Source of the DNA: Candidatus Poribacteria bacterium
GTDB lineage: Bacteria; Poribacteria; WGA-4E; PCPOR2b
Direction of reading: 5' to 3'
DNA length: 64,000 nucleotides
Assembly: GCA_022822785.1 (NCBI GenBank)
Contig: JAJEAL010000053.1
Location: 124,001 to 188,000 of the forward strand
Position 1 is the stretch's first letter. Every line of letters begins with the position of its first letter. Position numbers and translations under genes: made by a program. Under the pieces are notes generated by a model. The model was not told where the DNA came from. It made no database searches and saw only the letters and a program-made list of their open reading frames with translations. Below, one piece after another: positions 1 to 64,000 of the stretch.

Positions 1-2
1 CC

Positions 3-932
3 GCTCCCAAACACGGATCAGAACTTCGCGGCTATCGTGCCGAAACGAAAGACCACACCTCCCCTTTTGAGTGGGAACGACGCATACATGTTGGAGAAGG
101 AGGCTCCCCGAAGTTCCCAACACGGTTGGGTAACATGACAGTCGGTGAGGTGATTGAAGCTGGCACAGGGGCTACACGTTTTCAGGTAGGCGATCGTGTT
201 TTCGGACATCTGCCTATTCGTGAAACACACACCGTCCATGAAACGCGTTTAGACACCGCGCCGGATCAGATGTCTGCCGAAGCAATTGTCTATTCCGATC
301 CGGCCGGTGTCGCACTCAGTCCGGTACGGGATGGCAAAGTCGGTCTCGGCGATCGTGTGGTGGTGTTTGGGCTTGGCGCAATTGGGCAGATGGCGGTACA
401 GATTGCACGGCTTCAAGGCGCGCGATGGGTCGCTGCAACCGATCCGATTCCTATTCGTCGTGAACTTGCCAAACGCCACGGCGCAGACGTGACTATTGAT
501 CCCATTGCCGAGGATGCCGGACTAGTTATCAAGGACCTGACAGACAGAATTGGCGTTGATGTCTCCCTAGAAACAAGCGGCGTTTATGCTGCACTAAACG
601 ATGCGTTACGGGCGACAGGTTACATGGGCACGATTGTATCTTCGGCATATTACACAGGGGATGCCCGTGCGTTGAGTCTTGAAGGGGAGTGGCACCGAAA
701 TCGGTTGACGATGATTTCGACCCGCGATGTGAGCCAACCGCTCCCGGCCCATCCGTTGTGGGATACACAGCGGCTGCATACCGAGGCGTTCGCACTGCTG
801 CAGGAGGGCAGACTTTCGGCGGAAGGCTTGGTTTCCCCTATTGTCCCGTTCAGTGAATCCGCTGAAGCTTACCGTGATATTGATGAAGCACCGGAAAAGA
901 GCATCAAATTGGGCGTGGTTTATGAGGCGTAA
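3..932 (+). CDS. Zinc-type (MDR) alcohol/polyol dehydrogenase, 5'-truncated
   Basis: The frame is open from the window edge to the stop at 932 (at least 309 residues), so the true start lies outside. A TTG at 126 and an ATG at 135 are internal, because the in-frame sequence before them reads as normal protein. The protein resembles the medium-chain dehydrogenase/reductase family, which oxidises alcohols or sugars with NAD(P). A Rossmann motif GLGAIG lies in a VVVFGLGAIGQMAVQ context, followed by a beta-alpha-beta run ending near ATDPIPIRRELA. The N-terminal catalytic zinc site is not visible here, so substrate and zinc dependence are open. The next gene starts 14 nt downstream with a strong ribosome site, so the two are probably cotranscribed. 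Confidence 0.85.
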   Translation, partial: APKHGSELRGYRAETKDHTSPFEWERRIHVGEGGSPKFPTRLGNMTVGEVIEAGTGATRFQVGDRVFGHLPIRETHTVHETRLDTAPDQMSAEAIVYSDPAGVALSPVRDGKVGLGDRVVVFGLGAIGQMAVQIARLQGARWVAATDPIPIRRELAKRHGADVTIDPIAEDAGLVIKDLTDRIGVDVSLETSGVYAALNDALRATGYMGTIVSSAYYTGDARALSLEGEWHRNRLTMISTRDVSQPLPAHPLWDTQRLHTEAFALLQEGRLSAEGLVSPIVPFSESAEAYRDIDEAPEKSIKLGVVYEA

Positions 933-946
933 AAGGAGGTCGTAAA

Positions 947-2122
947 ATGTCTGACCGCAAAAAGATTGCAGCAATCATTACCGAGTATCGTCCAGGGTCG
1001 CATGCGGATGTTATCGTTACCAAGTTCCTGAGAGGGATTCCGACCGATGACGGACTAATTCAACCGCGGGTCGAAATTGCGTCGATGTATGTCGACCAGT
1101 TTCCCGAAAATGATTTGAGTCGCGGGTACGCCGCAGCGCATAATGTTCCAATTTATCCGAGTATCGTCAAGGCGTTGACGCTCGGCGGAAGCGAACTTGC
1201 TGTCGATGGCGTGCTGCTGATCGGGGAGCACGGCGACTACGCTTGGAACGAAAAAGATCAGCAACTCTATCCCCGCAAATACTTCATGGAACAGATCTGC
1301 GGCGTTTTCTCGACAAGCGGCAGAGGTGTCCCCGTCTTTAATGATAAACACCTCTCCTATAGCTGGCACGATGCCAAATGGATGTTTGATCGTGCAGCGC
1401 AGCTCGGTGCACCGTTCATGGCGGGTTCATCGCTGCCTTTCGGTTACCGTAACCCGTGGTTGGAGCATCCGTTGGAAACCCCAATTACGGAAGCAGTTTC
1501 GATCGGTTATTCAGGGCTGGACATCTACGGCTTTCATACGTTGGAAACACTTCAGTGTATGGTCGAGCGACGCGTTGGCGGTGAAACCGGTGTCGCAGCC
1601 GTGACCTGCTTGGAAGGTGATGCGGTGTGGGAAGCGGGGAAAGCGGGCGCATGGTGGCGAGAAATAGCAGAGGCTGCTTGTGCGCCAATTGAGAACAAAC
1701 CGTCCGGGGCGATGGAGGATCATTGCGAAAATCCCGCGCTTTTTCTCCTAGAATATCGGGACGGATTTCGCGGCGCAGCCCTGATGCTGAACGGTTATGT
1801 AACAGACCTCGCTTACGCGGGACGGGTCGGCGGTGAGATCTACGGCTCAGAATTCTACTTACACGGGGATCCACACCCACATTTCAGCTACCTCAGTCTG
1901 AATATCGAGGAGATGTTCGTCACCGGGGTGCCAACCTATCCAGTCGAGCGGACATTGCTTACGTCGGGCGTGTTGGAAGCCGCTTTGGACTCACGCCATC
2001 AAGGCTACATGCGCCTCGAAACACCACACCTTAATATCGCATACCGATCCTACGATTCGATTCCTTGGCGTCCAACGGGACCGCGTCCTGTCGGTGCATC
2101 GCGGGAACCATTACCTGAATAG
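947..2122 (+). CDS. Conserved protein of unknown function, 391 aa
   Basis: An AAAGGAGG-type ribosome site sits just before the ATG at 947. I do not recognise a named family with certainty. The N-terminus (KKIAAIITEYRPGSHADVI) has the look of a Rossmann-type beta-alpha unit, followed by a segment VDGVLLIGEHGDYAWNEKDQ rich in acidic and aromatic residues. No signal peptide or membrane segment is seen. It lies directly behind an MDR dehydrogenase, which suggests a shared carbohydrate-related pathway. A dehydrogenase-like or sugar-processing role is a guess from context only. Confidence 0.75.
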   Translation: MSDRKKIAAIITEYRPGSHADVIVTKFLRGIPTDDGLIQPRVEIASMYVDQFPENDLSRGYAAAHNVPIYPSIVKALTLGGSELAVDGVLLIGEHGDYAWNEKDQQLYPRKYFMEQICGVFSTSGRGVPVFNDKHLSYSWHDAKWMFDRAAQLGAPFMAGSSLPFGYRNPWLEHPLETPITEAVSIGYSGLDIYGFHTLETLQCMVERRVGGETGVAAVTCLEGDAVWEAGKAGAWWREIAEAACAPIENKPSGAMEDHCENPALFLLEYRDGFRGAALMLNGYVTDLAYAGRVGGEIYGSEFYLHGDPHPHFSYLSLNIEEMFVTGVPTYPVERTLLTSGVLEAALDSRHQGYMRLETPHLNIAYRSYDSIPWRPTGPRPVGASREPLPE

Positions 2123-2142
2123 TTTGGCAATCCATCGCCACA

Positions 2143-2223
2143 CAACGATGCCCGATGAAATGGGCAACTACAGTAGGGGATTCATCAGCGAGCGTGTAGG
2201 GAACACCGATCGTTGTTCCCTAC
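2143..2223. repeat. Extragenic palindromic repeats downstream of the unknown gene
   Basis: Two hairpins lie here. The first, GCCCgatgaaatGGGC (2150-2164) followed by AACTAC, recurs in near-identical form at 50043-50065. The second has a perfect 10-bp stem GTAGGGAACA / TGTTCCCTAC (2196-2205 and 2214-2223) and belongs to the same GTAGGG...CCCTAC family as the hairpin at 54883-54912. There is no strong T-run, so this looks more like a dispersed repeat than a dedicated terminator. Confidence 0.7.
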
Positions 2224-2303
2224 GGCAGCGCGTATTAAAAGATTGCCGCTAAAGTGTATAAAATGCTATGATGATTAAGGGAAGTCCGTAACTTCTACTA
2301 TAG

Positions 2304-2819
2304 CAACTTATCAATGTTAGGAGGAGTAAGTTCAGTTCTGAAAATGAAGAAGAGGCTTTGGAAGGTATTGGTCAACTTGCAAGATGGACGGAATTGGATG
2401 AAAACAGAGTTTCACTTAATGAATATCGCCGATTAGTAGATACAATGCCGGCTATGAGCAGAGAATATGTTAGTAGGTGTGCGGCCCAAACTAGAGAACG
2501 AACTCCTCACAATTTACGAGTTTTATTAGGGGAAATTTATCAAGGGCATTGCCAAGTATGTGACTTTACATTCTTAAAAAAGGATAGTAAGCCTTATTTT
2601 GAAATTCATCATATAGACCCAATGGAAGGCCATCAACCAAAGAATCTGATGGTGGTATGCGCTAATTGCCATAGACAATTTCAATTTGCAAATGTTGATC
2701 ACATATTTAACGGTGAAGGTTGGCTTATAAAAGTTAATTTCAATCAAAGTTTTTATGATATAAATCAAATTTTTCTGAATACCAAAATCGAAGATTTTAT
2801 GAAACAGACACATATTTGA
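2304..2819 (+). pseudogene. HNH endonuclease, probable 5'-truncated remnant
   Basis: The C-terminal part carries a clear HNH fold: CQVCDF, then EIHHIDP, then VVCANCHRQF. This gives two CxxC zinc knuckles and the catalytic HH. The reading frame is open from 2304 but has no ATG; the first usable start is a TTG at 2358 with no good ribosome site. A nice GGAGG site at 2320 serves only ATGs in other frames. The residues before the HNH core read like the middle of a longer protein. The stretch is visibly AT-richer than its neighbours, as for recently acquired defence or mobile DNA. It could still be translated from the TTG. Confidence 0.6.
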
Positions 2820-2958
2820 TATAACCAGATCGTTCAGAATTGTGGATTTATGATTTCGTAATCGGAACCTAACCTACGGATGCCGAGGTCCTGCCCCATC
2901 CGAAAATGAACCGATGATTGGGATACGAGCCTCGGCTAGTGTGACAAATTCCACGACC

Positions 2959-5007
2959 CTACTGAAACGGCACCGGAATCGTCTCCCCATGCCACGGGAA
3001 GGCGTAGCTTGGATCGTTCACAAAGCGTCGCAGGCCAACCTCTAGCCGGACAGATGTCGAAGGCGGGAGTTCGACTGCGAAATACTTCCCATCAACCGGA
3101 ATCTCTTTTTCTACGTATTCCCGTTCCGACCGGAGCCATAGATAGGGATTTTGACGCAACTCCTCTTGATTCATCGCTCGGTATTTGAGTCCAGTAAACT
3201 GATGTTCTCCGAAAGCACCCGCCTGCACGATGGCGTTTCGGGTTTCAGTCGTGTTGAGGTTCATCAGTTGGATTCCGACAGCATCTGCCCCCAATTTATC
3301 GACGAGTGCAGTAATATCTCTCGGTAAGCCGGGGCGGGCGTTGTCGCTGTCATAATAGCGTACAGTCGCTCGAAGCAGTCCACCATTATAAACCGACTGC
3401 GGTGCACCCATCGTGACCTGCGTCAATCCCTTCGTGAAAACGGGGTTCGGCGGGAAGTAGTTCGTTGTAATAATTTCTTCGATGGCGCGATCATCAAGAC
3501 GGATCTTGTCGAAAGCCTCCTGCGCCCATCGGTACTCCGCACTCAGGATCTTCTCGGGCCAATCCGGATTCACCCCATCGTAGTATTGGAAGCGGGCAAA
3601 TTCTGTTTCGCCCCCGTTCTTCTCACCGCCCCTGTCTCCGATTTCATTCCAATCACGCTCGACCTCACCATCTCGTATCCGTGTGATTAGCTCATAGTCT
3701 TCATCAGACATTGAGGCATGATACAGGTGGGCAAGTTCCTGCATCCGCCACGGAATTGGACCGGTGTAGACGCCTCTCTTAGGAAGAATATCATCGTTTG
3801 AAGGGCCAACGGGTGGATCATAACACCAACCGTCGGGACCGTATCGCGTCGGCATAATCAGCTGCCCATCTTCCCGCGTTATGGAATTTTCTAACAGCAG
3901 CTGGATCTGGGAACGTAGAAGCTCAAGATAGCCGAAGTCACCGGTGAGCAACAAGGCGCATTCCGCTGCGATGGTGAGTGAATGAAACATGATATTATAG
4001 CCCTGATAGTGATTCCAGCCATACTGTCCACCCCACCACACACCATTGCGGTGCTCTCCAATTTTTCCGGTGGGCCCCACATTGTCGGGCATGATCCCGC
4101 TATTGCGACGCATCCGATCGAGCCAAGCTTCCGTATATTCCAATACCCACCGCTTGTACTTCTCGTCGCCTGTATACAGGTAAGCATTGGTAACGAGAGC
4201 GGTAGCACCTAAACTATTAGGGGTGTCGGCATGTAAGACCATTTTCTCGAACAGTTCGACAATCTCCTCCCTGCGTTTTGGATCTTCATACCAATTCAGT
4301 TCAAGGTTTTCGACGATTGGATAAAGACTCGCACGTACACCGTAATAGTTGACCTCCCCGCCTAGATATCTTCCGGCGAGCAGCATGGTGTTCACGAAAT
4401 TCGCATCTGCATGTAATCTGGGGCCCTGACTCGAATGAAACGGAGATCTGAGGATCTTATATTCCGGATCGTAATTGGGGGCTTCCGGATCCTCGCCGAT
4501 GAACATCGCAGCAAATCTCCGCGCTCTACGAACGTTCTCCGAAACCGTGGGACAGGCGACACCAAAATCGTAGAACGCCATGTTGCCTTCACCGAGATGA
4601 TGCCATTCTGTAGATTGCGCTAGATTCCAGAACTCGTTATGCATCGACAGCCGAAACACTTTTGTGAAATCGTTGTGTCGAAGGCGATGATTGAAGCTAT
4701 CATCGCTGATTCGGGTCGTCGCATTCCACCCTTGGAGCGCAAGGTTGAGCAAACTCTCATCGGCACCGATGGCGTAGAATAGGCACCAGTTATAAAACTG
4801 TTCGTAAAGGTCATCGAAATCCTCCGCGAAGTAGAGGGCACCCCCCGGTTCTGTGTACTTCTTGACCATCATGGGTGCCGCTTCCTCCATGAGGTTGATT
4901 AGGTTACGCTCCATCAGTGCCCACCCAGGCGGTGCTGAGATTTCGGTCGCCTTAATTGATACCATTTTGGGCATAGTGACTCCGTTTGTGGAAACGCTTG
5001 TTGTCAT
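2959..5007 (-). CDS. Large conserved protein, probable alpha/alpha-toroid fold
   Basis: 682 residues with no signal peptide. The sequence has repeated helical segments with many Trp, Tyr and His residues (NGVWWGGQYGWNHYQGY; DGWCYDPPVGPSND) typical of six-hairpin glycosidase or lyase toroids. The last 100 residues look beta-rich. I cannot assign a specific enzyme family. Two starts are possible: ATG at 5007 with AGGG 8 nt upstream, or codon 12 (ATG at 4974) with GGAG 5 nt upstream; the latter is equally good. An SDR lies 127 nt upstream on the same strand, which suggests a sugar-modifying pair. Confidence 0.75.
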   Translation of the reverse strand: MTTSVSTNGVTMPKMVSIKATEISAPPGWALMERNLINLMEEAAPMMVKKYTEPGGALYFAEDFDDLYEQFYNWCLFYAIGADESLLNLALQGWNATTRISDDSFNHRLRHNDFTKVFRLSMHNEFWNLAQSTEWHHLGEGNMAFYDFGVACPTVSENVRRARRFAAMFIGEDPEAPNYDPEYKILRSPFHSSQGPRLHADANFVNTMLLAGRYLGGEVNYYGVRASLYPIVENLELNWYEDPKRREEIVELFEKMVLHADTPNSLGATALVTNAYLYTGDEKYKRWVLEYTEAWLDRMRRNSGIMPDNVGPTGKIGEHRNGVWWGGQYGWNHYQGYNIMFHSLTIAAECALLLTGDFGYLELLRSQIQLLLENSITREDGQLIMPTRYGPDGWCYDPPVGPSNDDILPKRGVYTGPIPWRMQELAHLYHASMSDEDYELITRIRDGEVERDWNEIGDRGGEKNGGETEFARFQYYDGVNPDWPEKILSAEYRWAQEAFDKIRLDDRAIEEIITTNYFPPNPVFTKGLTQVTMGAPQSVYNGGLLRATVRYYDSDNARPGLPRDITALVDKLGADAVGIQLMNLNTTETRNAIVQAGAFGEHQFTGLKYRAMNQEELRQNPYLWLRSEREYVEKEIPVDGKYFAVELPPSTSVRLEVGLRRFVNDPSYAFPWHGETIPVPFQ

Positions 5008-5134
5008 CCTTTATTCCCTATTTCTGCTTCTTTTGACGTGTACTTTCCAAATTCGTAATTGCCTTATTGGAAGTCGTGAGGAAATGCAAGAAAGAGTCAC
5101 TCCTGGTGTCCTAACTCGTTCTACACTGAATCAT

Positions 5135-5899
5135 CTACCAAGCGACCCAACCGCCATCGACTGCAAGGGTTTGACCTGTCACCCAGTTGGCAGCGTCCGA
5201 AGCGAGGTACAGCACTGCACCGACAACCTCTTCGACCTCACCAACGCGTCCCATCGGAATCCGACGTACGACATCTTCGTAGAACTCCTTGCGCTTTAAG
5301 AGCTCATTCGCCAGCGGCGTTCGCGTAAATGCCGGGGCAACCGTATTTACCGTTACATTATGAGGTGCCCATTCGACCGCGAGCCCCTTACTCAATGCCA
5401 CAACGCCGCCCTTGCTACCGGAATAAATTGTCCGCAGGGGACCGCCTACCAACGCCATCGTGGAGGTAATGTTAATAATCTTTCCGCTCTCCCGTTCAAT
5501 CATCGGCTTCACGAGTGTCTGTGTCAGGAAAAACAGTCCCTTAAGATTCAAGTCGTAGACCGTGTCCCAATCGTCTTCCGTTACCTCAAGTGCGGGCTTT
5601 GGGCGGTTCGTACCTGCGTTATTGACGAGGACATCAACCTGACCCCAAACATCAATTGCCTCCTGTGCGCCGCGAGCAATCTCATCCATGTTGCTTGCAT
5701 CGAAAACGACCGGTTCAGCCTTACCGCCCGCCGCTCGTATCTCTTCTGCGACCTCTTCGAGATCAGAGCGTGTCCGGCTGTTCAAAATTACGTCAGCACC
5801 CATCTGCGCCGCAGCGATTGCGAGCCCTCGACCGATGCCTTTACCTGCCCCTGTAACCAACATCACCTTACCGTTAAGATCAAATCCGGGAAACCCCAT
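5135..5899 (-). CDS. SDR-family NAD(P)-dependent oxidoreductase
   Basis: 254 residues, the classical short-chain dehydrogenase length. It shows the nucleotide-binding TGAGKGIG (16-23), the structural NNAG (93-96), and the catalytic Ser146, Tyr159 and Lys163 (YSGSK). The C-terminus GQTLAVDGGWVAW is typical of 3-oxoacyl-reductase or gluconate 5-dehydrogenase types. A GGAGG ribosome site precedes the ATG at 5899. Substrate cannot be read from the sequence; the position upstream of the toroid-like gene on the same strand suggests sugar or sugar-acid metabolism. Confidence 0.9.
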   Translation of the reverse strand: MGFPGFDLNGKVMLVTGAGKGIGRGLAIAAAQMGADVILNSRTRSDLEEVAEEIRAAGGKAEPVVFDASNMDEIARGAQEAIDVWGQVDVLVNNAGTNRPKPALEVTEDDWDTVYDLNLKGLFFLTQTLVKPMIERESGKIINITSTMALVGGPLRTIYSGSKGGVVALSKGLAVEWAPHNVTVNTVAPAFTRTPLANELLKRKEFYEDVVRRIPMGRVGEVEEVVGAVLYLASDAANWVTGQTLAVDGGWVAW

Positions 5900-5972
5900 A
5901 ATAAGCCTCCATTTTTGTTATGATATGTAATACACAAGCTCAAGCGTTGAATTCACCCATCAATGAGTAAAC

Positions 5973-6842
5973 CTATTTTCCTCTCTGCGCCAGTGCTAAC
6001 TTTAACGTATTCTCTAACAACATTGCGCGTGTCATTGGACCGACACCGCCGGGAACAGGTGTGATATAACCGGCAACCTCCTTAACACTCTCGAAATCAA
6101 CATCACCGACGAAGCCGCTCTCAGCGATAGTAATTCCTACGTCAATCACAACCGCTCCCGGTTTTACCATGTCCGCCGTAATCAAATTAGGGCTGCCGAC
6201 TGCCGCAACCAAAATGTCCGCCTGCTGGGTCTCCGATACAAGTTCCCGTGTCCGGGTGTGGCAGTAGATGACCGTCGCATTGCGGTTGAGCAGCATCAGT
6301 CCAACAGGTTTTCCGACCAGATTGCTGCGCCCCACACAAACCGCTCGGCTCCCTTCAATCTCCGCACCTGTTGATTCAATGAGACGGATAATCCCCGCTG
6401 GCGTGCACGGGACCGTCTTTTCTCGATTGATGAGGAGGTTGCCTAAGTTCACAAGGTTCAAGCCATCGGCGTCCTTTTCAGGCGCAATGGCATTGATGAC
6501 GGCATCCCCATCAATAGAATCCGGAACCGGCATTTGAGCGATAATCCCATGTATATCCTCGCGATTGTTCAACGCCTGAATCCGCTCGATGACCGTTGCT
6601 TGCGGTGTCTCTGTCGGCATTCGATGTACCTCCGAATGAAAACGGACATACTGACAATCCTTCTTCTTGTTGCTGACGTAGACTGTTGAAGCGGGATCGT
6701 CTCCAACTTGAACTACCGCGAGTCCAGGGGTAAATTTCAGTTTTCTCACTTGGCGTCGAATTTCGCGCCGTATCAATCTGGCGTGCTCTTTTCCATCAAT
6801 AATTTTCGTCCCGATTTCATCATGTCCCAAAGCAACTGGCAA
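5973..6842 (-). CDS. folD: Bifunctional methylenetetrahydrofolate dehydrogenase/cyclohydrolase
   Basis: 289 residues, the usual FolD length. FolD interconverts 5,10-methylene-, methenyl- and 10-formyl-tetrahydrofolate in the cytosol with NADP. The catalytic Lys is in YVSNK (Tyr55, Lys59). The folate loop GIIAQMPVP is a mild variant of the usual GILVQLPLP. The dinucleotide-binding part GRSNLVGKPVG and the C-terminal signature PGGVGPMT (264-271) are intact. It is transcribed away from the large exported protein at 7153. Confidence 0.95.
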   Translation of the reverse strand: MPVALGHDEIGTKIIDGKEHARLIRREIRRQVRKLKFTPGLAVVQVGDDPASTVYVSNKKKDCQYVRFHSEVHRMPTETPQATVIERIQALNNREDIHGIIAQMPVPDSIDGDAVINAIAPEKDADGLNLVNLGNLLINREKTVPCTPAGIIRLIESTGAEIEGSRAVCVGRSNLVGKPVGLMLLNRNATVIYCHTRTRELVSETQQADILVAAVGSPNLITADMVKPGAVVIDVGITIAESGFVGDVDFESVKEVAGYITPVPGGVGPMTRAMLLENTLKLALAQRGK

Positions 6843-7152
6843 TCGTGAACCTCCTCATCGACTGATATGGTGTTTACCCAAATATGATTTCTGTTCAAAT
6901 TAAGTGCTGAAATGTACAGCGCGTTATTATATCATATCTTATGCCATGTATCTATCATTTCTTTAATGCATGGATCAATGTGTCCACCTGTCAGACAGCT
7001 ATCGCAACGTAAAACATGAAGAAAGAAAAGCGTCGCGTAAACAAAAGGATAGCAACGCAAGTTAGGCTCGAAAGACATTAACATAACGCTTAGCTCAACG
7101 GTTCTGACTACCTCGCCGCCATCACATTTCGTCTGACTCTCGGTACCTGTTC
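6843..7152. other. Divergent intergenic region between folD and the exported barrel protein
   Basis: 310 nt with no open frame that looks coding. It must contain the promoters for both flanking genes. A TATAAT-like hexamer on the minus strand (6926-6931) could be a folD -10 element, but no good -35 lies at the right spacing. Confidence 0.4.
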
Positions 7153-10100
7153 ATGGGGAAACTTCTCGCAACGTCGTATCTCTTACTTATTGGTATTCTC
7201 ATATCTGTGTCCTATGCCGAAGAACCCGAGGAAGACTCACTTCAGCTACCGCCCCTTTCCCTTTTGCAGAAAACCGAATCCATTCGATTCAAAGATCTCC
7301 CGAATCCTTTGATTCTGAAACATTGGCCCCCCATCCGTGACAGTGAGCGTATAACAATTAACGGTCTAAAGCTGGTCAAAGACTTGGATTATCTTATCGA
7401 TTACAGTGCGGGAACGGTCAGGTTCCTGAAAGACTATCCTCTCCAAGCTACCGTTCAAATTACCTACCGCATCCTACCTTTCGCGATTAAAAGGGAGTAT
7501 AAACGGGATCTCTTTCGACAGGATCGACCGATAGCGCAGCCGCTTGGTGAAGCCAAGATTGAGCCCCGTGCAGATCTAACCGAACAACGTCCACCCACGT
7601 CGGAGCTACCTCCAGTTCAGGTGACAGGGACTCAGACATTTGGCGTCTCGGTTGGCAGCAATAGGTCGCTGTCTCAGGAGCGTGCCTTGCGGATTAGTGT
7701 TGACGGCAAAGTCTCAGAGAATGTCAGTGTTACAGCACTACTCTCGGACCAAGACCTACCCATCCAACCCGAAGGCACAACCGAAAACATTCAAGATATC
7801 GACCAAAAACTTATCCGCATCAGCAGCCCAAATGTCACCGGGTTGTTGGGCGACTTTGAAGGATCGCTCGGCGATACAGATATATTCTTCAACCGGGCGC
7901 TAGAGGGGGTGCAGGTGTCGGGAGATTTCAAGTGGGGGAAATTCCATCTCATACCGAGTGCCATCCCCAAAGGGCAGTCTGCTAGCAAGACAATCAGGGG
8001 TGAGGAAGGACGTAGCGAATATCGCATTGATGTTGACGGTGAGTTTGTCATCGTTAAAGCGGGGGCCGAAATTGTCTGGTTAAATGGTCAACGGATGCGG
8101 CGTGGTGAAAACAATGACTACGTCATCCGTGACTATGGTGACCCGATTATTGAGTTCACCAGCAAACACCTAATCACAAGTAATGATGTTGTCCGTGTTG
8201 ATTTCGAATATATTCCCGAAGACTTGGCGTATCAACGAAACCTACAAGGGATCAGCGGTTCACTGAATCTACCCGGCGAGCGTGTCACGGTTGGGTTCGG
8301 CTATGCGGTTGAATCAGATCTCAATGATCCAGAAAATGCGTTCATCATTCTAAATGAAGATGAGTTTATGGAACTCCAGAGAAACGAATTGGATGCAGAT
8401 GGGGATGGAAACCTTCTCATCGCGCCACAACGACGCACCATATGGGACATCAACGGAAGTCTCAATCTTACCGAAAGTCGGGGACTCTTGCAATACGTTC
8501 CGACACTGGAAGGACAGATTGCTTTTGGCGCGCTGGATCGGAACACCTTCTCTAACCGAGACCGAAAGATACTGAGTCAGGCTTGGAAACTCTTCGCTAA
8601 CTCGTCAGCTGAGAAGCTGCTGTTGAATCTGGAACTCCGATCGCTTGATGCGGAATTCGTGCCGGTCGGCGCGTCGATTGCCAACCGCACTCGGTTTCGA
8701 TACGAGGAGCAGTACAGCGATGAACAGTTCGACGACCTATACCTATTGGGTGACGTGGGCACAGTCCAAAGCCCTGATGAGCGGTCTGTAGGTTTTGACC
8801 TACAGGTAAAACCTGTCAATTGGCTCAAGCTCGATTACGGCTTAGGGCGCACCGAGGAGCGTTTCAAACAGTCAGAAAATCAGGAAAGGTTCAACGGTTC
8901 AGATGCAACTACCCCATTCACCGATGTTACCCTTCGCAACAACCTCAACGGTGGGTTTGATTTCAATCTACGGGAAGGGGTGACAGAACGTCCATATCTC
9001 CCTCGCATCAGAGGCGATTATCGTAGAAGCACCTCGAAGGTTAGGGGACAGGACCAATTCCGTAAAGCGCGGCGGCATGGACAATTCTCTCAACGTATCC
9101 GCCCATTTAATCTGAACGCATCCATTGAACAGCTAGAGGCGACGGATCTGGACTTCAGTGATACTGTGAATTTCAACCGAAAACGGAATATTTCGACAGC
9201 ACGGCTCGATCTTGTGGATTTTCGATGGGGATCAATTAACACAAAATATGCGATTGAAAATGCTTTTGATAAACAATCCCTCCTCACTGTTGATGGGCAA
9301 GCGCTAGGCTTCTCGGACTGGCAGCCGTCAACGAAAGCGAGAACTTGGACAGTAGGCTTCTTTTCTCAACCGCGTAAATGGGCAAATCTCTCGACAAATA
9401 TCTCCCGGCGAGTCTTTGAAGCGGAACTAGGCGCTGACTCAAAGACACAGTTGGCGGATATCGAAATGCGTATTACGCCATTCAACCGAGCGTTGGATGG
9501 GCAACTTACCTATGAACTCGACAAGAAATTGGCAACGGAACGCCGTGAAATTTTCACAAATATCAATCCGTTCACGGGGCGAGAAATCAAGCCGGGCGAA
9601 GGGCATTACGTCAAAATTGACGATCTGCACTACCGAGAGGATTTCGAGGATGGGGACTATATCAAGTTTATCCAAAATGTCGATGACAAACCTGTTTCCG
9701 CGATTGACATGAAGTTGAGTCTACGCTTTCAACCCCGTCGTCTTACGTCGCGTCGAAGAAGCGGCACAACGGTGGGAGCGGAGCAGGCTACAACTTACAG
9801 TAGCTTAGTGTGGTTGGCAAACGCTATTCGAGGTCAAGCTGTTGTCAATCTAACGGAGGAACAGGAGGGTCCGGATCCAGCAAATCTCTATCTGTTGCGC
9901 GACCTACGAAATGAACGCACGATTTTTGGGCGAATCAACCAACGGTATCGACTCGATTTCTCTCCTTCACCGTTATTGAGTTTGGACCTCGGCTTTGATA
10001 CCAATCGTCTCCTCAACAAGCGGATTAATAGCCGGGAGCAACAGCGGTACAGCCGGGATTGGGAGGTGGACCTGACGCTGAACCCCACGTCGAAACTCTC

Positions 10101-10599
10101 ATTCAGAGCAAAGTGGGAACAGCGCTGGGAGGAAGAACAGTTTACCGAACTTGATTCAGCGGGGAACGGGCCGGCCGCAATCTCCGATCTGGCGCAGTTT
10201 GAGCGCGCTCAGACACTTGAATGCAACTACGAGTTCAGCCGTGTCTTACAGTTTGGCATCGCTGGTATTCACAAATTTACTGCGGATCGCGAGTATCTTG
10301 ACGACACACCGGAAGCCCGGACACGGACGCTTTCGTTGGAAAATCGGCTAACCTATTCCTTTATCAGCAAAGGGCGGTTTGACTTTACTTATCGACTCAA
10401 CTACGGAAGTAGCGAAGGTGGCATCCCTTTCACGCGATATAACTTCTACGAAGGGGTGAGCCACGAAGTTCGCACCACCGCGGATTACAAAGTTCGGAAG
10501 GTGACCGATTTGCTTCTGCGATTCAACTATCGCCTGCTTTCCACAAAACAGAGCAAACCGGAGCACCGGATGGGAATGGAGGTCGTGGCGGAGTTGTAA
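7153..10599 (+). CDS. Giant exported protein, SprA-like outer-membrane beta-barrel candidate
   Basis: 1148 residues. A signal peptide covers about residues 1-22 (MGKLLATSYLLLIGILISVS then AEEPEE). Near residues 65-105 is a segment of the form ITINGLKLVKDLDYLIDY...GTVRFL, and near 300-330 a second one (EIVWLNGQRMRRGENNDY...DPIIEF). Such NG-x-L-x-x-G-x-DY...G-x-I-x-F units occur in SprA-type gliding and secretion proteins of Bacteroidetes and relatives. The rest is dominated by alternating polar/hydrophobic strands rich in Arg, Asn and aromatics (FDFNLREGV, FRAKWEQRW, FDFTYRLNYG), as in large outer-membrane barrels. SprA itself is about twice as long. No partner T9SS genes are in view. Confidence 0.7.
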   Translation: MGKLLATSYLLLIGILISVSYAEEPEEDSLQLPPLSLLQKTESIRFKDLPNPLILKHWPPIRDSERITINGLKLVKDLDYLIDYSAGTVRFLKDYPLQATVQITYRILPFAIKREYKRDLFRQDRPIAQPLGEAKIEPRADLTEQRPPTSELPPVQVTGTQTFGVSVGSNRSLSQERALRISVDGKVSENVSVTALLSDQDLPIQPEGTTENIQDIDQKLIRISSPNVTGLLGDFEGSLGDTDIFFNRALEGVQVSGDFKWGKFHLIPSAIPKGQSASKTIRGEEGRSEYRIDVDGEFVIVKAGAEIVWLNGQRMRRGENNDYVIRDYGDPIIEFTSKHLITSNDVVRVDFEYIPEDLAYQRNLQGISGSLNLPGERVTVGFGYAVESDLNDPENAFIILNEDEFMELQRNELDADGDGNLLIAPQRRTIWDINGSLNLTESRGLLQYVPTLEGQIAFGALDRNTFSNRDRKILSQAWKLFANSSAEKLLLNLELRSLDAEFVPVGASIANRTRFRYEEQYSDEQFDDLYLLGDVGTVQSPDERSVGFDLQVKPVNWLKLDYGLGRTEERFKQSENQERFNGSDATTPFTDVTLRNNLNGGFDFNLREGVTERPYLPRIRGDYRRSTSKVRGQDQFRKARRHGQFSQRIRPFNLNASIEQLEATDLDFSDTVNFNRKRNISTARLDLVDFRWGSINTKYAIENAFDKQSLLTVDGQALGFSDWQPSTKARTWTVGFFSQPRKWANLSTNISRRVFEAELGADSKTQLADIEMRITPFNRALDGQLTYELDKKLATERREIFTNINPFTGREIKPGEGHYVKIDDLHYREDFEDGDYIKFIQNVDDKPVSAIDMKLSLRFQPRRLTSRRRSGTTVGAEQATTYSSLVWLANAIRGQAVVNLTEEQEGPDPANLYLLRDLRNERTIFGRINQRYRLDFSPSPLLSLDLGFDTNRLLNKRINSREQQRYSRDWEVDLTLNPTSKLSFRAKWEQRWEEEQFTELDSAGNGPAAISDLAQFERAQTLECNYEFSRVLQFGIAGIHKFTADREYLDDTPEARTRTLSLENRLTYSFISKGRFDFTYRLNYGSSEGGIPFTRYNFYEGVSHEVRTTADYKVRKVTDLLLRFNYRLLSTKQSKPEHRMGMEVVAEL

Positions 10600-10609
10600 A
10601 TAGACTCAA

Positions 10610-11413
10610 CTAAAGTCGAAATTCGACGGAAGACACAATTTTATCATAGACGGGGACATAGGTATCGTATTGATCGGTCGGTGACCAAAACAGAATTCGA
10701 TAGATAAAGCGGTTACTTTCTAAGCGACTTACAAAAAAGGACTGTTTGGCTTTGCTTTCAATATCAAGGAACTGTTCGTTGATGAGTTGTGGGGTTTGGG
10801 TGTTCAATACGATTTCCCAGAAATAACCGTGGCGCCCATCTCGGGAAGTAATAGCAGATTGATTGATTACCTCATGCATCTCATCTTCCCAATCAAAGGG
10901 AGGTGCGAGTGCTTCTAGGTTGCTTACAGCAGCCTCTTTGGATGAATCGAAATCAGTACTACTCTGCAGTTCAATAAAGATATAGATAAAAGGGATCCGG
11001 TTTTCAAATGCCTTCGGCAGCGAGTCAACGAAATCTGCTTCAGAAGTCGGTTGCATGAATAGGAGGGAAATCACACCATTGGACATTCGATCAATATCAA
11101 AGTCTTCTTCATGTATGTATGTTGTGTGATACAATGAAAAAGGCAAAGGAACCCAACCGAAGAAATCTCTGGTTCCCTCTCCCTCGACTGCTTTAGTCAC
11201 CTCCCTGACAATCCAGTCATCAACAGGTAGGTTAGAGACTTTGAACAACCGACGGTTTCGGTATGTATCTCCATCAAGCCCAAAGGTGACTTCCGGTTCC
11301 TTTTCTACAGTTGGGGCAGGCGAATCTGCTTCGTCATCACCGCCGCACCCCACGATAAAACTTCCTACTATCACCGCACCAATAGCGACGAGAACTTTCA
11401 ACGTCGTGTCCAT
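10610..11413 (-). CDS. Putative lipoprotein, 267 aa
   Basis: The start is set at the ATG at 11413 because a lipoprotein signal begins there (MDTTLKVLVAIGAVIVGSFI followed by VGCGG, Cys23) with AAAGGA upstream. A longer frame to 11575 would run into moaE and lose the signal. The mature part begins with an acidic, Pro-rich linker (DDEADSPAPTVEKEPE), then a globular domain I do not recognise. It starts 41 nt after moaE and may be in its transcript, but no functional link to molybdopterin synthesis is evident. Confidence 0.75.
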   Translation of the reverse strand: MDTTLKVLVAIGAVIVGSFIVGCGGDDEADSPAPTVEKEPEVTFGLDGDTYRNRRLFKVSNLPVDDWIVREVTKAVEGEGTRDFFGWVPLPFSLYHTTYIHEEDFDIDRMSNGVISLLFMQPTSEADFVDSLPKAFENRIPFIYIFIELQSSTDFDSSKEAAVSNLEALAPPFDWEDEMHEVINQSAITSRDGRHGYFWEIVLNTQTPQLINEQFLDIESKAKQSFFVSRLESNRFIYRILFWSPTDQYDTYVPVYDKIVSSVEFRL

Positions 11414-11454
11414 TTTTCGATTCCTTTCTGTGCCTTGACCTTCACGTGCGAGCG

Positions 11455-11889
11455 TCAGGCTTTCGGCTGAAAGAAAACGGGATCGGGCTTGACCCATTCC
11501 TCCTCGCCATCCACCCAGACCTCGCGTTTCCAGATGGGCACAATCTGTTTGAGCCGATTCATCGCATAATGGCACGCTTCAAACGCCTCCTTACGATGCG
11601 GAGAAGCCACGGCGACTGCAACGCTAACCTCACCAATCTCTAATCGTCCCACGCGATGGATCATGGCAACGCGGTCTAGCCCCCACTTTTCGTGGATCTC
11701 CTGTGCAATTTCTGCCATCTTCTTTTCTGCCATCGGCGGATAGGACTCGTATTCGAGATAGGAAACCTCCCGCCCTTCTGTGTTGTTGCGCACTACACCT
11801 AAGAAGTGGACGATTGCCCCCGCATCTCCCGCTTCGACCGCACGAATTACATCTCCTAATTCAATCTCATCACTGGTAATTTTAAACAT
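11455..11889 (-). CDS. moaE: Molybdopterin synthase catalytic subunit
   Basis: 144 residues. MoaE receives sulfur from thiocarboxylated MoaD and converts cyclic pyranopterin monophosphate into molybdopterin. Recognisable parts are GAIVHFLGVVR, the LEYESYPPMAEKKM helix, HRVGRLEIGEVSVAVAVASPHR, and the active-site region PIWKREVW with Lys121. The start overlaps the last codons of moaD (ATG at 11889, moaD stop at 11882-11884). Its ribosome site GGAGGT is formed by the two Gly codons near the end of moaD, so the two genes are tightly coupled. Confidence 0.95.
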   Translation of the reverse strand: MFKITSDEIELGDVIRAVEAGDAGAIVHFLGVVRNNTEGREVSYLEYESYPPMAEKKMAEIAQEIHEKWGLDRVAMIHRVGRLEIGEVSVAVAVASPHRKEAFEACHYAMNRLKQIVPIWKREVWVDGEEEWVKPDPVFFQPKA

Positions 11890-12136
11890 CTTGACCTCCA
11901 GTTACTGGTGGGATGAAGGCAACCTCATCGCCATCAGACAGTTCGCTATCTGGCGTGGCATACTCCCAATTCACAGATGTTTGCATTACATCGTAATATT
12001 CTGCGATTTCGGGCCACTCCGCCTCAAGGCGATCCAGAATAACCCTCACAGTTGCTCCCTCTGGCAGGTCCATCTCTTCTTCGTCTCTATCTAATTCTTC
12101 ATGTAATACTGCAAAATATTTAACTTTAACTTTCAT
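11882..12136 (-). CDS. moaD: Molybdopterin synthase sulfur carrier subunit with extended tail
   Basis: 84 residues from the ATG at 12136, preceded by GGAGAAG. A longer frame to 12199 has no ribosome site. The ubiquitin-like fold is evident (KVKVKYFAVLHEEL..., LSDGDEVAFIPPVTGG). MoaD normally ends with the Gly-Gly that MoeB adenylates and that is then thiocarboxylated. Here the frame continues with Gln-Asp-Val after Gly-Gly. Either the tail is removed by a protease, as in some sulfur-carrier relatives, or this MoaD is atypical. The Mo enzyme gene at 32286 in this window is a plausible final user of the cofactor. Confidence 0.9.
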   Translation of the reverse strand: MKVKVKYFAVLHEELDRDEEEMDLPEGATVRVILDRLEAEWPEIAEYYDVMQTSVNWEYATPDSELSDGDEVAFIPPVTGGQDV

Positions 12137-12750
12137 CGCTTCTCCAATAAAAACCGTAATGTCCAAAACGTAAAATGCAATAAAAAAACGTATACTCAAG
12201 ATTGTCTAATATTATACCCCAACACAGATTTGAATACAAAAGAAATCCATAGAGTTGCGAGTGTATCGTGATGTGGAATAGGCGCATTAATCCTCCTGTA
12301 GGAGGGATCTCCGAATCCCGACACTTCACTGGACGTACCACTTCCCGATAACGACTTATTCTACAGGACCGACATAACGCCGAAAACTATGGTGAATAAA
12401 GTAGTAGGCACACGCCGGGTGCCCTAACTCCGCGAGCAAGATTCCTAACCTCGTTCATTCACAGTATCCGATTATGGCGATTTAGAGAAATAAATAGACA
12501 CTTTCGCTCCCCGTGTTGGGTAGGCGCTGTTTTTAACTGCGCCGATTGGCAGTGTCCAAGTCATTCTAAAATCTACCATAATCGTGGCGCAGATTACCTA
12601 ATCTGTGATCTACTGCCTGATATAGACAGCAAGCGACGAAGATTTTCTTTCGCATAAAAATCAACGGTGTGCTAAAATGCTTATGGCTTAGACTTGACAA
12701 AACAAGACGAGAGGCAGATCCGTGATTGAAGGTCTACAGGAGGGAAAAAG
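12137..12750. other. Long intergenic region with short repeats
   Basis: 614 nt without a convincing gene. It includes a short palindrome CCTCCTGTAGGAGG near 12291-12304. A GGTAGGCGCTGTTT motif (12519-12532) recurs as the exact reverse complement at 23003-23016, where it is part of a GTTGGAAACAGCGCCTACC repeat. The promoter of the downstream plus-strand cluster should lie near the end, but no clear sigma-70 pair was found. Confidence 0.5.
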
Positions 12751-13650
12751 ATGGAAAAACGACAATTGGGAAAAGATGGAGATTATGTATCTGTAATCGG
12801 GTTCGGGGCGTGGCCCATTGGTGGAGCAATGGGTGCGGTTGATGAAGCGGCAGCAATTTCTACGGTTCACGCAGCACTTGACCACGGTATCACGCTTATC
12901 GACACCGCACAAGCATACCGTACATCAGAGGCAATCATCGGCAAAGCGTTGAAGGACGGGCGGCGGAATCAGGTTTTTCTCGCCACAAAGGTCAGCCGGG
13001 ATTATTCGCCGAACGCCATCCGGCGAGCAATGGATAACAGCCTGCGTGCGCTACAAACAGACCACGTAGACCTCTATCAAATCCACGGCTGGAATCCGCA
13101 GTACCCGGTTCATGACAGTATGGAAACGATGGAGCGGCTACGTCAGGAGGGAAAAACGCGCTACATCGGTGTCTCCAATTACAACGTTGAGCAGATGGAA
13201 CTCGCTGGCCAAACTGCACCTTTCCACTCCCTTCAACCGCGCTATAACCTGCTTGACCGCGAGATTGAGGCAGAAATAGTGCCCTACTGTGAGGCGCATG
13301 GCATCGGTATTCTTCCACATAGTCCGTTAGCCAAAGGATTACTGACAGGCAAATACACGCCAGATTATCAATTTCCAGCAGACGATGAACGCTCAGGGAT
13401 GTCCCGATTCCAAGGTGAGGAATTTCGGCGAAACTTGGCAACAGCGGAAAAACTACGAGCCATCGCTCAAGAACGGAATCTCACGCTCATTCAGTTAGCA
13501 ATTGGTTGGCAGTTACGGCTTTCGGGTGTCACCTGTGTCCTTGTTGGTGCCAAGAACCCTGAGCAGGTCGCCGAACACATCGGGGGACAGGGTTGGCAGC
13601 TGACAGATACGGAGTTGCAAGCAATCGAAGCGGTGCTAGCAGAGGGATAA
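12751..13650 (+). CDS. Aldo/keto reductase family oxidoreductase
   Basis: 299 residues with a strong AGGAGGG ribosome site. It has the AKR (beta/alpha)8 barrel with the catalytic tetrad Asp51 and Tyr56 (LIDTAQAY), Lys80 (LATK) and His112 (QIHGW). The NADP-binding C-terminal part includes PLAKGLLTGKY and VLVGAKNPEQVAEH. It acts in the cytosol on carbonyls, probably sugars or steroid-like aldehydes; the substrate is unknown. It is the first gene of a same-strand run that continues 3 nt later with a 3-hydroxyacyl-CoA dehydrogenase. Confidence 0.92.
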   Translation: MEKRQLGKDGDYVSVIGFGAWPIGGAMGAVDEAAAISTVHAALDHGITLIDTAQAYRTSEAIIGKALKDGRRNQVFLATKVSRDYSPNAIRRAMDNSLRALQTDHVDLYQIHGWNPQYPVHDSMETMERLRQEGKTRYIGVSNYNVEQMELAGQTAPFHSLQPRYNLLDREIEAEIVPYCEAHGIGILPHSPLAKGLLTGKYTPDYQFPADDERSGMSRFQGEEFRRNLATAEKLRAIAQERNLTLIQLAIGWQLRLSGVTCVLVGAKNPEQVAEHIGGQGWQLTDTELQAIEAVLAEG

Positions 13651-13653
13651 ACC

Positions 13654-14595
13654 ATGAACCTTGAGGGTATTAAAAAGATTGGTGTTGTTGGTGCGGGCAC
13701 CATGGGGGCAGGTGTCGCGGAAATCTGTGCACAATTTGGTTATACTGTCATTTTGTACAATAGAAGTCAGGAGGGGATGCAGCGTGCCGTGGAGCGCCTC
13801 CGATCTAAGGTCTCCGTAAACCCTACCCCTATCGAAACGGAAGCGGAGGTTTCAGGAGCAAAAATTTACACCACCCATGATTTGACAGCACTCGCGCAGG
13901 TTGACCTCATCTCGGAATCGATCGCCGAAAATCTGGAGGTAAAACAGGACATCTTTCGGGAACTGGATGAAATCTGCGACGCGCAAACGCTCTTTACGAC
14001 AAATACTTCAGGCTTAAGTATTTCGCAGATTGCCGCAGTTGTTTCCCACTCTGAGCGATTTGCTGGGGTGCACTTCTTTAATCCGCCCGAAATCGTCCCG
14101 GCGGTGGAAGTTATCAAGGGAGCGGAGACCGCCGATGCAACCTGCGAAGTCCTAATGGACCTACTCAAACTGATGAAAAAGCAGCCGATTTTGGTGCAGA
14201 AAGATGTCCCCGGATTTGTCGCTAGTCGTCTCCAGTTTGCCGTCGTGCGTGAAGCGTTACATCTCGTCGAGGAAGGCATCGCATCGCCCGCTGACATCGA
14301 TGCGGTGATGAAGCATGGCTTGGGATTGCGTTGGGCGTTGCTCGGTCCCTTAGAGATTGCAGATCTCGGAGGGCTTGATATTTTCAACACCGTTGGAAAT
14401 TACGTGGCAAAATCCTTGAGCAATGCAGCCGAATCTCCGAAAGTACTACAGGATTTAGTTGCATCGGGGAAACTCGGTGCAAAAAGTGGCTCCGGTTTTT
14501 ACGACTATCTGCCGGGAAAGGCGAGTGCTCTCATCGCAGAACGGGATGAGAAGTTGCTAGAGATACTGCGCCTTAAATCACGCGATGCTTCGTAA
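13654..14595 (+). CDS. 3-hydroxyacyl-CoA dehydrogenase family protein
   Basis: 313 residues, close to the single-function HBD/PaaH length. The NAD site GAGTMG (13-18) opens the Rossmann domain. The catalytic pair is His140 (GVHFFNPP) and Glu152 (VEVIKG). The C-terminal helical domain begins at KDVPGFVASRLQ and includes GLGLRWALLGPLEIADLGGLD. It oxidises 3-hydroxyacyl-CoA or a similar beta-hydroxyacid such as L-gulonate, which related enzymes also use. Given the sugar-related neighbours, a hydroxyacid substrate is possible. It begins 3 nt after the aldo/keto reductase stop. Confidence 0.9.
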   Translation: MNLEGIKKIGVVGAGTMGAGVAEICAQFGYTVILYNRSQEGMQRAVERLRSKVSVNPTPIETEAEVSGAKIYTTHDLTALAQVDLISESIAENLEVKQDIFRELDEICDAQTLFTTNTSGLSISQIAAVVSHSERFAGVHFFNPPEIVPAVEVIKGAETADATCEVLMDLLKLMKKQPILVQKDVPGFVASRLQFAVVREALHLVEEGIASPADIDAVMKHGLGLRWALLGPLEIADLGGLDIFNTVGNYVAKSLSNAAESPKVLQDLVASGKLGAKSGSGFYDYLPGKASALIAERDEKLLEILRLKSRDAS

Positions 14596-14636
14596 ATTTC
14601 TAAACCTCTCATCATTTGTTGGATAGAATAGTAACC

Positions 14637-15830
14637 ATGCCAATTGAGAAATTCACCATTGCGCGGAATGATGACATTTATGAATGTTTTCCCTATATCT
14701 GCCGTTCCCGGACCGGTAGAATCCTCCTCACCTATCGTGAAAGTAATGGTCACGTCGCCAGCGAATTTTGTCGCTTAATCGTCCGAGTCAGCGACAATGC
14801 GGGACACACATGGTCCGAGGCACAGGTGATTCGCGATGAGGATAAATCAACAGGTGTCTTGACCACATGGAACTGCCCCAAAATACAGCAGCTCAAAGAT
14901 GGACGGATCCTGTTGCTCTGTGATACCTATCTTTTCCCGCCGGGCGAGTGGGGGGAAGGGGAGGCAAACTGCCACATTGTGCTCTGGTTCAGCGATGACG
15001 ATGGTGAAAGCTGGTCAGATCCGCTCCCAACCCCGGTCAAAGGCATCTGCCCGGACATAGTTACGGAAATGAACGATGGACGGTGGCTGCTGCCGAGCAA
15101 CATTACTAACCCAAAAACCGGACGGAGTCTCCAAAATATCACAACAAGTCACGACGAGGGACAGACGTGGGAAGCACCGCTGACCATCTTCGATAACTCT
15201 GACACCGAGCTCGGCGAAGCGACCATCGTGTCTTGTCCCGACGGGGGATTGGTCGTCTATCTGCGAGAGGACTCGGGCAGCCCGTTACAAAAGATGATTT
15301 CAACAGATGGGGGTTACCGGTGGGAAGGTCCCTACGACACCTTAAATCCAGCCGCTCACGGGATGCCGGTCGCAGGACTCACGCACGACGGGTTTATGTT
15401 AATCGTCGGGCGTTTTGGCTTACACTCTTGTTGGCGTGTTGACATGTCTGAGGAGACTTGGGGGGAACGGTTGGCACGGCGAACCATTGTCATCCCAAGG
15501 GTCCCCGCTAATGAGGCGTTCATCGCCCGTAGGCAGCCGGGACCCAGCGAATTGGTAACAGACGATGAGGTGATTGTCGCTGCAGGCGGTTCATCGGTGC
15601 ATACCTTTGCGTTTCTGGAACCCTTGGAAAGCGCGCTCAATCCGGATAAGGCGACCCAAAAAGGCTTGCTTCTCCCGCTAGACCTTGACGCGAATAACCT
15701 CGGTGCTGATAGCGGTTACGCTGCTTGGGTCGAGTACGATCGAGGCAAGTTCTTAGCAGTTAATTATATCAACGACGATGCACCAATGGCTCAGATCCGC
15801 GGTTACCGGTTTGGTTTGGAGGATTTCTGA
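14637..15830 (+). CDS. BNR-repeat sialidase-like protein
   Basis: 397 residues from the ATG at 14637; a TTG at 14616 in the same frame has no better ribosome site. At least four Asp-box (BNR) motifs are visible: SDNAGHTWS, SDDDGESWSDP, SHDEGQTWEAP and STDGGYRWEGP, the signature of six-bladed sialidase-type propellers. No signal peptide is seen, so it is probably cytosolic, unlike most secreted sialidases. It could hydrolyse or eliminate a sialic- or ulosonic-acid-like substrate, or be a propeller with another role. Confidence 0.85.
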   Translation: MPIEKFTIARNDDIYECFPYICRSRTGRILLTYRESNGHVASEFCRLIVRVSDNAGHTWSEAQVIRDEDKSTGVLTTWNCPKIQQLKDGRILLLCDTYLFPPGEWGEGEANCHIVLWFSDDDGESWSDPLPTPVKGICPDIVTEMNDGRWLLPSNITNPKTGRSLQNITTSHDEGQTWEAPLTIFDNSDTELGEATIVSCPDGGLVVYLREDSGSPLQKMISTDGGYRWEGPYDTLNPAAHGMPVAGLTHDGFMLIVGRFGLHSCWRVDMSEETWGERLARRTIVIPRVPANEAFIARRQPGPSELVTDDEVIVAAGGSSVHTFAFLEPLESALNPDKATQKGLLLPLDLDANNLGADSGYAAWVEYDRGKFLAVNYINDDAPMAQIRGYRFGLEDF

Positions 15831-15853
15831 AATCTGCATAAAGGAGGCAATGC

Positions 15854-16798
15854 ATGGCAACAAGGCTTGGTAGTGAAGATTATATCTACGAGGAATTGGC
15901 GGATTGGGCAAAGTTGCCCGAAGGGTGGAGTTTTAGGGAAGTCGCTGATGTTGTCGTGGATTCGCAAGACCGCGTCTATGTCTTCAATAGAGGTGAGTAT
16001 CCCATGGTTATCTTTGAGCCGGACGGCAGCTTTATCTCCTCATGGGGGGAAGACCTGTTTACTCGTGCCCACGGCGTGACCATAGGTCCCGATGGAATGC
16101 TCTATTGTGTGGACGACGGCGATCACTCAGTCCGCAAATGTACCCCTGATGGCGAAGTTTTGATGACTATTGGAACGCCCGGCGTACCCGCGCCAGCTCA
16201 TAGCGGTGAACCCTTTAACCGACCTACCAAGGTTGCCTTCGACCCCAAAACTGATGAACTCTACATATCGGACGGATACGGTAATGCCAGAGTGCACAAA
16301 TACTCCCCCGACGGGAAGCCTCTTTTCTCTTGGGGAGAGTATGGAATCGATCCGGGGCAGTTCAACTTGGTGCACAGCGTCTGTACCGACAGCGATGGGA
16401 AAGTATATGTCGCTGACCGGGAGAGTCACCGTGTACAGATATTCGATGAGGGTGGTCGCCACCTAGACCAATGGAACAATCTGCACCGCCCTTGCGGACT
16501 ACACATTGAAAACGACTTGGTTTACATCGGTCAAGTACCGACCCAACTTGAGGTTAATGCTGATTATCCCAACATTGGCGGATGTGTGACTATTCATGAC
16601 CTAAACGGTCACCGTTTGGCTCGATTGGGTGATATATGGCGTGGGGAGGGCCCCGGACAATTTATCTCTCCTCACGGCATAGCAATTGACTCACACGGTG
16701 ACATATATGTGGGCGAGGTTTCTTGGGCCGCCTACGGTCGAAATCTTTCTCCGCCTAGAGAAGTTCGCAGCTTTCGTAAGTTAGTCAAGGTACATTAG
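15854..16798 (+). CDS. NHL-repeat beta-propeller protein
   Basis: 314 residues with an AAAGGAGG ribosome site. NHL-type blades repeat through the sequence: VVDSQDRVYVFNRG, TIGPDGMLYCVDDG, AFDPKTDELYISDGYGNARV, CTDSDGKVYVADRESHRVQIF and AIDSHGDIYVGEV. This pattern is shared with peptidyl-alpha-hydroxyglycine lyases and with many bacterial propellers of unknown substrate. No signal peptide is visible. It lies between the sialidase-like propeller and a PhyH oxygenase on the same strand, so it may bind or process the same compound. Confidence 0.85.
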   Translation: MATRLGSEDYIYEELADWAKLPEGWSFREVADVVVDSQDRVYVFNRGEYPMVIFEPDGSFISSWGEDLFTRAHGVTIGPDGMLYCVDDGDHSVRKCTPDGEVLMTIGTPGVPAPAHSGEPFNRPTKVAFDPKTDELYISDGYGNARVHKYSPDGKPLFSWGEYGIDPGQFNLVHSVCTDSDGKVYVADRESHRVQIFDEGGRHLDQWNNLHRPCGLHIENDLVYIGQVPTQLEVNADYPNIGGCVTIHDLNGHRLARLGDIWRGEGPGQFISPHGIAIDSHGDIYVGEVSWAAYGRNLSPPREVRSFRKLVKVH

Positions 16799-16852
16799 AA
16801 AAAAACGTAGATCGCATTTAGAATTCCTAGCATCTAGACTCGGAGGAACAGT

Positions 16853-17737
16853 ATGCAGTTGACAACTGAACAAATTGAAGAATTTCAAAACCGTGGCGTT
16901 CTTATTGCCAAGAATGCTCTCACCCACGAAGACTTGCAGCCGGTAATTGACGAAATCTGTGAGTTCATCGATCGCCGGGCACTTGAACTGAAGGAAGAGG
17001 GAAAGATCGAAGACCTGTGTGAAGATGAGCCGTTTGAAACCCGGTACGGACGACTGTTCGCACAATACAGAGAAATTGGCAACGGTCTTGATATCATGAA
17101 CTATCGTGGCAAGGCGGTCTTTGATTTTCTACAGAATAAAAACCTGCTCAATGTCATCGAATCGCTCGTTGGACCGGAAATTGTCTGCAATCCGATCCAA
17201 CACCTGCGACCCACCCCCCCAATCCGTTACTATGAGGACAGTAGTCCCGCTTCACATATCGGACCGTTGCACCAAGACGCTGGTGTTATCATGCCAGAAG
17301 CTGAGAGCTCAGACATCATCACCTGCTGGCTGCCGTTGGGTGATGCGACCGCCGAGATGGGGTGTTTGGAAGTCCTGCCCGGCGTGGTCAAAGAAGGATA
17401 TCTGCGGCATCGCCCCGAAGGTGGAACCACCATCTATCCTGAAGACATACCAGAGATTGAACCTGTGCCAATGGTCTGCTACAGGGGCGATCTAGTATTG
17501 ATGAGCCGCTTTACGCCCCATCGTGGGATGCCCAACTGTTCGGATAAGTGCCGTTGGTCAATGGACCTGCGTTACCATCCGATCGGTCATCACACGGGTC
17601 GTACGGGCCACCCTGACTTTGTCGTGCGCAGCCGGCGCGATCCTGACAGTGTGATGCACGATCATGAGGAATGGTGTCGCCTCTGGATTGACGCCTTTGA
17701 GAATCCGAAGGGCGTGGTTATGCACAGAGCGGATTAA
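16853..17737 (+). CDS. Phytanoyl-CoA dioxygenase (PhyH) family oxygenase
   Basis: 294 residues, start supported by a GGAGGA site. The Fe(II)/2-oxoglutarate facial triad is visible: His140-x-Asp142 (GPLHQDAG) and His223 (FTPHRG), with Arg240 or Arg234 for 2-oxoglutarate (RWSMDLRYHP). Such enzymes hydroxylate small molecules; in bacteria, substrates range from ectoine to natural products. The one here is unknown. It shares orientation and close spacing with the NHL and Gfo/Idh/MocA neighbours. A second, fused PhyH gene lies at 21213. Confidence 0.9.
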   Translation: MQLTTEQIEEFQNRGVLIAKNALTHEDLQPVIDEICEFIDRRALELKEEGKIEDLCEDEPFETRYGRLFAQYREIGNGLDIMNYRGKAVFDFLQNKNLLNVIESLVGPEIVCNPIQHLRPTPPIRYYEDSSPASHIGPLHQDAGVIMPEAESSDIITCWLPLGDATAEMGCLEVLPGVVKEGYLRHRPEGGTTIYPEDIPEIEPVPMVCYRGDLVLMSRFTPHRGMPNCSDKCRWSMDLRYHPIGHHTGRTGHPDFVVRSRRDPDSVMHDHEEWCRLWIDAFENPKGVVMHRAD

Positions 17738-17810
17738 GATTGCATACGTCTTCCGGCTCAATGAAGAGTGGTGTAGTTAGTAAAGCCTGAATCATCAAAA
17801 GGAAATTATA

Positions 17811-18839
17811 ATGCAAGAGATTAAGGTTGGTATCATCGGTGCGGGTGGAATTGCCGGTGGCAAACATCTACCCGGGCACCGAAATGTCGAAGGGGTTTCA
17901 ATCATCGCTGTCTGCGATATTGACAGGCAGCGTGCGGAGAATTTCGCGAAGCAACACGACATCAAACATGTCTTCACCGACTACACTGACCTCGTCGCGC
18001 TGCCTGAACTAGATGCGGTGAGTGTTTGTACGCCGAATAATTTTCACGCTCCGCCGTCAATTGCAGCACTTGAAGCGGGAAGGCATGTGATCTGTGAAAA
18101 GCCAATCGCCGGGAATGCAATCGACGGTCAGGCGATGGTCGATGCCCAGAAGGCATCAGGAAAAGTGCTTCAGATCGGGTTACAATCACGATTTAACGCA
18201 GAAGCACGGACCTTACGCAAGTTATATGACGATGGGTTCTTCGGTGATATCTATTATGCTCGGGCAATGGCAATGCGACGACGCGGTGTACCTGCTTCAC
18301 CGTCATTTATCACGAAATCAATCGCAGGAGGCGGCCCCCTAATTGACATCGGGGTGCATATCCTTGATGTGCTGTTGTGGATGATCGGAACGCCGAAACC
18401 GATCGAAGCATTTGGATTCGTCGCGCAGAAATTTGGCCATCAAGCCGATGTGATTAACCCGTGGGGGACATGGACGCCCGCCCAATTCGATGTCGAAGAT
18501 TTTGCGATGGGAACTATCCGCTTTGAAGGCGGCTTAACCGTGACGTTGGAAACCGCGTGGGCATCTCATATCGAAAACAGTGGGAGAACCTTCTTTATGG
18601 GAGACAGAGCCGGTGCGACATACGGTCCCGCACGTATCTATACCGATAAAGAGGGCGAGATGATCGATTATGAACCGGAACTCCTCACCGGCTTGCTAGG
18701 GGAATTTGAGTCTTTCCACAAGGCGATCCGTGAAGGGTTGCCGTCGCCCGTACCCGCAGAAGAGGTGCTGATTGTGGCGAAAATCTTCGATGCCCTCTAC
18801 GAATCCGCTCGAATTGGTAGATCTGTGCCAATTCAGTAA
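17811..18839 (+). CDS. Gfo/Idh/MocA family dehydrogenase
   Basis: 342 residues, ATG preceded by AAAAGGAAA. The Rossmann motif GAGGIAGG lies at about residues 10-17 and the family signature EKP (VICEKPIAGN) near residue 95. The C-terminal alpha/beta domain has the typical open sheet (GGPLIDIGVHILDVLLWMIG), with the conserved Asp-x-x-x-His active-site pair (DIGVH). Family members oxidise inositol, glucose-fructose or other cyclic polyols with NAD(P). It closes the same-strand run begun at 12751. Confidence 0.93.
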   Translation: MQEIKVGIIGAGGIAGGKHLPGHRNVEGVSIIAVCDIDRQRAENFAKQHDIKHVFTDYTDLVALPELDAVSVCTPNNFHAPPSIAALEAGRHVICEKPIAGNAIDGQAMVDAQKASGKVLQIGLQSRFNAEARTLRKLYDDGFFGDIYYARAMAMRRRGVPASPSFITKSIAGGGPLIDIGVHILDVLLWMIGTPKPIEAFGFVAQKFGHQADVINPWGTWTPAQFDVEDFAMGTIRFEGGLTVTLETAWASHIENSGRTFFMGDRAGATYGPARIYTDKEGEMIDYEPELLTGLLGEFESFHKAIREGLPSPVPAEEVLIVAKIFDALYESARIGRSVPIQ

Positions 18840-18929
18840 GTCAATTGAGACTTCCCGGCTCCCTGTTTCAAGTTTCTATAGTGAAAGCAAGATCATAATC
18901 AAACCACTAGCGCGGTAAAGGGCAATCCA

Positions 18930-19949
18930 TTGAGTAATCGAATTCTAGTCACCCAAACCGGTGGTTGGGTTGGCGACATGGTCCTGCTCACGCCGGCGTT
19001 AAGGGCACTGAAAATTGCGTATCCCCAAGCTCACTTGGCGCTACTCATTCGCCCACTCGTTGCGACACTGATGGCAACCCACCCCTATGTCGATGAAGTA
19101 ATTGTTGATAGCAAGGGGAGTGCGCTCAATCGTTTGCCATCTTTTTGGAAGTCAGTGAGTGAGATTCGCCGGTCAGGCTTTGATCTTGCAGTTGTCCTTC
19201 ACCCGACCTCGTTTCGCAACGCATTAATCCCATTTCTGGCGGGGGTTCCTGAGCGAATTGGCTCAAATGTAGGCGGACGGGGCATCCTACTAACAAAGAA
19301 TTGCTCAGACCGGACGGATCTCCACGAAATCCACCGTTATCTGCGTGTGCTAGAGTTAATCGATATCCGTGAACCAAGCACGAATCTAGAGTTTTGGCAT
19401 ACAGACGCAGATCGTGACGCTGTGAGTCAGATGCTTACAACATACGGTATTTCCTCTAGAGAGAACCTGGTTGGGGTGAACCTCGGTACAACTTGGCATA
19501 CAAAACGGTGGGCCCTAGAGAATTTTGCTGCAGTAATAACACAGCTCCAAAAGCGTTTGGGTGCGGGAATACTACTGACGGGCTCACCCGCCGAAATCCC
19601 CCTCGGTGAATCGCTAGAACAGGTTGCACGGGTGGAAGCGATTAACCTAATCGGGAAAACAACACTGATGCAACTCGGTGCTCTAATCGAAAGTTGTAAG
19701 CTTTACCTAACTTGTGACAGCGGTCCGATGCACATCGCTGCGGCTGTGGGGACGCCAACAATTGCGCTGTTCGGTCCAACAAGCCCCATGCGCCACGGTC
19801 CCTATGGCGAGAATCATGTGGTTATTGAGAAGCCGGTGGAATGTCGTCCCTGTTATAAGCGAAACTGTATGCGGGAAGATCTGCCTCATCTATGTATGAC
19901 GGAAATTGATCCCAGCGAAGTGATCGCACAAATCCTAAAGGTGACCTGA
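18930..19949 (+). CDS. waaF: Lipopolysaccharide heptosyltransferase II-like (GT9)
   Basis: 339 residues starting at a TTG with AAAGGG upstream. The GT9 features are GGWVGDMVLLTPALRAL at the N-terminus, the nucleotide-sugar region NLGTTWHTKRWALENFA, and CDSGPMHIAAAVGTPTIALF. A Cys pair CRPCYKRNC near the end is typical of WaaF. It transfers heptose from ADP-heptose to the LPS inner core, implying an LPS-bearing outer membrane. The stop overlaps the ATG of the following broken ribokinase by one base. Confidence 0.88.
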   Translation: MSNRILVTQTGGWVGDMVLLTPALRALKIAYPQAHLALLIRPLVATLMATHPYVDEVIVDSKGSALNRLPSFWKSVSEIRRSGFDLAVVLHPTSFRNALIPFLAGVPERIGSNVGGRGILLTKNCSDRTDLHEIHRYLRVLELIDIREPSTNLEFWHTDADRDAVSQMLTTYGISSRENLVGVNLGTTWHTKRWALENFAAVITQLQKRLGAGILLTGSPAEIPLGESLEQVARVEAINLIGKTTLMQLGALIESCKLYLTCDSGPMHIAAAVGTPTIALFGPTSPMRHGPYGENHVVIEKPVECRPCYKRNCMREDLPHLCMTEIDPSEVIAQILKVT

Positions 19950-20513
19950 TGGAAGATGGACCCATGAAACAGATCGCTGTCATCGGTAGCATTGTCATAG
20001 ATTTGGCGGTACAAACGCCCCGCTTGCCTACTGTGGGCGAAACGCTGCTATCCGAAAATTTCAAGCTTGGACCCGGCGGTAAGGGCGCAAACGCTGCAGT
20101 CGCTGTGCAAAGGGCAGGAGCGGCAGCGGTGCTGTTAGGCTGCATTGGGGACGACGATTTTGGACGTATGGAGATAGCTGCCTTGCAAGGGGCAGGTGTT
20201 GATGTGTCTGCAAGCTGCCCATATCATCAGCACGCCAGAACGAGATGTTAAGGTATTGCTGGCAAGACTGCAATATGAAGACTCACAGCATGCATCTCAG
20301 TTCAAAGCCCAATTGCCTGAATTGCGTATTTCTAAGATAAAAGCGTATCAAGCCCCGGATGCCGCTTTACAAATCGTTTTCGATGAGGGGATGTATGCAG
20401 CGGATACCGTTGAACTGTTGGCAGGACTGGTAAAGGTGTTCAAGCCTGCGCTGCTAGAGGCATATCAAAGGTATGCGGCAAAATCAGAGCCCCGAAATAA
20501 TTTTCTAAAATAA
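19949..20513 (+). pseudogene. Truncated ribokinase (PfkB) fused out of frame to an unrelated tail
   Basis: The first 100 codons (19949-20251) encode a normal ribokinase start: IAVIGSIVIDLAV, then GGKGANAAVAVQRAG and GCIGDDDFGR. The frame then ends in ASCPYHQHARTRC and the substrate and ATP domains (GAGD) are missing. From about 20196 another frame runs to 20513 and ends in a helical stretch (DTVELLAGLVKVFKPALLEA) unlike PfkB. It looks like the product of a deletion that joined a ribokinase head to the tail of another gene. The ATG overlaps the waaF stop by one base, so the head may still be translated. Confidence 0.7.
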
Positions 20514-20550
20514 ACTCCACTGGTTCATATAAAAAAGTGTAAATCGCAAG

Positions 20551-20588
20551 GAGAAACCGAGTTTTCAAGAAAAAACTCGGTTTCTTTT
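20551..20588. repeat. Palindromic repeat (GAAACCGAGTTTT hairpin)
   Basis: A hairpin with stem GAAACCGAGTTTT / AAAACTCGGTTTC and a few loop bases, followed by TTTT. The same palindrome occurs at 33394-33428. It sits between the broken ribokinase and the HD gene and could act as a terminator, but its recurrence shows it is a dispersed element. Confidence 0.75.
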
Positions 20589-20631
20589 GAGCGTTTTTCA
20601 CGTTTTACGTTTCACGCCCTAGGAGGGGATT

Positions 20632-21216
20632 ATGCAAATTTCTGAAGAGTTACGACAATCGGTGATTCGCTCGTTGCCCGAAGTGAACGAGATCAGCGAC
20701 GAAACGTTGCGGAATCAGGTTATTGATGCGTGGGCTTATTCTCTTGGGAAAAGTTCATTCACATCCATTGACGAAATTCGTGCGTCGGGCAATCCGGACA
20801 CGCCGCCGCTCAAGCGGGGAACGCAGACCCACCATATCCGCGGAGTCACGCTGCTTGCAATGCGAATCGGTGACGAATTGACGGAGATGTTTCCTGAACT
20901 TGAAGTGGATCGGGACCTCCTGATTGCCTGCGCGTTGTGCCATGATGTGGGCAAGCCGTGGGAATTTGATCCAGAAAACCAAGCCCGTTGGCGAGAATCA
21001 CCGGGCGCTGCCGGGTTCCCATCAATTCGGCATCCGGGCTACGGTGTCCACGTCTGCCTGACCGTTGGGCTTCCGGAGGCGGTCGCGCACACAGCGGGAG
21101 CACATTCGGGCGAAGGTGAGTTAGTTGTTCGCAGCTTGGAGAATACGATTGTCCATCACGCAGACTACACCTTCTGGCGTGTGTTAGACGCCGGTGGTCT
21201 CTTAGAACACGCTTAG
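20632..21216 (+). CDS. HD-domain metal-dependent phosphohydrolase
   Basis: 194 residues with an AGGAGGGG ribosome site. HD-superfamily metal ligands are visible: His67/His68 (THHIRGV), His104-Asp105 (CALCHDVGKPWEF) and Asp178 (HHADYTFW). Such proteins hydrolyse phosphate esters, often nucleotides, in the cytosol. The insert DPENQARWRESPGAAGFPS is not typical of a named subfamily. The stop overlaps the convergent PhyH-HEAT gene by four bases. Confidence 0.85.
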   Translation: MQISEELRQSVIRSLPEVNEISDETLRNQVIDAWAYSLGKSSFTSIDEIRASGNPDTPPLKRGTQTHHIRGVTLLAMRIGDELTEMFPELEVDRDLLIACALCHDVGKPWEFDPENQARWRESPGAAGFPSIRHPGYGVHVCLTVGLPEAVAHTAGAHSGEGELVVRSLENTIVHHADYTFWRVLDAGGLLEHA

Positions 21217-22691
21217 TTAGTAGTGTCTGGAGTGATTTCTTCTAACGCAGCAATTGCGTATTCGCGGATGATAGCGTATTCGTCATCATACATCACAGCT
21301 GATAGTGCACGGCTGGCGGCATCAATCCCCTCAACCCTCCTGCGAAGAGGGGAAAGACAAGGGGCCCCCTTCGCTGCCCCCCTTGTCAGGGGGGGCGCCC
21401 CTTTGCATGTCCGAGCTAACGCATTCACCGCATTACAGCGGACTAACGGATGGTCATCCTTCAAAGCCGCTATCAACCCCTCCGTCCCTTCACCGATTGT
21501 CCCCAACGCATTTACTGAATTGCGGCGGACCCACTCGGACGGATCATCTAGGGCGTGAATCAACGCGGGAACGGCTTCGGCTGCGGGTTTGCCTATATCG
21601 CCCAAGATATCGGCTGCGGTTGCACGCACCCACCACACTGCATCTCCGTTCAGCACAGAAGTTAGTGCAGGAACAGCAGCCCCTCCAATCGCGCTCAAGG
21701 CGTATGCCGCATGGGTTAAGATAGGTTCCTCCGTAATCTCAGCGGGTTCAGCGGTCCCCCGTAGTGTCTCTATCAGTGGATCGACCGCAGGCTCACCAAC
21801 CGCTCCGAGGGCATAAACGGCATTCAGGCGAGCGGGTGCGGAGGCATCATGCAACGTTTCAATCAACTGATAGACACGGTTCCCATTTCCGCCGCCATTT
21901 TTTGCTATCGTCACATTGTCTCCGTTTAACCAATTCCATACATGATTCCATACCGCTTCCTGACCGGGTGTCGGTGCGTCATCAGCGAGCGGCGCATTAT
22001 GTGTTGAGCCAACACTATTGGCGTTCCAAGAGGGCTGTCCCGGTTCTTCCGTGCGGGTGAGGAGAAACTTGATCATGTAACGATTTTTGTTGCTGTGATT
22101 CGTTCCCCAGCTGCTGTGCCACTGATGGTAATGACCAATTGTCAGGGTGCCTGCCCTTCCACAAAGCAGCGCGCCAATCTCCGGATCGCTGTAGGCATCG
22201 TTGTAGTGTCTCATACTCTCCAAATCGTAATATTGTACACCCGGTATAACCGCTGTCGGACCCATATCTTCGGTGACCTCCTGCGGATAGTACCATGCCC
22301 AAACAGATCGAAAGCGATGGTGGCGTCGCCATTCAAAAAGCCATCCGTGATCTTTTGTGGTGAAATGTTTCGATCTACCGTCCTGATGCCAAGCACCGCC
22401 TTTCTGTCCCGGCTGCTTCATATGTGCATGGCGGTGTGGGTGCATCATGTAGTTCGGTCCCAAAAGGCTGGTCAGGACCCCCCGGACAGCGGGATGAGCA
22501 AACACCTGATACAGTGCAGGAACTTTTTGGAGGATATGATTCCGCGGGTCCCCCTCTTTTTCAAATATTGCTGCGGTCTCCCGGTAGATTTCTTCGTGGA
22601 GGTCGGGTAAATCGGGGTGGAGCGTGATATGCCCATTCTTGATGAAGTTTTGTATCCCCTCATCGTTCAGAAGATATTGCTGATTGACCAT
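21213..22691 (-). CDS. PhyH dioxygenase fused to HEAT repeats
   Basis: 492 residues; the ATG at 22691 has GGAG at 7-nt spacing, while the ATG at 22712 has none. The N-terminal 270 residues form a PhyH-type oxygenase: metal ligands His102-x-Asp104 (GAWHQDG), a distal HYHQWHSSW region, and NRYMIKF for 2-oxoglutarate. The C-terminal half is five or more PBS-lyase-type HEAT repeats (ARLNAVYALGAVGEPAVDPL; VRATAADILGDIGKPAAEAV; VRRNSVNALGTIGEGTEGL). Between the last repeats lies a 26-residue insert encoded by a dispersed palindromic repeat (21331-21413), in frame. The HEAT part may dock a protein partner. Confidence 0.85.
   Translation of the reverse strand: MVNQQYLLNDEGIQNFIKNGHITLHPDLPDLHEEIYRETAAIFEKEGDPRNHILQKVPALYQVFAHPAVRGVLTSLLGPNYMMHPHRHAHMKQPGQKGGAWHQDGRSKHFTTKDHGWLFEWRRHHRFRSVWAWYYPQEVTEDMGPTAVIPGVQYYDLESMRHYNDAYSDPEIGALLCGRAGTLTIGHYHQWHSSWGTNHSNKNRYMIKFLLTRTEEPGQPSWNANSVGSTHNAPLADDAPTPGQEAVWNHVWNWLNGDNVTIAKNGGGNGNRVYQLIETLHDASAPARLNAVYALGAVGEPAVDPLIETLRGTAEPAEITEEPILTHAAYALSAIGGAAVPALTSVLNGDAVWWVRATAADILGDIGKPAAEAVPALIHALDDPSEWVRRNSVNALGTIGEGTEGLIAALKDDHPLVRCNAVNALARTCKGAPPLTRGAAKGAPCLSPLRRRVEGIDAASRALSAVMYDDEYAIIREYAIAALEEITPDTTN
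21331..21413. repeat. Palindromic repeat inserted in frame in the PhyH-HEAT gene
   Basis: This stretch holds CCCCCTTGTCAGGGGG, the same core found in the extragenic repeat at 22794-22810, flanked by other short inverted blocks (CCCCTTTGC and CCCTCCTGCGAAGAGGGG). Translated on the minus strand it yields a low-complexity Pro/Arg-rich insert that interrupts the HEAT pattern but keeps the frame. Confidence 0.7.
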
Positions 22692-22737
22692 GACAGTGCT
22701 CCTTTTCCCCATATAGTTTGGCAGACTTATATTATAC

Positions 22738-22855
22738 AGGACTTACGCAAATTTGGCACACGGGGGCAGATTTTTGATTTTTAACCCCCTAAATCCCCCT
22801 TGTCAGGGGGACTTTGGAAAATCAGGGGGACTTATGAACGCGCTGCATAGGTCCT
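22738..22855. repeat. MITE-like element with AGGACTTACGCA-type ends
   Basis: The left end AGGACTTACGCA (22738-22749) and the right end TGCATAGGTCCT match as imperfect terminal inverted repeats (10 of 12). Inside lies an AACCCCCTAAATCCCCCTTG motif followed by a CAGGGGGAC block. A longer related element with GACTTACGCA ends is at 49974-50082. No transposase is encoded, as expected for a MITE. Confidence 0.6.
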
Positions 22856-22962
22856 ATTATAGCAAGAATTAGTTAGAAAGAAGAACGAAAAAGAGAGTGG
22901 TTCACCGTCTCCTTCCAAATCTGATATGGGTATCCGCTTGACTTTCGGAAGCGCATTATGTC

Positions 22963-23052
22963 AAAATAGGAATTGACCAATCTTGACCATAGGCACAGTT
23001 GGAAACAGCGCCTACCATACGCGATGTGAAAATAGGAATTTGCCAATCCTGA
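22963..23052. repeat. Two direct copies of an AAAATAGGAATT motif around a palindromic repeat
   Basis: AAAATAGGAATTGACCAATC (near 22963) and AAAATAGGAATTTGCCAATC (near 23029) are imperfect direct repeats about 65 bp apart. Between them is GTTGGAAACAGCGCCTACC, whose last 14 bases are the reverse complement of 12519-12532. A related GTTGGAAACCGACCCTACC lies at 24772. No gene overlaps this stretch. Confidence 0.55.
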
Positions 23053-23088
23053 CTCCAAAATCGGTCACCTCAAATAAAGAAATCCGTT

Positions 23089-24663
23089 ATGAAAAAGCCA
23101 CGCATTATGTTCTATCACGATGGACGGCATCCGCTGCTCTACATGTACGAACCCATGATGCAGAAAGAAGAGTGCGAGGCAGCGGTTGACGAGTTGGCTG
23201 GCACTCCTGTCGAGGCACTGATGTTTTGCTTGGGAGATGGACGGACGATGCTACATGATACCGAGGTTGGCGAACTGTGGGGGCATAATGTCCAAAAGTG
23301 GCCCCATCTCATCTTCCGTCGGGCATACCAAAATGCGCTACACCTGATTCAAGCGGACAACGATCCCTTGCGGATAATCTGTGACCGTGCCCACGAGGTC
23401 GGGTTACTGTTCTATCCTACACTGTTGATGCAGCTAGAGAGTGGCGAACGCGGGGGAGGCGGGTACGATATCCGCAGCTCAGATTTTCGATTGGATAACA
23501 AACATCTGGAGATCGGAGCAAAGGGGAATTTAGACCCCAGTTACCCCGGTATCCACTGCGCCGATTTCATGCACAAGGTTGTCCGTGATGAACGGTTCGC
23601 GCTCATCTCAGAGGTGCTGACCAATTATGAGATTGACGGATTCGAGCTCCAATTCAATTTCTGGCCCTACTACTTCCACCCGGATGAAGTGGAGGCGGGG
23701 CGTCAGATCATGACGGAGTGGGTTGGACAGGTCTATGAGGCAGTGAAGAATAGCGGCTCCGACCGGGAGTTAGCAATCAGCCTCCCATCAAATGTCGAGG
23801 ATTGCCTGTCCCGCGGGTTGGACCCACTGGGGTGGCTGCATCAGGGCATCGTAGACGTTCTCATCGCCCAAGCAATTGCGAAACCTGAGTTGCGCGATCC
23901 GAACGGTACTTCCCTGACGTATGAGGCGCCCCTGCTCAATGATCTCCGTTTTTTGGTGGAATCTGCCAGAGGGACAAAGTGCCGCATTCATGCTGCTATT
24001 GATAGCAATGTAGACTCTGATCGCTTGGGCGAGGCGTCGATTGAAATGATCCGTGCCGCGGCTTGCAACTACTGGGCGCAAGGCATTGACGGCCTCTATA
24101 TCAGCCAGTGGTTCACGAACTGGCCCTACGAGGCGTCGTTTTATGAAAAACTCCGTGAGTTGCCCCATCCGGATATTATGGCACCAAAGGATAAATTTTA
24201 CCATATCCCCACGGAAACAGGGCGCTTTTCGAGTCCGGCACTTACATCACAACTGCCCGCTGACTTAGAGGTGAACGTACCCATTCAGTTGGAACTGACA
24301 ATCAGCGACGACCTTCCCCGGTGGGAGCAGGTGGATAGAGTCCACGAGGTCCTCCTGCGCGTGCGAATTATGAACACCACCGAAAATGATAGGTTGAGCT
24401 TCCAACTCAACGGAACCGAGTTGCCGGGGCATCTGCTGCACAAAATCAACGAGATGTATCGTATGCGGGCACCGCGCTATCGCACCGGTTCAGGCTATTG
24501 GTTTATCTACCGGCTTGACCCAAGCCATTGGCCCCAAACAGGGAATAACGTCCTCGAAGTTGTGCTGCTGGAATGCGATCCTGATGTAATTCCTCAGTGT
24601 TATATCCGCGATGTTGAATTGGAGATTAAGTATCTGCCCGGTAAGCATTTCAACCGCGATTAG
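23089..24663 (+). CDS. Putative glycoside hydrolase-like TIM-barrel protein
   Basis: 524 residues, no signal peptide. The first 370 residues have a TIM-barrel look with conserved acidic strand ends (NYEIDGFELQFNFWPYYF; GIVDVLIAQAIAK; WAQGIDGLYISQWFTNWPYE). The last 120 residues form a beta-rich domain (VNVPIQLELTISDDLPRWEQ). This layout resembles putative glycosyl hydrolases found in polysaccharide-degrading lineages. The probable general acid would be an Asp or Glu in the EIDGFELQF strand. I cannot name the family. The next gene is a sugar isomerase-like protein on the same strand. Confidence 0.65.
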   Translation: MKKPRIMFYHDGRHPLLYMYEPMMQKEECEAAVDELAGTPVEALMFCLGDGRTMLHDTEVGELWGHNVQKWPHLIFRRAYQNALHLIQADNDPLRIICDRAHEVGLLFYPTLLMQLESGERGGGGYDIRSSDFRLDNKHLEIGAKGNLDPSYPGIHCADFMHKVVRDERFALISEVLTNYEIDGFELQFNFWPYYFHPDEVEAGRQIMTEWVGQVYEAVKNSGSDRELAISLPSNVEDCLSRGLDPLGWLHQGIVDVLIAQAIAKPELRDPNGTSLTYEAPLLNDLRFLVESARGTKCRIHAAIDSNVDSDRLGEASIEMIRAAACNYWAQGIDGLYISQWFTNWPYEASFYEKLRELPHPDIMAPKDKFYHIPTETGRFSSPALTSQLPADLEVNVPIQLELTISDDLPRWEQVDRVHEVLLRVRIMNTTENDRLSFQLNGTELPGHLLHKINEMYRMRAPRYRTGSGYWFIYRLDPSHWPQTGNNVLEVVLLECDPDVIPQCYIRDVELEIKYLPGKHFNRD

Positions 24664-24968
24664 ATTGCCTTATATCATAGAAATTCAATCCGCTGACAGC
24701 TGCTATACATATTGCGCTCCTCATGAAGATTAATAAATAAATTGGGTAATCTTCAAGCGATGTCCGGTGCGGTTGGAAACCGACCCTACCGGGTCTAGGG
24801 GAAAATATAGAATTACCCGATTATTTTCTGAAACTTCATCTGGAGTGCGAGGACTGGATATATCTGCATTGCTATAGACATATCGCTCCTCTGGAGCGAA
24901 GGACGAAGCACATTAGGTTTAACAGAAAACGAATGAATCTTCAATACCTCGGTCAGGAGGAATCATAG
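24664..24968. other. Repeat-rich intergenic region
   Basis: 305 nt without coding signal. It holds GCGGTTGGAAACCGACCCTACC near 24769-24790, related to the repeat at 22999-23016, and a perfect TCGCTCC-tct-GGAGCGA hairpin at 24883-24899, preceded by GCTATAGACATA. A degenerate copy (GCTATACATATTGCGCTCCTC) lies near 24701-24724. Confidence 0.55.
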
Positions 24969-25829
24969 ATGGAAATTGTACTCAACTCTAAATTCTTTAC
25001 AGAACTATCTGTCGAACAGCTTGGCGAGAAAACCATTGAACTCGGCTACGACGGGGTGGACATCTGCGTCCGTCCGGGACACCCAATCCATGTCGATAAC
25101 GTCGTTGAAGCACTCCCCAAAGCGATGAAGGTTTGGCAGGGGCAGAACCTCACTTGTCCGTTGGCGACAGCAGCGACGGATATAACGAACCCGAATGTGC
25201 CGGAGGTAGAAGGGCTATATGCGGCGTGCGCGAAGGCAGGCATACCACGCCTCAAAATTGGGTTCTGGCGGTTTGAGGAAGGGGACGATTATTGGCAGGT
25301 GATTGATGCTGCGCGTCGGGAGCTCGAAGGGTTTCGTGCGTTTAGCGAAAAATATGGGGTACAAACCTGCTACCAGATTCACAGCGGTGCCTGTGTTGGA
25401 TCAAACTGTGCAGGGTTGATGCACCTCATCAAGGGCTTCAATCCACAGCACATCGGCGCCTATCCTGATCCCGGTCATCTTCTACTTGATGGCGAGGATT
25501 GGGCGATGGGGCTGGCGATGATTGGGGATTATCTATCCGTTGTCGGAATCAAAGACTCCCTCTACCTCTCACAACCCGATCAGATTCCTCCTTATGTTCC
25601 CTGTTTTGTAAAGCTGGGAGATGGGGGTGTCGATTGGAGGCGTTATCTGGGTCTTCTGTGCGAAAGCGGTTTTGATGGTCCCTTAACAGTGCATACGGAG
25701 TACCGCTTTGATGAATCGATTATCCGTCAGGTGGGATATGCGGAGACTACACCGCCGAATCTAGAAAAGTGGGCGAAAGAAGATGCTGTTTATCTCCGAA
25801 ATGTGCTATCTGATTTAGGGGCGAAATAG
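24969..25829 (+). CDS. Sugar phosphate isomerase/epimerase family (xylose isomerase-like TIM barrel)
   Basis: 286 residues with an AGGAGGA ribosome site. The AP-endonuclease-2/xylose-isomerase-like barrel is suggested by LGYDGVDICVRPGHP at the N-terminus, CYQIHSGACVGS in the middle, GAYPDPGHLLLDGEDW, and HTEYRFDES near the end, which supply the Asp, His and Glu metal ligands. Members act on sugars or inositol derivatives in the cytosol. The substrate is not evident. It follows the TIM-barrel hydrolase-like gene and is convergent with yraN. Confidence 0.82.
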   Translation: MEIVLNSKFFTELSVEQLGEKTIELGYDGVDICVRPGHPIHVDNVVEALPKAMKVWQGQNLTCPLATAATDITNPNVPEVEGLYAACAKAGIPRLKIGFWRFEEGDDYWQVIDAARRELEGFRAFSEKYGVQTCYQIHSGACVGSNCAGLMHLIKGFNPQHIGAYPDPGHLLLDGEDWAMGLAMIGDYLSVVGIKDSLYLSQPDQIPPYVPCFVKLGDGGVDWRRYLGLLCESGFDGPLTVHTEYRFDESIIRQVGYAETTPPNLEKWAKEDAVYLRNVLSDLGAK

Positions 25830-25849
25830 CTTTCCAAAATTGTCAGGGT

Positions 25850-26233
25850 TCATCTCCCATCGGCACAGAACGCAAACGCATTCTCGATGTGCTGAAGCTT
25901 GATTAGCTCAAATTTCCATGATAGGACAATTGCAACAACATCGAATTGGCAGGGGACATCTAGGAGATTGTGCGTTTGCAGATAATTCAGTGCCATTTTA
26001 GAGATTTGCTTCTGTTTGGCAGGAGTGACAGCTGCCTGTGGTAGGCCAAACTTGCTGCTCCGCCGCGTCTTGACTTCAACGAATGCAACTCGTTTTCCGC
26101 GTTGAACGATGAGGTCAATCTCACCTGAACGTGTGCGATAATTCTGTTCGCGAATTTCATACCCCTGCGCTTTGAAATGCTCGATAGCGAGGGCTTCGCC
26201 GATCTTTCCCACTTTAATTCTAGAGTCGCTCAT
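25850..26233 (-). CDS. yraN: UPF0102/YraN family endonuclease-like protein
   Basis: 127 residues, full length for the family. The restriction-endonuclease-like core is visible: GEALAIEHFKAQGYEI, RSGEIDLIVQRGKRVAFVEVKTR with the PD-ExK-type pattern, and the C-terminal KFELIKLQHIENAF. The cellular role of this widespread family is poorly known. It follows rnhB by 12 nt, the common rnhB-yraN order, and completes the translation cluster on the minus strand. Confidence 0.93.
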   Translation of the reverse strand: MSDSRIKVGKIGEALAIEHFKAQGYEIREQNYRTRSGEIDLIVQRGKRVAFVEVKTRRSSKFGLPQAAVTPAKQKQISKMALNYLQTHNLLDVPCQFDVVAIVLSWKFELIKLQHIENAFAFCADGR

Positions 26234-26245
26234 TAGTCGCTCATT

Positions 26246-26908
26246 TCACTGAAGTTTAAAACTATGCCGATGGATAGGGCAAAGCCCGAGTTGGGCGATA
26301 GCCTGACGATGTAGAAGTGTACCATATCCTTTGTGGTTCTGGAAACCGTAGCCCGGATAGGTTTCATCGAATTTAATCATCAAGCGATCTCGCGTAACTT
26401 TTGCGATAATGGAGGCGGCGGCAATGGATTGAACAAGGGTATCCCCCTTCGGGATTGCTTTGGCGGGCCGCTCTGAATCCCGATGTAATTGGGGCAGAGG
26501 GATATCGGGTAGATGGGTTCCATCCACAAGCACGTAATCCGGAGAAGGCGAGATCTGTGCAACAGCTTGAGCCATCGCACGCATTGTCGCTTGAAGAATA
26601 TTAATCTGATCAATTTCCTTATTGTCAACAAGGCCGACACCTACTGCTACGGCTATATGGTAGATCTCATCAAACAATGTATCCCGCTGTTTGGGTGTCA
26701 GCTGTTTTGAATCTGTCACGCCCGAAATCCGGCAATTGACCGGAAGAATAACAGCTGCTGCGACAACGGGCCCTGCTAATGCGCCTCGTCCAGCTTCATC
26801 AATTCCCGCAATGCGCTGATAGCCCTGTTGTCGTAGAGTTTTTTCAAACTGCTGTATCGCTGCTGGATATTCCTGTTTACGTTCTATTGGCGGTTTACCT
26901 CTTCTCAC
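26246..26908 (-). CDS. rnhB: Ribonuclease HII
   Basis: 220 residues. RNase HII removes RNA in RNA-DNA hybrids and single ribonucleotides in DNA. The catalytic motif GIDEAGRG with Asp37/Glu38 is intact, followed by the conserved Asp residues in [11 protein letters not shown] and KVTRDRLM, and by the C-terminal [14 protein letters not shown]. The start overlaps the end of rplS by 14 bases, so translation is probably coupled. Confidence 0.95.
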
Positions 26909-27236
26909 GAATTCGTGCAGACCTTCCGGTCCGGTCTCTTAGATAATACAGTTTTGCTCGGCGGATCGCGCCGTATCGAATAACTTGGATGCTTTCAATA
27001 TTTGGTGAATGTGCTGGAAATGTCCTTTCGCTCCCTTCGCCATAAGCAACGCGACGGACCGTAAATGTCTCGCGTAACCCGCCGTTGGATCGTCGAATTA
27101 CCGTTCCTTCATAGGCTTGGATACGTTCTTTTGAGCCCTCTCGGATACGCGTGTTGACCCGCACCAGATCGCCGGGACCAAAATTAGGAATATCGGTTTT
27201 TGTATGTTCACTCTCAACAGATTCAATAAGATTCAT
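26895..27236 (-). CDS. rplS: Ribosomal protein L19
   Basis: 113 residues, the usual L19 length. The family core is clear: [40 protein letters not shown], and [17 protein letters not shown] with [14 protein letters not shown]19 lies at the 30S-50S interface. It follows trmD in the classic trmD-rplS order. Confidence 0.97.
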
Positions 27237-27306
27237 CGCTTGACTCCTCCTAAGGCATAATACATAATAAAAAAGAAATAAGGCGTAAGGGCCATCTGCT
27301 TACGTA

Positions 27307-28026
27307 TTACTCGTTATTCTTCAGGTAGGCAATATCTTCAGTCGAGAGCTCAATGTTTTTGAGCAAGTCCGGACGGCGTTCAGCAGTTCGCCTGAGCGAC
27401 TGTTCATGTTGCCAATCTGTAATTTTTTTGTGATGCCCGCTCAATAAGATATCGGGGACTTTCATTCCCTCAAACTCAGCAGGGCGTGTGTAATGTGGAC
27501 AATCCAATAGGTCCTGACTAAATGAATCCTCCTGCGCTGATTCGTAATTCCCCAGCGCATGCGGTAACACCCGACCGATTGCATCGACCAAGACCAGTGC
27601 CGGGATTTCTCCACCGCTAAGGACATAATCGCCTATCGAAATTTCGTCTGTTACCAGCTTAGTTCTTACCCGTTCATCAATACCTTTGTAGCGCCCACAG
27701 ATTAAGATAAGATGCGATTCAAGGGAGAAGGCTTCCGCGAATGACTGGTTAAAGGGCGTCCCTTGTGGGGTTAGGTAAACCACACGCGCCGTAGATGCTG
27801 GATGCAGTGCTCTGATCGCAGCAAAAAGCGGCTCCGGCTTCAGAATCATGCCTGCACCGCCTCCGTAAGGATAGTCATCCACCGATTGATGCCGGTCTGT
27901 CGTAAAATCGCGCAGATTGTGAACGTTGACTGTCAATATGTCTCTAGCTTGTGCGCGCTTCAGGATGCCAGCTTGCAACACCGGCAGGATGACCTCTGGA
28001 AAAATAGTGATAATGTCGATTCTCAT
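27307..28026 (-). CDS. trmD: tRNA (guanine-N1)-methyltransferase
   Basis: 239 residues. TrmD makes m1G37 in tRNA, preventing +1 frameshifts. The trefoil-knot SAM-binding part is recognisable (LICGRYKGIDERV, ISIGDYVLSGGEIPALVLVDA), and the C-terminal domain ends with GHHKKITDWQ. The start overlaps the stop of the ylqD-like gene by 4 bases (ATGA), so the two are coupled. In many bacteria rimM sits here instead. Confidence 0.96.
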   Translation of the reverse strand: MRIDIITIFPEVILPVLQAGILKRAQARDILTVNVHNLRDFTTDRHQSVDDYPYGGGAGMILKPEPLFAAIRALHPASTARVVYLTPQGTPFNQSFAEAFSLESHLILICGRYKGIDERVRTKLVTDEISIGDYVLSGGEIPALVLVDAIGRVLPHALGNYESAQEDSFSQDLLDCPHYTRPAEFEGMKVPDILLSGHHKKITDWQHEQSLRRTAERRPDLLKNIELSTEDIAYLKNNE

Positions 28027-28430
28027 TCAATGACCTGGACGACAATGCCATCTTTGACAATAATTTCTGCTTGAGACAGTTTGGCGCGGATGTCGTCCCC
28101 GACCTCAATTTTAACAGGCGCATCATAGGTGCCACTCGTAAAAAGGCTATCAATCTCAAGTTGCTTAACCTGCGCTAATTTCTGGCTCAGGTTGCTTTTT
28201 ACCTGCTCCTGTTTTTCACGCTCTTGGTGAATCTCTGCGCGTAATTGATTGACATGACGTGGGTCACGTTTTTGGGCTTCCGCAATCAAACGTCGGCTTT
28301 GGAATTCCTCTTGCTGCAACCACGTTTCAATCTGGCGAATTGTGTGCTCCAACTCCTTTGTAAGTTGTTCCTTGAAAGCGGGGGTCACAATATTTTTCAG
28401 AATAACAGGTCTTTTGACAATAACAGACAT
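28023..28430 (-). CDS. ylqD: YlqD-like coiled-coil protein
   Basis: 135 residues from the ATG at 28430, which has GGAAGAG upstream; a longer frame starts at 28445 but places the ribosome site inside the gene. Conserved N-terminal VIVKRPVILKNIVTPAFKEQ is followed by a long charged coiled coil (residues about 20-90) and a C-terminal beta-rich end (APVKIEVGDDIRAKLSQAEI). It matches the YlqD family of Bacillus in length, sequence style and position between khpA and trmD. Function is not established. Confidence 0.8.
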   Translation of the reverse strand: MSVIVKRPVILKNIVTPAFKEQLTKELEHTIRQIETWLQQEEFQSRRLIAEAQKRDPRHVNQLRAEIHQEREKQEQVKSNLSQKLAQVKQLEIDSLFTSGTYDAPVKIEVGDDIRAKLSQAEIIVKDGIVVQVIE

Positions 28431-28477
28431 ATCTCTTCCACTCATTCAGCGTAGTGAGTCGGTAGGATTCAAAATGC

Positions 28478-28729
28478 TTACTCTACCACTTGACGGTGTT
28501 CGACAATCTCAAGTATTGCTTTTTTTTGTGCCTTGACTCCCGCAGCGAGCAGCAAAGATCGCATTGCCTTAGCTGTCCGTCCCTGTTTCCCGATAACTTT
28601 TCCCAAATCTTCACGGACAACACTCAACTCAAGGATGGTAACAGTATTACCCTCTACTTCATTGACGCTGACCTGATCTGGGTAATCGACCAGAGATTTT
28701 GCGAGATATTCAATCAAATCTTTAAGCAT
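28478..28729 (-). CDS. khpA: KH-domain RNA-binding protein
   Basis: 83 residues. The single KH domain has the GxxG loop in LGKVIGKQGRTAKAMR, as in KhpA/YlqC, which pairs with KhpB/EloR in other bacteria and binds RNA. It lies 28 nt downstream of rpsP, the standard order. Confidence 0.93.
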   Translation of the reverse strand: MLKDLIEYLAKSLVDYPDQVSVNEVEGNTVTILELSVVREDLGKVIGKQGRTAKAMRSLLLAAGVKAQKKAILEIVEHRQVVE

Positions 28730-28757
28730 GAGATTCCCCTAAAAACGCGATTTTGTA

Positions 28758-29132
28758 CTACTTTGCCTCTTCTGTTGGTTCCTCTGTAGAGGCAGGTTCT
28801 TCTGTTGAGTCGGGACCCTCTTCTGAAGCAGGGACTGGCTCTGTCTCTGGCGGTGGACTGGGCTGCCCCAATTTTTCATTTATAAATTGTTCCCAAACGC
28901 CAACTTTTGACATGAGATCCTTGGCTGTGTCAGAAGGTTGTGCACCAGTTCTTAACCATTTTAATGCCTTTTCCGCGTCAATGACGATGTTTGCCGGATC
29001 AGTCATCGGATCATAATATCCAATCCGTTCGATAAAACGTCCATCTCTTTGGCTTCGAGAATCAGCGGCCACCAACCGATAAAAAGGACGCCTTTTCTTT
29101 CCATGTCGCTGAAGTCTAATTCGTACTGCCAA
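28758..29132 (-). CDS. rpsP: Ribosomal protein S16 with acidic tail
   Basis: 124 residues. The S16 fold occupies the first 85 or so residues ([51 protein letters not shown]). A low-complexity acidic, Pro/Ser/Thr/Glu-rich tail of about 30 residues follows; S16 tails vary between phyla. S16 is a 30S assembly protein. Confidence 0.96.
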
Positions 29133-29317
29133 ATGTTACCTCCTATTTCGTACAGGTTTGTGCCATCATTATATTCAGACCACTGAAAACGTATCTTACG
29201 AACCCGTGTATGAAGCAGCGCCTCAAATTTGATGGTAAGCGTTTTTCAGGTTCCAATTCTGGCTGTTATCATCATGTAATGTGCGAACTATAGAATGAAG
29301 TAAACCGTAACTCAAGT

Positions 29318-30709
29318 TTAGCGCGATCTGCGCCTCTTCCTTTTTCTCCGTTTCTTCGGTTTCCCTCTAATTTTACTAACGTTACCGCCGCCCCCAAGTT
29401 GGGGCATGTCCACCATTGGTTGTTGTTTCATCATGCGGTTCATGAATTTGAGTTGATCTACCAATTGATTGACCTGCCGAACCGTGGTCCCGCTACCCTT
29501 AGCAATCCGCAGCCGGCGGCTACTATCAAGGAGACGTGAATTCTGACGCTCCATCGGTGTCATTGACTGAATCATCGCTTTGGTGTACTTCAATTGCGAC
29601 TCATCAACCTGCATGTTTTTCATCGGGAGCTTATTGATGCCGGGAATCATCTCGACTAATTGGTCTAATGGGCCCATATTCTTAATCTGCTCAAGCTGCA
29701 TCAGCAGATCGTTGAAATCTAAACCCTCTTGCTCAAGCAGCTTACGTTCTAGCGCTTCCGCTTGATCTTGGCTGAAAACTGATTCGGCCCGTTCAAGCAA
29801 AGTTGCAAAGTCCCCCTCGCCAAGTATCCGAGAAGCCATCCGATCCGGATGGAACTCCTCCAATGTCGTGGCATCAATCTTTTCGCCAACACCAACAAAC
29901 TTAATCGGTTTCTGTGTTACAGCACGAATCGACAGTGCCGCGCCGCCGCGCGCATCGCCATCCAACTTGGTCAGGATAACACCGTTTATGTCTAGATTAT
30001 CGTTAAAGTGTTGGGCGACATTGACCGCATCTTGTCCCGTCATTGCATCAACGACAAGCAAAATTTCAGTTGGATTGACAGCGGACTTCACTTCCTGCAA
30101 TTCATCCATCAATTCTTCGTTGATATGTAGGCGACCCGCTGTATCGATGATGACGAAATTATTCCCACGATTCAACGCCTGCTTGACTGCGCCTTGAATT
30201 ATGGTCGCAGGGGAAAACTCTGTCCCCATGGAAAACACAGGGACATCAATCTGTTCTCCGAGCAGCTGCAGCTGTTTAATCGCCGCTGGTCGATAAATAT
30301 CTGCTGCAACCAGAAGGGGATTTCGGCCCTCTGATTTAAATCTCAGTGCAAGCTTGGCTGAAGCTGTTGTTTTCCCACCGCCCTGTAGACCGACCATCAT
30401 AATGATTGTTGGACCACTTGGTGCTATGGTGATTGGTGCAGCTTCCTCCCCCATCAGCTTTGTAAGCTCATCACCAATAATCTTTGCTATCTGAAGATCT
30501 GAGGTGAAGCTACCGAGCATTTCCTGGCCGACAGATCTTGCCCTGACACTATTGATAAATTCACGCACAGTTTTATAATCTACGTCTGCTTCAAGCAATG
30601 CGAGGCGTACCTGCCGTAGCGCATCAGAGATATTTTTCTCGGTCAGTTTCCCTTGACCTCGTAGTGTTTTGAGGGCATCTTGTAATTTGCTCGTCAAACT
30701 TTCAAACAT
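29318..30709 (-). CDS. ffh: Signal recognition particle protein
   Basis: 463 residues from the ATG at 30709 with AAAGGAA upstream; the ATG at 30784 is too far out and lacks a site. The NG GTPase domain is complete: GLQGGGKTT (G1), VVDAMTGQD, and ILTKLDGDARGGAALS. The methionine-rich M domain binds SRP RNA (MGPLDQLVEMIPG, NSRLLDSSRRLRIAKGSGT). A strongly basic tail (KKRRKRKRRRSR) closes the protein. Ffh delivers signal-sequence proteins to the membrane. It starts the minus-strand operon leading to yraN. Confidence 0.97.
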   Translation of the reverse strand: MFESLTSKLQDALKTLRGQGKLTEKNISDALRQVRLALLEADVDYKTVREFINSVRARSVGQEMLGSFTSDLQIAKIIGDELTKLMGEEAAPITIAPSGPTIIMMVGLQGGGKTTASAKLALRFKSEGRNPLLVAADIYRPAAIKQLQLLGEQIDVPVFSMGTEFSPATIIQGAVKQALNRGNNFVIIDTAGRLHINEELMDELQEVKSAVNPTEILLVVDAMTGQDAVNVAQHFNDNLDINGVILTKLDGDARGGAALSIRAVTQKPIKFVGVGEKIDATTLEEFHPDRMASRILGEGDFATLLERAESVFSQDQAEALERKLLEQEGLDFNDLLMQLEQIKNMGPLDQLVEMIPGINKLPMKNMQVDESQLKYTKAMIQSMTPMERQNSRLLDSSRRLRIAKGSGTTVRQVNQLVDQLKFMNRMMKQQPMVDMPQLGGGGNVSKIRGKPKKRRKRKRRRSR

Positions 30710-30859
30710 GGCATTTCCTTTGCGCGAGATGTAATGTGTGAGGTTCAGATGAACCCATAAAGGTGTTTCAACCTCTATTTGCATGAAAGCAAGTTTGCAA
30801 ATCAGTTAAGATACACCATCCGCCTCCATATTGTCAACAGAAAAATGCGCTGAAACTCC

Positions 30860-30888
30860 TTGACACACATACTGACGATTGCTATAAT
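30860..30888 (+). promoter_or_regulatory. Sigma-70-type promoter of the LysM/TPR gene
   Basis: A perfect TTGACA (30860-30865) and a perfect TATAAT (30883-30888) are separated by 17 bp. This is the clearest promoter in the window. It lies 48 nt before the GTG start of the LysM/TPR gene, in the region shared with the divergent ffh operon. Confidence 0.85.
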
Positions 30889-30935
30889 CTAACAAATATC
30901 ACCAATTAAGAGTTTTTGGAGGTGGAGAGATCTCC

Positions 30936-32243
30936 GTGCAAAAAAGCAGAACGAATACTCGGAAGCGAGATGAAATAAGTGTGCTGCCCTTCCCACCATT
31001 GCCGGTACAGATACATCCTCTTCCACAATCCCGATTAACAAACCGAGCGGCCCTAGTAATGGGGATTATTGCGGGGATTGGATTGATTACACTTCTAATC
31101 TATGCTGTTCCTTGGAGTTTAGTGTCACAGACATTAACGGGCTCCATCGATTCATTATCTTCCCAACTCAAACAGATCCAGTTTGCTCAGGTTAAACAAC
31201 CCAAAAACGCCAGTGTTCCGCCAGAGGTTTCAGCCCCCGCGACCTTAACAGACGAAACCGCACCGAGCCCAGAAGCCTCAACGCCAGCGACATCAGCAGT
31301 TGAAACCACAACCGCTCCAGAAATTGCAGCGCCAGAGACGCCAATAGTCGAGCCCCCATCCACTCCAGAAACTTCAGCGCCTACAACACCGTCAGGCGAA
31401 ACCTCACCTGTGCTAGAGGTTTCAACATCCGCAACACCACCAATCGAAGCTGCATTAGCAACTCCTATTCCCCCACCGGATCCCCGGCTTCTTGTTGGAC
31501 GATATCCAGTCAGGAAATACACCGATATTCGACATAAGATTGCTCCTGGCGAGACACTCTATAGTTTTATTCGGGTATACGGCGATCGGATTTTTCCAAA
31601 AAAATATCAGGATTGGGAACTGTTGGCGCGGTATAACAATATACGTCCACCTCAATACATAATGAGACCCGGTGCAGTATTCCTCATCCCAACCTTGGAG
31701 CACCTCCTCCTGCCCAATACCGGCTATGAAACCGAGCTTAAACAGATCCAATCTGAACTTGCAAAACAGCCTAATAATCCAGAGCTACTCAACCAACGGG
31801 CAATTATCCATTTCAGGCGCAACGAATTAAATCAGGCACGTGCAACGCTGCAACGTGGGGTGAGGTCCTCACCAAAGAACGGTATACTACATAACAATCT
31901 CGGCTTTATCTACATGATTATTGAAGACGACGAGCGTGCCCAAAGCGAATTTGAACTGGCGATAACACATTCCGAGAAACCGGCGGTCCCACACTGTAAT
32001 CTGGGAATTCTGTACATGACGATGGAGAAATTCGATCAAGCGATAAAGGCTTTTGAAAGCGCTTTGCAAGCAGATGCGAACTTACTTGATGCAAAATATA
32101 ACCTTGCCCTTGCACACGAAAAGGTCGGGAATGTGGATTTGGCACGGGGACATCTTCGTGACCTTACCCGGTTTTTATCCGATGACGCTGAGGTGACATC
32201 GGTGCTTGAACGCTTGACATCGTCCCAAGTAACAGGTGAATGA
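30936..32243 (+). CDS. Membrane-anchored LysM and TPR protein
   Basis: 435 residues starting at GTG behind GGAGGTGGAGAG. One transmembrane segment covers about residues 38-60 (AALVMGIIAGIGLITLLIYA), with a basic N-terminus, so the bulk is probably outside the cytosol. A Pro/Thr/Glu/Ala-rich spacer of five 16-residue repeats follows (codons at 31227-31466). Then comes a LysM-type module (HKIAPGETLYSFI ... GAVFLIP) that may bind peptidoglycan, and three or four TPRs (NNLGFIYM, CNLGILYMTMEKFDQAIKAF, YNLALAHEKVGN). It may tether complexes to the wall. Confidence 0.88.
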   Translation: MQKSRTNTRKRDEISVLPFPPLPVQIHPLPQSRLTNRAALVMGIIAGIGLITLLIYAVPWSLVSQTLTGSIDSLSSQLKQIQFAQVKQPKNASVPPEVSAPATLTDETAPSPEASTPATSAVETTTAPEIAAPETPIVEPPSTPETSAPTTPSGETSPVLEVSTSATPPIEAALATPIPPPDPRLLVGRYPVRKYTDIRHKIAPGETLYSFIRVYGDRIFPKKYQDWELLARYNNIRPPQYIMRPGAVFLIPTLEHLLLPNTGYETELKQIQSELAKQPNNPELLNQRAIIHFRRNELNQARATLQRGVRSSPKNGILHNNLGFIYMIIEDDERAQSEFELAITHSEKPAVPHCNLGILYMTMEKFDQAIKAFESALQADANLLDAKYNLALAHEKVGNVDLARGHLRDLTRFLSDDAEVTSVLERLTSSQVTGE

Positions 32244-32285
32244 ATAGGGTGTCCTACTGAAGAAATAATGATGATGGAGAATACC

Positions 32286-33305
32286 ATGAACCGCAGAAAA
32301 TTTATTCAAGTCGCTGCAGTGAGCGTCGGGGGTTTAACGCTGCCGCTTCGCTCTCTACGCCCTGAAAGCGAGATTCTCGAAGATATATTGAAACCGGCAT
32401 CAATGATTACACCGAAGGGCAAGTTTTATGTCCTTCAAATCGGAGAGGTGCCAGTTCTCAAGGCAGAACACTGGAGGATGGGGATAACAGGATTAGTCGA
32501 GAAGCCGATTATGCTGAATTACGAGGATATAACGAGTATGGAGTCCGTGACGACGATGCGGACGCTCAAGTGCATCGGCGATCCGATCGGTGAAGAGCAG
32601 ATGAGCAATGCGATGTGGACCGGTGTCCCGCTACGAAATATTCTTGACAAGGCAGGCGTCAAGGAGGAAGCAAAGGTTGTCGTATTCCGCTGTGCTGACA
32701 GTTATCACACGGCGGTTCCGATGGATCGTGCTCTTCGTGAGGAAGTCCTCTTAGCGTATAAAATGAACGGCGAACCGCTCCCCGCCAAGCACGGTTTCCC
32801 CGTACGTCTACTTAACCCGGGTCACTACGGCACGAAGAACCCGAAATGGATCATGAACATCACGTTGGCGGAATCGCACGTGGGGTATTGGGAAGAAAAA
32901 GGTTGGGACCCTGTTGCCCGTGTCAAGCTGGCAACCCTAATCGGTACACCGAGCAATGATGCAGTTATTCAAGCCGGTGGCACCTATACAATCAGCGGTG
33001 CCGCCTTTGATAGCGGTAACCATGGCGGGATTGAGCGGGTTGAAGTAAGCATCAATGATGGCATCACCACGAGCGTTGATGATGTCAACACTTGGGAAGC
33101 AGCGGACATTTGGACTAGCGACTCACCGTTAACTTGGTATCTCTGGAAATATAGGTGGCAGGTGCCTGATAACCTTGGGGAAGTGGAGATCTCCGCCAGA
33201 GCGATTGCCAATGATGGGCTCACGCAAAAGGAAGCGGGCTTCGATGCGGATCCCGCCGGTGCGGTCGGTTATCACTTTGTTCGTGCAGAAATCGTAAGCG
33301 GGTAG
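32286..33305 (+). CDS. Molybdopterin-dependent sulfite oxidase-like enzyme, Tat-exported
   Basis: 339 residues from the ATG at 32286 with GGAG upstream. A twin-arginine signal opens the protein (MNRRKFIQVAAVSVGGLTLP). The molybdopterin-binding oxidoreductase domain has the Mo-ligand Cys in MRTLKCIGDPIG, with WTGVPLRNILDKAGV and GFPVRLLNPGHYGTKNPKW. The C-terminal Ig-like dimer domain (ISGAAFDSGNHGGIERVEVS) is typical of sulfite oxidase and SoxC. The usual CAGN context is altered here, so sulfite may not be the substrate. It follows the LysM/TPR gene by 42 nt. moaD and moaE are also in this window. Confidence 0.85.
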   Translation: MNRRKFIQVAAVSVGGLTLPLRSLRPESEILEDILKPASMITPKGKFYVLQIGEVPVLKAEHWRMGITGLVEKPIMLNYEDITSMESVTTMRTLKCIGDPIGEEQMSNAMWTGVPLRNILDKAGVKEEAKVVVFRCADSYHTAVPMDRALREEVLLAYKMNGEPLPAKHGFPVRLLNPGHYGTKNPKWIMNITLAESHVGYWEEKGWDPVARVKLATLIGTPSNDAVIQAGGTYTISGAAFDSGNHGGIERVEVSINDGITTSVDDVNTWEAADIWTSDSPLTWYLWKYRWQVPDNLGEVEISARAIANDGLTQKEAGFDADPAGAVGYHFVRAEIVSG

Positions 33306-33393
33306 GTGTTCGTGTGCTCCGTGCTCTCCTCATTATTCTGTTGATTTTGGGTTTAGCACTATGATAAAGTGTCAACTTGTTAGAAGTTTACGA

Positions 33394-33428
33394 AGAGAAA
33401 CCGAGTTTTTGTCAAAAACTCGGTTTCT
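33394..33428. repeat. Second copy of the GAAACCGAGTTTTT palindrome
   Basis: Stem AGAAACCGAGTTTTT / AAAAACTCGGTTTCT with a 3-nt loop, matching the hairpin at 20551-20588. It lies between the Mo enzyme and the DUF350 gene. Confidence 0.8.
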
Positions 33429-33474
33429 GTTGCACAATTTCTTAACATGGACAGAAATCACAAGGAGAATACAA

Positions 33475-33816
33475 ATGGCGAAGAAAATTGTGTTGCTCAG
33501 TTTTTGTATGGCGATTGGATGCATCGTTGCTGCATCAATGTGGTCAACACCAGCCAATGCACAGGCAGCGAGTGAAGGCACAGCAGCGGCCGCGACGTTC
33601 ATCGATTTCAAGCATCTTGCGCTGCTTGTCATCGAAAGCGTTGTTTTCAGCATCGTTGGGGTGATTGTTTTAATGGTCGGCTATAAGATTTTTGACTTGG
33701 TTACTCCCTTTGACCTCAATCACCAGATTGCTGAAGATAACAATACAGCGGCGGGGATTGCCGTTGCCGGTGTAATCATTGCATTGGGACTTATTGTCTC
33801 CGCGGCGGTCGGTTAA
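33475..33816 (+). CDS. DUF350-family small membrane protein
   Basis: 113 residues from the ATG at 33475 with AAGGAGA upstream; the frame further upstream runs through the palindromic repeat. A signal-like first segment (VLLSFCMAIGCIVAASM) is followed by two membrane spans: VIESVVFSIVGVIVLMVGYK, and AAGIAVAGVIIALGLIVSAA. The linker DLVTPFDLNHQIAEDNN is the typical DUF350 (UPF0719) signature. The function of this family is unknown. Confidence 0.8.
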   Translation: MAKKIVLLSFCMAIGCIVAASMWSTPANAQAASEGTAAAATFIDFKHLALLVIESVVFSIVGVIVLMVGYKIFDLVTPFDLNHQIAEDNNTAAGIAVAGVIIALGLIVSAAVG

Positions 33817-33985
33817 GCCATACGTAAGATGGGCGCTATAAATATACGTGTTCCAGCTCTTCCTCTCATTACTCCACCCGTTGCTACAAACCTGTCTGAC
33901 TTTAACGCAGAGAACGCGGAGAATCATAAATAAGTTTTTCTCTGTGTCTCTGCGGTTAATTTTTATTAGGGTCTTATGCTAGTTC

Positions 33986-34894
33986 CTAAGGAAGTGGAAA
34001 AGCCAACTCCTTAATCTGTAAAAGTGCCTCTTTTTTGAATAGGTTATTCAGATAAATAGATAGGGTATGAGCGGTGAGTTTTGCGTATAACCGCGTGCAT
34101 AATCCCCAGAAACTATGTGCATGATTGTCTTGTATATGAAACTGTTGAGTCAATTGCCCATTAACCGTTTCCACTATCTGCCTAGTTTTGTTAATCCACC
34201 GCTTGGTTTGTCTGGCAATCTGCTGTTTCTGGTTGCGTCGTGGCAAGGTAATCCAATTGATACGGTTGAGTTGGGCTAATTGTTCTTTGATTTGGGCATT
34301 AATATAGGCTTTATCCCCTATCACTTGCTTATTGTGATGTCCACAGAGCAATGGGTAGCCAACCGCTGAATCGGTCTCAGAAGCGGGTGCCAGTTCAAAA
34401 TCAATAATCACTCCGCTTGCAGTGACTAACAGATGCAGTTTATAGCCGAAAATGGTCTGTTTCTTAGATTCGACTCGACCATAAGTGGCACCATAGCATG
34501 ACCAGTTGTTGGGTGACGCGGGCACCAGATGAAACTGCATGACTGGAATCGGCAAACTATCAATAATACACAGGTTGTCCGACGCTGCGTCAATATCTGA
34601 CAAGAGCATCTGCCGAATCCGATTGATGAGTGTCGCTAAGTTGCGTCTGCGCCGATTGAATCGGCTCTGACAAGGCAATATAGGGAATAGATGCCGGTGT
34701 TGGCTAAATTCTGATAGCAGTTGCGTTTCGATGTCCCACCCCTTACATTCGGCAATCAATACCATAGCGATTAACTCACTATCACTACAATTGGGAGAGG
34801 GACCGGGGCGTCGGCGTAAGGGTGCGAGTTTTATTAGAATGTCATCAACAATAACATAAGTCCATAGACACAGGTCATCAAAATCGGTTATCAT
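33986..34894 (-). CDS. IS982-family transposase
   Basis: 302 residues from the ATG at 34894, which has GGAGG at 8-nt spacing; a longer frame starts at 34933. DDE residues are present: Asp in LCIIDSLPIPV, Asp in VIGDKAYIN, and Glu in RQIVETVNGQL. The Arg-rich SRFNRRRRNL segment is typical of the family. The frame looks intact, so the enzyme may be active, but its right terminal repeat is split by the IS630-like insertion. Confidence 0.92.
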   Translation of the reverse strand: MITDFDDLCLWTYVIVDDILIKLAPLRRRPGPSPNCSDSELIAMVLIAECKGWDIETQLLSEFSQHRHLFPILPCQSRFNRRRRNLATLINRIRQMLLSDIDAASDNLCIIDSLPIPVMQFHLVPASPNNWSCYGATYGRVESKKQTIFGYKLHLLVTASGVIIDFELAPASETDSAVGYPLLCGHHNKQVIGDKAYINAQIKEQLAQLNRINWITLPRRNQKQQIARQTKRWINKTRQIVETVNGQLTQQFHIQDNHAHSFWGLCTRLYAKLTAHTLSIYLNNLFKKEALLQIKELAFPLP

Positions 34895-35004
34895 CGGGGT
34901 ATCCTCCAGTTTTAGATGGGTTGTCGAGTCCATCTATAATAACAGACTGGAGGACTTTTTAACTTCCCTTTTTTTAGCGGCAGTAAAAAAAGGGAAGTTA
35001 ACTA

Positions 35005-36157
35005 GTACTCAGTCAGAAAGATTATGTTTTTGAGTTGTGATAAAATCGTTTGAATTTCTGCCGCGCCTGATTGAGAGTAAACTGCCACTTGACACTCGCT
35101 TTTTTTCGATTGCGTGCTTCGACCCAAGCGTTGACTTGTCGTTCTAACTCAGACATCTGCCCAATCCGTCGAGATAAACACTGCCTTGAAAGCACGGACA
35201 CCTCAATCTCGACCATATTCAACCACGATGCACTTTTGGGGGTGTAACACATATCAAACAGTTGGGTCAAGCCAAACGCCGTAGATGCGTCAAAGGTCTG
35301 ATAGAATGATGACGGCGTATGGGTGTTGAGATTATCCTGAACGACCCGAATCTGAGTCGCGTTTGGGTAATGAACAGACTTGCCACACCGTTGCGCTTAT
35401 AATGATAATCGTGTCGCTTTTGTTTATCCGGTTTCATCGGTATCGGTGCACTTATGTCATCAATTAACTGGCAAGGTCTTTCATCGACACAGACCACTGG
35501 ATACATTGGATCATAAGGGAGTTGATATAGATACAAGATAGTTTCCATCTGCCACAAGAACTCATGTGTCAATTCACCGATACACCATTGCTTTTTCAGG
35601 TGCGGTTTCAATCGGTTTTTTTTAAGATGACCCCCACCGTTTCATAGGAAATATCGTCAACTATATCTAACTCGACCAATCTATCGGCTAGCAGGCGCAG
35701 CGACCATTGGCTGTGTCCTTCGGGGGGTTCGCTGCAAGCTAAGGCGGTGATTTGAGCACGTTGGTATCCATTGAACTTCAGCGGTCTACCACAGCGAGAT
35801 AACTCCTCAAGCGCAGCGGCTAATCCACCGGTGGCAAACTTTTTTCGTATCCGGATAATCGTCATTTGACTGACCCCCAGAACTTCATGAATTTCCTTGT
35901 CAGTCATCGCGCCTTGGGGGCGATTTTGGTCTGCCAATAGCAGGATACGGGCACGCGCTAATTTTCGCGCAGAGATGGTTCCCCGCCTGCAGAGGGTTTG
36001 AAGCTGCTTCCGTTGCGCGGGGGATAAGACAACTTGATATTTGTAAGCTGGCATCAGATACTCCATTCGTTGAGAGTGAATTCAATCTGAAACAATAAGT
36101 CTCAATACCATAATACCATACAAATATCAAAACACCAAAACTTTTATGATAGAGTAC
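35005..36157. mobile_element. IS630-like insertion sequence, defective
   Basis: The ends GTACTCAGTCAGAAAG (from 35005) and, read inward on the minus strand from 36157, GTACTCTATCATAAAAG form terminal inverted repeats. TA dinucleotides flank both ends (35003-35004, 36158-36159), as expected for IS630, which duplicates TA. The element is 1153 bp and lies inside the right inverted repeat of the IS982-like element. Confidence 0.85.
35022..36066 (-). pseudogene. IS630-family transposase, frameshifted and internally deleted
   Basis: Three frames on the minus strand together form the transposase. The first (36066-35608) carries the HTH region (DKEIHEVLGVSQMTIIRIRK) and ends just after an A8 run. 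A -1 shift there gives LKKNRLKPHLKKQW and joins the second frame (to 35267), which has the first catalytic Asp (VVCVDERPCQL). Such a shift is known to be programmed in some IS630 members. The third part (VVQDNLNTHTP with the second Asp, then ASWLNMVEIE with the Glu) is in yet another frame after HYKRNGVASLF. About 35 residues expected between these are missing, so the copy is dead. Confidence 0.85.
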
Positions 36158-36189
36158 TAGCATAACACCCTATTACGCAATAAGTAGTT

Positions 36190-36242
36190 TTGGACTTGAG
36201 GATTTTGCCATTTTTTGTTAACAAAAAATCGGCACAGTCCAA
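36190..36242. repeat. Nested inverted repeats after the insertion sequences
   Basis: An inner perfect palindrome ATTTTTTGTTAACAAAAAAT (36210-36229) lies inside outer arms TTGGACT / AGTCCAA (36190-36196 / 36236-36242). It could be a bidirectional terminator or an end of the degraded element whose fragment follows. Confidence 0.6.
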
Positions 36243-36416
36243 GGAGTTAGGACAGTTGGGGGCAACTCGCACCAAACCTTGCGGGTAGACGAATCCTTGA
36301 GTTCATTCAAAACGTTGTAAACCTGAAGGATTCTAAGCTAATAACTGATGATCTAGAGATTATGAGTTAGTTGGAATGGAAATGAAGTATGCTGTTATCA
36401 ATCAGAACAGTGTGCA

Positions 36417-36566
36417 GACAGTGAAACGCACACCAACACGATTGAAAACATCTGGTCCCTACTCAAGCGGTATGAACTGCATTACCACTATCAAACCACC
36501 CCCACACCACTTGATGTGACAGAAGTGTGCTGCAGGTATACCTACAGAGAAACTCGCATCTTTTAG
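36417..36566 (+). pseudogene. ISXO2/IS1595-like transposase C-terminal fragment
   Basis: The frame reads THTNTIENIWSLLKRYELHY and then ends TEVCCRYTYRETRIF before a TAG. HTNT-x-E-x-WSLLKR is the hallmark of the ISXO2-like transposase C-terminus, including its catalytic Glu. No start or upstream domain remains. It is about 40 bp before the methyltransferase gene. Confidence 0.7.
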
Positions 36567-36606
36567 AAGCTTCTACGCGAATCTGTTTCGTGAAGGCGCA
36601 CTATGT

Positions 36607-37443
36607 ATGGCACAAGATAGGGTAAATACACTTCATCCTGAATATATCAATACTATCAAACAAGGAGATTGCATTGAGTTAATGTCCGAAATGCCGGATG
36701 AATGTGTTGATCTTGTCATAACGGATCCACCTTTTGCTATTGATTTCAAAGCTGCTCGACAGAACTACAATCGGAACGGAAATCGTGTGCTACAAGGCTA
36801 CAACGAAATCGAATCAAGCGATTATCTCACTTTCACGCTTGACTGGCTTTCTGCTGCAACACGAGTGTTAAAAGATTCCGGAAGTATGTATGTTTTCTCG
36901 GGTTGGAATCATCTAAAAGAACTGTTGATAGCCATTGACCACTGCAAGTTGACTACAGTCAACCACCTGGTTTGGAAATACCAGTTTGGTGTTGTTACAA
37001 CACGTAAGTTTGTAACTTCCCACTATCACTGTCTTTTTGTCTGCAAAAACGACAAGAAACGAAAGTTTCATCCCTATTGTCGATATGATAAACACACCAG
37101 GACTGAAGATGGTGGATCTGCACACTATCGGGACAAAGAAGATGTCTGGGAAATCAAGAGAGAATACTGGCCAGGGGCAATAAAAACACCAACAAAACTG
37201 CCCTCTGAACTCATTGTGAAAATCCTTGATTATTCCAGCGAAAGAGGGGATGTTGTCTTCGATCCGTTTTTAGGCTCTGGACAGGTGGCTGTCGTGAGCA
37301 AGATAAAGGGACGGCGTTACATAGGGTTTGAGATTGTTCCTGAGTATTACGGACTTGCGCGCAAACGTCTTGAATCAGACCGATATTTAGTTTATACAAC
37401 AGAGGACGAACCTGTTTTGGATTTATCATTTCCTACCCATTAA
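36607..37443 (+). CDS. Site-specific DNA methyltransferase (beta-class, N4-cytosine or N6-adenine)
   Basis: 278 residues. The catalytic motif DPPF (40-43, in LVITDPPFAIDF) precedes the SAM-binding motif DPFLGSG (219-225), the order of beta-class methyltransferases. The middle (residues about 110-200) would be the target recognition domain. The motif DPPF can serve adenine or cytosine-N4 methylation. There is no restriction endonuclease beside it, so it is an orphan, perhaps carried by the adjacent insertion sequences. Its start is behind a transposase fragment and no clear ribosome site was found. Confidence 0.88.
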   Translation: MAQDRVNTLHPEYINTIKQGDCIELMSEMPDECVDLVITDPPFAIDFKAARQNYNRNGNRVLQGYNEIESSDYLTFTLDWLSAATRVLKDSGSMYVFSGWNHLKELLIAIDHCKLTTVNHLVWKYQFGVVTTRKFVTSHYHCLFVCKNDKKRKFHPYCRYDKHTRTEDGGSAHYRDKEDVWEIKREYWPGAIKTPTKLPSELIVKILDYSSERGDVVFDPFLGSGQVAVVSKIKGRRYIGFEIVPEYYGLARKRLESDRYLVYTTEDEPVLDLSFPTH

Positions 37444-38626
37444 TCCCAATACGACTCTCCCTCGATTAGATTCTCGCGCAACACCTCTGGAATCAAGGTA
37501 ATCCCCAACCCAGGCCCATTCGGCACAGCCAATTTCCCGTTAGCAACTTGGACCTTTTCTTCAGCCATTTCATCAATGAGCCTGTTTTGACTGATTCGCG
37601 TTTCTGTTATGACAAAGTTCCTGACCGACGCGCCGAAATGCGCTGTCGCCATATTCTGGACGAGGCTGCCGACATTATGCGTTGCGATGGGGATATAGAA
37701 CATCTCTGCCAGATCGGCGATCTTCCGACACCCCGTCAATCCGCCCGCGAAAACAAGGTCTGGATGGATGGCGTCTAACGCCTCATTCATCAGAAACGGT
37801 AGAAATTCACGTGGTAGCTCTAGCTTCTCTCCGGTGATAATCCGCACCGGAGATGCCTGCTTGAGTGCCTTCCAAGAATCTGAGTACCACACCGGCAGCG
37901 CATCCTCTACCCAAAGCGGATTACTGGAGGCGACCGCCTGCGTCAAGCCAATCGCAGTGGCAAGATCCCATTCGTTGTGGCAATGGACGATGAAATCAGT
38001 CTCATCTCCCAGTGCCTCCCGGCAGTTTTCATACCCTCGACGAATCAGGTCTAATTCGGTCGACCGCAGCGTTTGAGACATCTGTCCAGGACTGTACCTA
38101 CCTTCGGGCAGTCCATTTCCCATCAAACGCTCAAACCCAAATTTTAAGGTGCTCCAGCCTTGGGGTGCCTCTTTCATCCGTTGAGACCAATCTCGACACG
38201 AAATGGAATCAAACCAGTCTTCGGGGCCGGGGGTATTGATATAGAGTGGGATCTCATCTCTAAACCGTCCTGAGAGCAACGTTGAGATTGGCCGATTCAA
38301 TAGCTTACCCACCGCATCCCAGAGTGCAATATCCACTCCGCTGACCGTTGGGATGTTCGATCTGTACGGATGTTGCAAGTTTACCATGCGGGTGTATAGC
38401 TTATCGATTTCAAACACATCTTGACCGATAAGTGTCGCTCGCAGATGTTGCAAATGTGCCTCACCATCGGTCCAGAAGCCCCCGCCTCACCGATTCCATG
38501 AACGCCGGCATCTGTTTCAACCTTTACGAGGGACTGTCCCGCTTGGTCTTTCAGCTGCATCGCTTTCACATCTGTAATCCGTACACGGTTTTTCTCGGAT
38601 TCCGAAAGTGTTGCTAAGGTTGTCAT
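37440..38626 (-). pseudogene. Mandelate racemase/muconate lactonizing enzyme family, single-base frameshift
   Basis: Two overlapping frames make one enolase-superfamily protein of about 395 residues. The first, from the ATG at 38626 (AAAGGA upstream), reads MTTLATLSESEKNRVRITDV and reaches GPMVR. The continuation AHLQHLRATLIGQDVFEI is in another frame. Restoring one G in an AGG(G)CA run at about 38459-38460 would join them. The barrel part has a Lys (TLKFGFER), acidic metal ligands (IVHCHNEWD, WVEDALP, ITGEKLEL) and a catalytic His (IATHNVGS). The deficit lies in a short homopolymer, so a sequencing error is as likely as a true pseudogene. Confidence 0.8.
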
Positions 38627-38868
38627 ACGAATTCCTTTACTATCTTCCGCAGGCATATTAACCTTTGGTGTGAGTTGATGAGGATATTGAGTTTATTGGT
38701 TCATTAGTTCATTCAAAGAAATAATAAGTAATGCGTGAAATTTTCTCTGCTCCGATAGTCTTCGATCTTACGTATGACTCATTAGACTTCACGTTTTACG
38801 CATCACGTTTCAGTCTCAATCCCTAATCGGGGTGCGTATCAACAGTTCCACGCTGGTACCCTTGGTCA

Positions 38869-39996
38869 CTAAGATTGAACTATATGCCGGGTGAGTACCT
38901 CTTCATTCAACTCAGCTCCCAGCCCTGGTGCTGTTGGTGGAGCAATATAGCCGTTATCAAACACCATGGGTTCCTGAAAGATGTCAGCGTGGAGATCTGT
39001 CCGATTAAACTCTAGTATCAAGAAATTTGGACTGCATGTCGCCACCTGAACCGCGGCGGCGGCTGCGACAGGACCGCAGTACATGTGGGGTGCAATGCTT
39101 GCATAATGCGCCTCTGCCATGCTGGCAATTTTCTTCGATTCCAGAATCCCTCCACAGTGACCCACATCCAGCTGTATAATCTGTGCTGCTTGTTTCTGAA
39201 AGATTTCGACGAACTCATACTTGGTCAGCAAACGCTCGCCAGTCGCAATCGGAATACTAGTATGCGATGCCACCCGCGCCATTTCATCGACGTTTTCCAA
39301 GGACACCGGTTCCTCAAACCAGAAAGGATAGTATGGTTCTAGCATCTGTGCAATCCGAATCGCGCTAGAAGTGGTCAACTGCCCATGTGTGCCAAGTCCA
39401 ACTTCGACCTCATAACCGACTGCATCTCGGATGCATTTGAAGATTTTCCCCACGTGTGCTATATCTTTCAGCGGAATATCCCGCGGTGCAGGAAAGATTG
39501 GGAATGGGTCAAACTTCATTGCGGTATTGCCCTTCTCCATTAAGTCAGCGGCAATTTCACCTGCTTTTTCGGGATTTTCCCATATCCCCCCGTGTGGCAT
39601 GTAGGCGTAAGCCCTCAACTTTTCATGGTATTGACCACCGAGTAGATTGTAAACAGGTTGATTCAAGGCTTTGCCAACGATATCCCAGCACGCCATCTCT
39701 ATTGCGCTTAACGCTGGCGTCAACGCTAGCCCTGGGTGTCTGTAGTCGTGGTCGGTAGCGTAAATTTTCTGCCACAACAGCTCAATTTTGAATGGGTCAG
39801 CACCAATAACGAACTGTGTTGCCAAATCCTTGATTATCTCAATTGACGATTTTTCCCTACCAGTCTGACCGGTTGACCATTCTCCAATTCCCTCAATGCC
39901 TTCATCAGTAATCAGTTTTACGAACAGCCACCGGCGTCCGCCTTGATAGGGAGGGATGTTCTCGACCAGAAATGTCTGTACATCAACAATTTTCAT
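38869..39996 (-). CDS. Mandelate racemase/galactonate dehydratase-like enolase superfamily enzyme
   Basis: 375 residues, an intact member of the superfamily. The capping domain (MKIVDVQTFLVENIPPYQGG) is followed by the barrel with Lys in AMKFDPFPIF, metal ligands near EVEVGLGTHG, WFEEPV and IATGERLL, and an Asp/His dyad in LDVGHCGG and IAPHMYCGP. Members dehydrate sugar acids or racemise alpha-hydroxyacids. It lies 242 nt upstream of the frameshifted paralogue on the same strand. The substrate is not evident. Confidence 0.92.
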   Translation of the reverse strand: MKIVDVQTFLVENIPPYQGGRRWLFVKLITDEGIEGIGEWSTGQTGREKSSIEIIKDLATQFVIGADPFKIELLWQKIYATDHDYRHPGLALTPALSAIEMACWDIVGKALNQPVYNLLGGQYHEKLRAYAYMPHGGIWENPEKAGEIAADLMEKGNTAMKFDPFPIFPAPRDIPLKDIAHVGKIFKCIRDAVGYEVEVGLGTHGQLTTSSAIRIAQMLEPYYPFWFEEPVSLENVDEMARVASHTSIPIATGERLLTKYEFVEIFQKQAAQIIQLDVGHCGGILESKKIASMAEAHYASIAPHMYCGPVAAAAAVQVATCSPNFLILEFNRTDLHADIFQEPMVFDNGYIAPPTAPGLGAELNEEVLTRHIVQS

Positions 39997-40331
39997 CTGT
40001 TAGCCTCCTGTTTTTAGTTAAAATTTGGTTTTTCTTATGATAGATAATTCGTTCATTATACTTGTCATCAATTCAGTGTCAACGATAAAAGCATAGATTT
40101 GCGACTGCAATCGTTCCAAACTTTTGCTTGATTTCGACTGTACTTAGTGTTACACTGAAACACATGCTTGTTAAAATGCAAAACGCATAAATATAGCGGT
40201 CTCTCGGGCTCAAAACGACGTATACTTCCAAGTCGTTGATGAAACGGATTAATTCGTTACCGGGCTATCGCACATTTGAATCTGACCGAAAGATTGGACT
40301 TTTCAAATACCTCATCCTAAGGAGAACGTCT
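39997..40331. other. Intergenic region upstream of the cupin gene
   Basis: 335 nt between divergent genes. The upstream part of the cupin frame (40236-40331) is open but lacks a ribosome site and looks noncoding. No repeat family or confident promoter pair was found. Confidence 0.4.
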
Positions 40332-40739
40332 ATGCCACTGAACAATCCAATTCTTGATGCAACGCTTAACAGTATTAGTCTCGAAGAGATTAAGAAGGAG
40401 ATGGGACCGCCCCCTTGGTCTCGTTCCGTTGTCCTCGCTGACCATGTAGCGGGAGTGGTGATTTATCAAAATTCGGGTCAAATCAATGATAATCATTGCC
40501 ACAACTATGATGAATGGTGGGTTGTGCTCGAAGGAGAGATCGACTGGGTTATTGAGGGACGCGAGGATCGCCCGGTACACGCGAAGGCAGGGGATTTTGT
40601 CTATGTGCCCGCAATGACTTTTCATCACATTTTTCCTAAGGGAGATAAACCGTCTGTGCGCTTAGGTGTCGCGCTTCCCGGAACAGGAGGGCATCTACAC
40701 GAACGGCCTGAACGAAAAGTGAAGGTCACGGTTGAGTAG
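40332..40739 (+). CDS. Cupin-domain protein
   Basis: 135 residues from the ATG at 40332, preceded by AAGGAGAA; an ATG at 40236 in frame is unsupported. The cupin fold shows both motifs: HCHNYDEWWVVLEGEIDWVI with His and Glu metal ligands, and a second motif ending in VPAMTFHHIFP. Single cupins act as isomerases, dioxygenases or ligand sensors. It is the first plus-strand gene after the two enolase-type genes and could act on related sugar acids. Confidence 0.85.
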   Translation: MPLNNPILDATLNSISLEEIKKEMGPPPWSRSVVLADHVAGVVIYQNSGQINDNHCHNYDEWWVVLEGEIDWVIEGREDRPVHAKAGDFVYVPAMTFHHIFPKGDKPSVRLGVALPGTGGHLHERPERKVKVTVE

Positions 40740-40788
40740 CCGTGAATTATTCTAGGAATACCGTACCTCCATCAAATTACTCGTACTT

Positions 40789-41271
40789 TCATACATGGTC
40801 TGCAATAGAGGCAACTTGAGCCTCTGCAGCCTTAATTAAGTCTTGGGTGTTAAGCTCTAAACCCGCCACAGGGTTGCCACTGCTGATATTGACTTTTTGG
40901 CATCGTGTGATCGCTTCATCAAAAATAACGGGCACATTATCAGGCAGCCCCAGCGGTGCAACGGCACCCTGGACGCAGCCGGTCACAGACAAAATCTCTT
41001 CCGCTGTGGCGAAACTCAAACGTCTCCACTCCGTGGGAACGTAAGCACGCACAGCCTTCGGGTTAACTCGTGTATAGCCTAGCACACATGCCATGACATA
41101 GTGTGCATCTTTGTCACGGAGCAGAATAGATTTGACCATTTCATCTTTGGACACGCCACGTTGGGCTGCCGCTTCCTCAACCGTAAAGACAGGTCCATTG
41201 TGCCGTAACAGTCGGTACGAGATTTGGTGCGTATCAAGTATGTTGGTAATCTTTGTTTTAATGGTTGTCAT
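40789..41271 (-). CDS. YbaK/aminoacyl-tRNA deacylase-like protein
   Basis: 160 residues. The deacylase fold is visible: HNGPVFTVEEAAAQRGV, then KSILLRDKDAHYVMACVLG with the conserved Lys, and GCVQGAVAPLGL, the loop near the editing site, with VPVIFDEAI. YbaK/ProX proteins clear mischarged Cys- or Ala-tRNAs. The exact specificity is not readable. Confidence 0.88.
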   Translation of the reverse strand: MTTIKTKITNILDTHQISYRLLRHNGPVFTVEEAAAQRGVSKDEMVKSILLRDKDAHYVMACVLGYTRVNPKAVRAYVPTEWRRLSFATAEEILSVTGCVQGAVAPLGLPDNVPVIFDEAITRCQKVNISSGNPVAGLELNTQDLIKAAEAQVASIADHV

Positions 41272-41436
41272 TTGGTCTCTTGGTCGGTGCGGAACTTACA
41301 GGTAAAAGGAGGAAAAGGTTGTGGAGATGGCTTTAACCAAGCGATAAGGGAAGGGATGGAGGATTTCCACCGCTTTCTTCAGTTTGGAGCAGAAAATTTC
41401 GGGATTTGTACTGCTTTTGGTTCTAGGACCATGCAG

Positions 41437-42672
41437 CTATTTCGTCTGACCCGCAGTAGACAGTGCTTTCGCGCTAACGCCGAGAACGGACAAGAACCCC
41501 TCTGAATCCGCGTGGTTAAAGTCGCCGATTGCTTCCATTGATGAGGTCTCCTCCGAATAGAGCGAATGCCTCACGCCGACAGCGGAGTGGAATGCGATAT
41601 TTCCCTTATAGAGTGCTACGGTAATATCCCCAGAAGCCATGTGGGTGAAAGGCTCAATGGAAGCGAGCATCGATTGGGTAGCGGGATCGAACCAATAACC
41701 TTGATATATCTGTTCAGCTACATCGACTGATACTCGATCGAAAACCCGGCGCGCCCGCCGGTCCAGAATGAGTTGAAGCAAAAACTCATAGCACTGACCG
41801 AGCAGCTCCATCCCCGGTGATTCATAAACCCCTCGGCTCTTAATTCCCACGAACCGATTTTCGACGGTGTGAATCCCGATGCCAACGCCGTTTCTTCCAG
41901 CGATACGATTGGCTTCCGTGAGGGCTTGGAAGGGGACCACCGGACTCCCGTTGATTTCCAACGGTATTCCTCTGCCAAACGCGATCGTGAAGTGTTCAGG
42001 TTCATCAGGAGCGTCCTTCGGATGGACTCCCATACCCGGTGTAATAAAGCCTGCGGGCGTTTTGAGGGATTCTAATCTGCCTGCTTCGTGGGTTAAACCG
42101 AGCATGTTCGCGTCGGTGGAGTACGGCTTTTCATGGGTTGCTCGAATCGGTAGGTTGTGTGCATTACAGAAATCGATCATCTCTTTTCTGCCGCCAAAAT
42201 GTTCAAGGAAGTCCGGATCGCGCCACGGCGCATAGACCTCAAAATCGGGATTCAGCATATTGGTTGCAATCTGAAATCGCACCTGATCATTCCCTCGACC
42301 GGTGCAGCCGTGTCCCAATATATTGATGCCGCGCTTTTCCATTTCGGGTAGGAGTGCTTCGACGGTGATATGCCGGGCGATGCCGGTTGTGTTCCAATAT
42401 CCTCCCTCGTATTTGGCTTGAGATTGGATGACCTTGACCCCCGCCATTGCTAACTCATCTTTGGCATCGATGATGACTGCCTCTTGTGCGCCGCACGCCA
42501 GCATTCGCTCGCAAATTTCGTCCATGTTTCTTTCGTCGGGTTGCCCGAGGTCTGCGGTGAAGCAAACCACATTAACTCCTTTATCGACTAGCCATCGTGT
42601 GATAGTGCAGCTATCGAGTCCGCCGGAAACTGCTGCCCCAACAGTTTTGCCTCTTAATTGATCTACGGTCAT
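41437..42672 (-). CDS. argG: Argininosuccinate synthase
   Basis: 411 residues. ArgG joins citrulline and aspartate with ATP in arginine synthesis. The ATP-binding AAVSGGLDSC at the N-terminus is followed by CFTADLGQPDE, GCTGRGNDQVRF, and WRDPDFLEHFGGRKEMIDF. The ATG at 42672 has AAGGAGACAAAA upstream. No other arginine genes are nearby. Confidence 0.95.
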   Translation of the reverse strand: MTVDQLRGKTVGAAVSGGLDSCTITRWLVDKGVNVVCFTADLGQPDERNMDEICERMLACGAQEAVIIDAKDELAMAGVKVIQSQAKYEGGYWNTTGIARHITVEALLPEMEKRGINILGHGCTGRGNDQVRFQIATNMLNPDFEVYAPWRDPDFLEHFGGRKEMIDFCNAHNLPIRATHEKPYSTDANMLGLTHEAGRLESLKTPAGFITPGMGVHPKDAPDEPEHFTIAFGRGIPLEINGSPVVPFQALTEANRIAGRNGVGIGIHTVENRFVGIKSRGVYESPGMELLGQCYEFLLQLILDRRARRVFDRVSVDVAEQIYQGYWFDPATQSMLASIEPFTHMASGDITVALYKGNIAFHSAVGVRHSLYSEETSSMEAIGDFNHADSEGFLSVLGVSAKALSTAGQTK

Positions 42673-42824
42673 TTTTGTCTCCTTATGTTGAATTTTATCC
42701 CTAATTGTACACTAACTCCGTTCCAGAATACAGTCCAAAATTTCGAGTGTTCCTCGAACTTCTATGATTGGCGCTTCCTACTACCTATTAGGGACTGTCA
42801 GTGCATGATACAGTGGTGCAACGG

Positions 42825-43973
42825 ATGAAGAAGAGTGCTTTAACAATCCTGTTTCTGACGATGTTCCTAGTCATGCTCGGTTTTGGTGTCATCCTCCCAC
42901 ATCTCGCATATTATGCAGAGGAATTGGGAGCAAGTGCCGCGCAGATCGGATTCTTAATAGGTATCTACTCGGCGATGCAGCTAATTTTTGCGCCGATGTG
43001 GGGTCACATCTCAGATCGGTACGGTCGGAGACCAGCAATTCTGATGGGGCTTATTGGGAATTCGGGGGCGCTAGCTCTCTTTGGTGCAGCAAAGACCTTG
43101 CCTTGGCTGTTTGTCGCGCGGGGCCTATCGGGCGCGTGCGCTGCAGCGATTCTGCCAACGGTAATGGCTTACGTCGCGGATGTAACAACGGAAGCGGAAC
43201 GCGGGAAGGGAATGGGATTGATGGGTGCTGCAATGGGATTGGGTTTTATTTTTGGACCAGGTATCGGTGGATTTATGGGAAGTCATAGCTTACCATTCTT
43301 CGTCTCCGGGGGATTATCTTTAGTCACTTTCTGCTTTGCCTTGCTCCTGTTGCCGGAATCCCTCAAGCCCGCAGCGCTTCCCAATACAGAGCGGGTAACT
43401 ATTTCTCCTTGGTCAGCGATGAATCACCCGTTAACCCCACTCTTTCTTGTTGCTTTTTTCTCAGCGTTCATTTTCTCAGGACTGGAGACAATCTTCCCCC
43501 TGTTCATCAAAGATCGATTGAACTACGGAGCAAAAGAGTTGGGCGTGATGTTTGTAATTATGGGGGTACTCGTTGCTCTGCTGCAGGGCGGCGCTTTAGG
43601 ACGGTTAATCAACATTTTTGGTGAGTTCAAACTGATTATTGCTGGCTTGCTGTTTAATGCTGTGGGGATGGTCCTGCTCCCTTGGTCAAAAACATTGGTG
43701 ACACTTACCCTTTACCTGTCGATTGCGGGAATCGGCAACCAGCTTATCCGCCCGACAAATACCTCGTGGATTTCCAAGCAAACCAAGTTTGGTCAAGGCG
43801 CCACAATTGGTGTGATGGATGCTTTTCTCAGCCTCGGACGGGTATTGGGTCCCCCTTTTGCCGGAAAACTATATACATCTCAAACCTTCCAAATCCCTTG
43901 CTGGATCTCCGCGGGTATCCTTGTCGTAGTATCTGTTTTCCTCTTCTATCCGTTGCGGCGTATTGGTCGGTGA
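42825..43973 (+). CDS. MFS transporter (multidrug/tetracycline efflux type)
   Basis: 382 residues if the ATG at 42825 is used; a GTG at 42801 adds 8 residues and has no better ribosome site. About twelve hydrophobic segments are present (LTILFLTMFLVMLGFGVILP at the N-terminus). The loop 2-3 motif DRYGRRPAILMGL is the conserved MFS motif A, and GFIFGPGIGG is the efflux-type motif C. This pattern fits drug/proton antiporters such as TetA, but the substrate is unknown. Confidence 0.9.
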   Translation: MKKSALTILFLTMFLVMLGFGVILPHLAYYAEELGASAAQIGFLIGIYSAMQLIFAPMWGHISDRYGRRPAILMGLIGNSGALALFGAAKTLPWLFVARGLSGACAAAILPTVMAYVADVTTEAERGKGMGLMGAAMGLGFIFGPGIGGFMGSHSLPFFVSGGLSLVTFCFALLLLPESLKPAALPNTERVTISPWSAMNHPLTPLFLVAFFSAFIFSGLETIFPLFIKDRLNYGAKELGVMFVIMGVLVALLQGGALGRLINIFGEFKLIIAGLLFNAVGMVLLPWSKTLVTLTLYLSIAGIGNQLIRPTNTSWISKQTKFGQGATIGVMDAFLSLGRVLGPPFAGKLYTSQTFQIPCWISAGILVVVSVFLFYPLRRIGR

Positions 43974-44063
43974 GCAATATTGCAGGGACTACTACGCTGG
44001 AGTTAAGGCAATCTCGAGAATCTTCTTTATGGAAATAAAAATCTGGTGCACATGAGGATAGTG

Positions 44064-44354
44064 CTATTCTTGTCCGGATTCAGCGACTGGAACAATCTTG
44101 TATACTGTCTCACCCGGTTTAATGTAACTGAGTCGTCGCGCTAGACGCTCTTTCGTGAGTTCATCCGTTTTCAATTTTTCCACTCGTATCTTCAAACGAT
44201 CTCGCTCACGTTCAAGTGCTGCTAATTCATATAAAGACTGTTGTTTGATTTGGCGGGCTTCCTGCCAATTCTGAAATCCCTCTACAAATCGGTATAGACT
44301 AATCAGTAACATGACAACCGCGAGGATAGATAGCCCACGTTGGATAAATCGCAT
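44064..44354 (-). CDS. ftsB: FtsB/DivIC-type septum formation initiator
   Basis: 96 residues from the ATG at 44354 with AAAGGGA at 8-nt spacing; the ATG at 44381 lacks one. One transmembrane helix (GLSILAVVMLLISLYRFV) is followed by a coiled coil (LAALERERDRLKIRVEKLKT) and a short end with LGY-like SYIKPGETVYKIVP, the usual FtsB/DivIC layout. It joins FtsL and FtsQ in the divisome. coaD lies 41 nt upstream. Confidence 0.85.
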   Translation of the reverse strand: MRFIQRGLSILAVVMLLISLYRFVEGFQNWQEARQIKQQSLYELAALERERDRLKIRVEKLKTDELTKERLARRLSYIKPGETVYKIVPVAESGQE

Positions 44355-44395
44355 GGTATGATTCCCTTTGACACTATTCATTCAAATCTGTATTT

Positions 44396-44914
44396 TTAAT
44401 CTCCTGGCACCCCATATTTCTTGCCTAGCATCTCAACGACAATCGGTGGTACCATCTCTAGCAACTTTTCATTGCTTACCTGCATTCCCCCCATCTGTGC
44501 GACCTGCATGACCAGCGTCGAGCTTAAATGGGCATACTTAGTATTCGCCATCATAAACAGCGTATCCACCAGCGGCGCAATTTGGCGATTCATCAACGAC
44601 ATCTGAAACTCGTTTTCAAAATCGGAGAACGCTCGCAATCCTCTAATGATTGCGGCGGCACCACGCTCCTGTGCATATTGTGCCGTGAGTCCTGAATACT
44701 GATCGATGGTAACGTGTGGATAAGGTTGGATGACCGATTCCAACATCTCAATCCGTTCCGCTAGGGTGAAACGCGTCTGCTTAGTGGGGTTAATGCCGAT
44801 TAACACAGTTAACTCATCGAAAACCGTGAGCGCAGAAACTCGATCTATCAAATCCACATGACCATTGGTGAGTGGATCAAAGCTGCCGGGATAAACGGCA
44901 ATTTTTTTCGGCAA
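44396..44914 (-). CDS. coaD: Phosphopantetheine adenylyltransferase
   Basis: 172 residues. CoaD transfers AMP to 4'-phosphopantetheine in coenzyme A synthesis. Nucleotidyltransferase motifs are intact: YPGSFDPLTNGHVDLI with the HxGH-type TNGH, IIRGLRAFSDFENEFQMSLMN, and YAHLSSTLV near the C-terminus. Confidence 0.95.
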   Translation of the reverse strand: MPKKIAVYPGSFDPLTNGHVDLIDRVSALTVFDELTVLIGINPTKQTRFTLAERIEMLESVIQPYPHVTIDQYSGLTAQYAQERGAAAIIRGLRAFSDFENEFQMSLMNRQIAPLVDTLFMMANTKYAHLSSTLVMQVAQMGGMQVSNEKLLEMVPPIVVEMLGKKYGVPGD

Positions 44915-45152
44915 GAATATCTTTCCTTTCTGAGGTCAGGTCCCATTTAGGGGGACTCAGCCAACATCTATACTTTAAGCAATCTTAACACACCCCTATC
45001 ATTTCCGTCAACCCCAAAATCGTCCTCAGGTCAAATGGGGTAAGGGTTAGCGAGGCTAAATAGTCAAGAGAAGGAGGTTGCGTACTACAAACAGGATATA
45101 AAGTATGATAAAATAGAAAACGATATTATCCTCGGGGTAGAAAGGAAAATAG

Positions 45153-46340
45153 ATGGCAGGTCCATTAACAGGAATTCGGGTTTTAGATCTCACGCGTATT
45201 TTGGCAGGTCCGTATGCAACGATGATCCTGCGGGACCTCGGCGCGGAGGTAATCAAGATTGAACAGCCGACGGTCGGAGACGAAGCAAGGGATTTCGGTC
45301 CCTTCAAGAATGACTTTAGTCTTTACTTTATGAGCGTCAATCGGGGAAAGAAAAGTGTTACATTGAACCTAAAAGCGCCACGGGGGAAGGAACTCTTTCT
45401 GGAATTGGTCAAGGGCTCGGACGTCGTTGTGGAGAATTTTAGGCCCGGGACGATGGAAAGGCTTGGTTTGGATTACCAATCTCTCAAAACACACCACCCA
45501 TCTCTGCTCTACGCTGCCTGCTCAGGATTCGGGCAGACGGGACCGTATGCAATGCGGGGGGCCTACGATATGATTATTCAGGGGATGGGAGGAATCATCA
45601 GCATAACCGGCGAGCCGGACCGCCCGCCCGTGCGTGTGGGGACTTCGGTTGGCGATATAACCTCGGCGCTGTTCACTGCTATCGGCATCCTCTCTGCGCT
45701 GCGGCATCGCGATCAAACCGGCGAGGGGCAACTTATTGACGTTGGGATGCTCGATTGTCAGGTGGCAATTTTAGAAAACGCAATGGTTCGCTATTTTTCT
45801 ACCGGTGACATTCCACGTCCGTTGGGCAGGCGGCACCCGGCAATAACGCCGTTTGAGGTCTTTGAGTCCGCCGATGGCTATGTAGTTATCGCAATCGGAA
45901 ACAATGAGTTGTGGCGGAAATTTTGTGAACATGTCGATCGTCCTGAGCTAATCGACGATGAGCGGTTCCACACAAATGCGCTGCGCACTGAGAACCACGG
46001 GGTACTTTTCCCAATCCTCGCTGAAATCATGTATCGCCGTACAACCGATGCGTGGGTCAACGCGTTAGAGGCAATCGGTGTGCCCTGCGGTCCGGTAAAC
46101 ACCGTTGATAAAGTGGCAAACGACCCCCAGGTACTAGCGCGAGAAATGATCGCTGAAGTAGAACATGATATAACCGGGACCGTTCAGATTCCGGGGATTC
46201 CAATAAAACTTTCGGAGACACCCGGTCAAATTGACGCTCCCGCGCCAAATCTCGGTGAGCATACATCAGAAATCTTGACTAGCTTGTTAGGATTGGGAGC
46301 GGAAGAAGTTCAGCAATTGAAACAGGATGGAATTGTGTAA
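45153..46340 (+). CDS. CaiB/BaiF class III CoA-transferase
   Basis: 395 residues with GAAAGGAAA before the ATG. The family core is clear: RVLDLTRILAGPYATMILRD at the N-terminus, VNRGKKSVTLNLKAPRGKEL, and SVGDITSALFTAIGILSALR. The catalytic Asp is in IDVGMLDCQVA. Class III enzymes move CoA between carboxylic acids. The acceptor, for example carnitine, formate or a sugar acid, cannot be told from sequence. Confidence 0.92.
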   Translation: MAGPLTGIRVLDLTRILAGPYATMILRDLGAEVIKIEQPTVGDEARDFGPFKNDFSLYFMSVNRGKKSVTLNLKAPRGKELFLELVKGSDVVVENFRPGTMERLGLDYQSLKTHHPSLLYAACSGFGQTGPYAMRGAYDMIIQGMGGIISITGEPDRPPVRVGTSVGDITSALFTAIGILSALRHRDQTGEGQLIDVGMLDCQVAILENAMVRYFSTGDIPRPLGRRHPAITPFEVFESADGYVVIAIGNNELWRKFCEHVDRPELIDDERFHTNALRTENHGVLFPILAEIMYRRTTDAWVNALEAIGVPCGPVNTVDKVANDPQVLAREMIAEVEHDITGTVQIPGIPIKLSETPGQIDAPAPNLGEHTSEILTSLLGLGAEEVQQLKQDGIV

Positions 46341-46363
46341 AACCTGGAGAAGGAGATTTCCTC

Positions 46364-48658
46364 ATGAGTACTTCTACATTTAGCCTTTGGTTTTTGACTT
46401 CAGTATCATCGGCAGAAACTGACACCTTACCGGGTACAGACCCTCTAACAATGGGTGGAGATCTTGCTGCCCAAATGGTAACGAGTTTGGAGGAATTTGT
46501 TACGCAAGCAGGAGCAAACTCTATCGAATCGCGTCAGGATCTGTGGAATCGAGATTATCAATCACACGCCGATTATGCCGCTTCAATCGCGCCGAATCGT
46601 GAACGTTTCAGAAAGTATATTGGCTGTGAGGACGAGAGAGTGCCAATGGATGCGCTCCACTATATTACAACAACGGTACAGACAGCCGAAGTTGCAAAAG
46701 CAGAAGATTATACCGTGTATGCTGTGCGATGGCCCGTCTTCGACGGTGTGGATGGAGAAGGGCTCCTGCTAGAACCGGAGGGTGAACCTGTTGCCCAAGT
46801 AGTTGCACTTCCCGATGCGGATTGGACGCCGGAGATGCTCGTAGGATTAGCGGACGGAATATCACAGGCAGCACAGTTTGCCCGCCGCTTCGTGGAACAA
46901 GGATGTCGGGTCATTGTGCCGACGCTGATAGACCGTGATGACAGATGGTCAGGCAATCCAAAGATTGGTCGTATGACCAACCAACCGCACCGTGAATTTA
47001 TCTACCGCATGGCTTATGAATTGGGTCGTCACATCATTGGTTACGAGGTACAGAAGATTCTTGCATTGGTAGATTGGATGAGCCTTGAGGAAAATCATCC
47101 ACCGATTGGCGTCATCGGTTATGGGGAAGGGGGATTGCTGGCGCTTTACAGTGCTGCCCTAGACACGCGGATTGATGTAACCGCCGTCAGTGGCTATTTT
47201 CAGTCGCGCGAAGAGGTCTGGCAAGAACCGATTTATCGAAATATTTGGGCGCTATTGCACGAATTTGGGGATGCAGAGATAGCGAGCCTCATCGCGCCAC
47301 GAACCCTGATTGTCGAGGCTAGCCGGGGTGTTGAAGTTGATGGCCCCCCACCGGTGCGTGATGGGCGCACAGGTGCCGCGCCGGGGAGATTGGTTTCACC
47401 GCCGCTGCCATCGGTAAAGGCAGAATTTGACCGGGCTTATACGTTGTATGATCGGTTGGGGGTCGGACAAAATCTCCTCCTTGTCGAATCGGACATTGAT
47501 GTTGGCTTGCCCGGATCCGATGCTGCCCTAACTAGCTTGCTTAGCGCACTGGGTCACGATCAACTGCTAGTGCCATCGGGAACGTTACCACAGGACAACC
47601 GCGCCACCTTTTCACCTGAAACACGGCAACACCGTCAATTTCATCAGCTGGTTGCATTTACACAGGATGCACTGCGTCAAGCCGCATCTCGGCGTCAGGA
47701 ACTTTGGTCAAAAGCGGATCGCTCTTCAATTGAGCGGTGGCAAGAAACGTGTCAAGACTATCGCGACTTTTTCTGGGATGAAGTCATCGGCAGATGTCCA
47801 CCCCCAAATGTTCCAGCCAATCCTCGGACTCGACTGATTCACGATGAACCGGGCTTTGTGGGATATGAAGTTGTTCTTGACGTGTGGGAGGAAGCATTTG
47901 CATACGGTATCCTGCTAGTACCAAAAGGAATCAAACCCACTGAGCGCCGTCCGGTGGTGGTCTGTCAGCACGGATTGGAGGGTCGCTCGCAGGAGGTCGT
48001 CGATCCGAAGATCGAATCCGCCTACAACGCCTACGGTGCTGATTTGGCAGATCGAGGATTCATCGTCTACGCACCGCAAAATCCCTATATCGGTCAGGAT
48101 GCCTTCCGCGTTATCCAGCGCAAAGCAAACCCCATCAAATGGTCGCTTTTTTCGTTGATTGCTCGCCAACATGAACGGACCCTTGAATGGCTTGCAGGGC
48201 AACCTTTTGTCGACGCTGAACAGATCGGATTCTACGGGCTCTCCTACGGCGGAAAAACCGCCATGCGTGTGCCCGCACTTCTCGACGGTTACGCGCTGTC
48301 TATCTGCTCGGCAGATTTCAATGAGTGGATCGTCAAGAATGTGACATACGATTCTCGCTACAGCTATATGTTTACCGGCGAGTATGAGATGCCAGAATTT
48401 AATCTCGGCAACACTTTCAACTACGCAGAGATGGCGTGGTTGATTGCGCCTAGACCGTTTATGGTCGAGCGCGGCCATAACGATGGCGTTGCTCCGGACG
48501 AATGGGTCGCCTACGAATACGCAATCGTAAGACGCTTGTATGCAGATCTTGACATCTCCAATCGGACAGAGATTGAGTTCTTTAATAGTGGACATGAGAT
48601 TAACGGTCAAGGAACATTTCGCTTTCTTCACCACCACCTGAATTTGCCGGAACCGTAG
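46364..48658 (+). CDS. Tandem alpha/beta-hydrolase (dienelactone hydrolase-like) protein
   Basis: 764 residues with GGAGATT before the ATG. Two alpha/beta-hydrolase units are joined. The first (about residues 100-400) has the strand-elbow GVIGYGEGGLLAL, where the nucleophile position is Gly rather than Ser, so it is probably inactive. The second (about 480-764) has GFYGLSYGGKTAMR with Ser as nucleophile, VVVCQHGLEGRS as an oxyanion strand, and His in NSGHEINGQG. The second half resembles acetyl-xylan esterase or dienelactone hydrolase families. It follows the CoA-transferase by 23 nt. Confidence 0.82.
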   Translation: MSTSTFSLWFLTSVSSAETDTLPGTDPLTMGGDLAAQMVTSLEEFVTQAGANSIESRQDLWNRDYQSHADYAASIAPNRERFRKYIGCEDERVPMDALHYITTTVQTAEVAKAEDYTVYAVRWPVFDGVDGEGLLLEPEGEPVAQVVALPDADWTPEMLVGLADGISQAAQFARRFVEQGCRVIVPTLIDRDDRWSGNPKIGRMTNQPHREFIYRMAYELGRHIIGYEVQKILALVDWMSLEENHPPIGVIGYGEGGLLALYSAALDTRIDVTAVSGYFQSREEVWQEPIYRNIWALLHEFGDAEIASLIAPRTLIVEASRGVEVDGPPPVRDGRTGAAPGRLVSPPLPSVKAEFDRAYTLYDRLGVGQNLLLVESDIDVGLPGSDAALTSLLSALGHDQLLVPSGTLPQDNRATFSPETRQHRQFHQLVAFTQDALRQAASRRQELWSKADRSSIERWQETCQDYRDFFWDEVIGRCPPPNVPANPRTRLIHDEPGFVGYEVVLDVWEEAFAYGILLVPKGIKPTERRPVVVCQHGLEGRSQEVVDPKIESAYNAYGADLADRGFIVYAPQNPYIGQDAFRVIQRKANPIKWSLFSLIARQHERTLEWLAGQPFVDAEQIGFYGLSYGGKTAMRVPALLDGYALSICSADFNEWIVKNVTYDSRYSYMFTGEYEMPEFNLGNTFNYAEMAWLIAPRPFMVERGHNDGVAPDEWVAYEYAIVRRLYADLDISNRTEIEFFNSGHEINGQGTFRFLHHHLNLPEP

Positions 48659-48796
48659 ACTACCTGAAAACCGCACTCGCCCGGCAACCCAATTCCATTT
48701 TCAAATACCATCTTTTTTTGTTGGTTTTTTAACGTATGTTATGATACAATTAACTTGTTTGGGCAATTCTTAACCATAACAAGGAGAATTAACAAC

Positions 48797-49867
48797 ATGG
48801 AATTAGGTATGGACAAGCAGAAAGCAATAAATGCCGCAATCTCTCAGATTGAGCGGCAGCACGGTCAAGGCGCGATTATGCTTCTGGATAGTGATGAAGT
48901 TGTTCCTGTTGCTGCTATCCCGACAGGCTCGCTGGCGTTAGACATTGCGCTAGGAGTTGGTGGTTTGCCTCGTGGACGAATTGTTGAAATCTTTGGTCAC
49001 GAATCTAGCGGTAAAACCACGCTTGCGCTTCACATGGTTGCGGAGGCACAGAAGCAGGATGGCGTGGCAGCATTTGTTGATGTCGAACATGCGCTAGACC
49101 CGCACTATGCTCAACAGATTGGTGTTAGCATGGAACACCTCCTAATCTCCCAACCGGACGCCGGAGAGCAAGCGTTGGATATTGTTGAGACCTTAGTTCG
49201 TAGTGGGGCTGTTGATATTGTTGTTGTTGACTCCGTCGCAGCGCTCACCCCTCATGCGGAGATTGAGGGTGATATGGGGGATAACCACGTTGGGTTGTTA
49301 CCGCGTTTGATGTCCAAAGCTTTACGTAAACTGTCCGGTGTCACCAATAAATCCAAAACCTGTGTGATCTTTACCAATCAGATTCGACAGAAAATTGGTG
49401 TCTTGTTTGGAAATCCAGAAACGACGCCCGGCGGATTGGCACTTAAATTTCACGCCTCAGTTCGGCTGGAGATACGTCGGGCAGAAAGCCTGAAGGATGG
49501 TGCCAAACAAGTTGGGAACCGTACCCGTGTGAAGGTTGCCAAAAACAAGGTCGCCGCGCCATTCCGCCAAGCTGAATTTGACGTTATGTTTGGTGAAGGT
49601 ATCTGTAAAATCGGGGAGATATTGGATGTGGGGATAGATGCGGGAGTTATTGAGAAAAGCGGTGCTTGGTTTTCTTATAGCGGTGAAAGGCTTGGACAGG
49701 GCAGGGCTAACGCCAAAGAATTTCTGGTAGCACACCCTGAAACCGCCGCCGAGATCGGGGCTAAGATTCGTGCTAACCTTGGCATTCATCCCCCATCTGG
49801 CACCGCCTCGCTGTCGGCAACCGATGTTATGGCTGACGACAATGAAGGAGACGAAACAGGGCTCTAA
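48797..49867 (+). CDS. recA: Recombinase RecA
   Basis: 356 residues from the ATG at 48797 with AAGGAG upstream; a longer frame from 48755 is unsupported. The Walker [10 protein letters not shown], the DVEHALDP loop, and [20 protein letters not shown] are intact. Loop L2 with [20 protein letters not shown] is normal. RecA forms filaments on single-stranded DNA for recombination and SOS induction. No consensus LexA site was noticed upstream. Confidence 0.97.
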
Positions 49868-49973
49868 TAACCTTTCCCTCAATCCTTGACGGTAAACGCT
49901 TTAGATGTTACCATAACGCGAAATGCCTCCTAATTCTGGTTAGTAAGTTGCGATTCATATCTTCATACATAAA

Positions 49974-50082
49974 GACTTACGCAGCTAAACAGTTAAAGCC
50001 CTGTAGTTCGGCGATGAATCGCCGCTGGACACCGTTGCCAACGCCCGATGAATCGGGCAACTACAATCGAAGTGTGTAAGTC
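49974..50082. repeat. MITE-like element with GACTTACGCA-type ends and two inner hairpins
   Basis: The left end GACTTACGCA (49974-49983) and the right end TGTGTAAGTC match as terminal inverted repeats at 9 of 10 positions. Inside are two hairpins: GGCGATgaATCGCC (about 50010-50023) and GCCCGATgaATCGGGC (50043-50058), with GTAGTT and AACTAC forming outer arms. A shorter element with similar ends is at 22738-22855. Total length is about 109 bp. No gene overlaps it. Confidence 0.65.
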
Positions 50083-50186
50083 CTGACATAAAGACTTAAT
50101 CTGCCAGACAGAAAAATTTCAAGGGCAAAAAGACGGCGTTATAGGAGGAGGGGAGTGCTCTCTGTACGGAGACCTGCGACAATTTT

Positions 50187-52253
50187 ATGGGAAAACTTGT
50201 TGGTGTGGATATTGGCGGCACTTTCACCGATATTGTCGTTTTAGATGAAAACGAAAAGCGTCTACAGATTGGAAAGGCTTCAACCACGCCACGTGAGCTA
50301 TCTATCGGCTTAATTGCTGGCTTGGATGCGCTTGAGGTTTCCTATCCTGACATCGAACTGGTCATTCACGGTACGACTGTGGCAACCAATGCCATCTTGG
50401 AGCGCAAAGGTGTACGCTGCGGTCTGATTGCAACGCGTGGGTTCCGCGATATTCTGGAGCTGAGGCGTCGTGATCGACCACACCTCTACGGTCTCAGCGG
50501 ATCTTATGAGCCGTTAATTCCACGAGATCGACGCAAAGAGGTCTCTGAGCGTATTTCGGCAGAGGGCGATATTCTTGTACCATTAGCAGCGGGAGAAGTA
50601 ATCGCTGCTGCTGAAGAACTGGTATCGGACGGTGTCGAAGCCATTGTCATTAGTTTCCTGAACGCCTACATCAATCCCGCAAACGAACGCAGCGCCAAAG
50701 CCCTTCTGCAAACACGCTTCCCTAATCTTTATATCGTTGCATCAGCAGACATTCTCCCACTCTTCCGTGAATTTGAACGCACGAGCACTGCTACTGTGAA
50801 CGCGTACGTACAGCCAATAGTCAGTCGCTACTTGGCTCGGCTCCAACAACGCTTGGAAAAATGTGGCTACAGTGGGAATCTTCTCATTATGCAGTCGAAC
50901 GGTGGGATGATGTCGGTGGAAGCGGCTCGTGACTTTTCAGTCAACACGGTCCTATCGGGTCCCGCAGCTGGAGTGATTGCTGCGACTAAGATTGCTGCAG
51001 AAAGTGGTTTCCAGAATCTGATTGGCTACGACATGGGAGGTACGAGTCTGGATGTGTCGTTAGTAACAGAGGGGAAACCGGTAGTCTCAAACGGGATAGA
51101 ACCGGAGTTTGGCATTCCAATCATGGTGTCGATGATTGATATCCATACCATCGGCGCGGGCGGTGGTAGCATCGCCCGAATTGATGAAGGCGGTTTGCTC
51201 CAAGTGGGACCCGAGAGTGCCGGCGCTGAACCGGGACCCATTTGCTACGGATTGGGGGGCACTGAACCGACAGTTACGGATGCGAACGTAATTCTGGGTC
51301 GGATCAACCCGGAGTATCCTATCGCTAGATCGACCGATTTTTCGTTTGACCTTGATACAGCCCGGTTGATTCTCACCGAGAAGGTTGGCAAACCGCTCGG
51401 CCTCTCCTTAGAGGAAGCAGCCCTGGCAGTTCTCACCATTGCAAATAACCGGATCGCTGGTAGCATCCGTCGTATCTCTATTGATCGTGGCCATGATCCG
51501 CGAGATTTTGTGCTCTTTTCCTTCGGAGGTGGCGGACCGTTGATGGTCAGCTTCCTTCTACGGGAGCTTGGTGTTGCACAGGCACTTGTCCCCTACTATC
51601 CCGGTATTGTCTCTGCTTGGGGCTGTGTCATCGCGGACCTTCAGCACGATTTTGTGACTATGATCAACCGTCGTCTCCCTGAACTCGATCTAAGTGACGC
51701 GGAGGAAATTTTTGCTGAACACCTCACGCAGGGAGAACAACTCATCGAGAGAGAACAGATTCCCCTGACACAGGTAAGTGTGTTACGCGAAGCAGAAATT
51801 TCCTATGAGGGGCAAACCCATGTGATCCGGACACCGTTACCAGCGGGACCTGTGTCTTCTAGCATTATCGCAGAAAGTTTTCGTCGTGTATATCTCCGCC
51901 AATACGGGCAGGTCGACGAGACATTTGGTGGATTGGAAACGCTGTTGGATACCATCCCTATCCGTCTGCTAAACCTTCGTACCTCTGTGATTGGTGTGCG
52001 CCCAGACCTATCACTGAAAGATTTTATCCCCAGTCCCAAAACGACTCTGCAAGACGCGCAGAAGGGTGTCAGACCCGTCTATGTGGAGGATCGGTTTGTG
52101 GAATGTCCCATCTACGATCGCTCTCTGCTCCCGTGGAGAAGCCAGTTTTCCGGGCCCGCCGTTATCGAACAGCCGGACACAACTATCTGGATCGAACCAT
52201 GGGTTTGCGTCTGTGTGGCTGAAGGGGGAAATCTTTTTCTTAGTATAGCCTAA
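50187..52253 (+). CDS. hyuA: Hydantoinase/5-oxoprolinase A-type protein (HyuA family)
   Basis: 688 residues, typical HyuA length. The N-terminal actin-like ATPase motif VGVDIGGTFTDIVV is followed by VIHGTTVATNAILERKG, LSGPAAGVIAATKIA, and NLIGYDMGGTSLDVSLV. The middle has GAGGGSIARID and the C-terminal domain FGGGGPLM. HyuA proteins hydrolyse cyclic amides with ATP, usually with a HyuB partner. No hyuB follows in this window, so its partner may lie elsewhere or it may act alone. Confidence 0.9.
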   Translation: MGKLVGVDIGGTFTDIVVLDENEKRLQIGKASTTPRELSIGLIAGLDALEVSYPDIELVIHGTTVATNAILERKGVRCGLIATRGFRDILELRRRDRPHLYGLSGSYEPLIPRDRRKEVSERISAEGDILVPLAAGEVIAAAEELVSDGVEAIVISFLNAYINPANERSAKALLQTRFPNLYIVASADILPLFREFERTSTATVNAYVQPIVSRYLARLQQRLEKCGYSGNLLIMQSNGGMMSVEAARDFSVNTVLSGPAAGVIAATKIAAESGFQNLIGYDMGGTSLDVSLVTEGKPVVSNGIEPEFGIPIMVSMIDIHTIGAGGGSIARIDEGGLLQVGPESAGAEPGPICYGLGGTEPTVTDANVILGRINPEYPIARSTDFSFDLDTARLILTEKVGKPLGLSLEEAALAVLTIANNRIAGSIRRISIDRGHDPRDFVLFSFGGGGPLMVSFLLRELGVAQALVPYYPGIVSAWGCVIADLQHDFVTMINRRLPELDLSDAEEIFAEHLTQGEQLIEREQIPLTQVSVLREAEISYEGQTHVIRTPLPAGPVSSSIIAESFRRVYLRQYGQVDETFGGLETLLDTIPIRLLNLRTSVIGVRPDLSLKDFIPSPKTTLQDAQKGVRPVYVEDRFVECPIYDRSLLPWRSQFSGPAVIEQPDTTIWIEPWVCVCVAEGGNLFLSIA

Positions 52254-52487
52254 GCTGTGCAATCAGCTGCATCGGCAACGCCTCAATCTGTCCACTTCAT
52301 CGCTCTGGGGAGCCGTCCCGCTTTTTTCTGAAGTAAATCCAAGTAAGTTGCAATTAACTGTTTAAGATGTACCCACTTCAACCTGACTCCTCATAGGGAA
52401 TGGAGATCTCCGTTCCGTTTCCTTCTGTGCATCACATATTACAGCCTGTCCCGATTTATCGGGGCATTACACTGTATGAAGTAGTCC

Positions 52488-53348
52488 ATGAAAAAACTTG
52501 CTCTAATGATGTTCGCGCTTCTGATTCTTGGCTGCGGCGCCGAAAAACCCGATGTCCAGGCGCCAGTGGTCGAAGAACTAATGGAAGATGAACCCATCCC
52601 CCAACCGGAAATGATTGCAGAGGGCACCGTAAAACACGGAGAGGTTAATGTTGATCCGCAACCATTGAATCTCAGTGGATTTCGATTCGTATTTAAGGAA
52701 CCTGTCTATTGGCATTCGGTTTTTCTCTACGATAAGAAGCGCGATGAGTACCTCTGGAGCTGGAACTCTCCCCATGATCGCTGGTGTAAGGAAACAAAAG
52801 TCGTGCTTATAGAGCACATGCATTCCCGCGATCTGTTGGAATACAATACCGACTACGAGATTACGATATACACTCGAAATTTCGACTGCGATGCCTCAGA
52901 GACAGTGATACAGTTTCGGACAGAGCCGCGGAGGTCCACGGTTGAGGAACCAGAACCCGTGATGCGAGAACGACTACCCACTGTGCCATCAGGTGAACAC
53001 TTTTGGCTTGACATAACGCCTCCGGAATTAGTATGGGCAGATGTGGAAGATGGAGCTGCTGACATCGCCCCTGAACCGCTCAATGCAAATGGAATTCGCT
53101 TTGTATTCGATAGAGATATCAGAAAGTATGAGATTAACCTCACGTTCCGTGAGGGTGAGTCCCTCCGTTGGTTCCCGGCCGGGCTAGTTGAGCACGAGAA
53201 CATCGGAAACGAGATAAAGATAATCCACGCCGAGGGAGTCCCGCTGTTGGAATTCGATACCGTATACGTCATTCATATTTTTGTTCAGGATTACTGCTGT
53301 TGGACCAATGATTTCCGGATAACGTTTCGGACAAAGCCAAAGCCTTAG
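52488..53348 (+). CDS. Lipoprotein with two similar Ig-like domains
   Basis: 286 residues. A lipobox follows a short signal: MKKLALMMFALLILGCGA with Cys16. An acidic Pro-rich linker leads to two related beta-sandwich units, with matching segments DPQPLNLSGFRFVFKEPV (first) and APEPLNANGIRFVFDRDI (second), each followed by a YEI-type strand and an FRT end (IQFRTEP, ITFRTKP). This is the pattern of Ig-like SbsA/Big_5 domains. It would be anchored in a membrane facing the periplasm or outside. The ligand is unknown. Confidence 0.78.
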   Translation: MKKLALMMFALLILGCGAEKPDVQAPVVEELMEDEPIPQPEMIAEGTVKHGEVNVDPQPLNLSGFRFVFKEPVYWHSVFLYDKKRDEYLWSWNSPHDRWCKETKVVLIEHMHSRDLLEYNTDYEITIYTRNFDCDASETVIQFRTEPRRSTVEEPEPVMRERLPTVPSGEHFWLDITPPELVWADVEDGAADIAPEPLNANGIRFVFDRDIRKYEINLTFREGESLRWFPAGLVEHENIGNEIKIIHAEGVPLLEFDTVYVIHIFVQDYCCWTNDFRITFRTKPKP

Positions 53349-53801
53349 TATGAAGCGTGCAACCGGATCCGTGTCCACTGGATGTCGGATTCGGCGCGAC
53401 TGTCGCTTCTATCAGCATTTTCCACAATCGGCTGCACTCCGTTCCATCTGTTCTAAACCGCTGAAATAATTGTCGATCTTTTGTGCTATTATTATAGGTC
53501 GAGATTCACATCTTGACACCCAAACGTTGATTCCCGAAAATCGACCTACAATAGGGCAACCATGAGGGTTGTCCCTACAGGGAATTCACCCAATGTAGAG
53601 GCAGGTGTTGTGCCTACCTATCGATGATTCTCGGAGCAGAGATGAACTAATTTCTCAAATGTCAACAGAACGTTGGTTACTAGGGTTAGTATCGCGTTGT
53701 TAAAATCTGCGGATACTTAGTGAGCTCTTGCTGTCAAGTCCGCGTGCCTGCGGTTTTATCCCCTCTTATTGGCCTCTCTACCCTCCCTCCTATCAAAAAA
53801 C

Positions 53802-53830
53802 TTGTATTTCTCACAAAAATATGCTACGAT
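53802..53830 (+). promoter_or_regulatory. Sigma-70-type promoter of the rhodanese gene
   Basis: TTGTAT (53802-53807) and TACGAT (53825-53830) with a 17-bp spacer. Transcription would begin near 53837, leaving a leader of about 180 nt. Confidence 0.55.
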
Positions 53831-53836
53831 TGCTAG

Positions 53837-54015
53837 TGCGGGATGCAGATGATAGTTCTGCTTCCCCGAAACGAGAATATTACGGAACTAAGCAGCCATG
53901 ATTCCGTAAAGACGACGCAACGGTAACAAAAAGAATGGGCGAAGGCATCAACGATATCTTTCGCTCAAATAGCAGAATATATCAATTTTCAAATTAAAGC
54001 AGGAGGTTTTTTCTT
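53837..54015 (+). promoter_or_regulatory. Structured 5' leader of the rhodanese gene, candidate RNA element
   Basis: The leader has three stem-loops. The first pairs CGGGATGCAG with CTGCTTCCCCG. The second is a perfect TTACGGAA / TTCCGTAA stem closing a 14-nt loop with AAGCAGCC. The third pairs GGGCGAA with TTCGCTC. I do not recognise a known riboswitch class. The loop AAGCAGCC recalls the SRP RNA motif, but the required closing pairs and the CAGG strand are missing. An AGGAGG ribosome site follows just before the ATG. Confidence 0.4.
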
Positions 54016-54864
54016 ATGGCAGATTATGCACACCCCGAAGTATTAGTAACCACCGATTGGGTTGCCCAGCACGGTAGCGATGCAGGTATTCGTTTGGTAG
54101 AGGTTGATGTAGATACAGCGGCTTACGACGAAGGACACATCAGCGGCGCTGTCGGGCTTAACTGGCAAACCCAGTTGTGTGACCAAGTGCGGCGCGACAT
54201 CTTAACAAAAGAGCAGTTTGAAGAGTTGTGCCAAGATAACGGCATTAACAACGATACCACGGTAATCTTCTACGGTGACAATAACAATTGGTTTGCTACT
54301 TACGCACTGTGGCAATTCCGATACTACGGGCATGACGAAAGCAAACTGAAGGTGATGGACGGCGGTCGTCAGAAGTGGATTGATGAGGGCCGCGACTTAG
54401 TCACGGATACCTCTTCGCCTGCTAGCACCGACTACAAAGCAAAATTCCCCGATGACAATGTCCGGGCAACAAAAGATCACGTTCTGCCGACGCTGGAGCA
54501 GGGAGTGGTCAACCTTGTCGATGTGCGTTCGCCGGCAGAGTTCACCGGTGAGATTATCGCACCCCCAGGATTGCCCGAAACAGCACAACGTCCGGGACGC
54601 ATTCCGGGTGCAGCGAATATCCCGTGGGCAACCGCAGTGGCGGACGACGGCACCTTCAAATCCTACGACGAGCTGAAGGAGATCTACGAAGGGGCTGGTG
54701 TGGATCCAGAAAAGGAGACTGTCGCTTACTGTCGTATTGGTGAACGTTCGTCGCACACATGGTTTGCGCTAAAATACCTACTCGGTTACGAAAAGGTCCG
54801 CAACTACGACGGTAGCTGGACAGAGTGGGGTAATCTTGTCGGCGCACCTATTGCCAAAGGATAG
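54016..54864 (+). CDS. sseA: Thiosulfate/3-mercaptopyruvate sulfurtransferase (tandem rhodanese)
   Basis: 282 residues, two rhodanese domains. The first (residues about 8-130) is inactive. The second has the active Cys239 in AYCRIGERSSHTW, the loop typical of thiosulfate sulfurtransferases. ILTKEQFEELCQDNGINNDT and DGGRQKWIDEGRDLV are family segments. It transfers sulfane sulfur to cyanide or thiols. An AGGAGG ribosome site precedes the ATG. A long structured leader lies upstream. Confidence 0.93.
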   Translation: MADYAHPEVLVTTDWVAQHGSDAGIRLVEVDVDTAAYDEGHISGAVGLNWQTQLCDQVRRDILTKEQFEELCQDNGINNDTTVIFYGDNNNWFATYALWQFRYYGHDESKLKVMDGGRQKWIDEGRDLVTDTSSPASTDYKAKFPDDNVRATKDHVLPTLEQGVVNLVDVRSPAEFTGEIIAPPGLPETAQRPGRIPGAANIPWATAVADDGTFKSYDELKEIYEGAGVDPEKETVAYCRIGERSSHTWFALKYLLGYEKVRNYDGSWTEWGNLVGAPIAKG

Positions 54865-54882
54865 TCAATAATAATACCGAAC

Positions 54883-54912
54883 TAGTAGGGACGCGTCTTT
54901 GTGTCCCTACTA
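54883..54912. repeat. TAGTAGGGAC palindrome
   Basis: A perfect 10-bp stem TAGTAGGGAC (54883-54892) / GTCCCTACTA (54903-54912) between the rhodanese and kinase genes, in the same GTAGGG...CCCTAC family as 2196-2223. It could also end the sseA transcript. Confidence 0.7.
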
Positions 54913-54939
54913 CTCCAGTTCAAAAGAGGTCCGTGATTA

Positions 54940-56004
54940 ATGATTGTCAGTGCCGAACAGATCACACCACAATGGTTGACGAACCGGTTCCAACAGAACG
55001 GGCATCTGTCGCAACATACTGTAACTGACGTACAGATTGGTGAGACATTTGAATCAACCGCTGCCTTTTTTACACGGTTGAAAGCAACCTATTCCACTCA
55101 ATCGGAGAATTGTCCTCATACCCATTTAATCTTCAAGAATTATCGGGACGGTTGGTTTGGGGGTGGCATTGCGGAATCAGTCTTCTTTAACGAAATTGCG
55201 GCTCAAATGCCGGCCCCACCGGTTTTCCGTTGCTATGACTTCGACTATGACCGTGATGTCCGTCGGTGCTATTTTATCTTTGAAGATGCCTCTGTGACAC
55301 ACACTGAAATCCCTCCCAAGGAGGACGGAGGATTTACCGTTGTTCTCTACAAGCAGATTATTGATGAACTGTTGAAGTTCCATACGCAATGGTGGGAGCA
55401 CTCGCGGATTTCGCAGGACGATTTCCTGCGAGGACGAGGAGGGCCGCTCCGCATGGCGGATGCCGCAACACCCGAAATTATACAAACTTATTGCGAACAC
55501 TGGCGAGAAACGCTGCTTCCTCAATTTGCGGACAAAGCCCAAGCCGAATTATCACAAGAGATATTTGATTTTGTGGTTCATGCCATCAATAGTTGGGAGC
55601 GGTTGTATGCGGAGCGCATCAAAGATAATAAAGCGTTGACACTGCTACACGGTGACCTGCATCATTGGAATCTCTTTTACCCTAAAAACCCGAAAACAGA
55701 TGGGCTTTATTTTGGCGATTGGGAAACCTATAAACGGGGGATGGGACCGTATGATCTCTGTTACTTGGTTGGGGGCGATTCCTCGCCACAACGACATGAG
55801 ATTGAGAAAGATCTGTTGCTGTACTATTACGATGGCCTTGTCAATGGGGGAGTTTTAGGGTATAGCTGGGAAGACTGTATCTATGACTACCGACTCTCGG
55901 TGATTGCTACCCTCTTTCCTCCGATTGGTTGGCAGAGCGTGTTCCGATTCAAGCTCCGACACGCTCATTTTCAGGATTGGAACTGTCAGGAATTACTTGA
56001 GTAA
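54940..56004 (+). CDS. APH/EcKinase-fold phosphotransferase
   Basis: 354 residues. The aminoglycoside-phosphotransferase-like fold is shown by LLHGDLHHWNLF (catalytic loop with Asp and Asn), followed by the metal-binding FGDWETYKRGMGPYDLCYL. N-terminal HLIFKNYRDGWFGG is the expected phosphate-loop and Lys region. Related proteins phosphorylate choline, ecdysteroids or antibiotics; here the substrate is unknown. It lies just upstream of the pterin cluster and could be in the same transcript. Confidence 0.85.
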   Translation: MIVSAEQITPQWLTNRFQQNGHLSQHTVTDVQIGETFESTAAFFTRLKATYSTQSENCPHTHLIFKNYRDGWFGGGIAESVFFNEIAAQMPAPPVFRCYDFDYDRDVRRCYFIFEDASVTHTEIPPKEDGGFTVVLYKQIIDELLKFHTQWWEHSRISQDDFLRGRGGPLRMADAATPEIIQTYCEHWRETLLPQFADKAQAELSQEIFDFVVHAINSWERLYAERIKDNKALTLLHGDLHHWNLFYPKNPKTDGLYFGDWETYKRGMGPYDLCYLVGGDSSPQRHEIEKDLLLYYYDGLVNGGVLGYSWEDCIYDYRLSVIATLFPPIGWQSVFRFKLRHAHFQDWNCQELLE

Positions 56005-56105
56005 TCTCTTTCCGCTGGTGCGCTCAGGGACAGGTAGTATGAGGTGCCGGTGGATTTTTGGCAAACCTCACTACAACTAAAATTCGTTTTATTCTGGAGT
56101 CATAT

Positions 56106-56384
56106 ATGCCCAAATTTGTTTCTGCTCATATCATTGCCTGCATGACCCGACAGGATGTCGAAAGACTCGTCAAGCGATTTATTGACGAGGAGAGCAACGG
56201 AGTCAAAAGCTTGAAAGTGCAGTGTGACACAGTCCTCGGTCGAATGGTCTGTGAATGGGAGGCGCCGGATCGAGATACACTTGTGGAATGGCTCAAAATG
56301 CGTCATGTGCATTTTCGCGGAGGTGGGGAATGGGTGATGCGTGTGCAGCTGGAAACAGTAGATAACAAAGTTGCTAGACTTTAA
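56106..56384 (+). CDS. Small conserved protein, DUF4242-like
   Basis: 92 residues from the ATG at 56106 with GGAG upstream; a frame to 56058 lacks a site. The compact sequence MPKFVSAHIIACMTRQDVER, with an internal VLGRMVCEWEAPDRDTL and C-terminal His residues (RHVHFRGG), resembles small ferredoxin-like proteins of the DUF4242/nickel-binding type. That assignment is tentative. It lies 86 nt before the tandem PTPS gene. Confidence 0.6.
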   Translation: MPKFVSAHIIACMTRQDVERLVKRFIDEESNGVKSLKVQCDTVLGRMVCEWEAPDRDTLVEWLKMRHVHFRGGGEWVMRVQLETVDNKVARL

Positions 56385-56470
56385 CAGTTGGTCAATCCAC
56401 GAAATGTCAAGAACCGAGGCGATGCAACGGGTGAACAGTGCATCTTGTTGAGCAGATAAGGAATCTCATC

Positions 56471-57304
56471 GTGCATTACCTTACGCGCCAAATTGCTTTT
56501 GAAGCCTCACACTACTATCGCATTCCTGAACTCAGCGATATGGAAAACTATGCCCTATTCGGACAGACTGCAAATCCAAATAGTCATGGTCATAACTATA
56601 TCTTGGAAGCGACAGTTAAAGGGAAACTTAACCCTGAACATGGGATGGTTATCAATATCACAGATCTGGACGAGGTTCTCAAGCAAGAAATTGTCGCTTA
56701 CTATGATCACAAGCATATCAATATACAACATCCCACCTTTGCGAACAACCCACACCTGCAGCCGACAAGCGAGAATTTAGCGATTCAGATTTGGTCTGCG
56801 ATTGAATCTCATCTGAAAGGGACAATCCTACATCGAATCAGGTTGTATGAGGATTCAACTCTATTTGCTGACTATTATGGAGAGAGGCAGATGGTCTATC
56901 TCACAAAGATTTATGAATTCAGTGCATCGCATCGATTGCATAGTCCACAACTCAGCGATGCGGAAAACCAAGAAATCTTTGGCAAGTGTAACAATTTCTA
57001 CGGTCACGGGCATAATTATGTCCTTGAAGTGACAATACAAGGTGAGGTGGACCCAAAAACCGGAATGGTCGTTGATTTACGCTGTCTTGATGAAACGATT
57101 CAGGAGCAGGTCTACGCACGATTTGATCATAAATATCTTAACTTAGACACACCAGAGTTTGAGAACCTCAATCCAACCTCCGAGAACTTTGTAAAAGTGC
57201 TCTGGGAGACGATTGAACCGAATCTTAAGCCTATTCGGTTACATCGGCTTCGATTAAGAGAAACACCTAAAAATCATTTTGATTACTATGGGGACGAGAT
57301 TTAG
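56471..57304 (+). CDS. Tandem 6-pyruvoyltetrahydropterin synthase (QueD-like) protein
   Basis: 277 residues from the GTG at 56471, with AAGGA upstream and a start (MHYLTRQIAFEASH) aligned with ordinary PTPS; a GTG at 56438 is less likely. Two PTPS domains are fused. Each has zinc His residues: His14, His39 and His41 in the first; His154, His179 and His181 in the second. Each also has an Asp-His pair (YYDHKH; RFDHKY) and a pterin-binding Glu (TSEN). The catalytic Cys173 is present only in the second (FGKCNNFYGHGHNY); the first has Thr33 there (FGQTANPNSHGHNY). folE starts 3 nt downstream, indicating pterin synthesis. Confidence 0.92.
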   Translation: MHYLTRQIAFEASHYYRIPELSDMENYALFGQTANPNSHGHNYILEATVKGKLNPEHGMVINITDLDEVLKQEIVAYYDHKHINIQHPTFANNPHLQPTSENLAIQIWSAIESHLKGTILHRIRLYEDSTLFADYYGERQMVYLTKIYEFSASHRLHSPQLSDAENQEIFGKCNNFYGHGHNYVLEVTIQGEVDPKTGMVVDLRCLDETIQEQVYARFDHKYLNLDTPEFENLNPTSENFVKVLWETIEPNLKPIRLHRLRLRETPKNHFDYYGDEI

Positions 57305-57307
57305 TTG

Positions 57308-57901
57308 ATGAAAATTTACCACGCCGAATCAATTGACAACGGAACAACTACCGCTGATCCAAAACTTGAATGTATCTATACTCAAATATTGGAAACTATT
57401 GGCGAAGATCTAGCAAGAGCAGGCCTCTTGAGAACACCTCAACGTGCAGCGAAAGCACTTCAGTTTTTGATACAAGGATACCATCAAAATGTTGAGGAAG
57501 TATTAAACGGTGCAATTTTCGACGAAGAATACGACGAAATGGTCATTGTCAAAGAGATTGAGTTTTATAGTCTCTGTGAACACCATCTTTTGCCATTCTT
57601 TGGTAAGTGCCATGTTGGATATATCCCCCGCAAAAAAATTATTGGGCTTAGTAAAATTCCGCGAATTGTGGATATGTTTGCTCGCCGTCTCCAAGTGCAA
57701 GAGAGATTGACGAGACAGATTGCGGAGGCTCTACAAGAAGCGCTGAATCCGTCTGGGGTTGCTGTTGTTATAGAGGCACAGCATATGTGCATGATGGTTC
57801 GTGGTGTACAGAAGCAGCACTCGCAAACGATGACCAATGTCATGCTTGGTGAGTTTCGAGATAAAAGTTCAACGCGGGCAGAATTTATGAGGTGTATATA
57901 G
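57308..57901 (+). CDS. folE: GTP cyclohydrolase I
   Basis: 197 residues from the ATG at 57308; a TTG codon just before it is not needed. FolE converts GTP to 7,8-dihydroneopterin triphosphate. Zinc ligands Cys90 and His93 ([10 protein letters not shown]) and a later Cys (HMCMMVRGV) are present, with the catalytic His in QKQHSQTMT. It is cotranscribed with the tandem PTPS gene before it and a short-chain reductase after it. Confidence 0.96.
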
Positions 57902-57940
57902 ATGCAACTCTGAACACACGACAGCTCGAAGGGGGCGGAG

Positions 57941-58654
57941 ATGCTGAAGGATAAGGTTGCAGTTATAACAGGAGCGTCACGGGGTATTGGTCGAGCAACC
58001 GCTTTGGCGTTTGCAAGGGCAGGTGCAAAGGTTGTCCTTGCATCACGCACACAGAGCGACCTCGAAACAGTTGCCAATCTCATACGCGTAGATGGCGGAG
58101 AAGCCCTAGTTGTCCCAACAGATGTAACACAGGCGGACGCCGTAAAAATCCTAGTCGATCGAACGCTGGAAACCTATGGACAAATTGACGTTCTTGTGAA
58201 CAACGCAGGGACCGGTGCCTTTGAAACAGTCGCGGATTCGGATCCGGAGGTATGGACTCAAGTGATTGCATCCAACCTCAAAAGCACTTATCTGTGCTCG
58301 AAATATGTGCTACCTCCCATGCTGGCACGTCAATCCGGCCAAATTATCAATGTGCTCTCAATTGCCGCGAAGGTTACATTTAAGGCGTCAAGCGCATATT
58401 GTGCAGCTAAGGCAGGCGCACTGGCGTTTACGAAGGTTTTGGCGGAGGAGGTCAGGAGTGATAACATCCGTGTTACTGCAGTTTCTCCCGGATCGGTTGA
58501 TACACCATTCTGGGCTAACATTGAGGGACACCCTGACCTAAATTTGATGTTGAAGCCAGAACATGTTGCGGATACCATTCTCTTCGTTGTGGCGCAGCCG
58601 ACTGGCATGGTCACTGACGAAATCGTCGTCACACCGCCCCTTGGCATTCTATAA
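57941..58654 (+). CDS. SDR-family reductase in the pterin cluster (sepiapterin reductase candidate)
   Basis: 237 residues. Classical SDR motifs are TGASRGIG, NNAG, and the catalytic Ser (VLSIAA), Tyr and Lys (YCAAK). The C-terminal end IVVTPPLGIL lacks the usual DGG signature. It begins 39 nt after folE behind a GGGGGCGGAG site. FolE, PTPS and a sepiapterin-type SDR are the three steps to tetrahydrobiopterin, so this is the main hypothesis. A generic 3-oxoacyl reductase role is the alternative. Confidence 0.85.
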   Translation: MLKDKVAVITGASRGIGRATALAFARAGAKVVLASRTQSDLETVANLIRVDGGEALVVPTDVTQADAVKILVDRTLETYGQIDVLVNNAGTGAFETVADSDPEVWTQVIASNLKSTYLCSKYVLPPMLARQSGQIINVLSIAAKVTFKASSAYCAAKAGALAFTKVLAEEVRSDNIRVTAVSPGSVDTPFWANIEGHPDLNLMLKPEHVADTILFVVAQPTGMVTDEIVVTPPLGIL

Positions 58655-58747
58655 GGTTGACACTATATACATAGACAAACAATAGAGCAGCAAGATTTTT
58701 AAATATTCTAGGTGATGGTTAATGTTCTCTCGTGACTGAGGTAAATA

Positions 58748-59398
58748 ATGACTAAACTGGAACAGATGCAACGGGTCGAAGCTTGTGGAGTCGTCGCCAT
58801 TATTCGGGCGAACAGCTCGGCTGAACTAATAGAGGTCGCAGCCGCTATCAAAGCGGGTGGTGTTGATTTGATTGAAGTCACAATGACAACCCCAAATGCG
58901 TTAGGTGTGATTAGTGATGTTGCCGCACGATACGGCGACGAAGTGTTAGTGGGTGTTGGGTCGGTACTCGATGCCGAAACCGCACGGGCTGCCATGCTCG
59001 CAGGCGCAGAATTTGTTGTCAGCCCTGTGACGAAACCGGATGTAATCGAAATCTGTAATCGATACAGTAAAATTGTCATGCCGGGCGCGTTTACGCCTAC
59101 AGAGATTTTAGCTGCATGGGAAGCCGGGGCAGATTATGTAAAAGTTTTCCCATCAAGCGGGGTTGGACCAAGCTACATCAAGGATGTGAAAGCACCGCTA
59201 CCACATATCCCACTAATCCCCACAGGGGGCGTGGGTATTGATAATGCTGGTGAATTCATCAAGGCGGGTTCCGCGGCGCTTGGCGTCGGCAGTGCACTCG
59301 TCAACAATCAGGTGATTGCTGATGGGCGATTCGACCTCCTAACACAGAATGCGAAGAAGTTAGTAGAAGCTGTGCAAGCCGCCAAGACAGATTCGTAA
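58748..59398 (+). CDS. eda: KDPG/KHG-type aldolase
   Basis: 216 residues, the usual length. The class I aldolase has Glu43 (LIEVTMTTPN) and the Schiff-base Lys132 (DYVKVFPSS), with PTGGV-type IPTGGVGIDNAGEF binding phosphate. It cleaves 2-keto-3-deoxy-6-phosphogluconate or 4-hydroxy-2-oxoglutarate to pyruvate and an aldehyde. It lies downstream of the pterin genes but is functionally closer to the sugar-acid genes that follow. Confidence 0.93.
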   Translation: MTKLEQMQRVEACGVVAIIRANSSAELIEVAAAIKAGGVDLIEVTMTTPNALGVISDVAARYGDEVLVGVGSVLDAETARAAMLAGAEFVVSPVTKPDVIEICNRYSKIVMPGAFTPTEILAAWEAGADYVKVFPSSGVGPSYIKDVKAPLPHIPLIPTGGVGIDNAGEFIKAGSAALGVGSALVNNQVIADGRFDLLTQNAKKLVEAVQAAKTDS

Positions 59399-59399
59399 G

Positions 59400-59420
59400 C
59401 AGGCAGGCATCGCCTGTCTG
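59400..59420 (+). terminator. Hairpin after eda, possible terminator
   Basis: CAGGCAGGC (59400-59408) pairs with GCCTGTCTG (59412-59420) with a 3-nt loop and one G-T pair, just 1 nt after the eda stop. There is no clear T-run, so termination is uncertain. Confidence 0.4.
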
Positions 59421-59636
59421 TATACATTTGGATGTTGACAGCTTTCTTGGTTTATGCTAATCTGCTAAATTATCATATCTAGTACCTCCCGAGTTTAAGC
59501 ATAGCAATGGACAGAATGTGGAGAATCTGTCGTTTCGGAGATTATTCTATTCACGCATACCGCAAAACAATCGAACTCGATTAGCAGTTGAGAATCTGTT
59601 CTCTCTTGATCGAAACTTGGGTCAAGGACGGTGTAT

Positions 59637-61601
59637 ATGCAGATAAACGGACTGGTCTTAGGAAAATATCATATTGAAAAACTGATTAACAACGGCAGCT
59701 TTGCCTCCGTTTTTCGGGCGAAAGAGGAGCTCACTAACCGCACTGTTGCGATCAAAGTGTTGCCCAGATCGATCTATCCCACCGGACGGATGCATTACCT
59801 GCTTACAGAGTTGAGCGCAATGGGGCGGAATTGGGGGCACTCCAATATCGTTTCTATTCATACTGTGGAACCTGGTGATAAGGAATACGTTGCCTATATC
59901 GTCATGGAGTACGTTGACGGTCCCAGCTTACGTCAGCTGATAACGATGCGGCGCCTTGTTCCTAGCTTAGCGATAAATATTGCGCTCGATATTTGCCGAG
60001 GACTTATCGCTGCCCATGAACAGAATATCATCCACCGAGATATAAAGCCGCAGAATGTTTTGTTGACGTCTGATCAAATTGCAAAGATTTCTGACTTCGG
60101 CGTCGCGCGCATCCTTGAAGCTACCACCGATTATGCGGGAACAATCGCCGGAACCCGAAGGTACATGGCTCCCGAACAGTATGACGGGAACTATGATTAT
60201 CGGGTAGACCTCTATTCAACGGGATTAATCCTCTACGAAATGTTCATGGGCAGATTCCCATTTCGAGGAAAGACGCAAGATGAGATTCAGGCAAGAAAAC
60301 AGAGTGAAGATATTGAACTCGGTCACAATGTGCCTGAAGATATACGCAAAATCTTACGGAAAGCATTGCATCGAGATGTGCAGGCACGATATCAAAACGC
60401 AACAGAGTTGTATGCCGCTCTCGATCTTATTCGCGAAAAATGGTATGCCGATGCTGTACGGGAAACAGTGACGACCCAATCGAACCTAGCGATACAACGC
60501 GCAACACTATCTGAATACAGAAAGGATTTACGTCTTTCCATTGCAGCAGCGGGCAAAATTGAATTGGAGATATATGCGGAACAGAGGATAGAGGCAGAAA
60601 AACAGAGACAGCTTAAACTTGAAGCGCAAGCCAATATACATTATGATCAAGCTATTCAATCTATCGACAAGAAACAACTTCAGGATGCACTGCAAGAAAT
60701 GCAGCAAGCCCATCGCCTTTACTTAAGTGAGGTGCAACCGACTAAAAAAGCGGATCGGGTATTTCGGCATTTATCTAATCTGACGGTCCCGCCCAAATCA
60801 CCTGCAACGGCAAAAGAGATTATTGAGTTAATTGACCAATTGCCAACTAACGAGGTCTCGGAACTTGGAAGGTGGTTTGATAGGCAATATCCTCCTGACC
60901 AACCCAGCGAGGTGCTCCCTCGCGTAGATTCAATGGTACCCCTTACAGGTAGTGATATCGGTTCCGCGCTAATGTTTCAACCCCTCAATCCGCAAGAAAC
61001 GGCCCCAGAGCTTGTGCTGCGAAAACTTCATGATGTCATTGAAAAGTCCCATGAAAGGATTGCTGCCCGGACTTGTGAATCGGCTGAAGAGTACGCACAA
61101 GAGGGAAAAAATCGACGGAGTCGCACAGAATACCGCAAACTCGGAGAATTTTATAGAGAATCTGCAGAGAGTTTCATTGAGTCCGAAAACTGGCACTCGG
61201 GAGCAGACTGCTATGCACGAGCACAACTTGCCTACATCGCTGCTCGCCGTTATAATCGCGCGCGGCACTGTGCACAGGAGGCGGGCACCTATTATGCTAT
61301 GCAGGCGGATTCGCTTGAAAGGCACCAGAGTTGGGTTGAAGCTGGTAGATTATATGCACTTTCGGCAGACCATTACGCTCATGCCAGCTTATGGAAGGAA
61401 GCGGAGGAAAGTCTATCACGCACAACAATCTGTTATTTTAATGTTGCGGAGAACGCTCGTGCTGCAGGAGATCTGAGTCTGTCTTACAACTATTGTGATA
61501 GGATTTTAACAATTTCAAAAAGGATGAAAGGGGCTTCTAACGCTGTCACAGGTGCACGAAAACTGCTACAGGAGATTGAAGGTCTTTTTACAACAGTTTA
61601 G
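59637..61601 (+). CDS. Serine/threonine protein kinase with C-terminal TPR-like region
   Basis: 654 residues from the ATG at 59637, with AAGGA upstream (a GTG six bases earlier is also possible). The N-terminal kinase domain (about 5-270) has NGSFASVFRA, VAIKVLP (Lys), HRDIKPQNVLL (catalytic loop), DFGVARI, and APEQYDG. No transmembrane segment is seen, unlike many PknB kinases. A coiled, Glu/Gln-rich middle (LRLSIAAAGKIELEIYAEQR) leads to TPR-like helices rich in Tyr and Ala (GADCYARAQLAYIAARRYNR). Partners and signal are unknown. Confidence 0.88.
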   Translation: MQINGLVLGKYHIEKLINNGSFASVFRAKEELTNRTVAIKVLPRSIYPTGRMHYLLTELSAMGRNWGHSNIVSIHTVEPGDKEYVAYIVMEYVDGPSLRQLITMRRLVPSLAINIALDICRGLIAAHEQNIIHRDIKPQNVLLTSDQIAKISDFGVARILEATTDYAGTIAGTRRYMAPEQYDGNYDYRVDLYSTGLILYEMFMGRFPFRGKTQDEIQARKQSEDIELGHNVPEDIRKILRKALHRDVQARYQNATELYAALDLIREKWYADAVRETVTTQSNLAIQRATLSEYRKDLRLSIAAAGKIELEIYAEQRIEAEKQRQLKLEAQANIHYDQAIQSIDKKQLQDALQEMQQAHRLYLSEVQPTKKADRVFRHLSNLTVPPKSPATAKEIIELIDQLPTNEVSELGRWFDRQYPPDQPSEVLPRVDSMVPLTGSDIGSALMFQPLNPQETAPELVLRKLHDVIEKSHERIAARTCESAEEYAQEGKNRRSRTEYRKLGEFYRESAESFIESENWHSGADCYARAQLAYIAARRYNRARHCAQEAGTYYAMQADSLERHQSWVEAGRLYALSADHYAHASLWKEAEESLSRTTICYFNVAENARAAGDLSLSYNYCDRILTISKRMKGASNAVTGARKLLQEIEGLFTTV

Positions 61602-61728
61602 CAAACTCTTTGATTTAAGGAGAATTTTTGTACTCAGCACCACATGAAATTAGGCTTTGAACCTCTGAAATTCTTGGGATCCTCTCTCCCAAAAGCGCGA
61701 TTTCTGATGGCGGACAGTATGACTAAAA

Positions 61729-62517
61729 ATGAGAGCCAAGCAGATTAAATCAACGTTACAAGGCGGGGAAGTTATCGTTGGCACCTTTGTGATGGAATTT
61801 GCGGTGCCATCGATTGCGACCATTCTAGCGAGTGCCGGTGCCGATTTCATTATTGTGGACATGGAGCACACGACCTTTACCATGGAAACAGTAGGGCAAA
61901 TCGTTAGAGCTGCTAGAGGATCAGACCTGCCTAGCATTGTACGTGTGCCAGACATCGAGCGGCATTTCGTTTCTCGAGCACTTGACGCTGGTGCTTCAGG
62001 GGTGATGATTCCGCGTGTGGAATCCCGCGAAAATATCGAAAATGTCGTAAAGTGGGCGAAATACGCGCCCGATGGAGAGCGGGGGGTCGCATTCGGCATT
62101 GGACACACCGATTATGGTGATTTTCGGAAATTGGACGGTGTAAAATATACCCTTCAGGCAAATAAGGAAATTTTCATCATCGGGCAGATTGAAACCGCAA
62201 AATCGGTGGAGAATATTGATGAAATCCTTTCCACCGATGGACTTGATGCAATCTTCCTCGGACCGTATGACCTATCGACATCTCTCGGTATTTCTGGTCA
62301 ACTCGACCACCCCTTGATTGTCCATAGCATCGAAAAAGTCATCGCCAAAGCGAAGGAATATCAGGTTGTCCTCGGCAGCTATGTCAATGATTTTGAGAGT
62401 GGAAAACGGTGGGCAGATGCGGGGGTCCAATTAATTGCCTGTGGAAACGACGCTTTTCTAATTACCTGTCGGTTTGCAGAGGAGAGCGAGAAATTTAAGA
62501 ATTACGTATCAGGGTGA
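61729..62517 (+). CDS. HpcH/HpaI family aldolase
   Basis: 262 residues. Class II pyruvate-aldolase features are visible: GADFIIVDMEHTTF with metal-region residues, SIVRVPDIERHF with the active Arg, GASGVMIPRVESRENI, and IIGQIETAKSVENI with the metal-binding Glu. It cleaves 2-keto-3-deoxy sugar acids or related hydroxy-keto acids. It ends 4 nt before an iolC-like kinase, so the two act together. Confidence 0.92.
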   Translation: MRAKQIKSTLQGGEVIVGTFVMEFAVPSIATILASAGADFIIVDMEHTTFTMETVGQIVRAARGSDLPSIVRVPDIERHFVSRALDAGASGVMIPRVESRENIENVVKWAKYAPDGERGVAFGIGHTDYGDFRKLDGVKYTLQANKEIFIIGQIETAKSVENIDEILSTDGLDAIFLGPYDLSTSLGISGQLDHPLIVHSIEKVIAKAKEYQVVLGSYVNDFESGKRWADAGVQLIACGNDAFLITCRFAEESEKFKNYVSG

Positions 62518-62521
62518 ACCG

Positions 62522-63535
62522 ATGAGCGAACGAACCTATGATATCTTAGCAATCGGACGTAGTTCGATAGATCTCTACTCTAATGACATCGGTGCATCCT
62601 TTCCCGAAATCGGAAGCTTTGGTGCGTTTGTCGGTGGCTGCCCGACCAATATCAGCGTTGGGACACGGCGGCTTGGACTCCGATCCGCTGTTCTCACTGG
62701 AATTGGCGAAGATCCAGTGGGCGACTTCATCCTCAAATTTCTACATGACGAGGAGGTCGAAACAAAATTTGTCTCTCACAAACCGGGACATCGAACTAGT
62801 GCGGTTGTGCTTGGGATTGAACCGCCAGACCGGTTTCCGCTTGTCTACTATCGTGATAATTGCGCCGACATTGAACTCACCATCGATGATGTGCTTGCTT
62901 CACCCATTGCCGACAGTCGTGCCCTACTCATCTCCGGTACTGGATTGAGCAAAGAGCCGAGTCGAAGTGCGAACCTCTTTGCCGCTGAATACGCCCAATC
63001 CGTTGGAACCACCGTGTTTTTCGACCTTGATTTCCGTGCAGACCAATGGCACGATCCTCGCGCTTTCGGGGTGGTCGCCAGATCCGCCCTGCGATTGGTC
63101 GATATCGCACTCGGAACGGAGGAGGAGGTCAAAGCGGCATCACTCTCCGACGCCTCACAACTCTCGATTACCCACTCCCAAATCTCCAACCCAGATATCG
63201 AAGGCGACGTAAACGCAGCGATTGAAACAATCTTGAGCGGCGGTCCAAAGGCACTGGTGATGAAACGTGGAATTGAAGGCGCAGATATTCATCTGTCCGG
63301 TGGGGAAGTTATCAACGCTAATCCGTTTCCTGTTGAAGTGTACAATACACTTGGTGCAGGAGATGCTTTCGCCAGCGGTTTTATCTATGGTCACCTGAAA
63401 GGTTGGGGCTGGGAACGCTCTGCCCGTTTGGGCAATGCAACCGGTGCGATTGTCGTTACCCGGCACGGCTGCGCGAACTTCATGCCCACCATGCGCGAAG
63501 TCGAGGATTTTGTTGAGGAAAGAGGCGGCTGGTAA
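62522..63535 (+). CDS. iolC: PfkB-family kinase, 5-dehydro-2-deoxygluconokinase-like
   Basis: 337 residues from the ATG at 62522, with AGGG upstream; a longer frame overlaps the aldolase and is unlikely. The PfkB fold shows GGCPTNISVGTRRLG, GEDPVGDFI, KPGHRTSAVVLGIEPPDRFP as in IolC, and NTLGAGDAFASGFIYG with the catalytic Asp. IolC phosphorylates 2-deoxy-5-keto-gluconate in inositol breakdown. The aldolase just upstream may then split a related product. 2-keto-3-deoxygluconate is an alternative substrate. Confidence 0.88.
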   Translation: MSERTYDILAIGRSSIDLYSNDIGASFPEIGSFGAFVGGCPTNISVGTRRLGLRSAVLTGIGEDPVGDFILKFLHDEEVETKFVSHKPGHRTSAVVLGIEPPDRFPLVYYRDNCADIELTIDDVLASPIADSRALLISGTGLSKEPSRSANLFAAEYAQSVGTTVFFDLDFRADQWHDPRAFGVVARSALRLVDIALGTEEEVKAASLSDASQLSITHSQISNPDIEGDVNAAIETILSGGPKALVMKRGIEGADIHLSGGEVINANPFPVEVYNTLGAGDAFASGFIYGHLKGWGWERSARLGNATGAIVVTRHGCANFMPTMREVEDFVEERGGW

Positions 63536-63854
63536 TTGGGTTCATCTCGCTTAGTCCATTGCCATCAAGCGGCGCTTTCCACTGCTGAACACTCCGTCCA
63601 TTCATAAAACAGTAGTGTTCAAAATTTGAACCGTTCAACCCAACCTACCTCCTATACTCGTAGGTTGGGCATCTTGCCCAATCCATAGGCCTCACCGCCC
63701 TAAACTCCGAACAACTCGGTCAAATTCTTATCCCAATTGTGTATACTTCTCCCACAACTATTCAATGGACACTTTGCACACTGAAGGTTAAAAGCAAACG
63801 CCGGTGTGTGCAGTATCGGGCAATCTCTCACCGCTCTGCCCGCGAAATACGTTC
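63536..63854. other. Intergenic region with a CCCAACCTAC palindrome
   Basis: 319 nt. A perfect 10-bp stem CCCAACCTAC (63639-63648) / GTAGGTTGGG (63660-63669) runs into GGGCA / TGCCC (63667-63671 / 63675-63679). The repeat style resembles the other dispersed palindromes. No gene was found here. Confidence 0.5.
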
Positions 63855-64000
63855 TTACTCCAAGACGATTTCGACCTGATATCCTGTCAGAGGCAAATCC
63901 AGAACCATGCTCTTAACTTCATAGGTATTTGGGTAGCAGTCCTGTTTGGTGTAGCGTTCACATGGGCTAGTTTAAACCTCCCCATAAATCGTTCGACCTC
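63855..64000 (-). pseudogene. Possible 3' end of a gene running off the window, frameshifted
   Basis: On the minus strand a frame ending at 63855 reads CERYTKQDCYPNTYEVKSMV and ends VLDLPLTGYQVEIVLE, which looks like a beta-rich C-terminus. Upstream it meets a TAA near 63975, while another frame (EVERFMGRFKLA) is open to the edge. This may be a broken gene end or chance; too little is visible to decide. Confidence 0.25.

Follow-up and report, generated by a model that had tools for sequence, protein, structure and literature searches.

How does an enzyme work when its chain holds two copies of its catalytic domain and only one of them has the catalytic cysteine? The question is raised by a gene of Candidatus Poribacteria, a sponge-associated type of bacterium, which lies in the window, the whole stretch of 64,000 nucleotides of DNA that we analyzed. 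The genome that carries it measures 5.6 Mb, and each of its close relatives bears the name Candidatus Poribacteria. The gene (56471..57304, + strand) begins with a GTG start codon, has the sequence AAGGA about 9 nt upstream of that codon and encodes a fused, or bimodular, 6-pyruvoyltetrahydropterin synthase (PTPS) of 277 aa plus stop.

Two PTPS domains in one chain

The Pfam PTPS family, PF01242, matched the 277-aa open reading frame twice (E 1.1e-64), in agreement with the two PTPS domains per chain of a preliminary description of this locus. Scored separately, both halves exceeded the PF01242 cutoff, D1 (residues 1 to 139; 56471..56887, + strand) with 98 bits and D2 (residues 140 to 277; 56888..57301, + strand) with 122 bits. 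The two domains are 44% identical to each other and 38% (D1) and 46% (D2) identical to rat PTPS, the last two values being approximate; E. coli QueD was our other yardstick. The NCBIfam QueD model, TIGR03367, gave 129 bits over two stretches against a cutoff of 89, a score inflated by the summing of two domains. All family matches of the fused protein were to PTPS families; none was to the QueF family, and the urate oxidase family did not appear among its Pfam and NCBIfam hits.

When we aligned D1 with D2, both halves were found to have the three zinc-binding His residues (His14, His39 and His41 in D1; His154, His179 and His181 in D2), an Asp-His pair (Asp79-His80, 56705..56710, + strand; Asp219-His220, 57125..57130, + strand) and the pterin-anchoring Glu (Glu127 and Glu264). 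The zinc ligands and the pair had been reported correctly in the preliminary description, as had the match between Cys173, the catalytic Cys of D2 (56987..56989, + strand), and Thr33 of D1 (56567..56569, + strand), which share an alignment position, that of Cys42, the catalytic residue in rat PTPS. The alignment would place Thr33 in the D1 pocket at this Cys position. D2 reads CNNFYGHGH here and carries the PTPS-II motif, CxxxxxHGH.

AlphaFold2 models were obtained for the window protein (pLDDT 93, pTM 0.88) and for a relative that keeps the Asp-His pair in D2 only (pLDDT 94.8, pTM 0.90). Both models contain two complete T-folds, a tight turn linking the last strand of D1 directly to the first strand of D2, and the chain is predicted to be a side-by-side tandem T-fold. 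One PTPS half matched rat PTPS (1gtq) with a TM score of 0.96.

Catalytic residues across the fused relatives

In protein searches, almost every Poribacteria genome examined proved to have the fused gene. A second phylum gave matches with an E value of 1e-20 or better in 139 of its 291 genomes, most of them covering both halves. A check of the phylum around genome G096, run without a positive control, found no fused PTPS. Conservation was scored on 170 distinct fused proteins from Poribacteria and the second phylum.

Cys was present at the catalytic position in 170 of 170 D2 domains versus 4 of 170 D1 domains (L110, L114, L116 and L130), which bears out the asymmetry that had been proposed for the fusion. 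The remaining D1 domains had Ala (61), Trp (55), Thr (8) or another residue, Leu and Tyr among them, or a gap (42) at this position. Thr was limited to the window protein and a few relatives, and within the genus the residue was either Thr or Ala. As judged from the alignment, the conserved trait of D1 is the loss of Cys, not the gain of Thr. A sporadic mutation at Thr33, the reading that a common D1 Cys and a unique Thr would have favored, is ruled out by the 166 of 170 D1 domains that lack Cys, and Thr33 as a substitute catalyst is ruled out by the variability of the residue. The four Cys-bearing D1 domains suggest that the ancestor of the fused proteins had Cys in D1. One of these proteins, L114 (genome G305), has Cys and the Asp-His pair in both halves, its D2 being cut off by a contig end, and is possibly near the ancestral state.

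All three zinc His residues were kept in every D2 and in 152 of 170 D1 domains. Almost every D1 domain also had the pterin-anchoring Glu, and the CxxxxxHGH motif was found in 169 D2 and 4 D1 domains. In a domain tree, the D1 domains all fell into one clade (support 99) and the D2 domains into another (support 93), apart from the single-domain PTPS and QueD proteins. Since all D1 and all D2 domains form single clades, these sequences are most simply explained by one ancient duplication and fusion. Transfer may have played a part in their spread over the two phyla.

The Asp-His pair was intact only in D1 in 52 of the 170 proteins, only in D2 in 92 and in both halves in 26, the window protein among them; none lacked it in both. 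Those PTPS-II and QueD proteins of the set that have a single domain kept both Cys and the pair. In the D1-only set, Asp88 and His89 were present in D1 in all 52 proteins, although that domain had lost Cys and Arg24 and, in two proteins, zinc ligands as well. The corresponding D2 position mostly read DY, with DF, GF, HY, DG and RN as further variants. Genome G046 carries a second, shorter fused PTPS of 250 aa (L095:8050-8799), in which none of the three zinc His residues is left in D1, although D1 has kept FDHK, and in which D2 has kept the zinc ligands and Cys and reads RN in place of Asp-His. In the D2-only set, D1 commonly had Trp at the Cys position, and zinc His residues had also been lost in a subset.

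We followed the pair on a trait tree of 108 representatives, built without alignment columns 42, 88 and 89. Under parsimony, the loss of the pair took two changes for D1 and five to six for D2. The D2 losses that it placed (four to five) were confined to branches with an intact pair in D1, and such branches make up 22 to 25% of the tree length. If losses were scattered by branch length, this placement would have a p of ~0.001 to 0.002, in what is a rough test with few events; the number of independent losses is small, parsimony also gives a regain of the pair, and a test on independent pairs had too few pairs for power.

How the active site may be built

Characterized PTPS-II enzymes are homohexamers (dimers of trimers) of T-fold subunits, and Nar, in 1994, is said to have traced His89 of PTPS to the opposite ring. 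The triad to which the Asp-His pair belongs is called intersubunit in the title of Burgisser 1995, as cited in PMC7546909 and PMC2229834.

Going by the residue pattern, we consider it fairly likely that the fused protein is a bimodular PTPS in which only the D2 pockets work, with the Asp-His pair coming from D1 in one of the two lineages and from a further D2 domain in the second. Tandem duplication and fusion, once and in the distant past, would have given rise to the bimodular 6-pyruvoyltetrahydropterin synthase. The D2 pockets, each with three zinc His residues, Cys173 and Glu264, would alone catalyze the Cys-dependent conversion of dihydroneopterin triphosphate, and D1, its pocket having lost Cys, would have been retained as an assembly partner. 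The Asp-His part of the triad would be supplied by the neighboring domain, which would be D1 in the Poribacteria-type lineage and a second D2 in the other. Once fused, the halves could have packed either as D1 with D2 or as D2 with D2, and the pair no longer in use would then have been dropped in each lineage. We infer a composite site, the contact that it uses, the substrate and an oligomer that might be a ring of four domains (two chains).

Because many relatives have lost the His of the Asp-His pair from D2 while keeping it in D1, D1 seems to donate catalytic residues and to be more than a scaffold, a point absent from the preliminary description. That either half can donate the pair, depending on the lineage, suggests two assembly registers. 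The borrowing is read from the relatives only, the window protein having the pair in both halves, and D1 keeps its zinc ligands more often than a dead pocket needs. A bolder form of the proposal, which we offer tentatively and with the odds somewhat against it, holds that the family split the triad in two mutually exclusive ways: either D1 acts as donor for the Cys and zinc site of D2, or D2 pairs with D2 and D1 is inert. The family would then be a natural record of two assembly registers after one fusion, and the Poribacteria enzyme would feed both tetrahydropterin and queuosine synthesis.

D1 might instead be structural or regulatory only, with D2 a self-sufficient PTPS in which the loss of His89 is tolerated or locally compensated, for example by a His at position 91. 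Most D2 domains do have His91, and the D1 domains of the second lineage have lost Cys, the Asp-His pair and often zinc His residues while their D2 stays canonical. However, D2 has lost the pair solely where D1 keeps it, every protein whose D2 lost the pair has it in D1, and His91 is missing from some D2 domains that lack His89 (L087, L095, L131 and L171), which makes a purely structural D1 unlikely. We give a still smaller chance to D1 as a working zinc enzyme that catalyzes a different pterin reaction without Cys, for instance cleavage of the dihydroneopterin side chain. The retained zinc ligands and anchoring Glu would suit such an enzyme, but the residue at the Cys position varies among Ala, Trp, Thr, Leu, Tyr and others, and most D1 domains of the Poribacteria-type lineage lack Arg24, which neighbors the zinc His. 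ExxHGH, the diagnostic motif of PTPS-III (PMC5041015), was found in neither half of the window protein and in none of the 170 D1 domains, and 36 of 40 relatives, the window genome included, have folB; on these grounds a PTPS-III-like activity in D1 was rejected. The preliminary description had offered D1 as a structural or regulatory subunit or as the seat of a different reaction, and what survives of this is that D1 is unlikely to perform the Cys-dependent reaction, whereas side-chain cleavage finds no support. The chance of an assembly artefact or a pseudogene half is negligible: in one relative (G005, L086:8920-9757) the PTPS halves lie in different, overlapping frames, through a frameshift or an assembly error, but the fusion is intact in dozens of independent assemblies, single-contig genomes included, and D1 is on average 75% identical among Poribacteria.

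Bimodular QueF and urate oxidase are precedents for the bimodular PTPS that we favor. The bimodular QueF of V. cholerae and E. coli is a tandem T-fold of ~280 aa that arose from a duplication; its C-terminal module retains the catalytic Cys, its N-terminal module has lost it, and active-site elements are split between the modules (PMC5372742). The fused PTPS resembles it in architecture, being a tandem T-fold of ~280 aa with Cys in the C-terminal half, almost never in the N-terminal one, and probably with divided active-site elements. QueF is another enzyme with another reaction and not a zinc PTPS, and in the fused PTPS partner residues have been lost from opposite halves in different lineages. 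In urate oxidase, each chain carries a tandem pair of T-folds that form a single sheet, and the dimers stack head to head (PMC5138847). Our two models matched it weakly over most of the chain, with TM scores below 0.5 (mostly 0.34 to 0.47), but it is a cofactor-free oxidase with no detectable sequence kinship to the fused PTPS. The fused protein has in common with PTPS-II (rat 1gtq and 1b66, human 3i2b) the fold, the zinc His triad, the CxxxxxHGH motif, the Asp-His pair and the anchoring Glu. It differs in having two domains per chain, one of them without Cys, and a single-domain homohexamer is not to be assumed for it.

Operon and pathway

The next gene after the fused PTPS is folE, for GTP cyclohydrolase I (57308..57901, + strand; TIGR00063 above the cutoff), followed by a gene for an SDR oxidoreductase (57941..58654, + strand; adh_short), a candidate for a sepiapterin-reductase-like step. 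Sepiapterin reductase (2bd0) was the third best PDB match of the SDR, among other SDRs, and the assignment is by similarity only. The order fused PTPS-folE-SDR was found at most Poribacteria loci examined, and in the second phylum the fused gene adjoins folE and/or an SDR at many loci. This operon fits tetrahydropterin synthesis: the fused enzyme probably yields 6-pyruvoyltetrahydropterin, and a tetrahydropterin would be produced together with folE and the SDR. Among candidate consumers of the pterin, no Phe/Tyr/Trp hydroxylase (PF00351) was found in 40 Poribacteria, and the fatty-acid hydroxylase PF04116 was dropped as absent from the window genus. Genes between the SDR and an aldolase in other Poribacteria were CorC/HlyC-like by eye and were set aside as unrelated. 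Just upstream of the fused gene is a small open reading frame (56058-56384), 55 to 96% conserved and found in the same place in most Poribacteria, that had no Pfam or NCBIfam match. A gene for an ecdysteroid-kinase-like/APH phosphotransferase lies farther upstream (54940-56004) and is missing there in some relatives.

We found no canonical QueD in 16 Poribacteria (G000 to G015) with QueC-, QueE- and QueF-like genes, which leaves a gap in the queuosine pathway. QueD (PTPS-I; 4ntk and 3qn0) belongs to the same superfamily and has the same substrate, and since no canonical QueD accompanies the QueC, QueF and QueE-like genes, the fused enzyme may also act as QueD. That it is mainly or also the QueD of this pathway, which would be compatible with a composite site, seems to us possible but rather doubtful. 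The fused protein is the sole PF01242 protein found in 11 of the 16 genomes, and in one of them (G011) the QueC and QueE-like matches lie ~250 bases apart. However, QueD is a single-domain protein with the motif CxxxHGH, and D2 has the PTPS-II motif; the QueE-like matches were under the curated cutoff, and the SDR of the operon is not needed for queuosine synthesis.

The window genome also has a short PTPS-family paralogue (G000:C91:19152-19475; L105:8132-8518), ~4 kb from folB, that lacks the catalytic Cys, has HNH for HGH and scores 35 with the QueD model (cutoff 89). Similar short matches were found in 5 of the 16 Poribacteria searched, the window genome and four relatives.

The fused PTPS is a fused, asymmetric form of a known enzyme family, with two known T-fold parallels, QueF and urate oxidase; no description of it was found in the open-access literature searched. 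It offers a testable case of how gene fusion turns a homo-oligomeric enzyme with sites between subunits into an asymmetric one, and the family shows two opposite outcomes of this. The parallel with bimodular QueF, in the same superfamily, implies that T-fold enzymes may repeat this route. For annotation, fused proteins of ~280 aa are not to be read as two working PTPS sites, and for the Poribacteria, the missing QueD becomes a concrete question.
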